A stretch of DNA of 64,000 nucleotides, from the NCBI RefSeq assembly GCF_034555375.1, contig NZ_CP140706.1:177001-241000 (forward strand), in the 5' to 3' direction. How positions within the stretch are numbered: position 1 is the stretch's first letter; every line of letters starts with the position of its first letter. Shown here piece by piece: positions 1-64,000 of the stretch. Source of the stretch: Pseudomonas sp. B33.4 (lineage in GTDB: Bacteria; Pseudomonadota; Gammaproteobacteria; Pseudomonadales; Pseudomonadaceae). The notes under the pieces are model-generated. The model saw only the letters and a list, made by a program, of their open reading frames with translations. It had not been told where the DNA came from and did no database searches. The position numbers and the translations under genes were made by a program.

Positions 1-675
1 AGCATCGACCAGGATCGCTTCAAACTGGCCCTGCGTCAGGCCAAAGCGGCTGTCGCGGACCGCGAAGAAACCCTCGCTCAGGCCCAGCGTGAAGCCAAGC
101 GTAACCGTGGCCTCGGTAATCTGGTGCCGGCTGAGCAACTGGAAGAAAGCCAGTCGAAGGTCGCTCGCGCGCAATCGGCACTGGCCGAAGCCATGGTCAC
201 CGTGGACAGCGCGCAGCTCAACCTCGATCGCTCGGTAATCCGTAGCCCGGTGGACGGTTACGTCAACGACCGCGCGCCGCGTCCGCAGGAATTCGTCACC
301 GCCGGGCGTCCGGTGTTGTCGGTGGTCGACAGCAATTCGTTCCACATCGACGGCTATTTCGAAGAGACCAAACTTGACGGCATTCATGTCGGCCAGTCGG
401 TGGATATCCGCGTGATCGGCGACCGTGCCAAGCTGCGCGGGCATGTCGAAAGCATCGTCGCCGGCATCGAAGACCGCGACCGTACCAGTGGCAGCAACTT
501 GCTGCCGAACGTTAACCCGGCGTTCAGCTGGGTGCGGCTGGCACAGCGGATTCCGGTGCGGATTGCCTTTGATGATGTGCCGGAAGATTTCCGCATGATC
601 GCCGGGCGCACTGCCACGGTGTCGATCATCGAAGACTCAAAGGTCGACGATAAGAAGCAGGAGCCCGCGCAATGA
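1..675 (+). CDS. AaeA-type membrane fusion protein of an efflux pump (5' end outside window)
   Basis: Periplasmic adaptor (HlyD family) that would join an inner-membrane pump to an outer-membrane channel. The reading frame is open from base 1, so the N-terminus with its membrane anchor lies outside the window. Visible parts are the end of the alpha-hairpin (a Q/A/E-rich coiled coil over the first 70 or so residues), the second lipoyl half (SPVDGYV) and a beta-barrel domain. The segment NPAFSWVRLAQRIPVRI is characteristic of AaeA (p-hydroxybenzoate efflux) rather than of RND-type adaptors. The stop codon overlaps the start of the next gene (ATGA), so the two are translated together. By family habit an AaeB-like FUSC transporter and a DUF1656 protein should lie just upstream. 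The substrate cannot be read from the sequence. Confidence 0.85.
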   Translation, partial: SIDQDRFKLALRQAKAAVADREETLAQAQREAKRNRGLGNLVPAEQLEESQSKVARAQSALAEAMVTVDSAQLNLDRSVIRSPVDGYVNDRAPRPQEFVTAGRPVLSVVDSNSFHIDGYFEETKLDGIHVGQSVDIRVIGDRAKLRGHVESIVAGIEDRDRTSGSNLLPNVNPAFSWVRLAQRIPVRIAFDDVPEDFRMIAGRTATVSIIEDSKVDDKKQEPAQ

Positions 676-2114
676 GTAGGGCCCTGATGATCGCCGGGTT
701 GGGCATGATGTTGTCGGCGTGTCAGATGGTCGGGCCGGACTATCACGTGCCTGAGAATTCGGCAGTTCAGCGCAAGGATTTTCAGGGCGAACTGGCCGTC
801 GACGGTAAGCCTGTGGTCTCGGCGCCGGTGCCGGCGGATTGGTGGCGGCTGTATAAAGACCCACGCCTTGATCAACTGGTGCAGCAGGCCATGGCCTCCA
901 ACACCGACCTGCGCGTCGCCGCCGCCAATTTGCAGCGCGCCCGCGCTCAGGTCGATGAGGCGGAGGCTGCCGGCGGTTGGAGCGGCGGCGTGAAAATGGG
1001 TGCCCAGCGTTTGCAGGAATCCGGTCAGGCATTCCTGTTGCCGGAGAAAGTCCCAGTGGCCAACGTTGGCGATATCGGCATCAGCGCCTCGTATCAGTTC
1101 GACCTGTGGGGCACGTTGCAACGCGGTATCGAAGGCGCCAAGGCCAACGCCGATGCAACCCAAGCCGCAGCGGATACCGCGCGCATTACTTTGGTGGCAG
1201 ACGTGGTGCGTGCTTATACGCAAGTCTGCGCAGCCAACGAAGAACGCGAAATCGCCCAGCATTCCCTCGACTTGCAATCGCAAGGCACCACGCTGATCCA
1301 GCGCCTGCGCGATGCCGGTCGTGGCGATGAAACCCAGGTCACCCGCTCGCAAACCCAATTCAAATCCCTGCGCGCCGACATGCCGCGTTATGAAGCGGCG
1401 CGTCAGGCCGGGTTGTTCCGTCTGTCGATGCTGCTGGCAAAACCGGTCGATCAGTTGCCGGCTGGCACCGCGACTTGCGCCGAATTGCCGAAGATCGCTC
1501 AACTGGTGCCGGTCGGTGACGGCGCGGCGTTGCTCAAGCGGCGCCCGGACATTCGTCAGGCTGAGCGGCGTCTGGCCGCCGCCACCGCCGGGATCGGCGT
1601 CGCCACCGGCGAGTTGTACCCGGACATCAGCATCGGCGCGACCATCGGCACCGTCGGCATCATCGACGACCTCGGTGATCCGTCGACCAACCGTTGGGGT
1701 TTCGGCCCGTCGCTGAGCTGGAAAGTGCCGACCAACGGCGCCCGTGCGCGCATCCGTGAAGCCGAAGCGACCACCCAAGGCGCGCTGGCGCATTTTGATG
1801 GCGTGGTACTCAACGCCATTCGCGAAACCCAGACCGGTCTGGCCCAGTACAGTGCCTTGCTGCAACGCCGCGATGCGCTGGCCGATGCCGAGCAGTCGGC
1901 GAAATTGGCCGCGGACCAGACGCACCGCTTCTTCCAGGCCGGCCGTGAGTCGTTCCTGGCGGATCTGCAAGCGACCCGCACCTACACCGATGTCACCGCG
2001 CAACTGGCCGCCGCCAACACCCAGGTCGCCATGAGCCAGATCGATTTGTTCCTCGCCTTGGGCGGCGGCTGGGAAAGCGGACGAACGCACGCTCCAAGCC
2101 CCAGCAAACCCTGA
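672..2114 (+). CDS. Outer-membrane efflux lipoprotein, OprM/NodT family
   Basis: TolC-like channel of 480 residues that would carry efflux substrates across the outer membrane. It starts with a lipoprotein signal (MSRALMIAGLGMMLSACQM, lipobox LSAC), so the mature N-terminal Cys is lipidated. Two repeated OEP domains follow, at about residues 60-250 and 270-465; DWWRLYKDPRLDQLV near the N-terminus and KRRPDIRQAERRL near the middle are hallmarks of NodT/OprM proteins. It overlaps the upstream adaptor gene by four bases and is probably the last gene of that operon, since a GC-rich hairpin follows. Family assignment is firm; substrate unknown. Confidence 0.9.
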   Translation: MSRALMIAGLGMMLSACQMVGPDYHVPENSAVQRKDFQGELAVDGKPVVSAPVPADWWRLYKDPRLDQLVQQAMASNTDLRVAAANLQRARAQVDEAEAAGGWSGGVKMGAQRLQESGQAFLLPEKVPVANVGDIGISASYQFDLWGTLQRGIEGAKANADATQAAADTARITLVADVVRAYTQVCAANEEREIAQHSLDLQSQGTTLIQRLRDAGRGDETQVTRSQTQFKSLRADMPRYEAARQAGLFRLSMLLAKPVDQLPAGTATCAELPKIAQLVPVGDGAALLKRRPDIRQAERRLAAATAGIGVATGELYPDISIGATIGTVGIIDDLGDPSTNRWGFGPSLSWKVPTNGARARIREAEATTQGALAHFDGVVLNAIRETQTGLAQYSALLQRRDALADAEQSAKLAADQTHRFFQAGRESFLADLQATRTYTDVTAQLAAANTQVAMSQIDLFLALGGGWESGRTHAPSPSKP

Positions 2115-2138
2115 GGCCGTTGCTATGCTTTGAAGTGT

Positions 2139-2170
2139 TGAAGGGGCGCCCCGTGCAAAGCGCCCCTTCA
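2139..2170 (+). terminator. GC-rich hairpin after the efflux operon
   Basis: Perfect 10-bp arms GAAGGGGCGC and GCGCCCCTTC around a 10-nt loop, 25 nt after the channel gene stop. There is no T-run, so it may be a 3'-end stabiliser or a Rho-associated end rather than an intrinsic terminator. Confidence 0.5.
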
Positions 2171-2207
2171 GCGCACATTGCTAGCGCTGGTCTAGGGGAA
2201 ACCAATA

Positions 2208-2843
2208 ATGAAAAACCCTTACGCTCTCGGCTTCTGGTGCGCCCTCGCAGCGCTGGTGCTGCTGTCGGCCACCTATTTCTACGGCATCATGCTCGCTCAC
2301 CAGATCGACAAGGCCATGGTTTTCCTCGACAGCGCCGTCGCGCTGATTGCGGTCATGGCAATCGTCGTCGTGGCGTGGGCGTCGATTCAGGTGCAGCGGG
2401 TCAAGAAACGCCAGCTTGAACAGGGCAAGACCCTGGTGCTGATCTGGGATACCAAAGTCGCCCTGCGCCGAGTCGAAACCGTGTTCGACCGGTATTTCTG
2501 GGGCAGTTACTGGCAACCGGGGCGAACCTTCGCCGAAGTCATGGGCGAACTCACCGGCACGCCGCTGGAAAAAAGCCTCGAAGCGCTGAAAAAACAGTGC
2601 CTGGAACTCGACAAGCAGATTGATGGCGAAGGCTGGCATTGGCTCAACAATGCCCGGGAATTGTCCGATGTCGCTACAGCCATGGCCCGCGAGCGTTATC
2701 AACTGGATTTCTGCGATCCGCGCGCCGATGGGCCGGGCGGGGCGGTGATCGATCGGGACTTTGAAGTGCTGGTCTACACGTGGACCGCGCGGCTTAAAAG
2801 CTTTGATCATCAACTGGATGAGATCGAGGTTCAGTATTCCTGA
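2208..2843 (+). CDS. Uncharacterised membrane protein with two N-terminal TM segments
   Basis: I do not recognise the family. The 211-residue product has two hydrophobic segments (about residues 7-29 and 42-62) and then a charged, probably helical cytoplasmic domain of about 145 residues rich in K, E, D and W, with a conserved-looking stretch FDRYFWGSYWQPGR. The start is supported by AGGGGAAACC upstream of ATG. It stands alone: a hairpin separates it from the efflux operon and a REP palindrome follows. The architecture (two TMs plus a soluble tail) would fit a membrane-bound accessory or sensor protein, but no catalytic motif is visible. Confidence 0.65.
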   Translation: MKNPYALGFWCALAALVLLSATYFYGIMLAHQIDKAMVFLDSAVALIAVMAIVVVAWASIQVQRVKKRQLEQGKTLVLIWDTKVALRRVETVFDRYFWGSYWQPGRTFAEVMGELTGTPLEKSLEALKKQCLELDKQIDGEGWHWLNNARELSDVATAMARERYQLDFCDPRADGPGGAVIDRDFEVLVYTWTARLKSFDHQLDEIEVQYS

Positions 2844-2866
2844 TTCTCGCTGAATCGACCGGCCTC

Positions 2867-2931
2867 ATCGCGAGCAGGCTCACTCCTACATTTGGAATGC
2901 GTTTCCCTGTAGGAGTGAGCCTGCTCGCGAT
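2867..2931. repeat. REP palindrome, TGAGCCTGCTCGCGAT class
   Basis: Two inverted copies of a 24-bp unit containing GAGCAGGCTCACTCC, separated by about 17 nt, between the membrane protein and the DUF945 gene. The same unit recurs near 21.7, 35.3, 43.2 and 47.2 kb. Confidence 0.9.
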
Positions 2932-3135
2932 AGCGCCCTAAAAAACAGCGAAACTCTTCCAGCCTAGCGACTGTCCATTCTCCCCATAGACACTCTTTAA
3001 CCTTTAAACATTGGGCCACCTTGCGCGCCCGGTGCTAATCTCCACCGCTGAATTCAGCGCAGTCGAGCCGCGACCCGGTCACGGGTTCAGGGAAGACGAC
3101 CACACTCACAGCCACGGAAATCGATCAGGTCATTC

Positions 3136-4641
3136 ATGAATAAATCAGCAGGCGTGCTCCTCGGAATTGTTGTTGCCATCGGCGCGATCAGCGCAGGCGG
3201 GGCCTGGTACACCGGGACCAAGATCGAAGGCGTGTTGAACAACGCCGTCAGCAATGCCAACAAAGAGCTGCAAACCGCGATGGCCGGCTCCAACGGCACC
3301 GCGTCGCTGGAACTGGTGTCGCTCGACCGCCACACCTTCACCAGCACCGCGCACTACCGCCTCAAGGGTGAAGGCGAGATGTTTGGCGACAAACCAGTCG
3401 AATTGCTGTTCGTCGACCACATCGAGCATGGCCCGCTGCCGTTCTCGCGTCTGGTTTCGCTGAAATGGCTGCCGGTCATGGCCACCAGCAACTATGAGCT
3501 GGAAAAGAACCCGGCCACCGAGAAGTGGTTCGCCGCCACCAAGGGCGCCGCGCCGCTCAAAGGCGTGACCAGCATCGGCTATGACGAATCCACCACCAGC
3601 ACCCTCGATCTGCTGCCGTTCGAAACCGTGCTGGATGAGCAGTCGAGCCTGAAGTTCTCCGGTCTGACCATGAACATCTCCGCTAATGCCAAAGCGCAGA
3701 AGGTCAAGGCAGACGGCTACATGGACAACCTGAAACTGGTCACCGTGGCTGAAGACCAAGCGCCCGTGCAGGTCGAACTCAACGGTCTGACCCTGGCCAG
3801 CAACCTCGCCAAGAGCAGCTACGGCTACTACACCGGGGAAAACACCCTGGTGCTGACCAACAGCAAAACCACCTTCGGCCCCAAGCAATCGGTGCTCGGC
3901 GTGAAGAACTTCGAAATGAAGAACCTCACCGAGGAAACCGGCAGCAATGCTTCGGGTCGTGCTGATTACAAGATTGGCGAAGTCAGCCTCAACGACAAGA
4001 AAATCGGCTCGGCCAATATGGCCATGAGCCTGAAAAACCTCGACATCCCGTCGACCATGTCGCTGATGCAGATCTACCAGACCAAATTGCAGCCGTATGA
4101 AAAAGCCGCCGCCGAAGCCGCAGCCCAGGGCTTGCCAGCGCCGGAGCTGAACCTCACCGAAGCTGAAAACGTCCAGGTCAAAGCCGACCTGCAGAAACTG
4201 CTGGCCGCCGGCCCGCAGATTGCCCTGGAAAACCTGTCGTTCAACACTGCCAACGGCGAGAGCAAGGCCAATCTGGTGATCGACCTGACCAAGCCGCAAT
4301 CGATGGACTTGCCGCCGGATCAACTGGGCAAACAACTGGTCGCATTGCTGGATCTGAATATCCAGGTGTCCAAGCCGATGCTGGTCGATCTGCTCAGCGT
4401 GCAGGCGCAACTCGACGGTCAGACCGATGCCAAAGCCATCGTCGATCAGTCCAAGGAAGCGGCTGACATGTTCGCCGGCATGGCGGTCGGTTCGCAGCTT
4501 GCGGTCGTCGACGGCACCAACGTCGTGACCAAGCTGCATTACGCCGCCAATCAGGTCGAATTCAACGGCCAGAAGATGACCGTCGAGCAGTTCGTCGGCT
4601 TCCTGATGAGCAAGTTCGCAGGCGTCACGCAAGTGCAGTAA
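3136..4641 (+). CDS. DUF945 (YdgA-like) family protein
   Basis: A 501-residue envelope protein. The N-terminus has one uncleaved-looking hydrophobic segment (residues 6-25), followed by GGAWYTGTKIEGVLNNAV, typical of the DUF945/YdgA family; the rest is a long beta-rich repetitive domain with many Asn, Thr and Ser. It is probably anchored in the inner membrane with the bulk in the periplasm. E. coli YdgA has no firm biochemical role, so function stays open. It is monocistronic: over 200 nt upstream without genes, and an intrinsic terminator 20 nt after the stop. Confidence 0.8.
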   Translation: MNKSAGVLLGIVVAIGAISAGGAWYTGTKIEGVLNNAVSNANKELQTAMAGSNGTASLELVSLDRHTFTSTAHYRLKGEGEMFGDKPVELLFVDHIEHGPLPFSRLVSLKWLPVMATSNYELEKNPATEKWFAATKGAAPLKGVTSIGYDESTTSTLDLLPFETVLDEQSSLKFSGLTMNISANAKAQKVKADGYMDNLKLVTVAEDQAPVQVELNGLTLASNLAKSSYGYYTGENTLVLTNSKTTFGPKQSVLGVKNFEMKNLTEETGSNASGRADYKIGEVSLNDKKIGSANMAMSLKNLDIPSTMSLMQIYQTKLQPYEKAAAEAAAQGLPAPELNLTEAENVQVKADLQKLLAAGPQIALENLSFNTANGESKANLVIDLTKPQSMDLPPDQLGKQLVALLDLNIQVSKPMLVDLLSVQAQLDGQTDAKAIVDQSKEAADMFAGMAVGSQLAVVDGTNVVTKLHYAANQVEFNGQKMTVEQFVGFLMSKFAGVTQVQ

Positions 4642-4660
4642 TCCTGCGCTCTTAATAGCA

Positions 4661-4698
4661 ACGCCCGGCCTCTGTGTTGAACGGACGCCGGGCGTTTT
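4661..4698 (+). terminator. Intrinsic terminator after the DUF945 gene
   Basis: Stem ACGCCCGGC / GCCGGGCGT with a 17-nt loop followed by a short T-run. Confidence 0.75.
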
Positions 4699-4899
4699 GC
4701 TGTCTGGCGTTCGGGTTTTCGGCGTGCCGGCTGAGCCGTCACTGCGATTCTGAACAATTATTGCGTTGTGGAATCTGGTCTACGCTTGCGTGCAAGACTG
4801 CCTGACTAAGCTTGGCCGTTGGATGTGCATCGGCGGCCACCGTTACGAATGGGCAAGGAGGGCATTGCGACCCGGCTGGCCATGTAAGGATGCTGACGA

Positions 4900-7380
4900 A
4901 TGCCGCGTATTGATGTTCCCGTATTACATCGTGGTTTACGCCCTTTGTTTCGAGTCGCGCTGTGCAGCCAATTGCTCTGGCCGGCGCTAGCGTTTGCCGA
5001 CACACCCTACGATCAGATGGTGCGCGACGCCCGTGCCGGGCAAACCACGCCCGCGCTGACGCTTTTGCGTCAGGTGCCACCCGGCCAGTCGACCACCGGG
5101 CAGATCAGCGATCACCTGCAAATTGCCAGTTGGGCTGGACTCGACACTGAAGTGGTGCAGGTCTACGAAACCCAAGGCCGCGACCGCGTGCTGCCGGTGC
5201 AGGCGCTGACCGCCACTGCGCGCGCCTACCGCAACCTCAAGCGTTGGGATCAAGCGACTCAGGTCTACAACAAGGCTTTGGCGCTGGAGCCGGATAACGC
5301 CGATCTGCAACTGGGCCTGGCCCTGACTCAGGCGGATGCTGGCAAACCCGACGAAGCGGTGACCCGCGCCAAAGCGCTGGTGGCGGCCAAACCTGATGAT
5401 CCGTCGCGCCGTCTCGCCTTGGGCTACGCCCTGACCCGCGACAACAAACCTTACGATGCCCTGTTCGAATACGATCAGGCCTTCAAACGCGCCGGCACTA
5501 AACCGGAAGTCGCTCGCGAATACGTGGTTGCCCTGCAAAAGGCGCGTCTGCCGGAACCGGCGTTGCGCCTGGCCAATCAACGCCCGGGCCTGATCGATCC
5601 GGTGACCCTGCGTCGCCTCGAAGGCGATCTCGCCGCCGAGCGCGTACGCCTGGCCGAACTCGCCACGCGCAGTGAAAAAGAGCGCTACGTCATCGCCGAT
5701 CGCGCGTTGGCTGACTACGACAAACTGCTCGCCACCTGGACGCCGGACGCCACAGCACACGACGATGTGGTTCGCTGGCGCATCGACCGCATGGGCGCAC
5801 TCAAGGCCCGGGCGCGTACCGCCGACGTCATCACCGAATACCAGAAGCTGCAAGCCGAGGGCGTGAAGATTCCGACCTACGCCCTGCGCTGGGTGGCGGC
5901 GTCTTATCTGGATCAGCGTGAACCGGAAATCGCCACCGACCTGTATCGCCAAGTGCTTGCGGCGCCGGACGCCGATGTCGGTGATCGCCTCGAAGACACC
6001 ACTGCGCTGTACTACGCGTTGCTGGAAAGCGACCGCGCTGATGAGGCACGCAAAGTCGCCGAGGACGCCGCCAAGTCTCAGCGTCCGCGTGTCGAACTCA
6101 AAGGGCTGCCCATCGGCAACCCCAACGATGAATGGATGGACGCCCAGCAACTCGCGGCGCAGGCCGGCACCTACGGTTCCGACCTGCCGCACGGCGAGGA
6201 ACGCTTGCAGAATCTGGTCGATCAGGCCCCCGGCAACATTGGTCTGCGTCTGGCTCAGGCTGATCTGTACCTGGCCCGGCAATGGCCGCGCCGCGCGGAA
6301 AACCAGCTCAAGGAAACCGAGAGCATGGTCCCGCGCGATATGGGCCTGGAAATTGGCCAGGCCCACACAGCCATGGAACTGCAGGAATGGCGGCAAATGG
6401 ATGCGCTGACCGACGACGTCGTCGCACGTTATCCGGATAACCGCCAGGTGCAGCGTCTGGCCCGCGAACGCGAAGTGCATGACATGTCCGAGCTGCGCGT
6501 CGAAGCCTACGGCGGCAAGGCCAACGGTGGCGGCAGTGGCGATGCCGGAGCCGTCAGCGGCAGCCGCGATTTCGGCATCCAGACCACCCTGTACAGCCCG
6601 CCGATCGATGAAGACTGGCGGGTGTTCGCCGGGGCCGGGTATGCCACCGGCGACTTCGCCGAAGGCACCGGTCACCACCGCTTCCAGCGCGTTGGCCTGG
6701 AGCGGCGCACCCGCGACATGACCCTCGAAGCGGAAGTGTCCAATCACGATTACGGTTTCGGCGACAAACAAGGCGCGCGTCTGGCGATCGCCCGCGACAT
6801 CAACGACAACTGGCAGTACGGCGGCAGCCTCGAATACCTCTCGGCTGAAACGCCATTGCGCGCGCTCAACAGCGACATCAAGGCCAATGGCGGCAGCGGT
6901 TTCATCCGCTGGCGCGCCAACGAAAGCCGCGAGTGGCGGCTGTCGGTGAGCCCGTCGCATTTCAGCGACGGCAACAACCGCGTCGAAGCTTTGCTCACCG
7001 GCCGCGAGGGCGTCTACAGCGCACCGAACGTGCAGGTCGATGCGGGACTGGAAGTCGGCACCAGCCACAACTCCAAATCCGATGACGTGCCGTACTTCAA
7101 CCCCAAATCCGACTTCAGCGTGATGCCGCTGGTCAACGTCAATCACGTGCTCTACCACCGCTACGAAACTTCGTGGAGCCAGCAGTTCCAGGCCGGCGCG
7201 GGGACGTACAGCCAGCGTGATCACGGCACCGGTGGCATGGCGTTGCTCGGTTACGGCCAGCGTTATGCCTGGAACGACGTGTTCGAGGTGGGCGGTTTGC
7301 TCAGTGTGATCAACCGGCCCTACGACGGGGATCGGGAGACCGATCTGCGTCTGCTCGTCGACCTCACTTTCCGCTTCTAG
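4900..7380 (+). CDS. pgaA: PgaA, poly-beta-1,6-GlcNAc outer-membrane export porin
   Basis: Exports partly deacetylated PNAG, a biofilm polysaccharide, through the outer membrane. The 826-residue product is close to the usual PgaA/HmsH length. It has a signal peptide (cleavage near LAFAD), a TPR superhelix over roughly residues 40-510 (for example WDQATQVYNKALALEPDNADLQ) and a C-terminal beta-barrel over about residues 530-826 that ends LLVDLTFRF, with the terminal Phe of outer-membrane proteins. TAAGGA lies 9 nt before the chosen ATG. It is the first gene of a tight pgaABCD operon, 6 nt from pgaB. No regulator is linked, although three c-di-GMP-type signalling proteins lie 10-20 kb downstream. 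Confidence 0.93.
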   Translation: MPRIDVPVLHRGLRPLFRVALCSQLLWPALAFADTPYDQMVRDARAGQTTPALTLLRQVPPGQSTTGQISDHLQIASWAGLDTEVVQVYETQGRDRVLPVQALTATARAYRNLKRWDQATQVYNKALALEPDNADLQLGLALTQADAGKPDEAVTRAKALVAAKPDDPSRRLALGYALTRDNKPYDALFEYDQAFKRAGTKPEVAREYVVALQKARLPEPALRLANQRPGLIDPVTLRRLEGDLAAERVRLAELATRSEKERYVIADRALADYDKLLATWTPDATAHDDVVRWRIDRMGALKARARTADVITEYQKLQAEGVKIPTYALRWVAASYLDQREPEIATDLYRQVLAAPDADVGDRLEDTTALYYALLESDRADEARKVAEDAAKSQRPRVELKGLPIGNPNDEWMDAQQLAAQAGTYGSDLPHGEERLQNLVDQAPGNIGLRLAQADLYLARQWPRRAENQLKETESMVPRDMGLEIGQAHTAMELQEWRQMDALTDDVVARYPDNRQVQRLAREREVHDMSELRVEAYGGKANGGGSGDAGAVSGSRDFGIQTTLYSPPIDEDWRVFAGAGYATGDFAEGTGHHRFQRVGLERRTRDMTLEAEVSNHDYGFGDKQGARLAIARDINDNWQYGGSLEYLSAETPLRALNSDIKANGGSGFIRWRANESREWRLSVSPSHFSDGNNRVEALLTGREGVYSAPNVQVDAGLEVGTSHNSKSDDVPYFNPKSDFSVMPLVNVNHVLYHRYETSWSQQFQAGAGTYSQRDHGTGGMALLGYGQRYAWNDVFEVGGLLSVINRPYDGDRETDLRLLVDLTFRF

Positions 7381-7386
7381 AAGAGT

Positions 7387-9390
7387 TTGAAGATGCCTTT
7401 GATTTCGCGTTTCATCCTTCTGCTGGGAGCGCTGCTGGTCAGCGCCTGCGCCCAGCAAGCTCCGGCATTCGCGCCGCCGTCCGAGCGTCCGCTGGCGGCC
7501 AGCGAAAAACCGTGGCCGAAAAACCACGTGCTCGGCATCGCCTATCACGATGTCGAAGACCGTGACCCCGATCAGGCGGTGGTGGCGGTGCGCACCGAGC
7601 GCATGATCGAGCAGCTCGCCTGGTTGCGCGAAAACGGCTACAAACCGGTGACGGTCGACCAGATCATGGCCGCGCGCAAGGGCGGCCCGGAGTTGCCGGC
7701 GAAAGCGATTTTGCTCAGTTTCGACGACGGTTATTCGAGCTTCTACACCCGTGTGCTGCCGGTACTGCGCGCCTATAGCTGGCACGCGCTGCTGGCGCCG
7801 GTCGGCAGCTGGATCGATACGCCGCTCAATCAACCGGTGGACTTCGCCGGTGCCCCGCGCGCACGTTCGGATTTCCTGACCTGGGATCAGGTGCGCGAAA
7901 TCTCGCAATCCGGTCTGGTGGAAATCGCCGCGCACACCGACGCCAACCACAAAGGCATTCTGGCCAACCCGCAGGGCAACCTGCAGCCTGCTGCCGCGAC
8001 CCGGCGCTACGATCCGCTGACCAGGCGCTATGAATCCGAGGCCGAATTCCAGGCACGGATCCGCACCGACGTGAACAACATCTCGGAAAAAATCCGCAAG
8101 GTCACCGGCAAGAAACCCCGCGTCTGGGTCTGGCCGTATGGCGCGGCGGACGGCACATCGCTGACCGTGGTCGGCGAGCAGGGCTATGAAATGGCCCTGA
8201 CCCTGGACGACGGTCTCGACGCCCTCGACAACCTGATGAGCAGCCCGCGTTTCCTCGTCGCCTCCGACCCTGACGGCGAGCACTTCGCCAACAGCGTCGT
8301 CGGCGTGCAGTCGGATCTGCCCATGCGCGTGGTGCATGTCGATCTGGACAACGTCTACGACCCGGACCCGGCGCAACAAGACATCAACCTCGGCAAACTG
8401 GTGCAGCGCATGGCGGACATGGGCGCCAACACAGTGTTCCTGCAAGCCTTCGCTGATCCCAAGGGCGATGGTCTGGTGCACTCGCTGTACTTCCCCAATC
8501 GGCATTTGCCGGTACGAGCCGACATCTTCGACCGGGTTGCCTGGCAGTTGCGCACTCGTGCCCACGTGAAAGTTTTTGCCTGGATGCCGGTGCTCAGTTT
8601 CGGCCTTGATTCGAAGCTGCCGCGCGTCACCCGCTGGGACCCGAAAACCGGCACCACAGCCGTCGATCCGGACCAGTACAAACGTCTGTCGCCGTTCGAT
8701 CCCGAGGTGCGGCGAATCATCGGTGAAATCTACGAAGACGTGGCGCGCCTGACCTCGGTCGACGGCATTCTTTATCACGATGATGCGGTGCTTTCGGACT
8801 TTGAAGACGCCAGCCCTGAAGCCTTGAAAGCCTACGCTGCCCATGGCTTGCCGGGTTCGATTGCCGCCCTGCGCGACGATCCGGCCGCGATGCAGCGCTG
8901 GACCCGCTTCAAGAGCAAATACCTCATCGACTTCACCAACGAGCTGACCGCCAAAGTCCGCGCCATCCGTGGCCCGCAGGTGCAGACCGCGCGCAACATC
9001 TTCGCCGAGCCGATGCTCAATCCACACAGCGAAGAATGGTACGCACAGAACCTTGACGATTTCCTCGCGACCTACGACTGGACCGCGCCGATGGCCATGC
9101 CGCTGATGGAAAAACAGACCCAGGCAGAGTCCGGCCCGTGGCTGGAAGCGCTGGTGGCCACGGTCAAAAAACGCCCCGGCGCACTGGATCGCACGGTGTT
9201 CGAATTGCAGGCGCGCGACTGGACCAAGAAGGATCAGGCTGACATCGACGGCGCGCATCTGGCGGACTGGATGGGCCGTCTCAAGCGTCAGGGCGCGACC
9301 AGTTTCGGTTACTACCCGGACAACTTCCTCGACAACCTGCCGGACCTGAAAACCGTAAGGCCTGCGCTCTCCAACAAATGGAATCCATAA
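7387..9390 (+). CDS. pgaB: PgaB, PNAG N-deacetylase lipoprotein
   Basis: Periplasmic enzyme that removes some acetyl groups from PNAG so that it can pass through PgaA. The 667-residue product has a lipobox (LVSAC, Cys21), a polysaccharide deacetylase domain over about residues 45-300 with the metal/catalytic motif SFDDGY (Asp113, Asp114) and the paired histidines HTDANH (His183, His188), then a C-terminal glycosyl-hydrolase-like PNAG-binding domain over about residues 315-640. Length and domain order match E. coli PgaB. It lies 6 nt after pgaA and 1 nt before pgaC. Confidence 0.94.
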
Positions 9391-9391
9391 C

Positions 9392-10747
9392 ATGCTGGAT
9401 AGACTGTTAGCCCTGCTTGTTCTGGCGCTCGTCCTCGGCGTGCCGCTGGGCCTGATCTTCCTGGTCACCGGGCAGTTCCTGATGGACTTCGTGTTCTTCT
9501 ACCCGCTGTTCATGTCCGGGTTGTGGATTGCCGGTGGCCTGTATTTCTGGCTGCACTGGGAGCGCCACTGGCCGTGGCAGGACGACACCCTGCCGCCGCC
9601 ACTGGAAGGCGAGCCGCTGATCTCGATCCTGATCCCTTGCTACAACGAAGGCGACAACGCCGCCGACACCATCCACGCGGCGCTGGCCCAGCATTATCCG
9701 AACATCGAAGTCATTGCGATCAACGACGGCTCCAAGGACAACACCGCCGAAGTGCTCGATGCGCTGGCCAAGGAAGATCCACGTCTGCGCGTGCTGCATC
9801 TGGCGGAAAACCAGGGCAAGGCCGTCGCTCTGCGCATGGGCGCGATCGCTGCGCGCAGCGAATATCTGGTGTGCATCGACGGTGATGCGCTGTTGGCACC
9901 GAACACGGCGGCCTATCTGGTCGCACCGATGCTGGATAACGCACGTCTTGGCGCGGTGACCGGCAACCCACGGATTCGCACGCGTTCGACGCTGGTCGGG
10001 CGGGTTCAGGTCGGTGAGTTCTCCTCGATCATCGGTCTGATCAAACGTACGCAACGGGTGTTCGGACGGATCTTCACCGTCTCCGGAGTGATCGTCGCGT
10101 TCCGCCGTAGCGCGCTGAACCGGGTCGGTTACTGGAGCCCGGACATGATCACCGAAGACATCGACATCAGCTGGAAACTGCAACTGGATCACTGGAGCAT
10201 CTTCTACGAGCCGCGCGCGCTGTGCTGGATCCTCATGCCGGAAACCCTCGGCGGTCTGTGGAAACAGCGGTTGCGCTGGGCTCAGGGCGGCGCCGAAGTG
10301 CTGTTCAAGAACATCCGTGGCATCTGGCAGTACCGCCATCGTTACCTGTGGCCACTGCTGTTCGAATACTGCCTGTCGACCGGTTGGGCGTTTACCTTCC
10401 TGCTGTCGGTGATTTTCTGGGGCGTCGGCAAATTTGTGGTCATGCCGGAGGCGATCGCGGTGGATCACCTGATGCCGCCGGCATTTACCGGGTTGCTGCT
10501 GGCGTTTGTCTGTCTGGTGCAGTTCGCCGTCAGCATCATCATCGACCGCCGCTACGAGCCGGGGTTGGGCAAGACGATGTTCTGGGTGGTCTGGTACCCG
10601 ATTGCCTTCTGGTTTGTCAGTTTGCTGACCACGCTGGTCAGCTTCCCGAAAGTCTTGTTCGGCCAACATCAGAAACGTGCGCGTTGGGTCAGTCCCGACC
10701 GGGGTATCAAACCGATTGGCGACGACGAAGAGGAGGTCATCAAATGA
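9392..10747 (+). CDS. pgaC: PgaC, PNAG synthase (family 2 glycosyltransferase)
   Basis: Inner-membrane processive N-acetylglucosaminyltransferase that builds PNAG from UDP-GlcNAc. The 451-residue product has two N-terminal membrane segments, a GT2 domain with [27 protein letters not shown] (substrate/metal Asp pair), the catalytic TED in ITEDIDISW and the QRLRWAQGG motif, then C-terminal membrane segments. The stop overlaps the pgaD start. In E. coli the PgaC/PgaD pair binds c-di-GMP, which would couple this operon to the diguanylate cyclases further along (inference). Confidence 0.95.
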
Positions 10748-11277
10748 AAATCATCCGGACCCGCCAGCGGCCCTTTCTGGTCGTGGTCGATGTGGTGCTT
10801 ACCGTGGTGGCGTGGGTGGGGCTGCTGTTCTTGCTGATCCGTGGACTATGGCCGTTGGTCGAAACCCATGCGGGCGGGCCGCGTATCGACAACTCGGCGT
10901 TTGAAGCGTTGGGCACCCTGCAGATTTATCTGTGGGTGGCGTTGGTCAACGCGGTGATTCTGATCGGTTGGGCGCGTTACCAGCAGCGCAAAAGCCGCAG
11001 TTTCGCCCAGCGCCGGCTGCCGTCGCCGGTGATCGACGATGAAGGGTTGAGCCAGAGCTTCAAACTCTGCGATGAGCGCTTTCAGAAACTGCGCACGCCC
11101 GGGGTGATGACCATTCACAACGATCAGGAAGGCGACATCAGCCATGTGGTGACGCATTTCTGGCCGGTTCAGCAGCAGGAGTTGCCGCCGCCGCTGGCAC
11201 CGCTGGAGCATCCACGGGTGATCTTTCTGCATGCCGAAGATGACGACAATCGCGAGCCGGTAAACCGGCTTACCTGA
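10744..11277 (+). CDS. pgaD: PgaD, PNAG synthase accessory membrane protein
   Basis: Small partner of PgaC in the inner membrane. The 177-residue product has two hydrophobic segments (about residues 13-36 and 58-80) and a polar C-terminal tail, the PgaD pattern, although the tail is longer than in E. coli. The ATG chosen overlaps the pgaC stop as ATGA and has GAGGAGG just upstream; a longer upstream extension of this frame lies wholly inside pgaC and is not needed. Last gene of the operon; a REP palindrome follows at once. Confidence 0.88.
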
Positions 11278-11291
11278 AGCACGAAAACCCG

Positions 11292-11365
11292 TGTAGGAGC
11301 TGCCGAAGGCTGCGATCTTTTGACTTTAAAGATCAACAGATCGCAGCCTTCGGCAGCTCCTGCAC
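11292..11365. repeat. REP palindrome, GAGCTGCCGAAGGCTGCGATC class
   Basis: Inverted pair of the unit TGTAGGAGCTGCCGAAGGC between the convergent pgaD and Rieske/FAD genes. Related pairs occur near 26.6, 30.7 and 41.9 kb. Confidence 0.9.
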
Positions 11366-11373
11366 GGTTTTTT

Positions 11374-12897
11374 TCAATCGCGGATCAGTGTCCAGGCCTC
11401 TTCCATTGCCAGCGGTTGCTTCATGCGCTCGGCCAGCAGCGCCATGGCGCGTTCTTTTTCGCAGGCGACTGCAGCGACCAGAATGCCGTTTCTGCCGAAC
11501 AGACCAATAAATGGCGGATGTTCAGGCTCGCCGAGAAACTCCACTTCATCCCAATGTTCGGCGTGGCCGAGGTAGTCGTAATTCTTGCCGAAGTGCCAGG
11601 TCCAGAAGAACGGCACGTCCAGATAATGCTCCTCGCCACCCAGCATGTTGGTAGCCGCGACTCGCGCGTGCTGCTGGGCCAGGCGCCAATGTTCGATGCG
11701 TTGCGGCTGACCATGCAGCGGGAACGTGGCAATGTCGCCGATGGCCCACAGGCTTTCGCGCACGCGCATGCCGTCATCGACACGCAGCGACTGATCCTCT
11801 TCCCGAGGCAGTGAGGCGAATGCTTCGGTCGCCGGATGCACGCCGATCCCCGCCAGTACCAAGTCGGCTGAAAGGCGCAGACCATTGTCCAGCAGCACCG
11901 CTTCGACCTTGCCCTCCCCGATGATCTCTGTGGCTTCGTGCTCGGTGATGAATTTCACGCCGTTTTCCTCGTGCAAAGCGCGAATGGCTTTGCCCACGGC
12001 CTCACCGAATTGCGCGGCGAAGGGAATCGCGTGACGTGCGAGTACCGTGACGTCGAGGCCATGCTGGCGCAGGGCCGAGGCGCATTCGAGGGCGATGAAG
12101 CTGTCACCGATGATCACGGCGCGTTGATCGGGGCTGGCCGCTGTCATGATCTGTTTGGCTTGGGCTTTTGAGCGCAGTACGAACACCTGCGGAAGATCGG
12201 CGCCAGGCAATTTCAGCGTATTCGGCTCGCCACCGGTAGCCAGCACCGCCGCGTCATAACGCAGGGTCTGGCCATCGCTCAGGTGCAAAACCTTGCTTGA
12301 GGCGTCGAGAGAGGTGATTTCTTTTTCCAGCCGTTCGATGCGCTGCTCTTTATAAAAAGCTTCATCTCGCAGCGGAGGGGTTTCCTCGGGGGGCATTTCT
12401 CCTGCGAGAACAAATTTGCTCAGCACCGTGCGGTCGTAACCGGCATCTGCCTCGCGATCAATCATCACGATGCGGCCACCAAAACCTTTTTCCCGCAGCG
12501 CCGCCGCACATGCGGTACCGGCCGCACCCGCGCCGACGATTACGAACGTGCGGGAATCATCCGCCGGAGGGGTATGCGGATCCGTCAACGGCTGATCATC
12601 GACCCAGACCTCATCACCACGCAGCTCCAGCGGATAACGTTTGAGGCTGTCGAGCGCCGGTGGCTCGCACAACGCGCCATCCTCCGCGCGAAACTCAGCC
12701 TTGTGCCACGGGCAGATAAGGCGTCCGTGACACAACGCACCGTCAGCCAGCGGCGCGCCGGCATGTGGGCATTCGCCTTGAAATGCGCGTAATTGCCCAC
12801 CGGCGCGCAGCAGCACAATCTTGCATTCACCGATTTCAACTTGCAGGCCACGGTCTTCAGGGACATCGGCGATACGGGCGACGCGGTGCAGGGACAT
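11374..12897 (-). CDS. Rieske [2Fe-2S] / FAD-dependent oxidoreductase fusion (AIFM3-like)
   Basis: A 507-residue soluble flavoprotein with an N-terminal Rieske domain. Cluster ligands are visible as Cys43-Pro-His45 and Cys62-Pro-Trp-His65. From about residue 116 a pyridine-nucleotide-disulphide oxidoreductase fold begins with VIVGAGAAGTAC (FAD) and carries a second dinucleotide-binding region near RAVIIGDSFIALECA; a C-terminal reductase dimerisation domain follows. It resembles bacterial AIF3-type proteins and ferredoxin reductases of ring-hydroxylating systems, but no oxygenase gene is near, so the partner is unknown. It is monocistronic and divergent from the PEBP gene. Confidence 0.85.
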   Translation of the reverse strand: MSLHRVARIADVPEDRGLQVEIGECKIVLLRAGGQLRAFQGECPHAGAPLADGALCHGRLICPWHKAEFRAEDGALCEPPALDSLKRYPLELRGDEVWVDDQPLTDPHTPPADDSRTFVIVGAGAAGTACAAALREKGFGGRIVMIDREADAGYDRTVLSKFVLAGEMPPEETPPLRDEAFYKEQRIERLEKEITSLDASSKVLHLSDGQTLRYDAAVLATGGEPNTLKLPGADLPQVFVLRSKAQAKQIMTAASPDQRAVIIGDSFIALECASALRQHGLDVTVLARHAIPFAAQFGEAVGKAIRALHEENGVKFITEHEATEIIGEGKVEAVLLDNGLRLSADLVLAGIGVHPATEAFASLPREEDQSLRVDDGMRVRESLWAIGDIATFPLHGQPQRIEHWRLAQQHARVAATNMLGGEEHYLDVPFFWTWHFGKNYDYLGHAEHWDEVEFLGEPEHPPFIGLFGRNGILVAAVACEKERAMALLAERMKQPLAMEEAWTLIRD

Positions 12898-13037
12898 GGT
12901 CGGCTTCCTCGCGGGGCATTTCTCTTGTGAGTTTGCGTCGTAGTGCGAGGTTCAGCCATTTGCTACTGCCACGGCACGAACGGTACGGCTATAGTTTGCA
13001 GGCCGAACACGGCCCAACTGCACAAGGTGCTCCCGGA

Positions 13038-13598
13038 ATGACCCGATTGACCTCTCTCAACCCTTGGCTTGCGGCCATTGCCGTCACCCTTTGCGTGCAG
13101 TTTCCGGCGCAGGCCCAGGAGCGTTTCACCCTGAACATCCCGGGTGTTTCCGATAATCGCCTGTTCACCTCGGCCGCGGCCAGCGACGCGGCCGGTTGCG
13201 GCGGCAAGAACCAGTCGCCGGCCCTGAGCTGGAATGCTGGCCCCGCCGCGACCCAGAGTTACGCGATCGTCATGCATGATCCTGACGGCCAGAAAGGCCT
13301 GGGCGTCGATCACTGGATTCATTACGGCATCAAAGCCACCACGCACCAGATTGCTGCGGGCGTCGGCGCCAAGTCTGCGTTCGAAGGCGTCGGCGGCACC
13401 AACAGCAAAGGCAACACCCATTACATGGGGCCGTGCCCGCCAGTGGGCGACAGTGCGCACCACTACATCATCCAGATCTACGCACTGGATCTCGCGCCAG
13501 ACGCGTTGCCGGCCGGTTTGACCCGCGCCGAACTGATGGAGAAAATCAAAGGCCATGTGCTGCGCAACAGCAGTGCAGTGCGGCGTTATCACCGCTGA
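13038..13598 (+). CDS. Periplasmic YbhB/YbcL (PEBP, Raf-kinase-inhibitor-like) protein
   Basis: The 186-residue product has a cleavable signal peptide (PAQAQ near residue 27) and a phosphatidylethanolamine-binding-protein fold. Visible family motifs are the ligand-pocket DPDGQKGLGVDHWIHYGI and GPCPPVGDSAHHYIIQIYALD. Bacterial members have no settled function. The ATG chosen lies directly before the signal peptide; the frame is open further upstream but that part runs into the divergent gene. It is monocistronic. Confidence 0.85.
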   Translation: MTRLTSLNPWLAAIAVTLCVQFPAQAQERFTLNIPGVSDNRLFTSAAASDAAGCGGKNQSPALSWNAGPAATQSYAIVMHDPDGQKGLGVDHWIHYGIKATTHQIAAGVGAKSAFEGVGGTNSKGNTHYMGPCPPVGDSAHHYIIQIYALDLAPDALPAGLTRAELMEKIKGHVLRNSSAVRRYHR

Positions 13599-13685
13599 AG
13601 ATATTTTCAGTGGCGTTTAACCCGAACTGAAGGGGCCGCCCGTCTTAGTGGATGAATGATCAATTTCATCCCGAGGTCAGCCCCC

Positions 13686-15365
13686 ATGTCTCATCCTCTC
13701 TTGCGTCCTGTTGCGGTTGGTGTGCTATTGGCGCTCGCCGGCTGCGGTGCTTCGTCCACACCCGATTCCGCTGCTGTACCAGCGCCGGCGCAGCCTGAGG
13801 TGCTGGTTCAGCAGGAAGCGGTCACGGCTGACACTTCAATGGCCAAACGCGCGCTGTACAAGATGCCCAATGCGGGCAGTGCTCCGATGCCGTTGAGTGA
13901 AAGTTATCCACAGGGCTATCGCGAAACGCAGCGCGAGCAGTATCAGGCGTTGGCCGATAACCCGATCCATAGCGTCGTCGAAACCCCGGTTTCAACGTTC
14001 AGTGCTGACGTCGACACGGGCGCTTATGCCAACGTACGCCGGTTGCTCAATCAGGGCCGCCTGCCGCCGGAAGGCGCGGTACGGCTGGAAGAAATGGTCA
14101 ATTACTTCCGCTACGACTACGCGGTGCCCAGTGACGACTCGCCATTTGGCGTAACGACTGAATTGGCGGCCTCACCGTGGAACCCGCACACCCGCTTGCT
14201 GCGCATCGGCATCAAGGCCTCCGACCGCGCGGTGGCGGAACTGGCACCGGCCAATCTGGTGTTTCTGGTCGATGTGTCCGGCTCGATGGATCGCCGCGAA
14301 GGCCTGCCGATGGTCAAAAGCACGCTGAAATTGTTGGTCGATCAGTTGCGTGATCAGGATCGCGTTTCGTTGGTGGTGTATGCCGGCGAATCGAGAGTAG
14401 TGCTGGAGCCGACTTCCGGACGCGAGAAAGCGAAAATTCGTACGGCCATCGAGCAATTGACCGCGGGTGGCTCGACCGCTGGCGCCTCGGGTATCGAACT
14501 GGCCTACCAAATGGCGCAGCAGGCCTTCATCCCCAAAGGCATCAACCGCATCCTCTTGGCCACCGATGGTGATTTCAACGTCGGCGTCAGTGACTTCGAC
14601 AGCCTCAAACAAATGGCTGTGGATAAACGCAAAACCGGGATTTCGCTGACGACGCTGGGTTTCGGTGTGGATAACTACAATGAACACTTGATGGAACAAC
14701 TGGCTGATGCCGGCGACGGTAATTACGCCTACATCGACAACCTGCGCGAGGCGCGCAAAGTGCTGGTGGATCAGTTGAGTTCGACCCTCGCCGTGGTGGC
14801 GAAAAACGTCAAACTGCAGGTGGAATTCAACCCGGCACAGGTCAGCGAATATCGTCTGCTTGGCTACGAGAACCGCGCTCTGAAGCGTGAGGATTTCAGC
14901 AATGACAAAGTCGATGCCGGCGAAATCGGCGCAGGGCACACGGTGACTGCGCTGTACGAAATTGTTCCGGCAGGCGAGAAGGGCTGGCTGGAACCGCTGC
15001 GTTACGGTCGAAACGCAGCGGTGGTTTCCGGGAAAAGCGGAGAATTGGCCATGCTGCGTGTGCGTTATCAACGTCCTGACGGTGGGAAAAGTCTGCTGAT
15101 CGAGCGGCCGATTGCCAATCAAGTTGCGCCGGCCAGCGAAGACCTGCGCTTTGCCGCTGCCGTTGCCGCGTTCTCCCAACAACTCAAGGACGGTCGTTAC
15201 ACCGGCGACTTCAGCCTGAAAGACACCGAGGCATTGGCCCGTGGCGCTCGCGGTGATGATCGCTTCGGCTTGCGTAACGAGTTCGTGCAACTGGTCGAAC
15301 TGGCGCAGAGTTTGCGCAGCTCAACCGCATCGAATGCGCTGGCTACTGAACGACGGATCGAATAA
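13686..15365 (+). CDS. YfbK-like von Willebrand factor A lipoprotein
   Basis: A 559-residue protein with a lipoprotein signal (LALAGCG). It has the YfbK layout: an N-terminal vWF-associated domain (about residues 75-165, TFSADVDTGAYANVRR), a VWA domain with an intact MIDAS motif DVSGSMD (about residues 190-360), and a C-terminal DUF3520-type domain. GAGGT upstream supports the ATG chosen over one 30 nt earlier. The stop abuts the GTG start of the ECF sigma gene, so a surface or periplasmic metal-dependent adhesion-type protein is co-transcribed with a sigma factor. Whether it acts as signal receptor is inference. Confidence 0.85.
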   Translation: MSHPLLRPVAVGVLLALAGCGASSTPDSAAVPAPAQPEVLVQQEAVTADTSMAKRALYKMPNAGSAPMPLSESYPQGYRETQREQYQALADNPIHSVVETPVSTFSADVDTGAYANVRRLLNQGRLPPEGAVRLEEMVNYFRYDYAVPSDDSPFGVTTELAASPWNPHTRLLRIGIKASDRAVAELAPANLVFLVDVSGSMDRREGLPMVKSTLKLLVDQLRDQDRVSLVVYAGESRVVLEPTSGREKAKIRTAIEQLTAGGSTAGASGIELAYQMAQQAFIPKGINRILLATDGDFNVGVSDFDSLKQMAVDKRKTGISLTTLGFGVDNYNEHLMEQLADAGDGNYAYIDNLREARKVLVDQLSSTLAVVAKNVKLQVEFNPAQVSEYRLLGYENRALKREDFSNDKVDAGEIGAGHTVTALYEIVPAGEKGWLEPLRYGRNAAVVSGKSGELAMLRVRYQRPDGGKSLLIERPIANQVAPASEDLRFAAAVAAFSQQLKDGRYTGDFSLKDTEALARGARGDDRFGLRNEFVQLVELAQSLRSSTASNALATERRIE

Positions 15366-15977
15366 GTGAGTCGTCTGAAAGGCTTCATCAGTCAGCTGTT
15401 TGCCTCGGCAAACAGCTCAGCCGCCAACAGCGATGAATCGCTGCTGGCGCGTTATCGCGAGGGCGACGGCGCCGCGTTCGAGATGTTGTACGCGCGCCAT
15501 CGCCAAGGCCTGTACCGGTTTCTGCTCGGTTTGAGCGGTAAACCGGAACTGGCCGACGAAGTGTTTCAGGAGACCTGGCTGAGCCTGATCCGCAGCAGCA
15601 GTCAGCCACAAGGCCGGGCGACATTTCGTACATGGCTGTTCCAGATAGCGCGCAATCGCCTGATCGACCACTGGCGCAAACACGACGCCCGACAACCGCT
15701 GCATGACAGCTATGACGAACAAGCTCATGCCGTCAGTGACGAAGCTAACGATCCCGAACAACTGCTCAGCCTCAGCCGCGACAGCCAACGCCTGGAAAAT
15801 GCCCTGCAAACCCTGCCCGCCGACCAGCGCGAAGTGTTCCTGCTGCGCGCCCACGGCGACCTCGATCTGGCACAAATCGCCACTCTCACCGAAACGCCGC
15901 TGGAAACCGTCAAAAGCCGCTTGCGCTACGCCCAGCAAAAACTGCGTCGGCTGCTGGCCGAGGAGGTACTCACATGA
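15366..15977 (+). CDS. ECF-type RNA polymerase sigma factor
   Basis: A 203-residue sigma-70-family factor. Region 2 is at about residues 25-90 (FEMLYARHRQGLYRFLLGL, then DEVFQETWL) and region 4 at about residues 140-195 (LPADQREVFLLRAHGDLDL and the helix-turn-helix up to TVKSRLRYA). The linker is longer than in most ECF proteins. The start is GTG directly after the preceding stop. It overlaps the next gene by four bases, the usual way for a sigma factor to be paired with its anti-sigma. Target promoters are unknown; autoregulation is common in the family. Confidence 0.88.
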   Translation: MSRLKGFISQLFASANSSAANSDESLLARYREGDGAAFEMLYARHRQGLYRFLLGLSGKPELADEVFQETWLSLIRSSSQPQGRATFRTWLFQIARNRLIDHWRKHDARQPLHDSYDEQAHAVSDEANDPEQLLSLSRDSQRLENALQTLPADQREVFLLRAHGDLDLAQIATLTETPLETVKSRLRYAQQKLRRLLAEEVLT

Positions 15978-16570
15978 CTGACGCCCGCCAGACACCTGAA
16001 GATCCGCTGATCAAACACGTCCGCGAACAGCAAAATGCTGAGCCGCCAGCGCATCTCGATGCGTTCATCCTCAACGCCGCGCAGCGTCAAACCCCTGCGC
16101 TGAAACCAAGCCTGTGGCAACGCTGGCTGGACGCTTGCCGCAAACCACGCTGGCAAGTCGCGTTCGCCAGCCTCGTTGGCGTCGCATTGATGTTGTCGCT
16201 GGTGCAACGAGATCCTCAACCGCTGCGCCAGTACGACTACGCCCCGGCCCCAAGACTGGCCGTGCCCATGGCCGAAACGGAATCAGCGCAGCTGCATCGA
16301 TTGTCCGCCCCGGCCGGCGCCATGCCCGCACCCGCACCGATTATGGAAATGGCCGCACCCATGCAAAATGAAGCAATCAGCGCCGACGCAGCCAAACTCA
16401 GCAAACGCACCGCCGCCCCGGCAAACGGTCTCGACGCACAACTGCGCGAAGTCCTGCACCTGCGCGAATCCGGCCAATCGCAAGCTGCCGACAGCCTGTT
16501 CAACAACCTGCACAAACGCTACCCGAACGCCGATCTCGACGCCCGACTCCAACAGTTGCAGAAAAAATGA
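15974..16570 (+). CDS. Putative anti-sigma factor with one membrane segment
   Basis: The 198-residue product has a cytoplasmic N-terminal part of about 65 residues, one hydrophobic segment (WQVAFASLVGVALMLSLV, about residues 56-75) and an Ala/Pro/Met-rich periplasmic tail. No zinc-binding HxxxCxxC motif is present. Position right after an ECF sigma gene with ATGA overlap, plus topology, argue for an anti-sigma role; sequence alone does not prove it. Confidence 0.6.
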   Translation: MTDARQTPEDPLIKHVREQQNAEPPAHLDAFILNAAQRQTPALKPSLWQRWLDACRKPRWQVAFASLVGVALMLSLVQRDPQPLRQYDYAPAPRLAVPMAETESAQLHRLSAPAGAMPAPAPIMEMAAPMQNEAISADAAKLSKRTAAPANGLDAQLREVLHLRESGQSQAADSLFNNLHKRYPNADLDARLQQLQKK

Positions 16571-16650
16571 CCGCCTGCCCCCTCAGCCATTTGGCATTGC
16601 CCCGCAAAAACGCGCAATATCGGGCTATTGCCAATGCGCTGGAGGACAAC

Positions 16651-16857
16651 GTGGCAGCAAAAATTGACCGCATCGCCCAACTGCTCAACTGCCCGGACAA
16701 GGGCGAAGAGATGCGGCGAGCGATTACCGAGACGCGTAAGGAGTTTCTGCTGAATCAGCCGGAAGAGAATGTGCTTGAAGAAGAGGACGTCTTTGAGGAC
16801 GAGGCTGAGGAAGAAGACGACGATGATTACGATGAGTTTGACTGGACGACGGAGTGA
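16651..16857 (+). CDS. Small acidic protein of unknown function
   Basis: I prefer a GTG start giving 68 residues, because GGAGGA lies 4 nt before it; an ATG at 16567 would give 96 residues and overlap the preceding stop. The N-terminal half is a short helical region (AAKIDRIAQLLNC), the C-terminal half is almost all Glu and Asp. Such tails are seen in nucleic-acid mimics and chaperone-like proteins, but no role can be claimed. It may share the upstream operon; a terminator follows. Confidence 0.6.
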   Translation: MAAKIDRIAQLLNCPDKGEEMRRAITETRKEFLLNQPEENVLEEEDVFEDEAEEEDDDDYDEFDWTTE

Positions 16858-16887
16858 CAGCCGCCTCTCGCATTTTCGGCGCCCACA

Positions 16888-16922
16888 AAAAAGCCCCGGC
16901 CTTTATCAGTCCGGGGCTTTCT
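16888..16922 (+). terminator. Intrinsic terminator, possibly two-way
   Basis: AAAGCCCCGG / CCGGGGCTTT stem with A-run before and T-run after, between the small acidic protein gene and the convergent tRNA-Arg gene, so it can serve both strands. Confidence 0.85.
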
Positions 16923-16933
16923 CGTTAAATCAA

Positions 16934-17010
16934 TGGTGCACCAGGCGGGATTCGAACCCACGACCCCTGCCTTCGGAGGGCAGTACTCTATCCAGCTGAG
17001 CTACTGGTGC
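16934..17010 (-). tRNA. tRNA-Arg(CCG)
   Basis: 77 nt on the minus strand, folding as a full cloverleaf: acceptor GCACCAG / CTGGTGC, D arm GCTCAGCTGGATAGAGT, anticodon loop CTCCGAA (anticodon CCG, reading CGG), T arm GTGGGTTCGAATCCCGC, and an encoded CCA end. No integrase or attachment-site duplication is seen beside it. Confidence 0.95.
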
Positions 17011-17452
17011 AGCGGGCGACATCATACCTAGGTCGGCTCGGGGCGTCCATGCTGGGTTTCGGCGCGGATTGTCAGTGCGCGTGTCGGCGCAAATCGCTGC
17101 ATTCCTTAAAGCTGTAACGTCCTGCAAAACCCTCGTTTGGCGCTTTCGCGGGACTGATCTAAGGTTTGCCTGCGGCTGGAGCTTTTTGCTCGTTGATCTG
17201 AAAAAATCCACAAACACGTCGTTTTTGTTCTTTTTTTCGAACGACCTATTGTCCTTTAACCCCTTTGATCCTACGATCCGTTTGAGATTTCAAACGCTCG
17301 TTGACCGGGCGTTGACGCGCCGGTGGTTCGAATCGTCCACGGTTGATGCGCCACACCCGGTCACTGATTTCCCTGACGGCAGCCTTGCGAGGCGCCTTTC
17401 TACAATCATAATTTGCTCCGCGCAGGCCGCGGTGCTGTTAAGGAAAGCCGAC
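17011..17452. other. 442-bp region between tRNA-Arg and gabD
   Basis: No convincing gene. It is more AT-rich than its surroundings in the middle (a long T-run near 17220-17240) and carries the 7-bp inverted repeat listed separately. It should hold the promoters of gabD and of the divergent tRNA gene. The gabD frame is open back to 17069, but that part lacks the conserved GabD start. Confidence 0.6.
17279..17296. promoter_or_regulatory. Inverted repeat upstream of gabD, possible operator
   Basis: CGTTTGA-GATT-TCAAACG, perfect 7-bp arms, about 157 bp before the gabD start. Role is a guess from position. Confidence 0.35.
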
Positions 17453-18895
17453 ATGCAGCTTAAAGACACCCTGTTGTTCCGCCAGCAAGCCTTCATTGAT
17501 GGCGCTTGGGTCGATGCGGACAACGGTCAGACGATCAAGGTCAACAACCCGGCCACCGGCGAAATCCTCGGTACCGTGCCAAAAATGGGCGCGGCCGAAA
17601 CCCGCCGTGCCATTGAAGCCGCCGACAAGGCGCTGCCGGCCTGGCGTGCACTGACCGCCAAAGAGCGTGCCGGCAAGCTGCGTCGCTGGTTCGAACTGAT
17701 GATCGAGAACCAGGACGACCTCGCGCGCCTGATGACCCTCGAGCAGGGCAAGCCGCTGGCCGAAGCCAAGGGCGAAATCGTTTACGCCGCTTCGTTCATC
17801 GAGTGGTTCGCCGAAGAAGCCAAGCGCATCTACGGTGACGTGATTCCGGGTCACCAGCCAGACAAGCGCCTGATCGTAATCAAGCAGCCAATCGGCGTGA
17901 CCGCCGCGATCACCCCGTGGAACTTCCCGGCTGCGATGATCACCCGTAAAGCCGGGCCGGCGCTGGCCGCCGGTTGCACCATGGTGCTCAAACCTGCTTC
18001 GCAAACTCCATTCTCCGCATTCGCCCTGGCCGAACTGGCTCAGCGCGCGGGCATTCCTGCAGGCGTGTTCAGCGTCGTGTCCGGCAGCGCCGGCGACATC
18101 GGCAGTGAGCTGACCAGTAACCCGATCGTGCGCAAACTGTCCTTCACCGGTTCGACCGAAATCGGTCGTCAATTGATGTCGGAATGCGCCAAGGACATCA
18201 AGAAAGTCTCGCTGGAACTGGGCGGCAACGCGCCGTTCATCGTGTTCGACGACGCTGACCTGGACAAGGCCGTTGAAGGCGCGATCATTTCCAAGTACCG
18301 CAACAACGGCCAGACCTGCGTCTGCGCCAACCGTCTGTACATTCAGGATTCGGTCTACGACGCGTTCGCCGAGAAGCTGAAAGTGGCTGTAGCCAAACTG
18401 AAGATCGGCAACGGTCTGGAAGACGGCACCACCACTGGCCCGCTGATCGACGAAAAAGCCGTGGCCAAGGTGCAAGAACACATTGCTGACGCTGTGGCCA
18501 AAGGCGCAACCGTACTGGCCGGTGGCAAGGCGATGGAAGGCAACTTCTTCGAGCCGACCATCCTCACCAACGTGCCGAAAAACGCCGCCGTGGCCAAGGA
18601 AGAAACCTTCGGTCCACTGGCGCCGCTGTTCCGCTTCAAAGATGAAGCCGAAGTGATCGCGATGTCCAACGACACCGAGTTCGGTCTGGCTTCGTACTTC
18701 TACGCACGTGATCTGGGCCGTGTGTTCCGTGTGGCAGAAGCCCTGGAATACGGCATGGTCGGCGTCAACACCGGGCTGATCTCCAATGAAGTCGCGCCGT
18801 TCGGCGGCATCAAGGCCTCGGGCCTGGGCCGTGAAGGCTCCAAGTACGGCATCGAAGATTACCTGGAAATCAAATACCTCTGCCTGGGCATCTAA
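17453..18895 (+). CDS. gabD: GabD, succinate-semialdehyde dehydrogenase
   Basis: Oxidises succinate semialdehyde to succinate with NAD(P)+, the last step of GABA breakdown. At 480 residues it has standard GabD length, and the start chosen (MQLKDTLLFRQQAFIDGAW) matches the family; AAGGAAA lies upstream. Catalytic residues are visible: Glu255 in LELGG and Cys289 in GQTCVCANR, with the second Cys two residues on that forms the redox switch in E. coli GabD. TPWNFPAAM and FTGSTEIGR are the cofactor motifs. gabT follows after 185 nt that contain a strong hairpin. Confidence 0.96.
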   Translation: MQLKDTLLFRQQAFIDGAWVDADNGQTIKVNNPATGEILGTVPKMGAAETRRAIEAADKALPAWRALTAKERAGKLRRWFELMIENQDDLARLMTLEQGKPLAEAKGEIVYAASFIEWFAEEAKRIYGDVIPGHQPDKRLIVIKQPIGVTAAITPWNFPAAMITRKAGPALAAGCTMVLKPASQTPFSAFALAELAQRAGIPAGVFSVVSGSAGDIGSELTSNPIVRKLSFTGSTEIGRQLMSECAKDIKKVSLELGGNAPFIVFDDADLDKAVEGAIISKYRNNGQTCVCANRLYIQDSVYDAFAEKLKVAVAKLKIGNGLEDGTTTGPLIDEKAVAKVQEHIADAVAKGATVLAGGKAMEGNFFEPTILTNVPKNAAVAKEETFGPLAPLFRFKDEAEVIAMSNDTEFGLASYFYARDLGRVFRVAEALEYGMVGVNTGLISNEVAPFGGIKASGLGREGSKYGIEDYLEIKYLCLGI

Positions 18896-18918
18896 GCCGG
18901 GAAAGGGATCGCTGCAAA

Positions 18919-18950
18919 CGCAAAGGGCACGAGAGCGCTGTCCCTTTGCG
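18919..18950. promoter_or_regulatory. Hairpin between gabD and gabT
   Basis: Perfect 9-bp arms CGCAAAGGG and CCCTTTGCG around 14 nt. There is no T-run, so it is probably a processing or stability element that sets the gabD:gabT ratio rather than a full terminator (inference). Confidence 0.5.
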
Positions 18951-19080
18951 TCGTTTCAAACCGGAATTTTCTCTGCGGCCGGGAACGCCGTGGCAGTCGA
19001 TCATCGCATGCTGCCACCGTCGCTTCCTCCCGCTTAATCCTTGAACCACGCCGCCCGATGAGCGGCGAATGAGGACTGTA

Positions 19081-20358
19081 ATGAGCAAGACTAACGCTGA
19101 ACTGATGGCCCGTCGTACCGCAGCTGTTCCACGTGGTGTTGGCCAGATTCACCCGATCTTCGCTGAATCGGCAAAGAACGCTACCGTGACTGACGTTGAA
19201 GGTCGTGAGTTCATCGACTTCGCCGGCGGTATCGCTGTACTGAACACCGGCCACGTGCACCCGAAAATCATCGCCGCCGTGACCGAACAGCTGAACAAGC
19301 TGACCCACACCTGCTTCCAGGTACTGGCTTATGAGCCGTACGTTGAGCTGTGCGAGAAAATCAACGCCAAGGTGCCGGGTGATTTCGCCAAGAAAACCCT
19401 GCTGGTCACCACCGGTTCCGAAGCCGTGGAAAACGCCGTGAAAATCGCCCGTGCCGCCACTGGCCGTGCTGGCGTGATCGCCTTCACCGGCGCTTACCAC
19501 GGTCGCACCATGATGACTTTGGGTCTGACCGGTAAAGTCGTGCCGTACTCGGCCGGCATGGGCCTGATGCCAGGCGGCATCTTCCGCGCGCTGTACCCCA
19601 ACGAACTGCACGGTGTGAGCATCGACGATTCGATCGCTTCCATCGAACGCATCTTCAAGAACGACGCCGAGCCGAAAGACATCGCCGCTATCATCATCGA
19701 GCCGGTTCAGGGCGAAGGTGGTTTCTACGTCGCGCCGAAGGAATTCATGAAGCGTCTGCGCGCTCTGTGCGACCAGCACGGCATCCTGCTGATCGCTGAT
19801 GAAGTGCAAACCGGCGCTGGCCGTACCGGTACGTTCTTCGCCATGGAACAGATGGGTGTTGCTGCCGACCTGACCACTTTCGCCAAATCCATCGCTGGCG
19901 GCTTCCCGCTCGCCGGTGTGTGCGGCAAGGCTGAATACATGGACGCCATCGCGCCAGGCGGCCTGGGCGGCACCTACGCCGGTAGCCCGATCGCTTGCGC
20001 CGCTGCTTTGGCCGTGATGGAAGTGTTCGAAGAAGAGCAACTGCTGGACCGCTGCAAGGCTGTCGGCGAGCGTCTGGTCACTGGCCTCAAAGCTATCCAG
20101 GCCAAGTACCCGGTGATCGGTGAAGTCCGTGCCCTGGGCGCGATGATCGCGGTCGAGCTGTTCGAAAACGGCGACAGCCACAAGCCTAACGCTGCAGCAG
20201 TAGCGTCGGTTGTGGCCAAGGCGCGCGACAAGGGGCTGATCCTGCTGTCCTGCGGCACCTACGGCAACGTTCTGCGCGTCCTCGTACCGCTGACCTCGCC
20301 GGACGAGCAACTGGACAAAGGTCTGGCGATCATCGAAGAGTGCTTCTCCGAGCTCTGA
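19081..20358 (+). CDS. gabT: GabT, 4-aminobutyrate aminotransferase
   Basis: PLP enzyme that transfers the amino group of GABA to 2-oxoglutarate, giving succinate semialdehyde for GabD. The 425-residue product is a class III aminotransferase: PLP-phosphate contacts TGSEAVENA, Asp240 in LIADEVQTGAGRTG, and the Schiff-base Lys269 in TTFAKSIAGGFPL. The start ATG is the conserved MSKTNAELM, preceded by GAGGA. An intrinsic terminator closes the unit. Confidence 0.96.
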   Translation: MSKTNAELMARRTAAVPRGVGQIHPIFAESAKNATVTDVEGREFIDFAGGIAVLNTGHVHPKIIAAVTEQLNKLTHTCFQVLAYEPYVELCEKINAKVPGDFAKKTLLVTTGSEAVENAVKIARAATGRAGVIAFTGAYHGRTMMTLGLTGKVVPYSAGMGLMPGGIFRALYPNELHGVSIDDSIASIERIFKNDAEPKDIAAIIIEPVQGEGGFYVAPKEFMKRLRALCDQHGILLIADEVQTGAGRTGTFFAMEQMGVAADLTTFAKSIAGGFPLAGVCGKAEYMDAIAPGGLGGTYAGSPIACAAALAVMEVFEEEQLLDRCKAVGERLVTGLKAIQAKYPVIGEVRALGAMIAVELFENGDSHKPNAAAVASVVAKARDKGLILLSCGTYGNVLRVLVPLTSPDEQLDKGLAIIEECFSEL

Positions 20359-20381
20359 TCACCCCGTGTGACCTGATCGAC

Positions 20382-20408
20382 AAAAAACCCGCTTCGGCGG
20401 GTTTTTTT
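20382..20408 (+). terminator. Intrinsic terminator after gabT
   Basis: AAAAAACCCGC-TTCG-GCGGGTTTTTTT: short GC stem, stable TTCG loop, A-run and T-run; could work on both strands. Confidence 0.9.
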
Positions 20409-20495
20409 ACGCCCCTTGAAGCACATCGGACGCTTTAGCACTGTATCCAATGGCCAGCATTGGCTAAGGTTCAGGCATTGCAAGGGAGAGCGCGC

Positions 20496-21707
20496 ATGAC
20501 TGCCGTTGATTTACCCGCCGTACCGCGAGTGCTGATCGCCGAGGCTGATCCGTGGTCTCGCGACCTGCTCAAACAAGTGTTGCTGAACGTGCGTTGCGAT
20601 GCGCGGCTGGATCTGTGTGCCGATGGCCAGCAAGCCATGTCGATGCTCAGCGAAATTCCTTATGACCTGGCCATTGTCGATTGGGAGCTACCCGGCGTCG
20701 ATGGCTTGAGCGTGTTGCGCAGCGTGCGGCAGCGCAAACGCAATCCGCCGCTGCCATTCATTCTGATGAGCAGCCGCAACGACAGCGCCAGTGTGCGTGA
20801 AGCCATTCCGCTGGCACCGACGGCGTATCTGACCAAACCGCTGAACATGGAAAGCCTGACTGAGCGTTTGCAGGGTTTGTTGCTCAATGCCGGTGAGGAA
20901 GTGTTCTGTGAGGTGCCGGCATTGGCGCCGGGCATGACTCTGTCGGTTTTCCTTGAGCGCCGCCGAGAGCAGGCTGACGGCGCGCCGCTGATGACCGATG
21001 TGCAAGTGGCGGTCAAACGCAGCCTCAACCCCAGCGGGCTGGATCTGAAGCTGCTGGAAGATGAAATTAAAACCGATCCGCAGATCACTGCTGTGTTGAT
21101 CGCTGCGGCCAACAGCGCCGCGCAACACCACGGCGCGCCAGTACAAACCCTGGCGCAGGCCCTGCATCGGCTGGGCACCGGGCAAAGCATGAACCTGATC
21201 CTGGGCTTGGCGCTCAAGCGCAGTGCCAAGCTCAGTGATCCCTGTCTGGCCGATTACGCTGAGCGTTACTGGGGGCTGTCGCTGCACACCGCTGAATACG
21301 CGCGCACCCTGGCGCGCCTGCTCGATCTCGATCAGGAGCGCTGTTACTGCGCTGGCATGCTGCATCGCTTGGGTGATCTGGCGTTGCTGCGTTGTCTGCA
21401 GGAATGGCAGCAGGCCGGTGGTGAACTGGATGAGCTGGAGGAAGTCGGCGAGGCGCTGGCCGAGTTCGGTGCCGCTTATGGTTCGGCCCTGCGCACCCGC
21501 TGGCGTTTGCCATTGGAGCTGCGTGAGCTGATTGCGTCGGTCTACCAGCTCGGTGGCGGTGTGTATTCCCGTGAAGCGCTGGTGATGAACATGGCAGCGC
21601 AGATGGCCCATCTGACCGAACATGAAGGCGTTGAGGAACTGGCGAAGAGCCGCACGGCGCGGTTGCTGAAGATAGGCTTGCCGGAATTGATGCGGATGCG
21701 TAAATAA
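20496..21707 (+). CDS. Response-regulator receiver fused to an HDOD domain
   Basis: 403 residues. The N-terminal receiver domain (about 1-130) has the phospho-acceptor Asp in LAIVDWELPG and the conserved Lys in YLTKPL. The C-terminal part (about 190-390) is an HDOD domain of the type found in bacterial signalling proteins (LAQALHRLGTGQSMNLILGLAL, CAGMLHRLGDLALL). HDOD proteins lack HD-GYP catalytic residues and act as interaction platforms. AAGGGAGAG lies before the ATG. No cognate kinase is adjacent. Confidence 0.85.
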   Translation: MTAVDLPAVPRVLIAEADPWSRDLLKQVLLNVRCDARLDLCADGQQAMSMLSEIPYDLAIVDWELPGVDGLSVLRSVRQRKRNPPLPFILMSSRNDSASVREAIPLAPTAYLTKPLNMESLTERLQGLLLNAGEEVFCEVPALAPGMTLSVFLERRREQADGAPLMTDVQVAVKRSLNPSGLDLKLLEDEIKTDPQITAVLIAAANSAAQHHGAPVQTLAQALHRLGTGQSMNLILGLALKRSAKLSDPCLADYAERYWGLSLHTAEYARTLARLLDLDQERCYCAGMLHRLGDLALLRCLQEWQQAGGELDELEEVGEALAEFGAAYGSALRTRWRLPLELRELIASVYQLGGGVYSREALVMNMAAQMAHLTEHEGVEELAKSRTARLLKIGLPELMRMRK

Positions 21708-21726
21708 TCCGACTTACGCAAACCCC

Positions 21727-21815
21727 TGTAGGAGTGAGCCTGCTCGCGATAGCGGAGTGTCAGACAACTACGGTTCGTTTGACACTCCGCTATCGCGAGC
21801 AGGCTCACTCCTACA
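21727..21815. repeat. REP palindrome with long arms
   Basis: TGTAGGAGTGAGCCTGCTCG unit and its inverse; arms continue through AGCGGAGTGTC / GACACTCCGCT, so the hairpin is longer than in the other REP pairs. It lies between convergent genes and may act as a terminator. Confidence 0.9.
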
Positions 21816-21843
21816 ATGGATCACTGTGTAGCTGAGATACGGT

Positions 21844-22833
21844 TCAGGCAGAGATAATGCGATTCTTGCCCTGTCGCTTGGCCTCATACATGGCCGCATC
21901 CGCGCGGGCGAACAGGCTGTCGAGGCTTTCGTCTGCCTCGGTCAGACTGGTCAATCCTTGGCTGACAGTGATGCCGTACGTCTGGCCGTCATGGCTGAAA
22001 CTCAGACGCTGAATCTCCTGCTGCAACCGTTCGGCGACCTGCATAGCCATATCCGGGGCGCAACCCGGAAACACCGCCGCAAACTCTTCCCCACCAATCC
22101 GTCCGAACAGATCACCTCGACGTAACGAGCCGCGTCCGCACTCGGCAATCCGTTGCAGCACGTTGTCGCCCTCCGGATGGCCATAGGTGTCGTTGATCAT
22201 TTTGAAATCATCGATATCCAGCAGCAGAAAGGCCATTTGCGAGCCTTGCACACGCGCCTCCTCAAATTCGCGGTTGGCGCACTCGAAAAAATGCCGGCGA
22301 TTGCTGCTTTGGGTCAACACGTCGGTGGTTGCCAAGCGATGCAGCTCGGTTTCCATCTGCTTTTTGTCGGTGATGTCTTCGGCGATGCCGACGATGATCA
22401 CCGGTTGCCCGGGCTCGTCCTGACGGTTGATGAAGCATTTGTCGCTGAGCCAGCGCACTTGGCCGTCGGCGGCGATGATGCGGTATTCGCGATCCTCCAC
22501 CGCACCTTTGTGCAGGACTTCGGCGAGACTGCGTTCGGCGTATTCCAGGTCGTCGGGGTAGATGCTGTCACGCCATTGGTTGTAATCGGCGAGCAGGAGG
22601 CCGGCGGAGCTCCCGAAAATCCGTTCGTAGGCGGGGCTGACATACAGCACCTGCCGTGTTTCCCAGTTGAACGCCCAGAGCACGGCGTTGACGCTGACCA
22701 GCAGCGAGCTGAACAGCTGTTCGCGTTCGCTCAGGCGGGCTACCTCGCCTTGGGCGTGCATCAGCGCCATCAGGGTTTGCGCGGCCTCGGGCCACTGCGG
22801 GAGGGATGAGTCTTTTTGATTGTTATTGACCAT
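21844..22833 (-). CDS. PAS-domain diguanylate cyclase
   Basis: 329 residues from the ATG encoding MVNNNQKDS; the frame is open further upstream but that extension is basic and without domain. The PAS/PAC domain lies at about residues 35-160 (ending VGIAEDITDKKQME), the GGDEF domain at about 165-325 with active site GGEEF and an RxxD inhibitory site (RRGD) five residues before it. It should make c-di-GMP from two GTP and be subject to product inhibition. Soluble, no membrane segment. It is followed on the other side by desA on the same strand. Confidence 0.9.
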   Translation of the reverse strand: MVNNNQKDSSLPQWPEAAQTLMALMHAQGEVARLSEREQLFSSLLVSVNAVLWAFNWETRQVLYVSPAYERIFGSSAGLLLADYNQWRDSIYPDDLEYAERSLAEVLHKGAVEDREYRIIAADGQVRWLSDKCFINRQDEPGQPVIIVGIAEDITDKKQMETELHRLATTDVLTQSSNRRHFFECANREFEEARVQGSQMAFLLLDIDDFKMINDTYGHPEGDNVLQRIAECGRGSLRRGDLFGRIGGEEFAAVFPGCAPDMAMQVAERLQQEIQRLSFSHDGQTYGITVSQGLTSLTEADESLDSLFARADAAMYEAKRQGKNRIISA

Positions 22834-22976
22834 CGGCACAGATCTCAAAGGACGTGCCGCAATTCGACAACGGCCACAGTACAGCCCGCCGGGATGGCGA
22901 AGTGTCTTTGAGATAGGCGATTTTTGGCGAAGTTCCGAAGGGTGCACCCGGGAGCCGGGTGCACCGATCAACGGTC

Positions 22977-24161
22977 TCAGACCGCCGCAGGGCGCAGCGA
23001 GTAGGTTTTCAACTGATCAGCGAATTCGCGCAGGGACTGGATACCGCTGGCCTCGGCTTCGTGAATCCATTCCTTGATGGCGGCGAGCATGTCGTGGCCA
23101 TTTGAACTGGTCTTGACCCAGATCTGCTGCAGGGCCAAGCGTTTTTCGTAAATTACCTTCAACGCCTGACTGTGCTCGAGCATGGTCTGGATGCGCAGGT
23201 GATGACGATCTTCCAGCAGGCTGGTTTCCCGCGACAGCAGACGCTTGGCGCGGTGGAACTGGTGGCGCACCGAATGATCGACCTTGGCCAGCTCTTGCTT
23301 GACCAGCGGACCGATCACCAATTTGCGGTACTGGGCCATGATCTGGAAGCGGTTGTTGAGGATGGCCATGGCGGTGTCCATGTCCAGACTGCCCTTGCCT
23401 TCGACGCGGTGGGCGATTGGTGCCACACGCTGAACCTTGGCCAGACGCAGGAAGCTGAAGACTTTGATCCACGCCCAACCGAGATCGAACTCCCACTTTT
23501 TCACCGACAGTTTGGCCGAGTTAGGGTAGGTGTGATGGTTGTTGTGCAGTTCTTCACCGCCGATCAGGATGCCCCACGGCACCAGATTGGTCGCCGCGTC
23601 GCGGCATTCGAAGTTGCGATAGCCGACCGCATGGCCCAGGCCGTTGATCACGCCGGCGGCCCACACCGGAATCCACATCATCTGGATCGCCCAGATGGTG
23701 ATGCCGATGGTGCCGAACAGCAGCAGGTCGATGACGCCCATGATCGCCACACCCAGCAGCGGATAGCGGCTGTAGACGTTGCGTTCGATCCAGTCTTCGG
23801 GGCAGTTCTTGCCGTAGATGCGCAGGGTTTCCGGGTTCTGGGCTTCGGCGCGGTACAGCTCGGCGCCGGTACGCAGTACCGTCGACAAACCCTTGATGAC
23901 CGGGCTGTGCGGGTCGTCTTCGGTTTCGCATTTGGCGTGGTGTTTACGGTGGATGGCGGTCCACTCGCGGGTGTTCTGCGCTGTGGTCAGCCACAGCCAG
24001 AAACGGAAAAAGTGCTTCAGGCCAGCATTCAGCTCCAGCGAGCGATGGGCTGAGTAGCGGTGCAGATAGACCGTGACGGCAACAATTGTCACGTGGGTCA
24101 TCAGCAAGGTGACTGCGACCAGAGACCAGGCCGACAAGCCAAGAAAACCTTCGTACCACAT
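22977..24161 (-). CDS. desA: DesA-type delta-9 fatty acid desaturase
   Basis: Di-iron membrane desaturase acting on the acyl chains of phospholipids or acyl-CoA. At 394 residues it has the length of P. aeruginosa DesA. The three histidine boxes are visible: HRYSAHR, HRKHH and NNHHT, with hydrophobic segments between them, followed by a C-terminal helical extension. In other pseudomonads this gene also sits beside a GGDEF/EAL gene and oscA-sbp, as here, which supports orthology. Divergent from the GGDEF/EAL gene with 134 bp between. Confidence 0.9.
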   Translation of the reverse strand: MWYEGFLGLSAWSLVAVTLLMTHVTIVAVTVYLHRYSAHRSLELNAGLKHFFRFWLWLTTAQNTREWTAIHRKHHAKCETEDDPHSPVIKGLSTVLRTGAELYRAEAQNPETLRIYGKNCPEDWIERNVYSRYPLLGVAIMGVIDLLLFGTIGITIWAIQMMWIPVWAAGVINGLGHAVGYRNFECRDAATNLVPWGILIGGEELHNNHHTYPNSAKLSVKKWEFDLGWAWIKVFSFLRLAKVQRVAPIAHRVEGKGSLDMDTAMAILNNRFQIMAQYRKLVIGPLVKQELAKVDHSVRHQFHRAKRLLSRETSLLEDRHHLRIQTMLEHSQALKVIYEKRLALQQIWVKTSSNGHDMLAAIKEWIHEAEASGIQSLREFADQLKTYSLRPAAV

Positions 24162-24295
24162 AGGCTATAGGGCCCTCGATAAAGATAAAAACAGCCGTTG
24201 CATTATCACTAAGCACACAGATAAAACCAGTCGCCCTTTCAGATAAGAGTCGCTGGATGTTTCTTGACCTATAATTCCAACCTTTTTGTAGGGAC

Positions 24296-26227
24296 ATGGA
24301 CAGCCGAATGCCTGCCACTTACCGCGATGCTTTGCGTGCAGCGCTGCTCTATCTCGTGCTTGCCGCTATCTGGCTGCAGGGCACTGATCATTTATTAAAC
24401 AATTTCTTCGATAACTCCGTCGATCTTGCCCGATGGCAACTGATCAACGGTTACCTGTTTGCGGCGGTCAGCGCGGGGCTGATCTTCCTGGCGCGCGCGC
24501 GTTTGTGCGAGTTCCTCGGGATTGGCGCGCGTTTGCGTGAGCGTCACGCTGATCGCGAGCGCTTGCGCCAGGCGGCGGCGGTGTTCGATTGCACCCGTGA
24601 AGGCGTGTTGGTGACTAACCGTGATGGACTGATCGTGCACGTCAACCGCGCGTTCATGGAGATCACCGGCTATCAGCGTGAAGAGGTGCTTGGTCAACAG
24701 CCGAGCCTGTTCAAGTCGGGCCACCATCCGCCGGGTTTTTATCAGGCGATGTTCGCCACTCTTGAATCGCAGGGCGAATGGAGCGGCGAGATCTGGAACC
24801 GGCGCAAAAGTGGCGAGATTTATCCACAGTGGCAGACCATTCGGGTCATTCACGATGATCAGGGCCGGCTCAGCCATTACGTGGCGGTGTTCTCCGATAT
24901 CAGTGCGATCAAGGATTCCGAGCATGAGCTCAAACACCTCGCGCACCACGACCCGCTGACGGATCTGCCCAATCGTCTGTTGTTCAGCGATCGCGCCGAA
25001 CAGGCGCTGGCCTCGGCGCAGATTCACAAGCGCGGCTGTGCGTTGCTGATGCTCGATCTGGATCATTTCAAAATGATCAATGACAGCCTCGGTCACAACG
25101 TCGGCGATCGTTTGCTCAAGGCCGTGGCGGCGCGGTTGCAGGCGCTGTTCGGCCCCGGCATTACACTGGCCCGCCTCGGTGGCGATGAGTTCGCGGTGCT
25201 GGCGGAAAGTTGTCCACAGCTGGTGCAGGCGGCCGCGTTGGCGCAACGCATTCTCGATGCGCTGAAGGAGCCGTTCTGCGTCGATGGTCATGAACTGTTC
25301 ATCAACGCCAGTATCGGCATCAGCCTGTTCCCCAGTGACGCGTTGAGCGCCGAACAGTTGTTGCGCAATGCCGACGCGGCGCTCTTCAAAGCCAAGAGCA
25401 GCGGCCGCAACGGTTACGCCTTGTACACCGAAGAACTCACCGCCCACGCCCAACAACGGGTGGAAATCGCTTTCGAGCTGCGCCGCGCGCTTGAGCAGCA
25501 GGAGCTGCGGGTTTACTACCAACCCGTGCATGACTTGAAAACCAGTCGCCTGATCGGCGTCGAAGCGTTGGTGCGCTGGCAGCATCCGGTGCGTGGTCTG
25601 GTGTCGCCGGCAGAGTTCATTCCGATCGCTGAACGCACCGGGTTGATCGCCGAGATCGACGCTTGGGTGATGCAGCAGGCGTGTCGACAAATGTGCCAGT
25701 GGCAGCAGGCTGGAATCGTGCTGTCGTTTGTCGCGGTGAATGTTTCGTCACGATTGTTCGCTCGTCGTGAGTTGTACCAACAGGTGGCGCAGGTGTTGCG
25801 CGAAACCGGGCTGGATCCGGCGTATCTGGAGCTGGAAGTCACCGAGAGCGCGGTGATGGATGATCCAGAGGTGGCGCTGGAGCAGATGCATCGTTTGCGT
25901 GAGTTGGGCATTCGCCTCGCCATCGATGATTTTGGTACCGGGTATTCATCGCTGTTGCGACTTAAGCGCTTGCCTGTGCAAAAGTTGAAGATCGATCAGG
26001 GTTTCGTCGCCGGGCTGCCGTGGGACGAGGATGACGCAGCGATCGTGCGGGTGATCATCGCGCTGGCCCGGAGCATGGGCATGCAAGTGCATGCCGAGGG
26101 TATCGAGCAGGTCGAGCAGGCGGCGTTTCTGCTCGAGCAGGAATGCGATCTGGGGCAAGGATACTGGTTTGGGCGGCCGAGTCCGGCGGTCGAAATCGAT
26201 TGGGATCGTGCGCCATTGATTGGTTGA
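24296..26227 (+). CDS. Membrane-bound PAS-GGDEF-EAL signalling protein
   Basis: 643 residues. Two N-terminal TM segments (about 12-28 and 48-66), a PAS/PAC domain (about 90-210), a GGDEF domain with intact GGDEF motif (about 215-375) and an EAL domain (about 385-635) with EALVRW and the metal/catalytic DDFGTGYSSL and KLKIDQGFV. It could both make and degrade c-di-GMP. An ATG at 24308 (MPATYR) is an alternative start with a better-spaced Shine-Dalgarno. TATAAT at 24270-24275 may be its -10 box. This matches the gene beside desA in P. aeruginosa. Confidence 0.88.
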   Translation: MDSRMPATYRDALRAALLYLVLAAIWLQGTDHLLNNFFDNSVDLARWQLINGYLFAAVSAGLIFLARARLCEFLGIGARLRERHADRERLRQAAAVFDCTREGVLVTNRDGLIVHVNRAFMEITGYQREEVLGQQPSLFKSGHHPPGFYQAMFATLESQGEWSGEIWNRRKSGEIYPQWQTIRVIHDDQGRLSHYVAVFSDISAIKDSEHELKHLAHHDPLTDLPNRLLFSDRAEQALASAQIHKRGCALLMLDLDHFKMINDSLGHNVGDRLLKAVAARLQALFGPGITLARLGGDEFAVLAESCPQLVQAAALAQRILDALKEPFCVDGHELFINASIGISLFPSDALSAEQLLRNADAALFKAKSSGRNGYALYTEELTAHAQQRVEIAFELRRALEQQELRVYYQPVHDLKTSRLIGVEALVRWQHPVRGLVSPAEFIPIAERTGLIAEIDAWVMQQACRQMCQWQQAGIVLSFVAVNVSSRLFARRELYQQVAQVLRETGLDPAYLELEVTESAVMDDPEVALEQMHRLRELGIRLAIDDFGTGYSSLLRLKRLPVQKLKIDQGFVAGLPWDEDDAAIVRVIIALARSMGMQVHAEGIEQVEQAAFLLEQECDLGQGYWFGRPSPAVEIDWDRAPLIG

Positions 26228-26250
26228 AGATCAAATGATCGTCCGATCAA

Positions 26251-26276
26251 GGAGCTGCCGACGGCTGCGATCTTTT
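26251..26276. repeat. Solitary half REP unit
   Basis: One unpaired copy of the GAGCTGCCG-ACGGCTGCGATC unit after the GGDEF/EAL gene. Confidence 0.7.
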
Positions 26277-26333
26277 GCTTCAACAGGCTGCAAACCCTTG
26301 CCCCATCACATAATGTTTTTCAGTTATATAAAC

Positions 26334-26358
26334 ATTCTTAAATAGTCTTTTTAAGAAT
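26334..26358. promoter_or_regulatory. Inverted repeat upstream of oscA, candidate operator
   Basis: ATTCTTAAA-TAGTCTT-TTTAAGAAT: perfect 9-bp arms in an AT-rich island about 85-107 bp before oscA, with TATATT near 26374 as a possible -10. Since oscA-sbp is a sulfur-starvation locus, CysB or a related LysR activator is the natural candidate (inference). Confidence 0.5.
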
Positions 26359-26440
26359 ATCCGCGCCTCTCTTATATTGCTCCTACGCCGAACGCAGTGC
26401 CGCCCACTGCCAGGCAAATCCCATTCAAAGGAGCAGCACC

Positions 26441-26623
26441 ATGAGCGCATCCCTTCGCAGCGTTGACGGTCAGGACGAAAGTACCATCTTGCGTGAAATC
26501 CAGAGCGCCCTGCGCGATCTGCGTTTCGGCGCGGTGGAGATCACTGTGCATAACGCGCAAGTCGTGCAGATCGAACGCAAAGAGAAATTCCGTTTGCAGC
26601 AACCGGGTAAACAACCGGGCTGA
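26441..26623 (+). CDS. oscA: OscA, small DUF2292 protein of sulfur starvation
   Basis: A 60-residue soluble protein. ESTILREIQSALRDLRFGAVEITVHNAQVVQIER is the DUF2292/YezD signature as I know it in pieces (ILREIQSAL, FGAVEITVH, VVQIERKEK). In pseudomonads oscA sits before the sulfate-binding-protein gene and is needed for growth on organosulfur sources; the molecular role is unclear. GGAG lies before the ATG. A REP pair separates it from sbp. Confidence 0.88.
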   Translation: MSASLRSVDGQDESTILREIQSALRDLRFGAVEITVHNAQVVQIERKEKFRLQQPGKQPG

Positions 26624-26637
26624 GTTGAAGATCAAAA

Positions 26638-26699
26638 GATCGCAGCCTGCGGCAGCTCCTACAGGGGGCTGTGTGTAGGAGCTGCCGAAGGCTGCGATC
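26638..26699. repeat. REP palindrome between oscA and sbp
   Basis: Inverted pair of the GAGCTGCC...GGCTGCGATC unit. Confidence 0.9.
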
Positions 26700-26769
26700 T
26701 TTAGCCGGCACACCCGATTCCAGATATTCATAAGAAAAAGCCACCACCAGAATTCCAGGAGCTTTCACC

Positions 26770-27783
26770 ATGTCGTCGATTCGCCGTTACGCTTTGGCCG
26801 CGCTGGCCAGTGCCGTGTTTGCCGGTTCCGCCGTTGCCAAGGATTACGAACTGCTCAACGTGTCGTATGACCCGACGCGCGAGCTGTATCAGGACTACAA
26901 CGCAGAATTCATCAAGTTCTGGCAGAAAGATCACGCCGGCGACACTGTGAAAATCCAGCAATCCCACGGCGGTTCGGGCAAGCAGGGGCGTGCGGTGATC
27001 GACGGTCTGCGCGCTGACGTCGTGACCCTGGCCTTGGCTGGGGACATCGACGAAATCGCCAAACTCGGCAAGACCCTGCCCGCCGACTGGCAGAAGCGTC
27101 TGCCGGAAGCGAGCACGCCGTACACCTCGACCATTGTGTTCCTGGTACGTAAAGGCAACCCGAAAGGCATCAAGGACTGGGGCGATCTGGTCAAGAACGA
27201 CGTCTCGGTGATCACCCCGAACCCGAAAACCTCCGGCGGTGCGCGCTGGAACTTCCTCGCCGCGTGGGCCTACGGCCTGAAAGCCAACGGCGGTGACGAA
27301 GCCAAAGCCAAAGAATATGTGCAGACCCTGTTCAAGCACGTGCCGATCCTCGACACCGGTGCACGCGGTTCGACCATCACCTTCGTCAACAACGGTCAGG
27401 GCGACGTGCTGTTGGCCTGGGAAAACGAAGCGTTCCTGGCGCTGAAAGAAGATGGCGGCGCCGACAAGTTCGACATCGTCGTGCCTTCGCTGTCGATCCT
27501 CGCCGAGCCGCCAGTGGCGGTGGTCGACAAGAACGCCGAGAAGAAGGGTAACGAGCAGATCGCCGAAGCCTATCTGAAGCACCTGTACAGCCCGGCCGGT
27601 CAGGAGATCGCGGCGAAGAACTTCTACCGTCCGCGTGACAAGGACGTGGCTGCGAAGTACGCCCAGCAGTTCCCGAAACTCGAGCTGGTGACCATCGACA
27701 AAGACTTCGGCGGCTGGAAAACCGCGCAACCGAAATTCTTCAACGACGGTGGCGTGTTCGACCAGATTTATCAGGCGCAGTAA
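26770..27783 (+). CDS. sbp: Sbp, periplasmic sulfate-binding protein
   Basis: 337 residues with a signal peptide (cleavage after AVA near residue 23) and the family motifs [29 protein letters not shown] (sulfate-binding loop) and [16 protein letters not shown]. It captures sulfate for CysTWA. It is separated from cysT by 154 bp holding a REP hairpin, which probably lowers downstream expression, so that the binding protein is made in excess. Confidence 0.95.
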
Positions 27784-27821
27784 TCTCACCCTTAACGAGC
27801 CTGATGTTTGGGCACATGACA

Positions 27822-27910
27822 TGTGGGAGCGAGCCTGCTCGCGAAGGCGGTTTTTCAGCGACAGGGATGTTGACTGATACTCCCTCTTCGCGAGCAGGCT
27901 CGCTCCCACA
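27822..27910. repeat. REP palindrome between sbp and cysT
   Basis: Inverted pair of a TGTGGGAGCGAGCCTGCTCG unit, 88 bp in all, inside what is otherwise one transport operon. Confidence 0.9.
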
Positions 27911-27937
27911 TTGATGCGTTTTTAACCAAGGACTTTT

Positions 27938-28756
27938 ATGTCGCGTCGTATCTCCCCCGTCATACCCGGCTTCGGGCTGACGCTTGGCTACACCTTGGTG
28001 TACCTCAGCCTGATTGTGCTTATCCCGCTGGCGGCGATGTTCGTCCACGCCGCCCAACTCACCTGGGATCAGTTCTGGACGATCATTTCCGCGCCACGGG
28101 TGCTGGCCGCGTTGAAGCTGAGCTTCGGCACCGCGCTGTGTGCGGCGATCATCAACGGGATCATCGGTACGTTGTTGGCCTGGGTGCTGGTGCGCTACAC
28201 CTTCCCGGGGCGCAAGGTGATCGACGCGATGATCGATCTGCCGTTCGCCCTGCCGACAGCGGTGGCCGGTATCGCGCTGACCGCGCTGTACGCGCCGGCC
28301 GGACTGGTCGGGCAATTCGCTGCCGACCTCGGTTTCAAAATCGCTTACACCCCGCTCGGTATCACCCTAGCGCTGACCTTCGTCACGCTGCCGTTCGTGG
28401 TGCGCACGGTGCAACCGGTATTGGCCGACATTCCCCGTGAAGTCGAAGAAGCCGCCGCGTGCCTCGGTGCGAAACCCTTGCAGGTGTTCCGCCACATCCT
28501 CGTGCCCGCTCTGCTGCCCGCCTGGCTGACCGGTTTTGCCCTGGCGTTCGCCCGTGGCGTTGGCGAGTACGGTTCGGTGATTTTCATCGCCGGCAACATG
28601 CCGATGAAAACCGAGATCCTGCCGCTGCTGATCATGGTCAAACTCGACCAATACGATTACACCGGCGCCACCGCTATCGGCGTGCTGATGCTGGTGGTTT
28701 CCTTCGTCCTGTTGCTGCTGATCAACTTGCTGCAGCGGCGCATCGAAACCCCATAA
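27938..28756 (+). CDS. cysT: CysT, sulfate ABC transporter permease
   Basis: Inner-membrane permease of 272 residues with six predicted TM segments and the ABC-permease EAA loop ([20 protein letters not shown]). It pairs with CysW. It lies 13 nt before cysW. The genes cysT, cysW and cysA follow in canonical order. Confidence 0.95.
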
Positions 28757-28769
28757 GGAGGCGCGAACC

Positions 28770-29642
28770 ATGTCCCAATCGTCTATTGCGGCCGCCTCTT
28801 CGGCCAACGCTGCACGCCGTGGCAGTGCCACTTCGCGCAGAATCCTGATCGGCCTTGGCTGGCTGGTCTTTTTCCTGTTTCTGCTGCTGCCGTTGTTCAT
28901 CGTCGTATCGCAGGGTTTGAAAAATGGCCTCGGTGCGTTCTTCACCGCGATCTTTGAACCGGACGCGCTTTCGGCACTGAAACTCACCGTGTTTGCAGTG
29001 CTGATTTCGGTGCCGCTGAACCTGGTGTTCGGCGTCAGCGCCGCGTGGTGCGTGAGCAAATACTCGTTCCGTGGCAAGAGCATGCTGGTGACGCTGATCG
29101 ACCTGCCGTTCTCGGTGTCGCCGGTGATCGCCGGTCTGGTCTACGTGCTGATGTTCGGTGCGCAGGGCCTGTTCGGGCCGTGGTTGCAGGATCACGACAT
29201 CCAGATCGTCTTCGCCCTGCCGGGCATCGTGCTGGCGACGATTTTCGTCACCGTGCCGTTCGTGGCCCGTGAGCTGATCCCGCTGATGCAGGAACAAGGT
29301 ACGCAGGAAGAAGAAGCCGCGCGCTTGCTTGGCGCCAATGGCTGGCAGATGTTCTGGCACGTCACCGTCCCCAACATCAAATGGGGCCTGATCTATGGCG
29401 TGGTGCTGTGTACTGCGCGGGCCATGGGTGAGTTCGGTGCGGTGTCGGTGGTTTCCGGGCACATTCGCGGGGTGACCAACACCTTGCCGCTGCACGTCGA
29501 GATCCTCTACAACGAATACAACCACGTGGCCGCGTTCGCCGTGGCGAGCCTGTTGCTGATCCTGGCGCTCTTCATCCTGCTGGCCAAGCAGTGGAGCGAA
29601 AACCGTATCAACCGCCTGCGCGCCAGCGCCGCGGAGGAATAA
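28770..29642 (+). CDS. cysW: CysW, sulfate ABC transporter permease
   Basis: 290-residue partner permease with six TM segments and EAA loop ([20 protein letters not shown]). The polar Ser/Ala-rich N-terminus of about 25 residues precedes the first TM. AAGGAGGCG stands before its ATG. cysA starts 3 nt after the stop. Confidence 0.95.
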
Positions 29643-29645
29643 GTC

Positions 29646-30635
29646 ATGTCGATCGAAGTGCGTAACGTCAGCAAGAATTTCAATGCCTTCAAGGCGCTGG
29701 ACAACATCAGCCTGGACATCCACAGCGGTGAGCTGGTCGCGCTGCTCGGCCCGTCGGGCTGCGGCAAGACCACGCTGCTGCGAATTATCGCCGGTCTGGA
29801 AACCCCGGATCAGGGCAACATCGTTTTCCATGGCGAAGACGTTTCCGGCCACGACGTGCGTGATCGCAACGTCGGTTTCGTGTTCCAGCACTACGCGTTG
29901 TTCCGTCACATGACCGTGTTCGACAACGTCGCGTTCGGCCTGCGCATGAAACCGAAAAACCAGCGCCCGAGCGAAAGCCAGATCGCGACCAAGGTTCACG
30001 AACTGCTGAACATGGTGCAGCTGGATTGGCTGTCGGATCGTTACCCGGAGCAGTTGTCCGGTGGACAGCGTCAGCGTATTGCGCTGGCTCGCGCCTTGGC
30101 AGTTGAGCCGAAAGTGTTGCTGCTGGATGAGCCGTTCGGCGCCCTCGATGCCAAGGTACGGAAAGAGCTGCGCCGCTGGTTGGCGCGTCTGCACGAAGAC
30201 ATCAATCTGACCTCGGTGTTCGTGACCCACGACCAGGAAGAGGCGATGGAAGTCGCTGACCGTATCGTGGTGATGAACAAGGGCGTGATCGAGCAGATCG
30301 GCTCACCGGGCGACGTTTACGAAAACCCGGCCAGCGATTTCGTTTATCACTTCCTCGGCGATTCGAACCGCTTGCTGTTGAGCGACGACAACCACGTGCT
30401 GTTCCGCCCGCACGAGGTGTCGTTGTCCAAGCATGAGCTGGAAGATCACCATGCGGCTGAGGTGCGTGATATTCGGCCGTTGGGCGCGACCACGCGGGTG
30501 ACGTTGAAGGTAGAAGGGCAGACTGATCTGATCGAGGCCGAAGTGGTCAAGGATCACGACAGCCTGATCGGTCTGGCCAAGGGTGAAACGCTGTTCTTCA
30601 AACCCAAGGTCTGGCAGAAAGTCGCCAGCCTCTAA
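29646..30635 (+). CDS. cysA: CysA, sulfate/thiosulfate import ATP-binding protein
   Basis: 329 residues: Walker [10 protein letters not shown], signature [15 protein letters not shown], Walker [12 protein letters not shown], switch His in [14 protein letters not shown], then a C-terminal TOBE-like regulatory domain (about 240-325). Length equals that of other Pseudomonas CysA proteins. Powers sulfate uptake through CysTW. Last gene of the operon; a REP pair follows. Confidence 0.95.
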
Positions 30636-30643
30636 GATCAAAA

Positions 30644-30738
30644 GATCGCAGCCTGCGGCAGCTCCTACAGGGGTTTCGGTTGGTCACATATTTTGTGATC
30701 GACCAAACCAACTGTAGGAGCTGCCGCAGGCTGCGATC
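30644..30738. repeat. REP palindrome after cysA
   Basis: Inverted GATCGCAGCCTGCGGCAGC unit between the convergent cysA and DUF962 genes. Confidence 0.9.
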
Positions 30739-30750
30739 TTTTAAAGCGGC

Positions 30751-31278
30751 CTAAGCCGCCGCTTTTTTGTTCGGATTAACCCGCACCACCCCCGCCCGCG
30801 CCTCGATCTGTTCTTTCAACTCATGCCGCATCCCGAGCATGAACGCCAACTCGGCCACGACAAACAGCGGCCCGACAATCAGCCCCGACACATCATCGAC
30901 AAACGCTGGTTTGCGCCCTTCATAGTGATGCCCGACAAACTGGATCACCCAGCCCACTACAAACATCGCCAGGCCGCTGCTCAGCCAGACCAGGGTGCTC
31001 TGCTGCGCCAGCACATGCCCGGCCCAGACGGATAAGCCCATCAGCACCGTCATCAACACCCCGAGCTTCACTTCCAGACGCAGGTAAAACCACGCCGAGG
31101 CCAGCGCCACGATCACAGCTGGAGATATCCACAACCCGCCCAGCGACCATTCCGGCCGTGACAACAACACCGCAACGGCCACCACGATCAGCGGAATGCC
31201 GATAAAGTGGCTGGCGATGTTGCGCGGATCGCGGTGGTAGGCAGCGTATTGACTGAGATGGTCGACGAGGCTTTTCAT
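30751..31278 (-). CDS. Mpo1-like (DUF962/YGL010w) membrane protein
   Basis: 175 residues, four to five TM segments. Conserved histidines of the family are present in YHRDPRNIASHFIGIPL near the N-terminus and GHHYEGRKPAF in the middle. The yeast member is an Fe(II) dioxygenase that alpha-oxidises 2-hydroxy fatty acids; whether bacterial ones do the same is unproven. GGAGGAAC just before the ATG fixes the start; a longer upstream frame is not credible because it overlaps the divergent regulator gene. Confidence 0.85.
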   Translation of the reverse strand: MKSLVDHLSQYAAYHRDPRNIASHFIGIPLIVVAVAVLLSRPEWSLGGLWISPAVIVALASAWFYLRLEVKLGVLMTVLMGLSVWAGHVLAQQSTLVWLSSGLAMFVVGWVIQFVGHHYEGRKPAFVDDVSGLIVGPLFVVAELAFMLGMRHELKEQIEARAGVVRVNPNKKAAA

Positions 31279-31362
31279 TGTTGTTCCTCCGGTAGGGTTG
31301 ATCGCATCATCCCTCGGGATCAGGGTTCGCTCTGTCAGGCAGGCGACAATCCAGGAGTGTTT

Positions 31363-32040
31363 ATGCAAATACGTTCGCGATTGATGACCGGGCAGTGGTT
31401 CAGTCATCTGCCGGCGTCCTTTCAGGATAGTCTGCTGACGGCGGCCCGGGAGCGGCGGCTGACGGCGGGGCAACGTTTGTTCCAGCGCGGTGATGCGCCG
31501 TGCGGCTTGTATGCGGTGCTCGACGGCGCGGTGCGCATCGGTGCGGTGAGCGAGCAAGGCAAAGAGGCGTTGTTGAGTCTGGTCGAGGCGCCGCACTGGT
31601 TCGGCGAAATCTGCCTGTTCGATGGTCAGCCTCGTACGCATGACGCCTTTGCCGTCGGGCCGTGCACCTTGCTCAACATTCCTCAGGCGACGCTGTTGAA
31701 GTTGCTTGATGAAAATCCAGTGTACTGGCGGCATCTGGCGTTACTGATGAGCCACAAACTGCGCCTGACCTTTATCAATCTTGAACAACTGAGCCTGCTG
31801 CCGGCGCCGGCGCGTCTGGCCCATCGCTTGCTGATGATCGCCGAAGGCTACGGCGAACTCGACGCGCCACGCCGGGTGCTGCAACTGCCGCAGGAGCAGT
31901 TGGCGTCGATGCTGTCGCTGTCGCGCCAGACCACCAACCAGATTCTCAAGGATTTGCAGGGGCAGGGGATTATCGGGCTCGGGTATGGCGAAATCGAAAT
32001 CCTTGATGCCAAGCGATTGCGCGCCCTGGCAACAATCTGA
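31363..32040 (+). CDS. Crp/Fnr-family transcription regulator
   Basis: 225 residues: cyclic-nucleotide-binding-like beta-barrel (about 15-125; GDAPCGLYAVLDGAVRIG, WFGEICLFDGQPR), dimer helix, then a winged HTH (about 150-220; LPQEQLASMLSLSRQTTNQ). It lacks the N-terminal Cys cluster of Fnr. CAGGAG precedes the ATG. Divergent from the Mpo1-like gene, 84 bp apart, so control of that gene is a fair guess. Confidence 0.87.
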   Translation: MQIRSRLMTGQWFSHLPASFQDSLLTAARERRLTAGQRLFQRGDAPCGLYAVLDGAVRIGAVSEQGKEALLSLVEAPHWFGEICLFDGQPRTHDAFAVGPCTLLNIPQATLLKLLDENPVYWRHLALLMSHKLRLTFINLEQLSLLPAPARLAHRLLMIAEGYGELDAPRRVLQLPQEQLASMLSLSRQTTNQILKDLQGQGIIGLGYGEIEILDAKRLRALATI

Positions 32041-32054
32041 CAATGCACCCGGCC

Positions 32055-32148
32055 CCTGTGGGAGCTGGCTTGCCAGCGATAGCGGTGCATCAGCCGACAT
32101 CGATGTCTGCTGAACGGACGCCATCGCTGGCAAGCCAGCTCCCACAGG
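32055..32148. repeat. REP palindrome, CTGGCTTGCCAGCGAT class
   Basis: Inverted units TGTGGGAGCTGGCTTGCCAG at both ends of a 94-bp segment. Confidence 0.9.
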
Positions 32149-32203
32149 GGTTTCCGCCCTCCATGATATCTCAGGCAAACCACAGAACCTGTGGGAGTGG
32201 GGC

Positions 32204-32614
32204 TTAGGAGCCGCGATAGGTCGAGAAACCATACGGGCTGAGCAGCAGCGGGATGTGGTAGTGCTGATCGGTCTGCTTCACTTCGAAGATCACCGGAATT
32301 TCCGGAAAGAATGTGTCGTGCTTGACCTTCTTGAAGTATTCGCCGGTTTTGAATACCACGCGGTATTCACCCGCTTCAAAAGGCTGCTTGGCCGGGAACA
32401 GTTCGGCGATGCGCCCTTGTTCATTGGTCGTGCCTTGAGCAAGAGGCTGCCAGTTCTCGCCGACGTGTTTTTCCAGCGTCACGTTAATGCCCGGCGACGG
32501 CAGGCCGTTTTCCAGATTGAGCACGTGCACGCTCAACGGGTTGCCAGCGGCCAGCGCCAGGCTTGAAAAAGCGCTCAGGCCGAGCGCGGCGAAGGTCATG
32601 CGCAAAGTATTCAT
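32204..32614 (-). CDS. Periplasmic 5-hydroxyisourate hydrolase (transthyretin-like)
   Basis: 136 residues with a signal peptide (cleavage near ALA-AGN). The mature part shows the HIUase motifs: LSVHVLNLENGLP with the catalytic His, a middle GRIAELF, and the C-terminal tetrapeptide YRGS. It would hydrolyse 5-hydroxyisourate, a urate oxidation product, but no urate genes are near. Export to the periplasm mirrors E. coli HiuH (YedX), whose gene is controlled by the peroxide/chlorine-responsive HprRS pair; here too a two-component system is next door. Second gene after the HbpS-like gene, 12 nt apart. Confidence 0.85.
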   Translation of the reverse strand: MNTLRMTFAALGLSAFSSLALAAGNPLSVHVLNLENGLPSPGINVTLEKHVGENWQPLAQGTTNEQGRIAELFPAKQPFEAGEYRVVFKTGEYFKKVKHDTFFPEIPVIFEVKQTDQHYHIPLLLSPYGFSTYRGS

Positions 32615-32626
32615 GGATGCATCTCC

Positions 32627-33112
32627 TTATTGGGAACGGGTGATGGCCAGACCGGTTTTCCCGGCAGCCTTGATTGCACAGTTTTCGTCTTGCTCACCGC
32701 CGCCGGAACCGGCCACGCCCATGGCGCCAACCAGTTCCGTGCCGAGGAACAGCGGAATGCCGCCGCCGAGCAACAGCAGTTCGTCGAGGGTGTTGAGGTT
32801 GGCGGTTTCCGGATTGCTGCGAGCCCGTTCGGCAAACAACCGGGTCGCTGTTTTGGTCGACAGCGCGGTGTAGGCCTTGCGTTGGCTGGCAACGGTGTTG
32901 TGCGGGCCAACGCCGTCACCGCGCAAGGTCACCAGGAGATTGCCGCCACGGTCGAGCACCGACACCGTGCCGGTGCAATCGCTCATTGCCGTGTTGGCCA
33001 GCAGTTGCGCGGTTTTCAGGTCGAGGTCGGCATGGCGTGGCAGTTCAGGGCTTGCGAACACGCTGGCGCTGAGGCTGACGGCCAGGCTGGCGACAAGGTA
33101 TTTGAGGGTCAT
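32627..33112 (-). CDS. Secreted GlcG/HbpS-family protein
   Basis: 161 residues with a signal peptide (SASVFAS). The mature protein is a DUF336/HbpS domain: VSVLDRGGNLLVTLRGDG, SQRKAYTALS, GGGIPLFLGTELVGAMGVAG. Members bind haem or small molecules; Streptomyces HbpS tunes the SenS kinase under redox stress. First gene of a two-gene unit transcribed away from a two-component system, with a 16-bp palindrome in the gap. Confidence 0.85.
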   Translation of the reverse strand: MTLKYLVASLAVSLSASVFASPELPRHADLDLKTAQLLANTAMSDCTGTVSVLDRGGNLLVTLRGDGVGPHNTVASQRKAYTALSTKTATRLFAERARSNPETANLNTLDELLLLGGGIPLFLGTELVGAMGVAGSGGGEQDENCAIKAAGKTGLAITRSQ

Positions 33113-33178
33113 GGGCAGGCTCCAAAAGCGAAGGTCGTCACCTTAATCGCCGGTCTTCGTCAGAACCTCGTCAGTCTG

Positions 33179-33194
33179 ATTACAAGTTTGTAAT
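33179..33194. promoter_or_regulatory. Perfect palindrome resembling the HprR/CusR box
   Basis: ATTACAA-GT-TTGTAAT, 7-bp arms, 66 bp before the HbpS-like gene and 53 bp before the response-regulator gene. From memory the E. coli HprR box is CATTACAAAATTGTAATG, with identical arms and spacing. One site could serve both divergent units. Confidence 0.75.
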
Positions 33195-33247
33195 GGGCAA
33201 CGCCGTCGAAGGCGCCTAGCCTGTGTGCCTGTCAATCGAGGTGTGCC

Positions 33248-33928
33248 ATGCGTTTGCTGGTCGTAGAAGATGAAGCCAAAACCGCGAATTTCCTCGCCAA
33301 AGGCCTGGGCGAGTCGGGTTTTGCCGTGGACGTGGCGCTCAATGGTCTCGATGGTCGTTACTTTATCGAGCAACAGGAATATGACCTGATCATCCTCGAC
33401 GTGATGCTCCCCGGCCTCAATGGCTGGCAATTGTTGCAGCTGATCCGCCAGCGCGGCGCCACGCCGGTGCTGTTCCTCACCGCCAAGGACGCCATCGAAG
33501 ACCGTGTGCGCGGTCTCGAACTGGGTGCCGACGATTACTTGCTCAAACCCTTCGCCTTCGCTGAACTGCTTGCGCGGGTGCGCACGTTGCTGCGGCGCGG
33601 GCCGATGCGCGAAGCCGAGTCGTACACCATCGCCGACCTGGAAATCGACGTACTGCGGCGCCGCGTGAGTCGTGGTGGTCAGCGTATTGCCCTGACCAAC
33701 AAGGAATTCGCCCTGCTGCAATTGCTCGCCAGCCGTCAGGGCGAAGTGCTCTCGCGCACGCTGATCGCCTCGCAGGTGTGGAACCTGAATTTCGACAGCG
33801 ACACCAACATGGTCGAAGTGGCGGTGCGTCGTTTGCGCGCGAAAGTCGATGATCCGTACATGCCGAAACTGATCCACACCGTGCGCGGCGTCGGCTATCA
33901 ACTGGAAGCGCCGGACGATGCGCTCTAG
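33248..33928 (+). CDS. OmpR-family response regulator (HprR/CopR-like)
   Basis: 226 residues: receiver domain with acidic pocket Glu7/Asp8, phospho-acceptor Asp51 (LDVMLPG) and Lys100 (LLKPF); winged-helix DNA-binding domain from about 128 to 220 with [19 protein letters not shown] and [10 protein letters not shown]. The DNA-binding end is of the IrlR/CopR/CusR/HprR type, which bind TTACAA-type palindromes; such a palindrome lies in its own promoter region. It overlaps the kinase gene by 11 bp. Confidence 0.9.
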
Positions 33929-35303
33929 GTCGATCGCCTGGCGCCTGGCGCTGGCGTTCGCATTGGTCTGCGCTTTGGTGCTGAGCGCCATTGGGGTGTT
34001 TCTCTATCGCTCGCTGGCCTCGGAAATCGCCTACCGCGACGACCTCGCGTTGCTCGGTCGACTGGAGCAAGTGCGCGCCTTGCTCGCCGACAGCGACAGC
34101 CTAGGTGCTTTGCAGGCGCGGCCTCGGCTGTATCAGAACATGCTCGGCAATCTCGACAGCCTGCTACTGGTGCGCCGCGCCGACGGATCGGGCGTGATCG
34201 CGATCAATCCACGGCAACGCGATTTGCCCGCATTACACGCCATCCCCCGCGAGCAAACGCCACAGCGTCCCGATGTATTGACCTGGCAAGCGCCGGACGG
34301 TGCTGAACTGGCGCTGTTGTCCGGCGAAGCGCAGGGCCCGAACGGCGAGCCGCTCACGATCATTGCCGGCAAAGTGCTGAGCGAGCGCGAGCAGATGCTC
34401 GGCAGCTATCGCATGCGCTTGTACCTTTCGGTTGGACTCGGCGCGTTGCTCGCTTTTGCCTTGGGTTTGCTGTTGCTGCGTCGGGGCCTGCCACCGTTGC
34501 GGCAGTTGAGCGAAGCGGTGCGCGGCATCGATCTGCGTAGCCTTGATCAACGCCTGCCCGCCAATGGCACGCCCGCCGAATTGCTTGAACCAGTGCAGGC
34601 GCTCAACGGCATGCTGGCGCGACTGGACGACAGCGTGCAGCGCCTGTCGCAATTCTCCGCTGACCTCGCCCACGAGATTCGTACGCCGCTGCACACCTTG
34701 CTGGCGAGCAACGGCCAGGCGCTGAATCATCCGCGCAGCACCGAGGAGTATCAGGAAGTGCTGGCGTCGAACATGGAAGAGTTCGAACGGCTCAAGCGCA
34801 TGGCGGAAAACCTGATGTTCCTCGCCCGGGCAGAACAGGCCGAACGCGCGCTGAATCTGCAAATCCTGGATTTGCCCAGTGTTGGCAGTGAACTGTGTGA
34901 TTACTTTGAAGCCTTGGCGGATGACCGCGAGGTGCGGCTGGACAATCAATTGCGCGGTGAATTGCTTGCCGATCAGCAATTGCTGCAACGAGCACTCGGC
35001 AATCTGCTGGCCAATGCCGTGCGTCATGCCGATCAAGGATCGGTGATCAGTCTGCGTCGCCGCGACGAGCCGGGTGAGTGCTGGTTGCAAGTGCACAACC
35101 ATGGCCCCGCGATTGCGCAGGAGCATCTGAGCAAACTGTTCGACCGCTTCTACCGCGTTGATCCGTCGCGTGCAGAACCGGGGGATTCGGGTGGGTTGGG
35201 GTTGGCGATCGTGCAGTCGATCATGCAGTTGCATGGGGGACAGGTGCGGGTGATTAGTGATGCTGACGGCACTGTTTTTGAGCTGGGGTTTGTGGTGAAT
35301 TAA
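33918..35303 (+). CDS. Heavy-metal/redox-type sensor histidine kinase
   Basis: 461 residues. Two TM segments (about 10-30 and 165-187) bracket a periplasmic sensor domain of about 135 residues; HAMP follows (about 190-240), then HisKA with the phospho-acceptor His in [14 protein letters not shown] and an HATPase domain with [22 protein letters not shown] and GLGLAIVQS. Architecture is that of CusS/IrlS/HprS. The periplasmic domain has no His/Met metal-binding cluster that I can see, which fits a redox signal better than copper (inference). The HbpS-like protein is also periplasmic and could modulate it. Confidence 0.88.
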
Positions 35304-35311
35304 AAGACACT

Positions 35312-35377
35312 ATCGCGAGCAGGCTCACTCCTACAGTTGGAATGCGTTCCCCCTGTAGGAGTGAGCCTGCTCGCGAT
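35312..35377. repeat. REP palindrome, TGAGCCTGCTCGCGAT class
   Basis: Inverted pair between the kinase and the convergent AraC-family gene. Confidence 0.9.
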
Positions 35378-35406
35378 GGCGCCAGATCAGACGACCTGAT
35401 TCTGGA

Positions 35407-36411
35407 TCAGCGCAACCCATCACGAAACTGCCCCGGCGTCATCCCTGTCCAGCGCTTGAACGCGCGGCTGAAGCTGCTGGTGTCGGCGAACCCGAGCAAA
35501 TAACTCACCTCACTCAACGAGCACTGCGGATCGCGCAGGTGCAGCAGTGCGAGGTTCTCACGGCTTTCATTGAGCAATGTATCAAAGCGACAACCCTCAT
35601 CCGCCAGATGCCGTTGCAAGCTGCGCAAACTCAGGTGCAAGGCCTGAGCAATTCGCTCAGCACTTGGCTCACCTTCCGGCAATTGTTCTTCGATGGCATC
35701 GCGCACCTTGCGCTCCCAAGTCAGCGGCTGGAGCTGGGCCATCGTGCGTTTAAGCACCGCTTCATTGTGTTCGGCGAGTTCCGGGTTGGCGTCGTCGAGG
35801 TGGCTGTCGAAGTCGGTGAGGGCGAACTCCAGACGATCCTCGGCACAGCCGAAATGCACCGGGGCGCGGAAGACTTTGTGCCATTGGTGCGCATCGCTCG
35901 GTTCCGGGCGGCGCAGATACACGGCGAGTGGCGCGTAATCGCGGCCGAGGCGATTGCGGCAGGTGCGCACGTAGATCGCGGTGAACGCGTCGATGGCTTC
36001 GAAGGCTGGCGCCGGATTGCCTGACGGAATTTTCAGACGGAATTGATAGCGGTCGTCGCCACGACTCAGCTCCAGTTCCAGCGCATCACTGACCACCGGG
36101 TGATAGCGCACGATGCGTTCAAACACCTCGCGCAAACTGCCGCTGGCGACCAGCGCATAGCCGAGGGCATGGAACGTGGTTGGGCTGACGAAGCGTGACA
36201 CGCGCAAGCCAATCGCCGGATCGCCACTGACCTGCACGGCAATTTCCCACAGGCGCGTGGTGCCGGACAGTGGATAGCGCGCGTTGGGATCGTCCATCAA
36301 ATTCGGGTCGAGCCCGGCCTGCTGGCACAGGGCAATGCTGTCCAGTCCCAGCGCATCGAGTTGTTTGCGCAAGGCACGGGTCCAGCTGGCGAGGGAGGTC
36401 GGTTCCTTCAT
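35407..36411 (-). CDS. AraC-family regulator with arabinose-binding-type N-domain
   Basis: 334 residues. The N-terminal half (about 20-205; LDSIALCQQAGLDPNLMDDPNARYPL) is the Arabinose_bd domain seen in OruR/ArgR-type regulators that sense fatty acids or lipids; the C-terminal HTH_18 domain (about 230-330) has LHLSLRSLQRHLADEG and LSEVSYLLGFADTSSFSRAFKRWTG. Divergent from a fatty-acid-desaturase-family gene with 100 bp between, so it probably controls that gene. Confidence 0.88.
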   Translation of the reverse strand: MKEPTSLASWTRALRKQLDALGLDSIALCQQAGLDPNLMDDPNARYPLSGTTRLWEIAVQVSGDPAIGLRVSRFVSPTTFHALGYALVASGSLREVFERIVRYHPVVSDALELELSRGDDRYQFRLKIPSGNPAPAFEAIDAFTAIYVRTCRNRLGRDYAPLAVYLRRPEPSDAHQWHKVFRAPVHFGCAEDRLEFALTDFDSHLDDANPELAEHNEAVLKRTMAQLQPLTWERKVRDAIEEQLPEGEPSAERIAQALHLSLRSLQRHLADEGCRFDTLLNESRENLALLHLRDPQCSLSEVSYLLGFADTSSFSRAFKRWTGMTPGQFRDGLR

Positions 36412-36511
36412 GCTGATTGGCGCTTCCGGTCAACAGGTTGGCGTTCTCGGCTACCGCAATTGAAGCCTTGGCGAGGCACGATGCGAACATCATAAACCCG
36501 AGGATGGAAGC

Positions 36512-37582
36512 ATGGACGGTACTTCTGCAAGTCGCCAGCGACACAATGCGGCCCAGCGATCAGCACATATTCGCGAAGTGGTGCTGGCCAAAGGCGTCGA
36601 ATTGCGTGATCGCTACCCGATTCTCAAGCATCAGGATGCGCTGGGCGCGGGGATTCTGGCGTTTGCCCTGATCGGGATGATCGGCTCGGCGACGCTGTAC
36701 ATCACCGGCCATATGGCGTGGTGGGCGTGCCTGTTGCTCAATGCGTTTTTCGCTTCGCTGACCCATGAGCTGGAGCACGACCTGATCCACAGCATGTATT
36801 TCCGCAAGCAACGCGTGCCGCACAATTTGATGATGGGTCTGGTGTGGCTGGCGCGGCCGAGCACGATCAATCCGTGGATTCGTCGGCATCTGCACCTCAA
36901 TCACCACAAGGTCTCCGGCACCGAAACCGACATGGAAGAACGCGCGATCACCAACGGCGAGCCGTGGGGTTTTGCGCGGTTGCTGATGGTTGGCGATAAC
37001 GTGATGTCGGCGTTTATCCGCATGCTGCGGGCCAAGACCTGGGCGCACAAGTTCAGCATCATCAAGCGCACGCTGAAGGTCTACGCGCCGCTGGCGCTGG
37101 TGCATTGGGGCGCGTGGTATGTGTTTCTCGGTTTTCATGCGGCCAACGGCATCGCGTACCTGCTGGGTGCGCCGATCGAATGGTCAGCAACCACGTTGTC
37201 GGTGATGCAGGTAATTGATATCGCCGCTGTGGTGATCATCGGTCCGAACGTGTTGCGCACGTTCTGCCTGCACTTCATCAGCTCGAACATGCATTACTAC
37301 GGGGACGTTGAACTGGGCAATGTGCTGCAACAGTGCCAGGTGTTGAACCCTTGGTGGTTGTGGCCGTTGCAGGCGTTCTGCTTCAACTTTGGCAGCAGTC
37401 ACGGGATTCATCATTTTGTCGTGAAGGAACCGTTTTATATCCGCCAGATGACCGTGCCGGTGGCGCATAAGGTGATGCGTGAGATGGGCGTGCGGTTTAA
37501 TGATTTCGGCACGTTTGGGCGGGCTAACCGGTTTGTTCGTCGGGATGAGATCGCGGTGTCTGGTGAGGTGGTGGAGGCCTGA
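36512..37582 (+). CDS. Fatty-acid-desaturase-family membrane di-iron protein
   Basis: 356 residues with four or more hydrophobic segments and three His boxes: HELEHDLIH, HLHLNHH and HGIHH. This is the FA_desaturase superfamily but not close to DesA, and is nearer to hydroxylases/desaturases of the AlkB-like branch. Substrate unknown. The divergent AraC regulator with a lipid-sensing-type domain supports a lipid or hydrocarbon substrate (inference). Confidence 0.82.
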   Translation: MDGTSASRQRHNAAQRSAHIREVVLAKGVELRDRYPILKHQDALGAGILAFALIGMIGSATLYITGHMAWWACLLLNAFFASLTHELEHDLIHSMYFRKQRVPHNLMMGLVWLARPSTINPWIRRHLHLNHHKVSGTETDMEERAITNGEPWGFARLLMVGDNVMSAFIRMLRAKTWAHKFSIIKRTLKVYAPLALVHWGAWYVFLGFHAANGIAYLLGAPIEWSATTLSVMQVIDIAAVVIIGPNVLRTFCLHFISSNMHYYGDVELGNVLQQCQVLNPWWLWPLQAFCFNFGSSHGIHHFVVKEPFYIRQMTVPVAHKVMREMGVRFNDFGTFGRANRFVRRDEIAVSGEVVEA

Positions 37583-37591
37583 CACTGCTTA

Positions 37592-37747
37592 CCCTCACCC
37601 TAGCCCTCTCCCAGAGGGAGAGGGGACTGACCGAGTTGTTTGCGCTTGATACATCGACCTGAAACTGCGAGTCGAACTCAGGTTTGAAGAGCATGAAGAT
37701 CTGCTCCCTTTCCCCCTCTCCCTCCGGGAGAGGGCTGGGGTGAGGGG
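37592..37747. repeat. Dispersed inverted-repeat element, copy A
   Basis: 156-bp unit bounded by CCCTCACCCTAGCCCTCTCC and its near-inverse GGGAGAGGGCTGGGGTGAGG. Between the ends is a less palindromic core with ATCGACCTGAAA. Four more copies occur at 45.3, 55.1, 58.0 and 61.8 kb. It lies between convergent genes. Confidence 0.9.
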
Positions 37748-37762
37748 CTTTTGATCTTCCCC

Positions 37763-40199
<2,437 letters not shown>

Positions 40200-40203
<4 letters not shown>

Positions 40204-41798
40204 GCGTGTCTCCAGCGGGTCGCGCGAATTTCCAGGCGTTGGCCAATGAGGTTGAGCAGGGCGCCGGTGAGACCGACGAAAAGCATGCCGGCCATGATCA
40301 AATCCATGCGCAGCAGTTGTTGTGCGCCGATCATCTGGCTGCCGATGCCGCCGTTGGACGGCATGAAGTATTCCGCGCCGATAGTGCCGAGCCAGGCGTA
40401 GATCAGGCTCAGTCTGAGGCCGGCGAAAATTCCCGGCGCGGCACCCGGCAGTACCAGCCGACGCAGGCGTTGGCCGAGGCTAAGACGCAACACTTGAGCG
40501 GCTTCGTTGAGTTGTGGCGAGAGGTTGGCGACGCTGCGTTGGGTGGCGATAAACAGCGGAAAGAAGGCGGCGAGGGCGACGAACACCCACTTGGCCAGTT
40601 CACCGAGACCGAACCACGCGGTGAGCAGCGGCACCCAGGCGAAGATGGCGATCTGACGGAGGGCGGCGAGGGTCGGGCCGAGCAGGCGTTCGCTGATGTT
40701 CGACAGACCCAGCAACAGGCCCAGGGCAAACCCGAGACCGCCGCCGAGCAACAGGCCACCGAGTGTACGACCAAGACTGAGGGCCATACCGCTGATCAGC
40801 GTGCCATCGAGCAGACCGTCCCAGGCAGTGATCAACACCGCCAATGGGCTGACCAGAATGTTGGCGTCGACCCACTGCTGCTCACTCGCCAATTGCCACA
40901 GCGCCAGCAGGCTCAGCGGCAGCAGCCACGGTTGCAGGCGCTGCCAGCCTTCATAACGCGGGCCGCGACGAATTTCGGCGGTGGCGGGGTGCGGCCAGTG
41001 CACCAGTTTGCGGTCGAGCAGACCGATGCCGCGATCCATCGCCACGCCGATTACACCGATCACCACGATGCACACGAAAACGATGTCGAGCATGAACAAC
41101 TGCCGCGCCCAGACCATCAGGTAGCCGATGCCTTCGCTGGAGGCGAGCAGTTCGACTGCCAGTAACGATGTCCAGCCAGCCGCCAGCGCCAGACGCACGC
41201 CGGCCATGAACGCGGGAAGAGCGGCGGGCAGAACCAGGCGACGAATCAGCAGATGCGGCGGCAGACGTAAAACAGCGGCGGCTTCACGTAATTTCGGTTG
41301 TGCGTCACGCACGCCGACCAGCGTATGCAGGGTCACCGGCACCACGACGGCTTTGATCAGCACCACCAGTTTCAGCACTTCGCCGATGCCGAAAAACACC
41401 ATGAACAGCGGGATCCACGCCAGCGTCGGTATTTGCGAAAGTCCGGCGAAGGTGGGGAAGATCAAACGTTCAAGACGACGATTGAATCCCAGCGCGGCGC
41501 CGAGCACAGCACCCGCCGAAATCCCTGCGAGCAAACCCCAGAACAAACGTTGCAGGCTGATCCACAAATGGCTCCACAATTCGCCTTGAGACAGCTCGAC
41601 AGCACTGTTCCACACCAGCGACGGCGCGGGCAGGATCTGCTCGCTCATCCATTCATTGCGTGCGGCCAGCCACCACAGAGCGAAGAGGCTGAGCGGCAGC
41701 AGCCATGGCAACAGGCGTTGGTTCAGGCTGGGCCAGGTACGGCGGCTTTTCAGCGGCGGCACGGGTAGGGGGAGACTGAGCAAGGATTGGCGGGCCAT
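40200..41798 (-). CDS. atsB: AtsB, double-length fused ABC permease
   Basis: 532 residues, about twice the usual length. Two BPD_transp_1 halves are seen, each with its own EAA loop: REAAAVLRLPPHLLIRRLVL at about residue 150 and NEAAQVLRLSLGQRLRRLVL at about residue 430. A linker of about 40 residues joins them. One chain thus makes the whole channel. Matches the AtsB layout known for pseudomonads. CGGAGGTCACCC precedes ATG. First gene of the atsBCA unit, divergent from atsR. Confidence 0.92.
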
Positions 41799-41841
41799 GG
41801 GTGACCTCCGTTGTCGGGTTGGCTCAAGATCAAGATCAAAA

Positions 41842-41910
41842 GATCGCAGCCTTCGGCAGCTCCTACATGGAATTGCGTGGCCCCTGTAGGAGCTGCCGAA
41901 GGCTGCGATC
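41842..41910. repeat. REP palindrome between atsB and atsR
   Basis: Inverted GATCGCAGCCTTCGGCAGC unit, close to the atsB start, so it would lie in its 5' leader or promoter region, an uncommon place for a REP. Confidence 0.85.
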
Positions 41911-42185
41911 CTTAGCGGTATTAGCTAAAAATAAATAGTTATAACAATGTCGATATGGATTCTTTTAAGAGATAAGCGAGGCCATTTAAGGCCTCCAGCC
42001 CACGCGCATCCAATGCATTCGAAGAATATTTTCCATGCTGTTAATGCATATGCCGCTGCAAGCCCCGCCATTTCCTGCTTAGATCCAAAAGATATAAAAA
42101 TGTGCATTTATAGTATTTAAGTGCAGGTGTTCATTCGGCCTACTTTCGGCTCCTCAACGCCCGTCGTGATCAAGGAGCTGCACCC
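41911..42185. promoter_or_regulatory. AT-rich control region between atsB and atsR
   Basis: Markedly AT-richer than its surroundings. It holds ATCCAATGCATT (42008-42019) and TAATGCATAT (42042-42051), the two halves of a motif found fused before the TonB receptor gene, and TATAGT (42109-42114) without a good -35, as expected for an activated promoter of atsR. No gene is seen. Confidence 0.6.
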
Positions 42186-43199
42186 ATGAACTTTCCCTTC
42201 AAACGTGTTCTCAGTCTGTTTGCCGCTCCTGCTCTGGCGGGCCTGCTGGCGTTCACCGCGCATGCCGACGAACTCAAGGAAATCAGAATCGCCGTGCCCG
42301 ACCTGAGCGCCGGAACCCAGCACAGCGGCGGCGGTGTGGTGGATGTGTTGCGCGATCAGCAGATTTTCGAAAAGGCCTTCGCTGAGCAGGGCATCAAGAT
42401 TCAGTGGAGTTTCTTCAAAGGCGCCGGGCCGGTGATCAATGAGGCATTCGCCAATGGCCAGGTTGATCTGGCGTATCTGGGCGATCTGGCGGCAATCATC
42501 GGCAAGTCCAATGGCCTCGATACGCGGTTGCTCAGCGCCAGTGCGCGTGGAGTAAAACAGTATCTTGGCGTGGTGCCGGGGTCAGGGATCAAGACTCTGC
42601 AGGATCTGAAAGGCAAGCGCGTGGCGATCTTCCGTGGCACGGCAACGCAGCTGTCGTTTGATGCGGCGCTGGCCAGTCAGGGTTTGAGCGAGAAGGATCT
42701 GAAGGTCATCAATCTGGATTTCAACGCAGCGGTCGCGGCGTTGGCAGCCAAGCAGATCGATGCGTCCTGGGGCAGTTCCGGGTTAACCGCATTGCAGGCC
42801 AAAGGGCTGGCCGAACTGCCGCTCAACACCAAGGATCTCGGCGGTGCGGGTAGTGTGCAGTCGGTGCTGGTCGGCACGGGCAAGTTTGTCGATGCGCACC
42901 CGGAAGTCGTGGCCAAGCTGCTCAAGGCCCAACAGCAGGCTGTTGAGTGGTTGACGCAGGACAGCAACAAGGCTGCTTACGTGCAATTGGTCTCAGGATT
43001 GGCGAGTTATCCGCCGGTGATTCTGACGCAGGATCTGCAGGATCAGAAGTTGAGCGAAGTGTTCCCATCGACGCTGGATCCGGTGTTCCTTGGCAGTCTG
43101 CAGGACAAGGTCGATCTGGCGGCGCAGCAGAAGCTGATTCGCAAGCCGTTCAAGGTGAATGATTGGGTGGCGCCTGAGTTGGCGGCGGCCAAACTCTGA
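42186..43199 (+). CDS. atsR: AtsR, periplasmic sulfate-ester-binding protein
   Basis: 337 residues of the SsuA/TauA-like family, with a signal peptide ending near TAHAD. Motifs: GTQHSGGGVVDVL, GAGPVINEAFANGQVDLAYLG (ligand pocket) and GKRVAIFRGTATQLSFD. It would deliver esters to AtsBC, whose genes are divergently transcribed. AAGGAG precedes the ATG. Confidence 0.9.
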   Translation: MNFPFKRVLSLFAAPALAGLLAFTAHADELKEIRIAVPDLSAGTQHSGGGVVDVLRDQQIFEKAFAEQGIKIQWSFFKGAGPVINEAFANGQVDLAYLGDLAAIIGKSNGLDTRLLSASARGVKQYLGVVPGSGIKTLQDLKGKRVAIFRGTATQLSFDAALASQGLSEKDLKVINLDFNAAVAALAAKQIDASWGSSGLTALQAKGLAELPLNTKDLGGAGSVQSVLVGTGKFVDAHPEVVAKLLKAQQQAVEWLTQDSNKAAYVQLVSGLASYPPVILTQDLQDQKLSEVFPSTLDPVFLGSLQDKVDLAAQQKLIRKPFKVNDWVAPELAAAKL

Positions 43200-43223
43200 A
43201 TCTCTAGCGTTTGACCCGGTGCC

Positions 43224-43288
43224 ATCGCGAGCAGGCTCACTCCTACATTTGGGATGCGTTCCCCTGTAGGAGTAAGCCTGCTCGCGAT
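43224..43288. repeat. REP palindrome after atsR
   Basis: Inverted GAGCAGGCTCACTCC unit between convergent atsR and the LysR gene. Confidence 0.9.
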
Positions 43289-43294
43289 AGCGTC

Positions 43295-44215
43295 CTAAAC
43301 GGCGACGCTGACTTCCTGCCGATCCACCGCCACCAACGTCTCGATCATCGCCCTTGCCGCCGGCGACAAGCGAAATCCGGTGCGGCTGACGATCCCGCAG
43401 CGCGCATTCATGCTCTCCAGGTTCTGCGGCAGATTGCGCCAGTGCAGCAACACCAGCGAGCCCTTGGCAATGTCCTCGACAAACGCCTCTTCCGTACCGA
43501 CGCCGATCGCATTCGATTGCAGCACCACCTTCACCAGCGCCGGAAAGTGCTCAGTCTCGATGGTCGGTGAAAAATCGATGCGGCCACTGAGGTTTGCCAG
43601 CAATTTGCGAATGCCCGGCGGGATCAGCGTGGTCGCCAGCGGGTAGTCGAACATGTCGTTGGTCGACAGGCTTTCCTTGGCCAATAACGGATGCCCCGGC
43701 CGGCAAAAAAACACACCGCGTTTTGGCGTCAGTGCCTGGGTCTGGAAGTTCGGGTCGGACTCGAAATGGCGGATGTCGGCAATAAAGAATTCGATCTCTT
43801 CACGGCTCAACGCGCGACTGAGTTTTTCCCAGTTATCCACCTGAAAACAGGTGCGCACTTTCGGGTGCGCATTGATGAATTGCGCCACCGCGTCCGGTAC
43901 CAGTTTCACCGCTGGCGCCGGGCCGCAACCGAAGTGCACCTCACCGGCATCGAGCTTGGTCATCTGCGTCACTTCGGCGCTGAGCAGCGCGGCACCTTGG
44001 ACCAGGCTCAAGGCGTGTTGCAGCACCACCTGGCCCTCAGGCGTGGGGCGCAAATCTTTGTTGCCGCGATCCACCAGCACGCAGCCGAACTCCTGCTCGA
44101 GCCCCTGAATACTGCGGCTGAACGCCGGTTGAGTGATGCCCATCGCATCCGCCGCACGGACAAAACTGCGGTGTTCGTTGAGGGCGATGAAGTAACGCAA
44201 CTGGCGAAGATCCAT
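43295..44215 (-). CDS. LysR-family regulator, probable SftR (sulfate-ester regulator)
   Basis: 306 residues from the ATG at 44215, which has GGAAAAG five bases before it; an ATG at 44230 would add five residues. HTH at about 1-60 (MDLRQLRYFIALNEH, ITQPAFSRSIQGLEQEFG), effector domain from about 85, beginning HFGCGPAPA. Divergent from atsK and flanked by atsR, the position and partners of SftR in other pseudomonads; SftR governs ats genes and asf genes. A paralogue with the same FGCGPAPA motif lies at 47.3 kb, so which one is the true SftR is not settled. Confidence 0.82.
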   Translation of the reverse strand: MDLRQLRYFIALNEHRSFVRAADAMGITQPAFSRSIQGLEQEFGCVLVDRGNKDLRPTPEGQVVLQHALSLVQGAALLSAEVTQMTKLDAGEVHFGCGPAPAVKLVPDAVAQFINAHPKVRTCFQVDNWEKLSRALSREEIEFFIADIRHFESDPNFQTQALTPKRGVFFCRPGHPLLAKESLSTNDMFDYPLATTLIPPGIRKLLANLSGRIDFSPTIETEHFPALVKVVLQSNAIGVGTEEAFVEDIAKGSLVLLHWRNLPQNLESMNARCGIVSRTGFRLSPAARAMIETLVAVDRQEVSVAV

Positions 44216-44290
44216 ATGCTTTTCCGGCATCCTAAAAATAGCTCGAAGGCATTTGCGACGAGGGTTGCTAGAGGTTTTAAATGCAAGCTC

Positions 44291-44327
44291 TTATTCCGTC
44301 AACGAAGCATGCGAATATCTATTAGAT
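44291..44327 (+). promoter_or_regulatory. TTATTCC element and probable promoter of atsK
   Basis: CTTATTCCGTCAACGAA about 100 bp before atsK, with TCAACG as a poor -35 and TTAGAT 17 bp on as a poor -10. The left part is nearly identical to elements at 55343 and 58686. Confidence 0.5.
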
Positions 44328-44396
44328 GTAAATGGAATATAGATAGAGCGTTGTTTCGCTGCCGTCCAACCGTAAGCAGTCGATGAGGGTCTACCC

Positions 44397-45305
44397 ATGA
44401 GCAATGCCGCACTCGCAGTAAAACCCGCTGTCCACGCGCTGGAAATTCATCCGGTGGCCGGTCGTATCGGCGCCGAGATTCGTGGCGTGCATTTGTCCGG
44501 TGAGCTGGACGCCGCCACCGTCGAAGCCATTCAACAGGCACTGGTTCAGTACAAAGTCGTGTTCTTCCGCGAACAGACCCAACTCGACGATCAGCGTCAG
44601 GAGGCCTTCGCCCATCTGCTCGGCGAGCCGGTGGCGCACCCGACCGTGCCGTCGCGTGAAGGCACGCGTTATCTGCTTGAGCTGGACGGCGCTGAAGGCC
44701 AGCGCGCCAACTCCTGGCACACCGACGTGACCTTCGTCGACGCCTACCCGAAAGCCTCGATCCTGCGCTCGGTGGTCGCCCCGGCCTTCGGCGGCGACAC
44801 GCTGTGGGCCAACACCGCGACGGCGTACAACGGCTTGCCGATCGAGCTGCGTGAACTGGCCGACAAACTGGTCGCCGTGCACAGCAACGAATACGACTAC
44901 GCCAGCGCCAAGCCGGACGTCTCGGCGGAGAAGCTTGAGCGCTATCGCAAGGTCTTCACCTCCACCGTTTACGAGACTGAGCACCCGGTGGTCCGCGTAC
45001 ACCCGATCAGCGGCGAGAAGAGCTTGCTGCTGGGGCATTTCGTCAAACGCATCAAGGGTTATTCGCAGGCGGATTCGGCACACCTGTTCGGGCTGTTGCA
45101 GAGCCATGTGATCCGTCAGGAAAACACCGTGCGCTGGCGCTGGAAGGCCGGTGACGTGGCGATCTGGGATAACCGCTCGACGCAGCACTATGCGATTGAT
45201 GATTACGGGACTCAGGATCGCGTGGTGCGTCGGGTGACGTTGAAGGGTGAAGTGCCGGTTGGAGCTTCGGGACAGCGTAGCCAGACCATCAAAGGTCGCG
45301 ATTGA
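44397..45305 (+). CDS. atsK: AtsK, alkylsulfatase Fe(II)/2-oxoglutarate dioxygenase
   Basis: Cleaves medium-chain alkyl sulfates oxidatively to the aldehyde and sulfate, using O2 and 2-oxoglutarate. 302 residues, nearly identical in length to P. putida AtsK. Iron ligands fall at the same numbers as I recall for AtsK: His108 and Asp110 in SWHTDVTF and His264 in RSTQHYAID; Arg275 and Arg279 bind oxoglutarate and sulfate. It belongs to the TauD family, but the residues agree with AtsK. Cytoplasmic. A dispersed repeat follows. Confidence 0.93.
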   Translation: MSNAALAVKPAVHALEIHPVAGRIGAEIRGVHLSGELDAATVEAIQQALVQYKVVFFREQTQLDDQRQEAFAHLLGEPVAHPTVPSREGTRYLLELDGAEGQRANSWHTDVTFVDAYPKASILRSVVAPAFGGDTLWANTATAYNGLPIELRELADKLVAVHSNEYDYASAKPDVSAEKLERYRKVFTSTVYETEHPVVRVHPISGEKSLLLGHFVKRIKGYSQADSAHLFGLLQSHVIRQENTVRWRWKAGDVAIWDNRSTQHYAIDDYGTQDRVVRRVTLKGEVPVGASGQRSQTIKGRD

Positions 45306-45315
45306 AGATCAAAAG

Positions 45316-45494
45316 CCCCTCACCCCAGCCCTCTCCCAGAGGGAGAGGGAGCCGACCGAGTTGTCTCGCGTTATGCATCGACCTGAAAGATATTTATCGA
45401 TTATGGATTCGGTGAAGCACGATCAGGTCGGTGTACCTCTGAAATATCTCCCATTCAGTCCCCTCTCCCTTCGGGAGAGGGTTAGGGTGAGGGG
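45316..45494. repeat. Dispersed inverted-repeat element, copy B
   Basis: 179 bp, ends CCCCTCACCCCAGCCCTCTC and GAGAGGGTTAGGGTGAGGGG, between convergent atsK and the second sulfatase gene; core includes CATCGACCTGAAAGA. Confidence 0.9.
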
Positions 45495-45503
45495 CTCTTC
45501 CCA

Positions 45504-47120
45504 CTACCAAACACCAATCTGAACAACCTTCTCGGCTTCCGGCTCACCATAACGAAACCGCTGCCCACGCAAATCAATCTCCTGATGACTGATCGTCGTG
45601 CGCCGCTTCAACCCGCGCACCCACTCAAACAAATACCCCGCGTGTTCCTCGCGCACCGCCGCATACGCCGGTTCATCACCCAAATCATGCAACTCCTGCG
45701 GATCATTCAGCAGATCAAACAACTGCGGTCGAAAACCGTCGTACGCCAGGTATTTCCAGCGCTCGCTGCGCACCATGGTCATGCGGCAACGGTCGATCGG
45801 CTGGCCCAGACGCTCACGCGCCGGCGCCTGAAAGGCGTAGTCGTATTCGCTGATTGCATAGCGTCGCCAGTCCGGATTTTCGCCGTGCAGAAGCGGGATC
45901 AACGATCTCCCCTCAAGCCGATGCTCCGCCCCCGGCAATCCCAGTGCTTCAAGAAAGGTCGGCAACGCATCAATGGTTTCCGCCAGTCGATCATCGACTG
46001 TCCCGCGCGTCGTATCCGCCGCCACCCGAGGGTCACGAACGATCAACGGCACCCCCACCGCCTGCTCCAGCAAAAACTCCTTCTCGCCGAGCCAGTGATC
46101 ACCGAGGAAATCGCCGTGATCGCTGGTGAACACGATCAACGTGTCATCCCAGCGGCCATTGCTCTGCAGAAAATCGAACAGCCGTCCGAGTTGATCATCC
46201 ACCTGCTTGATCAAACCCATGTACGTAGGGATTACAGTCAATCGTACTGAGTCGCGGGAGAAGTTGAGGCTTTCCTCATGCTGGCGAAAGGCAGTGTATA
46301 CGGGGTGTTTGCTGGCTTCGGAGGGCGTCGCTCGGACCGCTTCGAGAATCGATTTCGTACTGTACAAGGCGTGGTACGGCGCTGGTACGATGTAGGGCCA
46401 GTGCGGTTTGATATAGGAAAGGTGTAAACACCACGATTTCTCGCCTTGCTCGGTGATGAAGTCGATGGCTCGATTTGTAGTGTAGACAGTCTCTGAGTGT
46501 TGCTCGGGAATTCGTGCTGGCAAATTCGAATGACGCATTTTCCAACCGCTGAGGATTTCGCCGTTCTCACCTTCGGCAGCATTGGCCCAGTCGTGCCAGG
46601 GATTTTTGCCGTCGAAACCGTGCTCGCGCAGGTAATGGGTGTAGGGCGCGGATTCGCGTTTGTCGTCGAACAGCGGATCGTCGGGATAGATGCCGTCGTG
46701 GCGCATGTACGGTTCGAAGCCGACTTCGTTGAGGATTTCGGCTTGCTCGCTGTCAGGATTGATCGCCAGCCGTTGCAAGGCATCGACATTCGCCGTGGCG
46801 TGGGTCTTGCCGACCAGTGCGGTACGGATGCCGTGCGGGCGCAGGTAATCGCCGATGGTCAGTTCTTCCAGCGGCAACGGCACGGCGTTCCACGCCACTT
46901 GATGGCTGCTGACGTAGCGACCGGTATAAGCCGACATCCGCGATGGGCCGCAGATCGTGCCTTGGGTGTAGGCGCGGCTGAAACGCACGCCGGCGGCAGC
47001 GAGGCGATCGATGTTGGGTGTGTGCAGGTGCGGATGGCCATAGCAGGACAGATAATCGCGGCGCAGTTGATCGCACATGATGTACAGCACGTTGCGCACG
47101 GGGTTTGGCGGGGTGGGCAT
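45504..47120 (-). CDS. Second sulfatase / phosphonate-monoester-hydrolase-type enzyme
   Basis: 538 residues from ATG at 47120 (a GTG at 47129 would add three). Type I sulfatase core: formylglycine precursor Cys57 in CGPSR, metal site IMCDQLRRDYL with Asp-Gln rather than Asp-Asp, and later TSDHGDFLGDH. The DQ variant is shared with choline sulfatases and phosphonate monoester hydrolases, so the substrate is probably not a simple aryl sulfate. No signal peptide. Bases 46195-46545 use codons rare elsewhere in the gene (TTA, CGA, ACA, GTA, TCA). Between atsK and a LysR gene, so part of the ester-scavenging set. Confidence 0.82.
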   Translation of the reverse strand: MPTPPNPVRNVLYIMCDQLRRDYLSCYGHPHLHTPNIDRLAAAGVRFSRAYTQGTICGPSRMSAYTGRYVSSHQVAWNAVPLPLEELTIGDYLRPHGIRTALVGKTHATANVDALQRLAINPDSEQAEILNEVGFEPYMRHDGIYPDDPLFDDKRESAPYTHYLREHGFDGKNPWHDWANAAEGENGEILSGWKMRHSNLPARIPEQHSETVYTTNRAIDFITEQGEKSWCLHLSYIKPHWPYIVPAPYHALYSTKSILEAVRATPSEASKHPVYTAFRQHEESLNFSRDSVRLTVIPTYMGLIKQVDDQLGRLFDFLQSNGRWDDTLIVFTSDHGDFLGDHWLGEKEFLLEQAVGVPLIVRDPRVAADTTRGTVDDRLAETIDALPTFLEALGLPGAEHRLEGRSLIPLLHGENPDWRRYAISEYDYAFQAPARERLGQPIDRCRMTMVRSERWKYLAYDGFRPQLFDLLNDPQELHDLGDEPAYAAVREEHAGYLFEWVRGLKRRTTISHQEIDLRGQRFRYGEPEAEKVVQIGVW

Positions 47121-47236
47121 GGGGTTCACCGGTCAATGGGACAGGCGAGGTATTTCGCTAGGCGTGGGGGTGTTCGGCAAGTGCATTTGGGGAATGGGTT
47201 TTATGCAGGCAGTGCATCGGTGCCTGCACTGACGCC

Positions 47237-47301
47237 ATCGCGAGCAGGCTCACTCCTACAGGTGAGCGCATTTCAAATGTAGGAGTGAGCCTGCTCGCGA
47301 T
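47237..47301. repeat. REP palindrome between sulfatase and LysR genes
   Basis: Inverted GAGCAGGCTCACTCC unit, upstream of the sulfatase and downstream of the LysR gene. Confidence 0.9.
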
Positions 47302-47310
47302 AACGGTAGA

Positions 47311-48255
47311 TCAGACAGCGAGTCCGTCCAGTGAACAGACTTCTTCATCCTCAGCATCAATCGCTTTGATCTGCTCAATCATCGCCTCGGCCAACGGCGA
47401 TAACCGATACCCTGCCCGGCTGACAATCCCATAGCGGGTGTATAGCTCCTCAAGATCATCCGCCAACCCTTCAATGCGCAAACACACCAACTCTCCCTTG
47501 GCTTGATGCAGCGCATCGGAATACGCCCCGACAATCCCGATCGCATCGGAGCGCAGCACCACGCTGAGCAGACTCGAGCTGTTTTCACACTCGACATTCG
47601 GGGTGAAATCCGGCCGTCCACTGAGATCGACAATGACCTTGCGCAGGTTCGGCGGACGAATGCTCACCGCCAGCGGATAGCTCATCAATTGCTCTGCGCT
47701 GACCTTATCGAAAGTCGCCAGCGGATGCCCTGCGCGGCAACAGAAATGCCATTTACGCGGCCGCAACCGGTGCGTCAGATAATCCGGATCCGCCTCGAAG
47801 TAGCGTGTGTCAGCGACAAAGAATTCGAACTCCTCGCTCATCAGGCGCTTGCTCAGGCTCTGCCAGTCATCGACCTGAAATTGCACCCGCGCTTTCGGAT
47901 AGCGCCCGATAAAGCTGCCGATCGCACGCGGAATCAATCCCGCCGCCGGCGCCGGCCCACAACCGAAACGCAATTCCCCAGCCTCCAGCCCATTGAACTG
48001 GCTGATCTCGTTGGCCATCTGCTTCGCACCACTGACCAGTCGCCGCGCATGTTCGAGCAGGACCTGACCCTGCTTGGTCGGCGGTAATTCCTTGCGCCCG
48101 CGATCGACCAACTGACAGCCAACGCTGTGCTCGAGTGCCTGAATGCTGCGGCTGAACGCCGACTGCGACAGGTTCACCGCCTGCGCGCCAGCCACAAAGC
48201 TGCGTTGTTCAGCCAGGGCGATGAAGTGACGAAGTTGACGCAAGTCGATATGCAT
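47311..48255 (-). CDS. LysR-family regulator of the sulfate-ester region
   Basis: 314 residues: HTH at about 3-62 (LRQLRHFIALAEQ, LSQSAFSRSIQALEHSVG), effector domain from about 90 (RFGCGPAPAAGLIPRAIG). It is a clear paralogue of the regulator at 43.3 kb over the whole length. Divergent from the TonB receptor gene; the intervening 165 bp contain an ATGCAT-based inverted repeat that also occurs, split, before atsR. Confidence 0.88.
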   Translation of the reverse strand: MHIDLRQLRHFIALAEQRSFVAGAQAVNLSQSAFSRSIQALEHSVGCQLVDRGRKELPPTKQGQVLLEHARRLVSGAKQMANEISQFNGLEAGELRFGCGPAPAAGLIPRAIGSFIGRYPKARVQFQVDDWQSLSKRLMSEEFEFFVADTRYFEADPDYLTHRLRPRKWHFCCRAGHPLATFDKVSAEQLMSYPLAVSIRPPNLRKVIVDLSGRPDFTPNVECENSSSLLSVVLRSDAIGIVGAYSDALHQAKGELVCLRIEGLADDLEELYTRYGIVSRAGYRLSPLAEAMIEQIKAIDAEDEEVCSLDGLAV

Positions 48256-48280
48256 TTTTCACATAAAAAATATCCGGGAA

Positions 48281-48300
48281 ATGCATTGGATATGCATTAG
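48281..48300. promoter_or_regulatory. Candidate LysR operator before the TonB receptor gene
   Basis: AATGCATTGGATATGCATTA: inverted ATGCAT boxes five bases apart in the gap between the LysR and receptor genes. AATGCATTGGAT and its neighbour ATGCATTA recur as reverse complements at 42008-42051 before atsR. Confidence 0.5.
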
Positions 48301-48420
48301 GTCGACTCCTTATAAAGGCAATCTCTTATGCAGTAAATATTTGTAAAACCATAAATAAATAACTTAAAAGAATATGCAGCGCTGAAGATGTCTGTGTGTT
48401 TTTTGACCAGGAGCCGCGCC

Positions 48421-50781
48421 ATGAGTCCGTTGAACCTTGCGTCACCCTTAACGCCACGACGGCTCAAACGCCTGCCTCTGGCCCTGTTGCTGGCAGGAAG
48501 CGCGAGCTGGACTCACGGCTACGCCGCCGATTCTGAAACCCCGGCGCCGGTGCCGGCCGGCAAGCCTGCCGCCAACAGTTCGCAACTGGAAACCGTGACC
48601 GTCACCACCCGTCGCCGCGAAGAAAGTTCGCAAGATGTACCAACGCCAATGAGCGTGGTCAGCGGGCAGAATCTGGAGACGCAACGGGTCTACCGGATTC
48701 AGGATTTGCAGCAACTGGTGCCGAGCGTCAATGTCGCCTACATGCATGCGCGGCAGTCCAGCGTATCGATCCGTGGCCTGGGTAATAACCCGGCCAGCGA
48801 TGGCCTGGAAGGCAGCGTTGGTCTGTACATCGACAACGTCTATCTGGGCCGCCCGGGGATGGCGGTGTTTGACTTGATGGACATCGAACAGCTCGAAGTC
48901 TTGCGTGGGCCGCAGGGCACGCTGTTCGGCAAAAACACCACCGCCGGGGTGATCAACATCAGCACCCGCGCGCCGACCTTTACGCCCGAACGCAGCATCG
49001 AAACCTCGGTCGGCGAGGACGGTTATTTCCAGACCAAGGGCACGATTTCCGGGCCGCTCAATGATCAACTGGCCGGACGCTTTTCGGCTTATCGAACCCG
49101 TAGTGACGGCGACATCAAGAACGAATACGACGGCCATGATCTCAACGGTGGCTCGCGCGAGGGCTTCCGCGCGCAACTGCTGTTCAAGCCCAACGAAGAT
49201 TTCAACCTGCGCTGGATCGGTGACTACAACGAAGAAGATTCCAGCGCCGGCACCCGCGTGTTGTACAACACCGGGCCGACCATCAACGGCGTCAACCTAT
49301 ATCAGTCGCGTGCCAATGCGGCTGGCGCAACGCTGGTCAACGGCTCGCACCGCAAGGTCAATCTGGACAACGACCAGCACGTCACCGTGCATCAGGGCGG
49401 CACCTCGGTGGAGGCCAACTGGACGCTGCCGAGCGACTTCACACTGACCTCGATCAGCTCCTATCGCTTCTGGAATTTCACCCCGCGCAACGACGACGGC
49501 CTCAACGTGCCGGCCAGTTACAACGCCGGGGTTTCGGTGGAAGACAAACAGTATTCGCAGGAATTTCGCCTGGCCTCGCCCAAGGGTGAGTTCTTTGATT
49601 ACGTGGTCGGTGCCTACTACTTTGGCTCGGATCTGGACAATAAATCCTTTGCCTATTACGGACCCCAGGCCGATATCTGGAACGGCACGCCGGCCGGTGC
49701 ACTGGCCAACGTCACCAGCGTCGGCAACGGTCATATCAAGACCGACAGCTTTGCGCTATTCGCCCAAGGCACTTGGCACCTCACCGAGCGGCTGGATTTC
49801 ACCGCCGGGGTGCGTGGCACTTATGAAGAGAAATCCGCCTGGGTCACGCGCAATGCACCGGTGGGTGGTGCAACGGTGACGGGTGCTGCGGCAACGGCCA
49901 GGCGCGGTCGTGCCGGCGCTTACGATTCCGGCGACTTGAATCAGTACAGCTCCAGTCCCTCCGGGCTGCTCAACCTCAGCTATCGAATTACCGATGATGT
50001 TCTGGGCTACGCCACGTTGTCCCACGGCGAGAAATCCGGCGGGGTTAACCTCGCCGTCGGATCCGCGCCGGTGGCCGGCGCCGATTCGCTGTTGATCGGT
50101 ACTGAACGCGCGAACAACGCCGAACTGGGTTTCAAGAGCACGCTGTGGGATCACCGTCTGCAACTCAACGCCAACGTGTTCTGGACTCAGGTCAACGCTT
50201 ACCAGACCAACGCCTACGACGCGGAAAATCGCGTCCAGTACCTGACCAACGCCGGTTCCGTGCGTTCGCGCGGCGTCGAGTTCGAGAGCACGGTGATCCC
50301 GCTGCGCGGTCTGACCCTGAACATCAACGGCTCCTACAACGACGTTAGCTACCTCTCGTACAAAGATGCCCCGTGCCCGCCGGAAGTCAGTCAGGCGCCG
50401 GGTGCTCCAGCGTCTTGCGACCTCAGCGGGCATCAAGTGGTCGGCGCCTCGAAGTGGATCGGTAACGCCAACGGCGAATACAAATGGAATCTGGATAACG
50501 GCTTCGAACCTTACGTCACCGCGAGCTACGCATTCCGCTCGAAAGCGGTCGGTACGGTCGAGGATTCCGACTACGGCCAGATCCCCAGTTACGCCGTGGT
50601 CAACTTCTCCACCGGCCTGCGGGGCGACTTCAACCAAGGCCAGTGGGACGTGTCGCTGTGGCTGAAAAATGCCTTCGACAAAACCTACTACACGACCCTG
50701 TGGACAGGCGGCAACGGCGGCTATGAAGGCCTGCTCGGCACACCGCGCACCCTCGGCGTCACCGGTCGCTACGACTTCTGA
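48421..50781 (+). CDS. TonB-dependent outer-membrane receptor
   Basis: 786 residues. Signal peptide (cleavage near GYAAD), TonB box region ETVTVTTRRREES, plug domain (about 60-170; SVSIRGLGNNPAS, LRGPQGTLFGKNTTAGV) and 22-strand barrel ending in VTGRYDF with terminal Phe. CAGGAG upstream supports the ATG at 48421 over one 33 nt earlier. No Fur box is evident; position between a LysR gene and an arylsulfotransferase-like gene suggests uptake of a sulfated compound rather than a siderophore (inference). Confidence 0.9.
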   Translation: MSPLNLASPLTPRRLKRLPLALLLAGSASWTHGYAADSETPAPVPAGKPAANSSQLETVTVTTRRREESSQDVPTPMSVVSGQNLETQRVYRIQDLQQLVPSVNVAYMHARQSSVSIRGLGNNPASDGLEGSVGLYIDNVYLGRPGMAVFDLMDIEQLEVLRGPQGTLFGKNTTAGVINISTRAPTFTPERSIETSVGEDGYFQTKGTISGPLNDQLAGRFSAYRTRSDGDIKNEYDGHDLNGGSREGFRAQLLFKPNEDFNLRWIGDYNEEDSSAGTRVLYNTGPTINGVNLYQSRANAAGATLVNGSHRKVNLDNDQHVTVHQGGTSVEANWTLPSDFTLTSISSYRFWNFTPRNDDGLNVPASYNAGVSVEDKQYSQEFRLASPKGEFFDYVVGAYYFGSDLDNKSFAYYGPQADIWNGTPAGALANVTSVGNGHIKTDSFALFAQGTWHLTERLDFTAGVRGTYEEKSAWVTRNAPVGGATVTGAAATARRGRAGAYDSGDLNQYSSSPSGLLNLSYRITDDVLGYATLSHGEKSGGVNLAVGSAPVAGADSLLIGTERANNAELGFKSTLWDHRLQLNANVFWTQVNAYQTNAYDAENRVQYLTNAGSVRSRGVEFESTVIPLRGLTLNINGSYNDVSYLSYKDAPCPPEVSQAPGAPASCDLSGHQVVGASKWIGNANGEYKWNLDNGFEPYVTASYAFRSKAVGTVEDSDYGQIPSYAVVNFSTGLRGDFNQGQWDVSLWLKNAFDKTYYTTLWTGGNGGYEGLLGTPRTLGVTGRYDF

Positions 50782-50804
50782 TTGGTCATTTAAGGAGCTG
50801 CATC

Positions 50805-52148
50805 ATGTTGCGTATCAAAACCGCTTTGCCGGTGTTGCTGTCCGGCGCAGTGCTCAGTGCCGGCGCCTTCGCCGCGCCGAGTGTCTACCCGACCGGCGTC
50901 ACCCGTTACGACCCGAACAAGGCGTTCAACCAGTACGTGATTTTCAGCGGCGCCGACAAACAGACACACTTGATCGACATGAACGGCAACGAGGTGAAAA
51001 CCTGGCCACAGGCAGGTTTCCCGTCAGCGATCATCGATCCAAAACTGGTCGGCGGCGAGCGCGGGCATGTGCTGCTGCAACTGAGTGAAAAGGATCCCGG
51101 CAAACTCGGTTCGGCCGGCAACGGTCTGGGCAATCAGAGCGTCGGTGAACTGGACTGGAATGGCAAAGTCGTCTGGCAGTGGGGCGACAAGGCCCCCGGC
51201 GGCGCGGCGCAGCAGCATCACGATCAACGCCGGTTGAGTAACGGCAACACGGTGGTGCTGGCGAACAAGGTGCATAAGGTCAAAGGCTTCAAAGTCCCTG
51301 AGGTGATCGACGATGCGATCTATGAAGTCAGCCCCGACGGCGCGGTGAAATGGCAGTGGCTGGCGTCCGAGCATCTCAATGAATTCGGCTTCACCGCCGA
51401 GCAGTTGAAGCTGGTGCGCGCCAGTGAAAATCCGGACTACCTGCATATCAACAACCTCAGTCTGGTCGGGCCGAACAAGTGGTTCGATGCCGGTGACAAA
51501 CGCTTCAATCCGGACAACCTGTTGATCGATTCACGCAACGCCAACTTCATCGCGATCATCGACAAGAACAGCGGCAAAGTGGTCTGGCGTCTCGGCCCGA
51601 ACCTGCCGCTGATCAACCCGAAAACTGCGCAGAAATTGCCACGTCCGGTGGATCAGTTTGTCGGTCAGCATGATGCACACATCATCCCGGCCGGATTACC
51701 TGGCGCCGGCAATCTGCTGGTGTTCGACAACCAGGGTTCGGCGGGTTATCCGAACGTCACCCTCGGGTTGATTTCCGGCTCGCGCGTGCTGGAAATCGAC
51801 CCGCTGAAAAACGAGATTATCTGGCAGTACAGCGCTGCGAATTCGAAGCAGCCTGGGTGGGCGTTCTACAGTTCATTCATCAGCAGTGCGCGGCGCCTGC
51901 CCAATGGCAACACGCTGATCGACGAGGGCATGAACGGACGGTTTTTCCAGGTGACGGCCGGCGGTGAAAACGTCTGGGAATACGTCAGCCCGTATCTTGG
52001 CAAGGCGCCGGGCAGCGACGCGATCAGCAACTGGGTGTATCGGGCGCTCCCTGTGAGTTATGACTGGGTGCCAACGGACACGCCACGCTCCGAGACAGCG
52101 GTTATTGCACCCGTTGTCGGCGTGCAGCAAACCAATGCCAGCCGTTAG
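50805..52148 (+). CDS. Periplasmic arylsulfotransferase (ASST)-family protein
   Basis: 447 residues with a signal peptide ending near AFAAP. It has the repeated propeller blades of ASST proteins (GELDWNGKVVWQWG, VLEIDPLKNEIIWQYSAANS, LPNGNTLIDEG) and His-rich motifs HHDQRR (His138, His139) and GQHDAHIIP that could correspond to the active-site histidines. ASST moves sulfate between phenols without PAPS, with a His intermediate. It is shorter than E. coli-type AssT. It lies 23 nt after the TonB receptor gene with AAGGAG before ATG, so the two are co-transcribed. Confidence 0.83.
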   Translation: MLRIKTALPVLLSGAVLSAGAFAAPSVYPTGVTRYDPNKAFNQYVIFSGADKQTHLIDMNGNEVKTWPQAGFPSAIIDPKLVGGERGHVLLQLSEKDPGKLGSAGNGLGNQSVGELDWNGKVVWQWGDKAPGGAAQQHHDQRRLSNGNTVVLANKVHKVKGFKVPEVIDDAIYEVSPDGAVKWQWLASEHLNEFGFTAEQLKLVRASENPDYLHINNLSLVGPNKWFDAGDKRFNPDNLLIDSRNANFIAIIDKNSGKVVWRLGPNLPLINPKTAQKLPRPVDQFVGQHDAHIIPAGLPGAGNLLVFDNQGSAGYPNVTLGLISGSRVLEIDPLKNEIIWQYSAANSKQPGWAFYSSFISSARRLPNGNTLIDEGMNGRFFQVTAGGENVWEYVSPYLGKAPGSDAISNWVYRALPVSYDWVPTDTPRSETAVIAPVVGVQQTNASR

Positions 52149-52338
52149 TTGAATTGGAATTAGTGCTCGAACGAACGGCGATAAGTTATGAGCGGGTTGA
52201 ATAGTGCTTATTGCAATTTCGTTAGTAACTCGCGTGGACAAGAGTTGAATGTCCAACCATCCTGACTGTCGTGAGTTTCCAGGAGGAAACTTGCTCTCAT
52301 CGGAAGACACTTATCCCAACGATAAAGGAAATCTCGTT

Positions 52339-52665
52339 ATGTCGAGCATTAATGGCACTTATGTAAATTCCAACTCTGGCGCCAAGCTGGTGATTACCGA
52401 TGGTAATGATTCCAACGGCTCGTTCAGCGGAACGTTGAGTCAGGGTGGCGTGAATTACGACATCCGTTATGGAAACTACCATTTTCAGAACAGTACCGGT
52501 AACCCGACCACCATTGCAGTACTTGCTCAGAATGGTAATAGCGGTTATCAGACATGGACACTGTTTTCGCCGGATCATAACTACGCAAAATTGCGCGCTG
52601 CCGGCTCCCGTACAAACTTCGATGGTGATGTGGTGACCCTGGGCGGGGAATTCGTAAAACAGTAG
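52339..52665 (+). CDS. Small avidin-like beta-rich protein (tentative)
   Basis: 108 residues from ATG at 52339 (AAAGGAA upstream). An AGGAGGA at 52281 before TTG 52291 could instead give a 124-residue form. There is no signal peptide in either form and no Cys. GTYVNSNSGAKLVITDG followed by NGSFSGTL resembles the first two strands of (strept)avidin, and YQTWTLFSP resembles the Trp-bearing QWLL strand; most other biotin-contact Trp residues are missing. It may be a diverged avidin-fold lectin or ligand-binding protein. Own terminator. Confidence 0.55.
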   Translation: MSSINGTYVNSNSGAKLVITDGNDSNGSFSGTLSQGGVNYDIRYGNYHFQNSTGNPTTIAVLAQNGNSGYQTWTLFSPDHNYAKLRAAGSRTNFDGDVVTLGGEFVKQ

Positions 52666-52685
52666 TCTTGCTTAAAAATTTAAAA

Positions 52686-52716
52686 GGCCGGCGCACGAAA
52701 GTGCTCCGGTTTTTTT
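52686..52716 (+). terminator. Intrinsic terminator after the avidin-like gene
   Basis: CCGGCGCAC-GAAA-GTGCTCCGG stem with one mismatch, followed by seven Ts. Confidence 0.85.
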
Positions 52717-53046
52717 GTTATTCAGAAAAAATCATTATCAACTATCTACTTGGTATTAGTCGTCCTGCAAAACCGGGGCAGGCGAATTTGATGCGTTGCA
52801 TGAATACTTTCGATGCCTGAAAAGCATGCACTTTCTCACCTGTCGCTGCAGCCCGCGTGGCACGTGGCTTTGGCGGAATTGATCAATTTATATATTCCAT
52901 AAAAGCCTATGCATAACGTTAAAGATTACTTTCGGAGATAAGCGTCAAGCCCAATGATTCACCCATCGATTCGCCGTGGGGGATTCAACAAACGGTCGAT
53001 CGGCAGTTTTTGTAGAGAACGCAAAAAGACCGCAGGGAGTGAATCA
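52717..53046. other. 330-bp region before tonB
   Basis: No gene seen. TTCAGAAAAAATCATTATC (52721-52739) keeps the right half of a Fur box (AATCATTATC) and matches 12 of 19 consensus positions overall, a weak site. GGGAG at 53037 serves the tonB start. The tonB frame is open back to 52954, but without a Shine-Dalgarno or family similarity. Confidence 0.4.
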
Positions 53047-53856
53047 ATGGGCAATGTCCAGACCGCCGCCAGCGCAGAGGAATTGCTGTGGCGTCAGACG
53101 CCGGGTGGCGAGTTGGTCGATATCGGCCGGCCGCATCGTGTGCCGTTGGGGCAGTTGCGTTTGCAGCGTGCGCCCAAGGGCATTCTGAGTCGGCGCGAAA
53201 CAATTCTGCTCGGCGTGCTCGCGCTGGTGGTGCATGGCGCGGTGATCTATTGGATCAGCCAGAAGCCGACGCCGGTGCTGCCGATCGTGCCGCCGGAAAT
53301 TCCGCCGATGACTATCGAGTTCTCGCGTCCGGCACCGCCAGCACCACCGGTTGTCGAGCCGCCGCCACCTGCGCCAGTGGTTGAACCACCACCGCCAGTG
53401 GAAGACGAACTCGCAGTAAAACCACCGCCGCCAAAACCCGTTCCGAAACCCAAGCCGGTGGTTAAACAGGCACCCAAGCCAGCGCCGAAAGCGGTCGAAC
53501 AACCGCCCGCGCCGCCACAACCGGCAGCCCCGGTTGCGGCGCCAGCACCACCTGCTCCACCCGCGCCGGCACAGGTAACCCCGGCCTCGGCAAATGCCGC
53601 GTACCTGAAAAACCCGGCACCGGAATATCCGTCGCTGGCTCAGCGTCGCGGTTGGGAAGGCACGGTGTTGCTGCGCGTGCATGTACTGGCCAGCGGCAAA
53701 CCGGGCGAGATCCAGATTGCCAAAAGCAGTGGCCGGCAACAGCTCGACGACGCGGCGCTGAACGCTGTGAAACGTTGGAGTTTTGTCCCGGCCAAGCAAG
53801 GTGATGTCGCTCAGGACGGCTGGGTCAGCGTGCCCATCGATTTCAAGATTCATTAA
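53047..53856 (+). CDS. tonB2: TonB-family energy transducer (TonB2-like)
   Basis: 269 residues. A cytoplasmic N-terminal extension of about 55 residues precedes the TM helix (ILLGVLALVVHGAVIYW), the extended N-terminus typical of Pseudomonas TonB proteins; then a Pro/Lys-rich periplasmic spacer (about 85-190) and the C-terminal domain (about 200-269; NPAPEYPSLAQRRGWEGTV, AVKRWSFVPAK). It transmits proton-motive force from ExbB-ExbD to outer-membrane receptors. Followed by exbB and exbD as in P. aeruginosa tonB2-exbB1-exbD1. Confidence 0.92.
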   Translation: MGNVQTAASAEELLWRQTPGGELVDIGRPHRVPLGQLRLQRAPKGILSRRETILLGVLALVVHGAVIYWISQKPTPVLPIVPPEIPPMTIEFSRPAPPAPPVVEPPPPAPVVEPPPPVEDELAVKPPPPKPVPKPKPVVKQAPKPAPKAVEQPPAPPQPAAPVAAPAPPAPPAPAQVTPASANAAYLKNPAPEYPSLAQRRGWEGTVLLRVHVLASGKPGEIQIAKSSGRQQLDDAALNAVKRWSFVPAKQGDVAQDGWVSVPIDFKIH

Positions 53857-53901
53857 ACCGAAACCAAATTCGCGCGAAACGTTTACACGAGGGAATACAT
53901 C

Positions 53902-54627
53902 ATGACGTTACTGGCATCTCCACTGGAATCCATCGAAAGCGCGGTGATCTGGCTGCTGGTGGTTTTTTCCGTTGCCACCTGGGGCCTGGCATTGCTCAAG
54001 GCTTGGCAGTTCGGGCGGCTGAAGGCGCAGGATCGGCGTTTTCATAAACGTTTCTGGGCGGCGTCGAGTCTGGATTCCGCTGCTGAGTTGAGCGAAACCC
54101 AACCCGGCGCTGCGGCCCGGGTGGCGCAGGCCGGTTACGCGGCGATTCAAGTGGGCGAGGCGCCGCAGGCCAATGATTTGAGCCAGGCGATCAACCATCA
54201 GGATCGTCTGGAGCGCGCATTGCGCCAGCAGATCGTTCGCGAACGGCGTTCGCTGGAAACCGGTCTGGCGGTAGTCGCGAGTATTGGTAGTACGTCGCCG
54301 TTCATTGGGTTGTTCGGCACGGTGTGGGGAATCATGGAAGCGTTGAAGGGAATCAGCGCGGCCGGTTCGGCGAGCCTGGAAACGGTGGCCGGCCCGATCG
54401 GTGCGGCACTGGTCGCAACGGGCGTGGGTATCGCCGTCGCGGTACCGGCGGTGCTGGTTTACAACTACTTTTTGCGTCGGTTGAAACTGACGGCGGCGGA
54501 TCTGGATGACTTCGCCCACGACTTCTACAGCCTGGCGCAGAAGAGTGCGTTCCGCGTATTGATCCACCCGACTGCGCACAAGGTCGCAGTAACCGGCAAC
54601 GCAGCAAAAGTGAAGGAGGCGTCCTGA
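53902..54627 (+). CDS. exbB: ExbB, proton channel subunit
   Basis: 241 residues, three TM segments (about 13-32, 125-150, 165-187) in MotA/TolQ/ExbB layout, with the conserved IGSTSPFIGLFGTVWGIMEA and the later GPIGAALVATGVGIAVAVPA. Forms the pentamer around ExbD. exbD begins 1 nt after its stop. Confidence 0.95.
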   Translation: MTLLASPLESIESAVIWLLVVFSVATWGLALLKAWQFGRLKAQDRRFHKRFWAASSLDSAAELSETQPGAAARVAQAGYAAIQVGEAPQANDLSQAINHQDRLERALRQQIVRERRSLETGLAVVASIGSTSPFIGLFGTVWGIMEALKGISAAGSASLETVAGPIGAALVATGVGIAVAVPAVLVYNYFLRRLKLTAADLDDFAHDFYSLAQKSAFRVLIHPTAHKVAVTGNAAKVKEAS

Positions 54628-54628
54628 T

Positions 54629-55030
54629 ATGGCCTTCTCCACGCAAGACAGTGACGAGGTGCTCAGCGAGATCAACGTGACGCCGCTGGTGGATGTGATG
54701 CTGGTGCTGCTGGTGGTGTTTATCGTCACCGCACCGCTGCTGACCAACGCGATCCCGATCAACCTGCCGAAGACTGAAGCGGTGGCGCCGGTCGAGCAGA
54801 AGGATCCGTTGGTGGTGAGCATTGATGGCGCCGGCAAGCTGTTTATCAACAAGGACGAGATTCAGCCGGACTTGCTGGAGTTCAACCTCAAGTCGGCGAA
54901 GGCCAAGGACCCGGAAGTGCGCGTGCAGTTGCAGGCGGATGACGGGGTGAACTACGGCGAAGTGGCGCGGGCCATGGCCTCGATTGAGCGGGCGGGGATT
55001 ACCAAGTTGTCGGTGATTACTGCGCGGTGA
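54629..55030 (+). CDS. exbD: ExbD, proton channel subunit
   Basis: 133 residues: cytoplasmic start, one TM helix with the essential Asp22 in PLVDVMLVLLVVFIVTAPLL, and a periplasmic domain (about 45-133). Completes the TonB-ExbB-ExbD motor; last gene of the unit, with a terminator 20 nt after. Confidence 0.95.
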   Translation: MAFSTQDSDEVLSEINVTPLVDVMLVLLVVFIVTAPLLTNAIPINLPKTEAVAPVEQKDPLVVSIDGAGKLFINKDEIQPDLLEFNLKSAKAKDPEVRVQLQADDGVNYGEVARAMASIERAGITKLSVITAR

Positions 55031-55048
55031 CAGATTTAACGTTTTTCC

Positions 55049-55084
55049 GGGGCCGTCTCCTTGGCAGGGTGCGGCCCTTTTTTT
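55049..55084 (+). terminator. Intrinsic terminator after exbD
   Basis: GGGCCG / CGGCCC stem with a 16-nt loop and a run of seven Ts. Confidence 0.8.
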
Positions 55085-55105
55085 ATTTCTGGCGGGGGAG
55101 AAAAG

Positions 55106-55283
55106 CCCCTCACCCTAACCCTCCCGAAACGTCGGACCGCCCAGAGGTAGAGGGGACTGATCTCGGTTGTTCTCACGTGTTACGCCGACCTGAAATATCC
55201 AGTCGAACTCCAAATCTGAAAACCGCATAGATCGGCTCCCTTTCCCCCTCGCCCCCTTGGGGGAGAGGGTTGGGGTGAGGGGG
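55106..55283. repeat. Dispersed inverted-repeat element, copy C (disrupted left end)
   Basis: 178 bp. The left end reads CCCTCACCCTAACCCTC and then carries about 17 extra bases (CCGAAACGTCGGACCG) before AGAGGTAGAGGGGACTGA, so its left hairpin is interrupted; the right end is intact. Confidence 0.85.
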
Positions 55284-55342
55284 AAGGTATCTAAAGTCAT
55301 CCACAAATCACATATGCAATTCAGGTCTTAATAAATAGCTTC

Positions 55343-55378
55343 TTATTCCTTAACGAATATAAATCCCCTCCCTATACT
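55343..55378 (+). promoter_or_regulatory. TTATTCC element overlapping the hydrolase promoter
   Basis: TTATTCC (55343-55349) directly abuts TTAACG (-35), followed 17 bp on by TATACT (-10, 55373-55378), 36 bp before the ATG. An activator site touching the -35 is what a LysR-type protein such as CysB would need. Confidence 0.6.
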
Positions 55379-55413
55379 CCTTCAGGAACAGACACGACGC
55401 AGGAGAGCTCCCC

Positions 55414-55995
55414 ATGCGCAACGAATCAATCCGCTATCTGATTGTGCCGGGCTGGCAAGGATCGCCAGAAGATCATTGGCAAAGCCACTGGCAGAACAGC
55501 CTGCCGAACAGCGCGCGAGTCGAGCAGGCCGATTGGCTGACGCCGCGTCGTGAAGATTGGGTCGCGGCATTGGCCGAAGCGATTGCTGCCGACAGCACGC
55601 CAGTGATCCTTATCGCCCACAGCCTCGGCTGCGTCACGGTTGCCCATTGGGCGGCCACGGCGCCGTTGCAATACCTGCGTCAGGTACGCGGCGCCTTGCT
55701 GGTTGCTCCAGCCGATGTCGAGCGCCCGGCCTGCGCGCCTGCGCTGCGTAACTTCGCACCGATTCCGACTGATTTGCTGCCGTTTCCGAGCCAGGTGGTC
55801 AGCTCCGATAACGACGCCGCCGTGAGTGCGCCGCGAGCGCTCGAACTGGCGCGCAACTGGGGTGCCGAGGCGGGGATTCTCGCCGGTGCCGGACACATCA
55901 ACGTCAAGTCCGGGCATCAGCGTTGGGAGCAGGGTTTTGCTTATCTCTATCGCCTGCAAAACCGCATGGAACACCACGCCCGCCGCCGCGCCTGA
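55414..55995 (+). CDS. RBBP9/YdeN-family alpha/beta hydrolase
   Basis: 193 residues, cytoplasmic. VPGWQGSPEDHWQSHW near the N-terminus and the nucleophile Ser in AHSLGCVTVAHW identify the family; the catalytic His is in GAGHINVKSG near residue 170 and the Asp in SSDNDAAV. Physiological substrate unknown. Promoter with a TTATTCC element; the next gene on the same strand is a sigma-54 activator 54 bp on. Confidence 0.88.
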   Translation: MRNESIRYLIVPGWQGSPEDHWQSHWQNSLPNSARVEQADWLTPRREDWVAALAEAIAADSTPVILIAHSLGCVTVAHWAATAPLQYLRQVRGALLVAPADVERPACAPALRNFAPIPTDLLPFPSQVVSSDNDAAVSAPRALELARNWGAEAGILAGAGHINVKSGHQRWEQGFAYLYRLQNRMEHHARRRA

Positions 55996-56049
55996 TTTAT
56001 ATTTCTTTCAACGCCCCCGTCTCCCGGCGGTTTTGGGCGGGAGTCTGCC

Positions 56050-56982
56050 ATGAGTTTTGAAACCTTCGGTCAGCCATTGCTGACCTTTCCCGACGCTGAA
56101 AAAAGTCCCCTGAGCATTCGCGCCAAAGCGCTGGTGTTTGTCGACCCGCGCTCGCGGCAGTTGCGTGAAGAGCTTGAGCAACTGGCACCACGATCGGTCT
56201 CGGTGTTGATCCGCGGTGAGACCGGCACGGGCAAGGAACTGCTTGCCCGACATATCCATCGCGCCAGTGATCGCAGCGGTCTGTTCGTCTCGGTCAATTG
56301 CGGTGCGATCAGCCCAACCTACGCCGATGCCGAACTGTTCGGCTATGCCGCCGGCAGTTACAGCGGCTCAGCCAGCAGTCGCGCGGGCTGGTTCGGTTCG
56401 GCCAATGGCGGCACTTTGTATCTCGATGAAATAGGCGATTTGCCGCTGCCGATCCAGATCAAGTTGCTGGCAGCGCTGGAGAATCACGAAGTCACCCGTG
56501 TCGGTGCGCTTCAACCGAGCCCGGTGGATGTGCGCCTGGTCGCGGCGACCAGCATCGATCTGGCGCAAGCGGTGGACGCCGGCAAATTTCATGAGCGCCT
56601 CTATCACTACTTGAGCGAAGGGCAACTGGAACTGCCTGCCTTGCGCGCGCGCATCGGTGACATTCTTTCGCTGGCCGAGTATTTCCTGGGCATCTATAGC
56701 CAGCGTCTGGATCTGCCCGTGCCGCTGATCAGCGAGGCGGCGCAGCATGTGCTCGAACAACACAGTTGGCCGGGCAACACCCGCGAGCTGGAAAACGTCA
56801 TTCATTTTGCGTTGCTGGTGAGTACCGGCGACGAGATTCTGCCGGAGCACCTGAACCTGCCTGAGGTGTCTGGGCCGCAGCTTCAGATCGAACGGCTGGT
56901 TGCACAAATCAACATCGGCGGCAGCGTAGATGAGCGTAAGGCATTGAAAGATTTGCTGATTCGTTTGGGTGAGGCGTTGTAA
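56050..56982 (+). CDS. Sigma-54-type AAA+ activator lacking a sensor and a clear DNA-binding domain
   Basis: 310 residues. The AAA+ core covers about 25-265: Walker A GETGTGKE, Walker B GTLYLDEIGD, and SWPGNTRELENVI. The L1 loop that normally reads GAFTGA reads GSYSGS here. No receiver, GAF or PAS domain precedes the core, and the last 40 residues do not form a Fis-type HTH. Its neighbours recall SfnR, the sigma-54 activator of dimethyl-sulfone and organosulfur use, but the altered loop makes normal sigma-54 remodelling doubtful. Confidence 0.75.
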   Translation: MSFETFGQPLLTFPDAEKSPLSIRAKALVFVDPRSRQLREELEQLAPRSVSVLIRGETGTGKELLARHIHRASDRSGLFVSVNCGAISPTYADAELFGYAAGSYSGSASSRAGWFGSANGGTLYLDEIGDLPLPIQIKLLAALENHEVTRVGALQPSPVDVRLVAATSIDLAQAVDAGKFHERLYHYLSEGQLELPALRARIGDILSLAEYFLGIYSQRLDLPVPLISEAAQHVLEQHSWPGNTRELENVIHFALLVSTGDEILPEHLNLPEVSGPQLQIERLVAQINIGGSVDERKALKDLLIRLGEAL

Positions 56983-57036
56983 CCGTTTCGTTCAACATGA
57001 ACAAAATGGAATATGAAGCTGAATAAACGTTATTGT

Positions 57037-57056
57037 CCGGGAATAAAAAATCCCGG
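57037..57056. promoter_or_regulatory. Inverted repeat with flanking direct repeats before the MetQ-like gene
   Basis: CCGGGA-ATAAAAAA-TCCCGG, flanked by TATTGTCCG at 57031 and 57057. GGAATAA inside it is the reverse complement of TTATTCC. About 95 bp before the ATG; possible operator. Confidence 0.45.
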
Positions 57057-57148
57057 TATTGTCCGACCCACGCCAGCGATATCACTTCACTGGCACACGT
57101 ATTAATGCCGTCGTCGATGACGACCGTGATTTTCGATAAGGACACTGC

Positions 57149-57946
57149 ATGAAAAAGGTTCTGTTGTTTACCGCATTGGCGGCTGCTCTGACTGCTTCCC
57201 TGGCCAATGCCGGCGAGAAACTGGTGGTTGCCGCGACCCCGGTCCCGCACGCTGAAATCCTCGAGCTGATCAAACCGACCCTGGCCAAAGAAGGCGTGGA
57301 TCTGGAAATCAAAGTCTTCACCGACTACGTTCAGCCGAACGTACAGGTTGGCGAGAAGCGTCTGGACGCCAACTACTTCCAGACCCTGCCGTACCTGAAC
57401 AGCTTCAACCAGGGCAAATACAAGGACGACAAGTCCAAGTACCTGGTGACCGTGCAGGGCGTGCACGTTGAACCGTTTGGTGGCTACTCGAGCAAGTACA
57501 AGACCCTGGCTGAACTGCCGGACGGCGCGACCATCGCGATCCCGAACGAAGGCAGCAACAGCGGCCGTGCGCTGATCCTGCTGCAAAAGGCTGGCCTGAT
57601 CGAACTGAAAGATCCGAAAAACGCGGTGGCAACGCCGAAAGACATCGCCAAGAACCCGCACAACTTCAAGTTCAAGGAACTGGAATCGGCCCTGCTGCCA
57701 CGCGTGCTAAAGGAAGTTGATCTGGACATGATCAACACCAACTACGCGCTGGAAGCCAAGTTGAACCCGCAGAAAGATGCGCTGGTGATTGAAGGCGCTG
57801 ACTCGCCGTACGTGAACTTCCTGGTGGCCCGTGAGGACAACAAGAACAGCGACGCGATCCAGAAACTGGCCAAAGCCCTGACCAGCCCGGAAGTCAAAGC
57901 GTTCATCGAGAAGAAGTACAACGGCGCGGTACTGCCGGCGTTCTGA
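57149..57946 (+). CDS. MetQ/NlpA-family periplasmic binding protein
   Basis: 265 residues. Family motifs: VVAATPVPHAEILE, FTDYVQPN, DANYFQTLPYL, IPNEGSNSGRALILL. It has a type I signal peptide (ASLANAG) and no lipobox Cys, unlike E. coli MetQ. No metN or metI gene is adjacent, so it is an orphan binding protein for methionine or a related sulfur compound. Followed by an intrinsic terminator. Confidence 0.85.
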   Translation: MKKVLLFTALAAALTASLANAGEKLVVAATPVPHAEILELIKPTLAKEGVDLEIKVFTDYVQPNVQVGEKRLDANYFQTLPYLNSFNQGKYKDDKSKYLVTVQGVHVEPFGGYSSKYKTLAELPDGATIAIPNEGSNSGRALILLQKAGLIELKDPKNAVATPKDIAKNPHNFKFKELESALLPRVLKEVDLDMINTNYALEAKLNPQKDALVIEGADSPYVNFLVAREDNKNSDAIQKLAKALTSPEVKAFIEKKYNGAVLPAF

Positions 57947-57980
57947 TCTGACGCTTGAGTGAACCCCTTCAAGGTATGAA

Positions 57981-58015
57981 AACGCCGATGGCCAGTGATG
58001 GGCATCGGCGTTTTT
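57981..58015 (+). terminator. Intrinsic terminator after the MetQ-like gene
   Basis: AACGCCGATG / CATCGGCGTT stem, T-run after. Confidence 0.85.
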
Positions 58016-58033
58016 GTGTGTGCGTTGGAAAAG

Positions 58034-58474
58034 CCCCTCACCCTGACCCTCTCCCAGAGGGAGAGGGGACTGATCGGGGGATGCTGTAGAGGTACGCCGA
58101 CGTGAAAGATCTCTGCTGAATCCATAATCGACTCGATCTTTCAGGTCGATGTTTGACGTAAGACACCTCGGTAGGCTCCCTCTCCTGGAGGGAGAGGGGA
58201 CTGATCGGGGGATGTCGTAGCGGTACGCCGATTTGAAAGATCTCTGCCGAATCCATAATCGACTCGGTCTTTCAGGTCGATGTATGACGCAAGACACCTC
58301 GGTCGGCTCCCTCTCCTGGAGGGAGAGGGGACTGATCGGGGGGATGTCGTAGCGGTACGCCGATGTGAAAGATCTCTGCCGAATCCATAATCGACTCGGT
58401 CTTTCAGGTCGATGTATGACGCAAGACACCTCGGTCGGCTCCCTCTCCCTCCGGGAGAGGGCTGGGGTGAGGGG
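58034..58474. repeat. Dispersed inverted-repeat element, copy D, expanded to three 131-bp tandem units
   Basis: The outer ends are the same as in copies A and B. Between them the motif GAGAGGGGACTGATCGG starts at about 58061, 58192 and 58323, exactly 131 bp apart, each followed by ATCTCTGCYGAATCCATAA and TTTCAGGTCGATGT. Units 2 and 3 differ at only a few bases. Confidence 0.92.
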
Positions 58475-58854
58475 CTTTTGATTTACGCTGTGGCCTTCAG
58501 CGCCCGCCTCAACGCCACCAACAATTTCACAATTTCCTGCGGATCCAGTCGCTGCGGCACTTTTACGTCCATGTTCTCTTCCTTGTTATGGGTTTGGCCG
58601 GGGGAGTCTGGCCAAAAGCTGTTCGTCCTTGGAGGGCTTTCGTGAAAAAAAGATCCGTCCTACAGCGAAAAGGAAAATAGCCTTCTTATTCCTTCCCGGC
58701 AAACCCACAGGATAGTTTTTTGGGTGATATCAATATGCTTTAACGGTATTTAAATTCTCGTTTTTATACCTATAAAGTCGGTGCTTGCCGGACAGCCACC
58801 CGCTGTCCATGGACTGCACCACCGTCGCTTACCGAGCGGCGTTCAGGACGTTTC
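58475..58854. promoter_or_regulatory. 380-bp region before the amino acid transporter, with TTATTCC element
   Basis: CTTCTTATTCCTT at 58683-58695 lies about 165 bp before the first permease gene. A possible 29-codon gene is read leftwards near the left side. The rest is AT-rich leader (58720-58790) with no further gene. Confidence 0.5.
58483..58572 (-). CDS. Possible 29-residue small protein
   Basis: ATG with GGAAGAG five bases before it, 29 sense codons and TAA. The product starts MDVKVPQRLDPQEIVKLL and is a probable amphipathic helix (LLVALRRALKATA at the end). It is divergent from the amino acid ABC transporter and ends 8 nt from the tandem repeat array. Unrecognised; supported only by the Shine-Dalgarno and codon use. 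Confidence 0.4.
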   Translation of the reverse strand: MDVKVPQRLDPQEIVKLLVALRRALKATA

Positions 58855-59520
58855 ATGACTTTCGATTACGCATTTATCCTTAGCACCCTGCCGGCGTTTC
58901 TCAAAGCCGTGGGCGTGACGCTGCAGGTGGGTTTTATCGCCATTGGCACCTCGTTGCTGGTGGCGCTGCTCAACGCGACGATTCTGGTGTTCCGCACGCC
59001 ATACCTGCAAAAACTGGTCGGCCTGTACGTGGAACTGGCACGCAACACGCCGCTGCTGATCCAGTTGTTCTTCGTCTACTTCGCCTTGCCGGCAGTGGGG
59101 ATTCAGGTGTCCGGTTTCACTGCCGCGATCATCACCATGACCTTCCTTGGCGGCGCTTACCTCACCGAAGTGCTGCGCGCCGGTGTCGATGCGGTGCCGC
59201 AGGCGCAACTGGAATCGGGGCGTTCCATCGGCCTGTCCCACGGCCAGTTGCTGCGCTATGTGATCCTGCCGCAAGCGGGGATCCTCAGCCTGCCGTCGCT
59301 GTTCGCCAATTTCATTTTCCTGCTCAAGGAAACCACCGTGGTCTCGGCGGTGGCGGTGCCGGAAATCCTCTACACCACCAAGAGCTACATCGCGCTTTAT
59401 TACAAAACCTACGAAATGCTCGCCGTGCTGACGCTGATCTGCGTGCTGTTGTTCTTGCCACTGTCGCTGCTGCTCAGCCGTCTGGAAAGGAGGCTCCAGC
59501 ATGGCCAGTTCGGGTCTTGA
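58855..59520 (+). CDS. Polar amino acid ABC transporter permease 1
   Basis: 221 residues of the HisM/GlnP type: four to five TM segments, N-terminal family motif ARNTPLLIQLFFVYFALP and the EAA loop ESGRSIGLSHGQLLRYVILP. Forms a heterodimer with the next permease, whose gene overlaps by 20 bp. Upstream TTATTCC element. Confidence 0.92.
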   Translation: MTFDYAFILSTLPAFLKAVGVTLQVGFIAIGTSLLVALLNATILVFRTPYLQKLVGLYVELARNTPLLIQLFFVYFALPAVGIQVSGFTAAIITMTFLGGAYLTEVLRAGVDAVPQAQLESGRSIGLSHGQLLRYVILPQAGILSLPSLFANFIFLLKETTVVSAVAVPEILYTTKSYIALYYKTYEMLAVLTLICVLLFLPLSLLLSRLERRLQHGQFGS

Positions 59521-60160
59521 GTTGCTCTGGGTGTCGTTGCCGCAATTGGCCAGAGGCGCCGGGCAAACCTTGTCGATCTCGTTTCTGAGCATCGCCATCA
59601 GCACCGTCGGTGGCGTGCTCTACGGCGTGTTGCGCACGTTGAACGTGACGTGGCTGAACGCGATTTTGCGGGTGTATCTGGAACTGTTCAGGGCGATCCC
59701 GGTGCTGGTCTGGTTGTACCTGTTGTTCTTCGGTTTGCCGATTTTCTTTGGCCTGAGCATTCCGAGTTTCTGGTGCGCAGTGCTGGTGTTGTCGCTGTGG
59801 GGCGCCAGCGAGGTCGGCGAAGTGGCGCGTGGTGCGCTGCATTCGTTGCCACGCGGGCAGCGTGAAGCGGGGCTGTCGATTGGTCTGAACGCTGCGCAAC
59901 TCTATGGCTACGTGTTGCTGCCGCAAGCGCTGAAGCGCATGACGCCGCCGACCATCAACGTCTACACGCGGATCATCAAGACCAGTTCGCTGGCGGTGCT
60001 GATCGGTGTGGTTGACGTGATCAAGGTCGGCCAGCAGATCATCGAACGCACCTACGAATCGGTGCTGATCTACGGCGCGTTGTTCCTGTTTTTCTTTTTC
60101 ATCTGCTACCCGCTCTCGGCCGCCTCGCGCGTGCTGGAGCGGCGCTGGACGCAAGCATGA
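59501..60160 (+). CDS. Polar amino acid ABC transporter permease 2
   Basis: 219 residues, same family: LFRAIPVLVWLYLLFFGLP and EAGLSIGLNAAQLYGYVLLP. It overlaps both neighbours (20 bp with the first permease, 4 bp with the ATPase), so all four genes are one operon. Confidence 0.92.
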   Translation: MASSGLELLWVSLPQLARGAGQTLSISFLSIAISTVGGVLYGVLRTLNVTWLNAILRVYLELFRAIPVLVWLYLLFFGLPIFFGLSIPSFWCAVLVLSLWGASEVGEVARGALHSLPRGQREAGLSIGLNAAQLYGYVLLPQALKRMTPPTINVYTRIIKTSSLAVLIGVVDVIKVGQQIIERTYESVLIYGALFLFFFFICYPLSAASRVLERRWTQA

Positions 60161-60939
60161 GCGCATTGATCGAGTTTCACGGTTTCAACAAATTCTATGG
60201 CGAGCAGCAGGTGCTCAACGGCATCGACCTGCAGGTGCAGAGCGGCGAAGTGATCGTCATCCTCGGCCCTAGCGGTTGCGGCAAAAGTACCTTGTTGCGT
60301 TGCCTCAATGGCCTGGAAGAGGCCGACAGCGGCAGCCTGAAATTTCTCGGCCGCGAGCTGCTGGACAAGGCCACTGACTGGCGTGAAATCCGTCAGCAGA
60401 TCGGCATGGTCTTCCAGAGTTATCACCTGTTCCCGCACATGAGCGTGCTCGACAACCTGCTGCTCGGCCCGCTCAAGGTGCAGAAGCGCCAACGCCGCGA
60501 AGCCCAGCAACAAGCCGAAGCGCTGCTTGAGCGCGTAGGTCTGGCGGACAAGCGCGATGCTTTCCCGCGTCAGCTCTCCGGCGGGCAGCAGCAACGCATC
60601 GCCATCGTCCGCTCGCTGTGCATGAACCCGCGCGTGATGCTCTTCGACGAAGTCACCGCCGCCCTCGATCCGGAGATGGTCAAGGAGGTTTTGCAGGTCA
60701 TTCAAGGCCTCGCTCGTGAGGGCATGACCCTGTTGATCGTCACCCATGAAATGGCCTTCGCCCGCGCGGTGGCCGACCGCATCGTGTTCATGGATGCCGG
60801 GCGCATCCTTGAACAGAACCCGCCCGAGATTTTCTTTACGAACCCGCAAACCGCACGCGCGCAGCAGTTTCTGGAGAAGTTCTCCTTCGTTGCAACACTG
60901 CCAAAAACGAATCCGACAAAGGAACTGGAACTGTTATGA
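60157..60939 (+). CDS. Polar amino acid ABC transporter ATPase
   Basis: 260 residues, GlnQ/HisP type: Walker A GPSGCGKST, signature LSGGQQQRIAIVRSL, Walker B VMLFDEVTAALDPEM, LLIVTHEMAFARAVAD. FDEVTAALD has Val instead of the usual Pro (DEPTS), a small variation. Four-base overlaps on both sides. Confidence 0.93.
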   Translation: MSALIEFHGFNKFYGEQQVLNGIDLQVQSGEVIVILGPSGCGKSTLLRCLNGLEEADSGSLKFLGRELLDKATDWREIRQQIGMVFQSYHLFPHMSVLDNLLLGPLKVQKRQRREAQQQAEALLERVGLADKRDAFPRQLSGGQQQRIAIVRSLCMNPRVMLFDEVTAALDPEMVKEVLQVIQGLAREGMTLLIVTHEMAFARAVADRIVFMDAGRILEQNPPEIFFTNPQTARAQQFLEKFSFVATLPKTNPTKELELL

Positions 60940-61808
60940 AAACTGCCGCTTTTTTACTGCCTCTACTGAGCCTCGCCTTGCTTGCCGGTTGCAGCAAAAC
61001 CGAAGAACCGCCGAAGCCGAAGGTTGCCAGCGAAAGCACCGCGCCGGCCGGTTACCTGGACAAGATCAAGGCTCGCGACAAGTTGATTGTCGGCGTGTTC
61101 ACCGACAAGCCACCGTTCGGTTTTGTCGACGAGGCTGGGCGTTATGTTGGTTTCGATACCGACATCGGTCGGCGTTTTGCCAAGGATCTGCTCGGCGATG
61201 AAAACAAGGTCGAGTTCGTTGCCGTTGAGCCGGCGAGCCGTATTCCGTTTCTGCAAAGTGACAAGGTCGACCTGATCCTCGCCAACATGACCGTGACGCC
61301 TGAGCGCAAGGAAGCGGTGGAATTCACCAATCCGAACCTCAAGGTCGCGGTGCAGGCGCTGGTGCCGCAAAGCAGCGCGGTGAAAAACCTTGATGATCTG
61401 GCGACCCGCACCACCATCGTCACCACCGGCACCACGGCGGATATCTGGCTGACCAAGAATCACCCGGACTGGAAACTGTTGAAGTTCGAGAAAAATTCCG
61501 AATCGCTGCAAGCGTTGGCCAATGGTCGCGGCGACGCCTATGCGCAGGACAACCTGGTGCTGTTCAGCTGGGCCAAGCAAAACCCGGGCTATCGTGTGCT
61601 GGATGAAAAACTGGGTGCAGAAGCGCCGATTGCGCCGGCGGTGAAGAAGGGCAATATCGAGCTGCGCGACTGGGTGAATACCGAGCTGACCAAGCTGGGC
61701 GAGGAGAAGTATCTGCTCAAACTGTATGACCAATATGTGCGTAAGGAACTGAGCGATGACACCAAGCCTGAGAGCGTGATTGTTGAAGGGGGCAAGTGGC
61801 AGGGGTGA
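60936..61808 (+). CDS. Polar amino acid-binding lipoprotein (possibly for a sulfur amino acid)
   Basis: 290 residues. Lipobox LLAGCS (Cys19), then an SBP family 3 domain: LIVGVFTDKPPFGFVDEAG, YVGFDTDIGRRFAKDLLG, ANMTVTPERKEAVEFTNP. This is PEB1/GlnH-like; ligand cannot be read from motifs. Placement after a TTATTCC element and beside sulfur genes suggests cystine or another sulfur amino acid (inference). Last gene of the operon; repeat copy E follows. Confidence 0.88.
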   Translation: MKTAAFLLPLLSLALLAGCSKTEEPPKPKVASESTAPAGYLDKIKARDKLIVGVFTDKPPFGFVDEAGRYVGFDTDIGRRFAKDLLGDENKVEFVAVEPASRIPFLQSDKVDLILANMTVTPERKEAVEFTNPNLKVAVQALVPQSSAVKNLDDLATRTTIVTTGTTADIWLTKNHPDWKLLKFEKNSESLQALANGRGDAYAQDNLVLFSWAKQNPGYRVLDEKLGAEAPIAPAVKKGNIELRDWVNTELTKLGEEKYLLKLYDQYVRKELSDDTKPESVIVEGGKWQG

Positions 61809-61836
61809 TTGTCTGTTAGGTCGGTGGTGAGGCCTG

Positions 61837-61985
61837 CCCCTCACCCCAGCCCTCTCCCGAGGGAGAGGGAGCCGATCTCTGGGCTTTTCAAAACCTGAGT
61901 TCAACTCGAGACTTTCATGTCGGCGTAACTCGAAAGAACCACTCGGTCAGTCCCCTCTCCCTCTGGGAGAGGGTTAGGGTGAGGG
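61837..61985. repeat. Dispersed inverted-repeat element, copy E
   Basis: 149 bp, ends CCCCTCACCCCAGCCCTCTC and GAGAGGGTTAGGGTGAGGG, core more diverged from copies A-D. Between convergent genes. Confidence 0.88.
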
Positions 61986-62001
61986 TTCTTGTCTGCCACA
62001 C

Positions 62002-63198
62002 TCAATCCGGCCAATACCAAGCAGGCGTCTCCAGCACCTTCTGCCCGACAATCCCGGTCTCCCCCAGTGTCTTCTCCAGCACAATGCAATTGCACTCCGG
62101 ATCCTCCTGTAACGCCGAAATCAACCGCCGCGCATGCGACACCACCCACACCTGACACTGCTCAGACGCACGAATGATCAACCGCGCCAACGCCGGCAAC
62201 AAATCCGGATGCAGACTGGTTTCCGGCTCGTTCAGTACCATCAGCGACGGCGGTCTCGGCGTCAGCAACGCTGCGACCAGCAACAAATAGCGCAGCGTCC
62301 CGTCCGACAATTCCGCCGCCGACAGCGGCCGCAACAAACCTTCCTGATAAAACTCGATGGCAAAGCGTCCACCGGCCTGCGCTTCGATATGCACGCGTGC
62401 ACCCGGAAACGCATCGGTTATCGCCGCACGCATCGCGTCGCCATCACCAATCTCGATGATGGTCTGCAATGCCGCCGCCAGATCCCGGCCGTCGTGATGC
62501 AGCACCGGCGTACGCGTACCCAGTTGTGGCTGACGCACCGGCGCGTCGGCATCGCTGCGAAAGTGATCGTAGAAGCGCCAGCGGCGGATGAACTCGCGCA
62601 TCTGAAACACTTCCGGCGAGCTACGCAGGCTGCCGACCTGATCGAACAGGCTGTCGAAGTTCGGTATGTGCTGCGCCAACACGTCCCAACTGCGCCCTTC
62701 CCGAGCACGGATCATCGGACCGTCACGATCCACCAACAGGCTGGCGGGCCGGTAATGCGGGCCGGCCCAAATGCATTCGCGCTTGATTTGTGGGTCAAGG
62801 CTGAAGCGCGAAGGAATTCGATTGGGGTTGTCAGACAACATGAAATGCCCTTCGGGTTCGGGGAGTCCGAGGCTGATCGAATAGCTGAAATCGTCCCCGG
62901 CGAATCCCAGGCGCAGACGCTTCACGCCTTTGCGCATTGTCGACTGGATTGGCACCTCACCGTTACGCATGCGCCGGCTGATGGTTTCCGGCCCGGCCCA
63001 GAAGGTCGAATCCAGCCCGCCCTCACGGGCCAGCGCATTGACCACGCCGCCCTGTGCGGTTTCCGCCAACAGACGCAAGGCCCGGTAAAGATTGGACTTG
63101 CCGCTGCCGTTGGGGCCGGTGATCAGGTTCAGTCGGCCCAGCGGGATCACCAATTTATTGATCGAGCGGTAATTGGCCACTGCCAGGGTGTTGAGCAT
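62002..63198 (-). CDS. AAA-family ATPase (RecF/SMC-like, AAA_15/AAA_21)
   Basis: 398 residues. Walker A GPNGSGKSN near residue 29, ABC-type signature ELSDGTLRYLLLVAALL near residue 295 and Walker B-like LMVLNEPETSLHPDLL near 325, with Asn in place of the usual Asp; WVVSHARRL supplies the switch His. Related proteins are found both in DNA maintenance and in defence systems such as OLD-like and AbiL-like ATPases. No nuclease or toxin partner is adjacent, so it stands alone. Function unknown. Confidence 0.83.
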   Translation of the reverse strand: MLNTLAVANYRSINKLVIPLGRLNLITGPNGSGKSNLYRALRLLAETAQGGVVNALAREGGLDSTFWAGPETISRRMRNGEVPIQSTMRKGVKRLRLGFAGDDFSYSISLGLPEPEGHFMLSDNPNRIPSRFSLDPQIKRECIWAGPHYRPASLLVDRDGPMIRAREGRSWDVLAQHIPNFDSLFDQVGSLRSSPEVFQMREFIRRWRFYDHFRSDADAPVRQPQLGTRTPVLHHDGRDLAAALQTIIEIGDGDAMRAAITDAFPGARVHIEAQAGGRFAIEFYQEGLLRPLSAAELSDGTLRYLLLVAALLTPRPPSLMVLNEPETSLHPDLLPALARLIIRASEQCQVWVVSHARRLISALQEDPECNCIVLEKTLGETGIVGQKVLETPAWYWPD

Positions 63199-63354
63199 GG
63201 AAGTCCTTCTCTGGATGCACTGAATCTGCGACAGAATATCCCTGCGGCAGCGCCGATATGGAAATATGGGGGGACGAGCGGGCGAACGTTGAACCCTGTT
63301 CTAAGCTCACAGTCGTATCGTCACTTGCACGTTCGTACACAGGAAGGAGTCTGC

Positions 63355-64000
63355 ATGGCGAGTCCCGGTTTGAAAACAGCGATCATGCTGAGTCTGCTCA
63401 CTTTGGTGACCGCATGCGGCGAGAAAAAAGCCCCTGAGGAATACCTGCCAAGGGTCTTTGTACAGGAAGTCAAACCCGCGGATTACGCGGCTTCGGTGAC
63501 ATTGACCGGTGACGTGCAGGCGCGCGTGCAGACCGAATTGTCGTTCCGCGTCGGCGGCAAGATCATTCAGCGCATGGTTGACGTCGGTGACCGGGTCACC
63601 GCCAAGCAGGTGCTGGCCAAACTCGACCCCAAGGATTTGCAGACCAACGTCGACTCGGCTCAAGCCCAGGTCGTCGCTGAACAAGCCCGGGTGAAACAAA
63701 GTGCGGCGGCCTTCGTGCGTCAGCAAAAACTCCTGCCCAAGGGCTACACCAGCCAGAGCGAATACGACTCCGCCCAAGCCGCGTTGCGCAGCAGCCAGAG
63801 CGCCTTGAGCGCGGCGCAGGCGCAACTGGCCAACGCCAAGGATCAGCTCAGCTACACCGCGCTGATTGCCGATGCCCCGGGTGTGATCACCGAGCGTCAG
63901 GCCGAAGTCGGCCAGGTCGTGCAGGCCACGGCGCCGATTTTCAGTCTGGCCCGTGATGGCGATCGCGATGCGGTGTTCAACGTCTATGAATCGCTGCTTG
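63355..64000 (+). CDS. RND efflux membrane fusion lipoprotein (3' end outside window)
   Basis: 215 codons visible, frame open to the window edge. Lipoprotein signal (LVTACGE), then the first beta-strand and lipoyl half (TLTGDVQARVQTELSFRVGG), alpha-hairpin coiled coil (about residues 85-165) and second lipoyl half (DAPGVITERQAEVGQVV). AGGAAGGAG precedes the ATG. It resembles TriA/TriB-type adaptors of P. aeruginosa, whose genes precede an RND pump gene; a pump should follow beyond the window. Divergent from the AAA ATPase gene. Confidence 0.88.
   Translation, partial: MASPGLKTAIMLSLLTLVTACGEKKAPEEYLPRVFVQEVKPADYAASVTLTGDVQARVQTELSFRVGGKIIQRMVDVGDRVTAKQVLAKLDPKDLQTNVDSAQAQVVAEQARVKQSAAAFVRQQKLLPKGYTSQSEYDSAQAALRSSQSALSAAQAQLANAKDQLSYTALIADAPGVITERQAEVGQVVQATAPIFSLARDGDRDAVFNVYESLL

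What the first reader, a model, noticed from the sequence alone, without database searches (positions are those of the whole stretch)
33113..33247. Perfect ATTACAA-N2-TTGTAAT palindrome in a divergent promoter matches the HprR/CusR box type
The sequence shows a 16-bp perfect palindrome between the HbpS-like gene and the response-regulator gene. Known: E. coli HprR and CusR bind palindromes with TTACAA or TGACAA arms two bases apart, and HprR controls hiuH. The regulator next to this site belongs to the same OmpR subfamily and the opposite unit encodes a HiuH-type protein. It is a ready-made hypothesis for a conserved circuit in Pseudomonas.
Basis: partly seen in the sequence, partly recalled or inferred. 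Interest (0 to 1): 0.75.

Follow-up and report, generated by a model that had tools for sequence, protein, structure and literature searches.

The report
HprR-like stress switch in Pseudomonas
A 16-base DNA palindrome between two oppositely facing gene pairs in Pseudomonas is very probably the switch by which a two-component stress sensor turns on itself and two secreted proteins, built like a known E. coli oxidant-stress switch but with a different set of target genes.

Summary
The palindrome is real: ATTACAAGTTTGTAAT, 33179-33194. All 100 copies of the divergon hbpS-hiuH / regulator-kinase that I aligned carry it with at most 2 mismatches; ATTAC and TGTAAT are invariant. E. coli has the same 14 specified bases between hprR and hiuH, named the CusR/HprR box in print (PMC9302797, legend). 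A -10-like hexamer of hbpS lies 33 nt from the box, as at E. coli hiuH and cusC. The kinase groups with HprS and lacks the first copper-ligand pair of CopS/CusS, so I predict an oxidant rather than a copper signal.

Corrections: the box is a CopR/CusR-subfamily type, not diagnostic of HprR; HprR orthology is neither shown nor rejected; no close MsrP was found, an HbpS-like gene stands there instead; the divergon is in 55 of 199 sampled Pseudomonas genomes.

New: in one clade of 14 genomes the kinase and the regulator's DNA-binding half are gone, yet hbpS-hiuH, its -10 spacing and a box remain; in 12 an arm has become TGACA, as in paralogues' boxes. Binding and expression were not tested.

The parts
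33179..33194 (.). Regulator box, perfect palindrome ATTACAA-GT-TTGTAAT
   Evidence: conserved in 100 of 100 aligned divergons within 2 mismatches; same arms in the E. coli hprR-hiuH gap
33217..33222 (+). Putative -10 (TAGCCT) of the regulator gene, 22 nt from the box
   Evidence: TANNNT at offset 22 in 99 of 100 loci; transcription start not mapped
33140..33145 (-). Putative -10 (TAAGGT) of hbpS-hiuH, 33 nt from the box
   Evidence: TANNNT at offset 33 in 77 of 77 loci with regulator identity 76% or more; CANNNT at 33 in 23 of 23 more distant loci; also 14 of 14 receiver-only loci
33158..33174 (-). Two CTGACG repeats 11 bp apart (33169-33174, 33158-33163) between box and hbpS -10; possible further half-sites
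   Evidence: read; conserved in the near group consensus; function inferred only
33248..33928 (+). OmpR-type response regulator of the CopR/CusR/HprR subfamily, 226 aa
   Evidence: Pfam receiver + Trans_reg_C; TIGR01387 339 bits over cut-off 279.2, under the HprR (295.7 of 353) and CusR (313.6 of 420) equivalog cut-offs
33918..35303 (+). Sensor histidine kinase, 461 aa, HprS-type periplasmic domain
   Evidence: TIGR01386 426 bits over cut-off 292.55; alignment and tree
32627..33112 (-). HbpS-like protein, 161 aa, signal-peptide-like N terminus (by eye)
   Evidence: PF03928; nearest solved relative is the haem-binding HbpS, 3fpv, E 1.1e-15
32204..32614 (-). HiuH-type 5-hydroxyisourate hydrolase/transthyretin, 136 aa, signal-peptide-like N terminus (by eye)
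   Evidence: PF00576 and TIGR02962 over cut-off; groups with E. coli HiuH

Best explanation
The palindrome is the operator of the adjacent response regulator. A periplasmic stress (most likely reactive chlorine species or another methionine oxidant) activates the kinase; the phosphorylated regulator binds the 16-bp box as a dimer and activates both divergent promoters: its own regulator-kinase operon (box centre about 42 bp before the start) and hbpS-hiuH (about 53 bp, one helical turn further). It works like E. coli HprSR on hiuH-msrPQ, with an HbpS-like protein in place of MsrPQ. Shown by sequence: the box, its coupling to the gene set, the fixed -10 spacings, the sensor-domain kinship. Inferred: binding, activation, the signal, the starts of transcription and what HbpS-like and HiuH do in the stress.
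For: Box within 2 mismatches in 100 of 100 aligned divergons, also in two relatives outside the genus, G360 and G470, with 2 and 1 mismatches. Identical arms in the E. coli hprR-hiuH gap, named a CusR/HprR box in PMC9302797. -10-like hexamer at 33 nt on the target side in 77 of 77 near and, as CANNNT, 23 of 23 far loci, and in E. coli as the best-scoring hexamer at hiuH and at cusC; 15 of 19 other gammaproteobacterial subfamily loci share the 33 nt. Regulators of the divergon form one clade (95-96). Coupled loss: 5 of 5 orphan regulators lack box, kinase, hbpS and hiuH, and 4 of 4 aligned ones have a 4-residue gap before the recognition helix. Kinase: tree split HprS + divergon + one own paralogue against CusS, CopS and two more 100/98; HprS M72 column Met in 101 of 101, M153 column Met in 94 of 101; the CopS His41-Phe42 position is never His-Phe in 101.
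Against: No binding, expression or start-site data. The regulator is below the HprR model cut-off and HprR's best match in this genome is the CopR-like paralogue (57%) rather than this one (53%). The own paralogue at C1:3946747 has the same sensor Met positions and a similar box, so the sensor traits are not unique. The M73 column of HprS is Leu in 101 of 101 divergon kinases and neither HprS transmembrane Cys column is Cys; if, as I recall, M73 is one of the two sensing Met, half of that evidence falls. On the E. coli hprR side the 22-nt hexamer ties with one at 36, and cusR's best is at 37, so the 22-nt rule is shown for Pseudomonas only.
Confidence: 0.78

Rival explanations
1. The box is mainly an operator of a paralogous copper or zinc regulator (CopR/CzcR type), and the locus belongs to metal tolerance; the adjacent regulator is a minor or secondary user.
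For: In P. paraeruginosa CusR, CopR and CzcR act through one palindrome and IrlR and MmnR target it in DAP-seq (PMC11195947, passages). Own paralogues have boxes differing by 1-2 bases: ATTACAACTTTGTCAT and ATTACAACTTTGTCAG. In receiver-only genomes the box persists without the adjacent DNA-binding regulator.
Against: 0 of 100 full divergons have a TGACA arm, whereas 10 of 13 CopR-like paralogue loci examined have ATTACAACTTTGTCAG. Box and full regulator are lost or changed together. The kinase lacks the first copper-ligand pair.
Confidence: 0.15
2. Autoregulation only: the box serves regulator-kinase expression and hbpS-hiuH is a neighbour with its own control.
For: The regulator side has the better conserved -10 (TAG-CT).
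Against: The hbpS -10 spacing is kept at 33 nt in 77 of 77 near loci and in 14 of 14 receiver-only loci in which the regulator side -10 is gone: the box outlives the regulator promoter but not hbpS-hiuH.
Confidence: 0.05
3. The palindrome is a chance inverted repeat.
For: The window holds 10 perfect 7+2+7 repeats, simulated mean 5.9.
Against: Conservation in 100 of 100 loci and 0 matches of the reversed control in 199 genomes.
Confidence: 0.01

Closest known systems
E. coli HprSR (YedVW) - hiuH-msrPQ divergon
   Same: Two-component pair divergent from a secreted HiuH; identical 14 specified bases of the box; 33 nt from box to the target -10-like hexamer; HprS-type sensor with a Met in the M72 and (94 of 101) M153 columns
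   Different: HbpS-like gene precedes hiuH, no msrPQ beside it and no close MsrP found in the genome; regulator below the HprR cut-off, 53% identity, orthology unresolved; M73 and transmembrane Cys not kept
E. coli CusSR and Pseudomonas CopRS/CzcRS/CusRS
   Same: Same regulator subfamily (TIGR01387/TIGR01386), same kind of operator, divergent layout, 33-nt spacing at cusC
   Different: Arms TTACAA/TTGTAA on both sides instead of TGACAA (cusC) or mixed TTACAA/TGACAA (own CopR-like paralogue); kinase lacks the His-Phe copper ligand position; targets are not efflux or copper proteins
Streptomyces HbpS-SenS-SenR
   Same: An HbpS-family secreted protein beside a two-component system (PMC3754957, abstract start seen in a listing)
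   Different: Different regulator and kinase families by my recall; no test here that HbpS-like touches the kinase

Membership tests
CopR/CusR/CzcR/HprR regulator subfamily (TIGR01387) | Score over the curated cut-off | tested here: met
   339 bits against 279.2
HprR equivalog (NF008567) | Score over the curated cut-off | tested here: not met
   295.7 bits against 353
HprR equivalog (NF008567) | Common clade with E. coli HprR apart from CopR/CusR | tested here: inconclusive
   best tree puts HprR with CopR/CusR; p-AU 0.484 for the joint clade
HprSR-type circuit | ATTACAANNTTGTAAT box in the gap to a divergent secreted hiuH operon | tested here: met
HprSR-type circuit | hiuH followed by msrPQ | tested here: not met
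   hbpS-like precedes hiuH, next gene is a convergent CRP-like regulator; best MsrP match in the genome 30% over part of the length
HprSR-type circuit | Periplasmic sensing Met and transmembrane Cys of HprS | tested here: inconclusive
   M72 column Met 101/101, M153 column Met 94/101, M73 column Leu 101/101, Cys columns never Cys; two Met and one Cys stated in PMC10151825 without numbers in the passage seen
HprSR-type circuit | Induction by reactive chlorine species through the pair | not testable with these tools
   needs reporter and mutant
CusS/CopS copper sensors | Dimer-interface His41, Phe42, His140 (CopS numbering, PMC7763554 passages) | tested here: not met
   first pair never His-Phe in 101 kinases; at the two columns where CusS has His at the second site, His in 1 and 5 of 101
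HbpS-SenSR | HbpS-family protein | tested here: met
   PF03928 91.5 bits over 25
HbpS-SenSR | Accessory protein acts on the kinase | not testable with these tools
   not examined

The most novel reading that the evidence does not exclude
Regulator takeover caught in progress: in one Pseudomonas clade the cognate kinase and the regulator's DNA-binding domain were lost, leaving a selected 119-121-residue phospho-acceptor receiver beside an intact hbpS-hiuH operon whose box then moved, arm by arm, to the TGACA code of a CopR/CzcR-type paralogue, which now drives it. The second arm base (T or G) would then be the in vivo specificity letter that keeps the oxidant and metal circuits of this subfamily apart.
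Probability: 0.4. Interest if true: 0.72.

Novelty: new variant of a known kind. Interest (0 to 1): 0.55.

Why it matters
It would extend an oxidant-sensing circuit known from E. coli to many environmental Pseudomonas, with a different target (HbpS-like instead of MsrPQ), and supply a natural series (full circuit, receiver-only with altered box, orphan regulator without box) in which the operator code separating the oxidant from the metal regulators of one crowded subfamily can be tested directly.

Tried and rejected
Considered and rejected: (1) chance palindrome. (2) The box as proof of HprR: rejected, because exact copies lie near other subfamily regulators (8 of 30 fetched loci) and near an OprD porin, an outer-membrane efflux protein, a DUF2790 protein and another such regulator (Pfam on single representatives; 16 of the 17 other sites looked at; G169 not). 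(3) Plain orthology with HprR. (4) A copper sensor. (5) A 22-nt rule on the E. coli regulator side: not unique there. (6) A wide regulon: up to 1 mismatch in ATTACN5TGTAAT the genome gives 21 strand hits against 10 for the control pattern; I did not pursue the weak ones beyond those next to paralogues.

Dead ends: the HprSR primary paper is not held, so the numbered sensing residues M73 and M153 are recalled. The OprD and czcC names for sites not scanned by Pfam come from reading ORF starts.

Rows dropped: 6 of the 80 loci (L076, L077, L079-L082), not Pseudomonas, no box (4-7 mismatches), were left out of the 100; L065, counted among them, is titled only gamma proteobacterium. Of 30 loci, 19 entered the spacing count: L231 and L243 (own genome, G360) and L229 and L236 (box far from the regulator) were left out, 7 had no box. 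L048 gave no kinase long enough. Of the 55 divergon genomes all four genes were seen in 47; in 8 (G062, G011, G036, G074, G073, G029, G131, G197) regulator, box place and HiuH only.

Full report
WHAT IS THERE. The gap 33113-33247 lies between hbpS-like and hiuH (leftward) and a regulator-kinase pair (rightward). It holds the perfect palindrome ATTACAAGTTTGTAAT at 33179-33194. It is the only exact copy in the genome.

CONSERVATION. Of 80 loci brought in by the regulator, 74 carry the exact 14 specified bases 52-54 nt before the start codon; the 6 that do not are distant bacteria. Adding the window and 25 more divergent Pseudomonas loci gives 100, all with HbpS, HiuH and kinase hits; 76 boxes are exact, 11 have one mismatch and 13 two, and the columns ATTAC and TGTAAT never vary. 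Two relatives outside the genus, G360 (same family) and G470 (same order), have the divergon with boxes of 2 and 1 mismatches.

HOW COMMON. In 199 sampled Pseudomonas genomes the exact box gives 48 sites in 46 genomes, reversed control 0; 31 are at this divergon. The divergon is in 55 genomes: 30 with regulator identity of 88% or more and 25 with 70-81%. In 47 all four genes were seen, in 8 the regulator, the box place and HiuH. The close secreted HiuH is in 69 genomes: these 55 and 14 described below.

PROMOTER GRAMMAR. On the hbpS side a TANNNT hexamer starts 33 nt from the box in 77 of 77 loci with regulator identity of 76% or more; in the 23 others it is CANNNT at the same place. On the regulator side TANNNT is at 22 nt in 99 of 100. 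In E. coli the best -10-like hexamer on the hiuH side (TATCCT) and on the cusC side (TAAAGT) is also at 33; on the hprR side 22 (TATGAT) ties with 36, on the cusR side the best is at 37. In 19 other gammaproteobacterial loci of the subfamily, 15 have TANNNT at 33 on the far side and 12 on the regulator side; 17 and 13 of 19 have GTNA at 6-9 nt, a possible third half-site 11 bp from the box arm. So 33 nt looks like a rule of the whole subfamily. No start site was mapped.

WHICH FAMILY. The regulator passes TIGR01387 and fails the HprR and CusR equivalog cut-offs. Divergon regulators form one clade with the orphan copies inside (95-96). E. coli HprR, a long branch, falls with CopR/CusR; holding it with the divergon costs 0.54 log-likelihood units, p-AU 0.484. 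The kinases and HprS fall on one side with one own paralogue (100/98), CusS, CopS-like and two more on the other; a clade of HprS and the divergon kinases alone is not decided (p-AU 0.511). HiuH of the divergon groups with E. coli HiuH (89/89, not starred) apart from the other class members, including this genome's second HiuH.

SIGNAL. In 101 divergon kinases the HprS M72 column is Met in 101, M153 in 94 (Ile in 7); M73 is Leu in 101, and the two Cys columns near the membrane are never Cys. A review says that two periplasmic Met and a transmembrane Cys matter in HprS (PMC10151825, passage). CopS and CusS share His41, Phe42 and His140 as copper sites (PMC7763554, passages); the first pair is never His-Phe here, and the two columns where CusS has His at the second site hold His in 1 and 5 of 101. 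I read this as an oxidant sensor, with moderate confidence.

PARALOGUES AND CROSS-TALK. The genome has five regulators over the TIGR01387 cut-off. The CopR-like one (divergent from a cupredoxin-domain protein) has ATTACAACTTTGTCAG, the one at C1:3946747 has ATTACAACTTTGTCAT. PMC11195947 (passages) reports one palindrome serving CusR, CopR and CzcR, with IrlR and MmnR at the same place in DAP-seq; PMC8249747 (passages) reports that HprR and CusR share a sequence with different affinity. Cross-talk is therefore likely here too.

NATURAL VARIANTS. (a) Five regulators of 70-75% identity (G022, G125, G154, G050 second copy, G114) have no kinase, HbpS or HiuH hit beside them and no box nearer than 5 mismatches; the four aligned ones lack 4 residues just before the recognition helix and differ within it. 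(b) In 14 genomes (L244-L257) the syntenic neighbours (AraC-like and desaturase 14 of 14, CRP-like 13 of 14) and hbpS-hiuH stay, the kinase gives no hit, and the regulator is cut to a receiver-only ORF of 119-121 residues, intact in 12, broken in L254, gone in L253. Silent codon changes outnumber others 176 to 52 over the six compared pairs that leave out the broken copy. The start codon now lies 16-19 nt from the box, so the regulator -10 is gone; the hbpS hexamer is still at 33 nt in 14 of 14. Boxes: ATTACAGGTTTGTAAT in 2, ATGACAGGTTTGTAAT in 8, ATGACAGGTTTGTCAT in 2, ATGACAAAGTTGTAAT in 2; the last is, reversed, the box of the own-genome paralogue at C1:3946747. A TGACA arm is thus in 12 of 14 against 0 of 100 full divergons. 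The 14 are one clade (100/99), nested among full ones, and the 2 with unchanged outer arms branch first: one lineage and few events, so a story and not a statistic. The 14 genomes hold 3-7 other subfamily regulators; of 28 paralogue loci examined, 10 of 13 CopR-like ones have ATTACAACTTTGTCAG, 6 of 6 of the C1:3946747 type end in TTGTCAT, and 9 CzcR-like ones have no such box within 1 mismatch.

MECHANISM. Shown: box, coupling to the gene set, spacings, kinship. Inferred: dimer binding, activation of both sides, oxidant signal. HbpS-like and HiuH are probably secreted (N termini by eye); what they protect is open. E. coli makes periplasmic MsrPQ from the matching operon; here no close MsrP was found and the HbpS-like protein takes its place in the operon.

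IN PRINT. Searches for this locus in Pseudomonas listed no paper whose title or abstract start describes it; the library holds open papers only and I read listings, not those papers.

Noticed in passing
L244-L257 (14 Pseudomonas genomes): Receiver-only remnant of the regulator (119-121 aa, intact in 12 of 14) under apparent selection, kinase lost, hbpS-hiuH and an altered box kept.
   Followed up: yes
L137, L148-L151: Orphan full-length regulators without kinase, targets or box; the four aligned have a 4-residue gap before the recognition helix.
   Followed up: partly
L097, L155 (OprD); L159 (outer-membrane efflux); L096 (DUF2790); L154 (regulator): The same exact palindrome lies beside these other genes in other Pseudomonas.
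   Followed up: partly
L214-L241: Subfamily loci of other Gammaproteobacteria often show a -10-like hexamer 33 nt from the box on both sides and GTNA 6-9 nt from it.
   Followed up: partly
window 32060-32160 and 35310-35380: G/C-rich inverted repeats of the REP kind (by eye) flank the divergon on both sides.
   Followed up: no
G000:C1:1931349-1931693 (L205): Second HiuH without a matching N-terminal stretch, grouping with the other class members.
   Followed up: no
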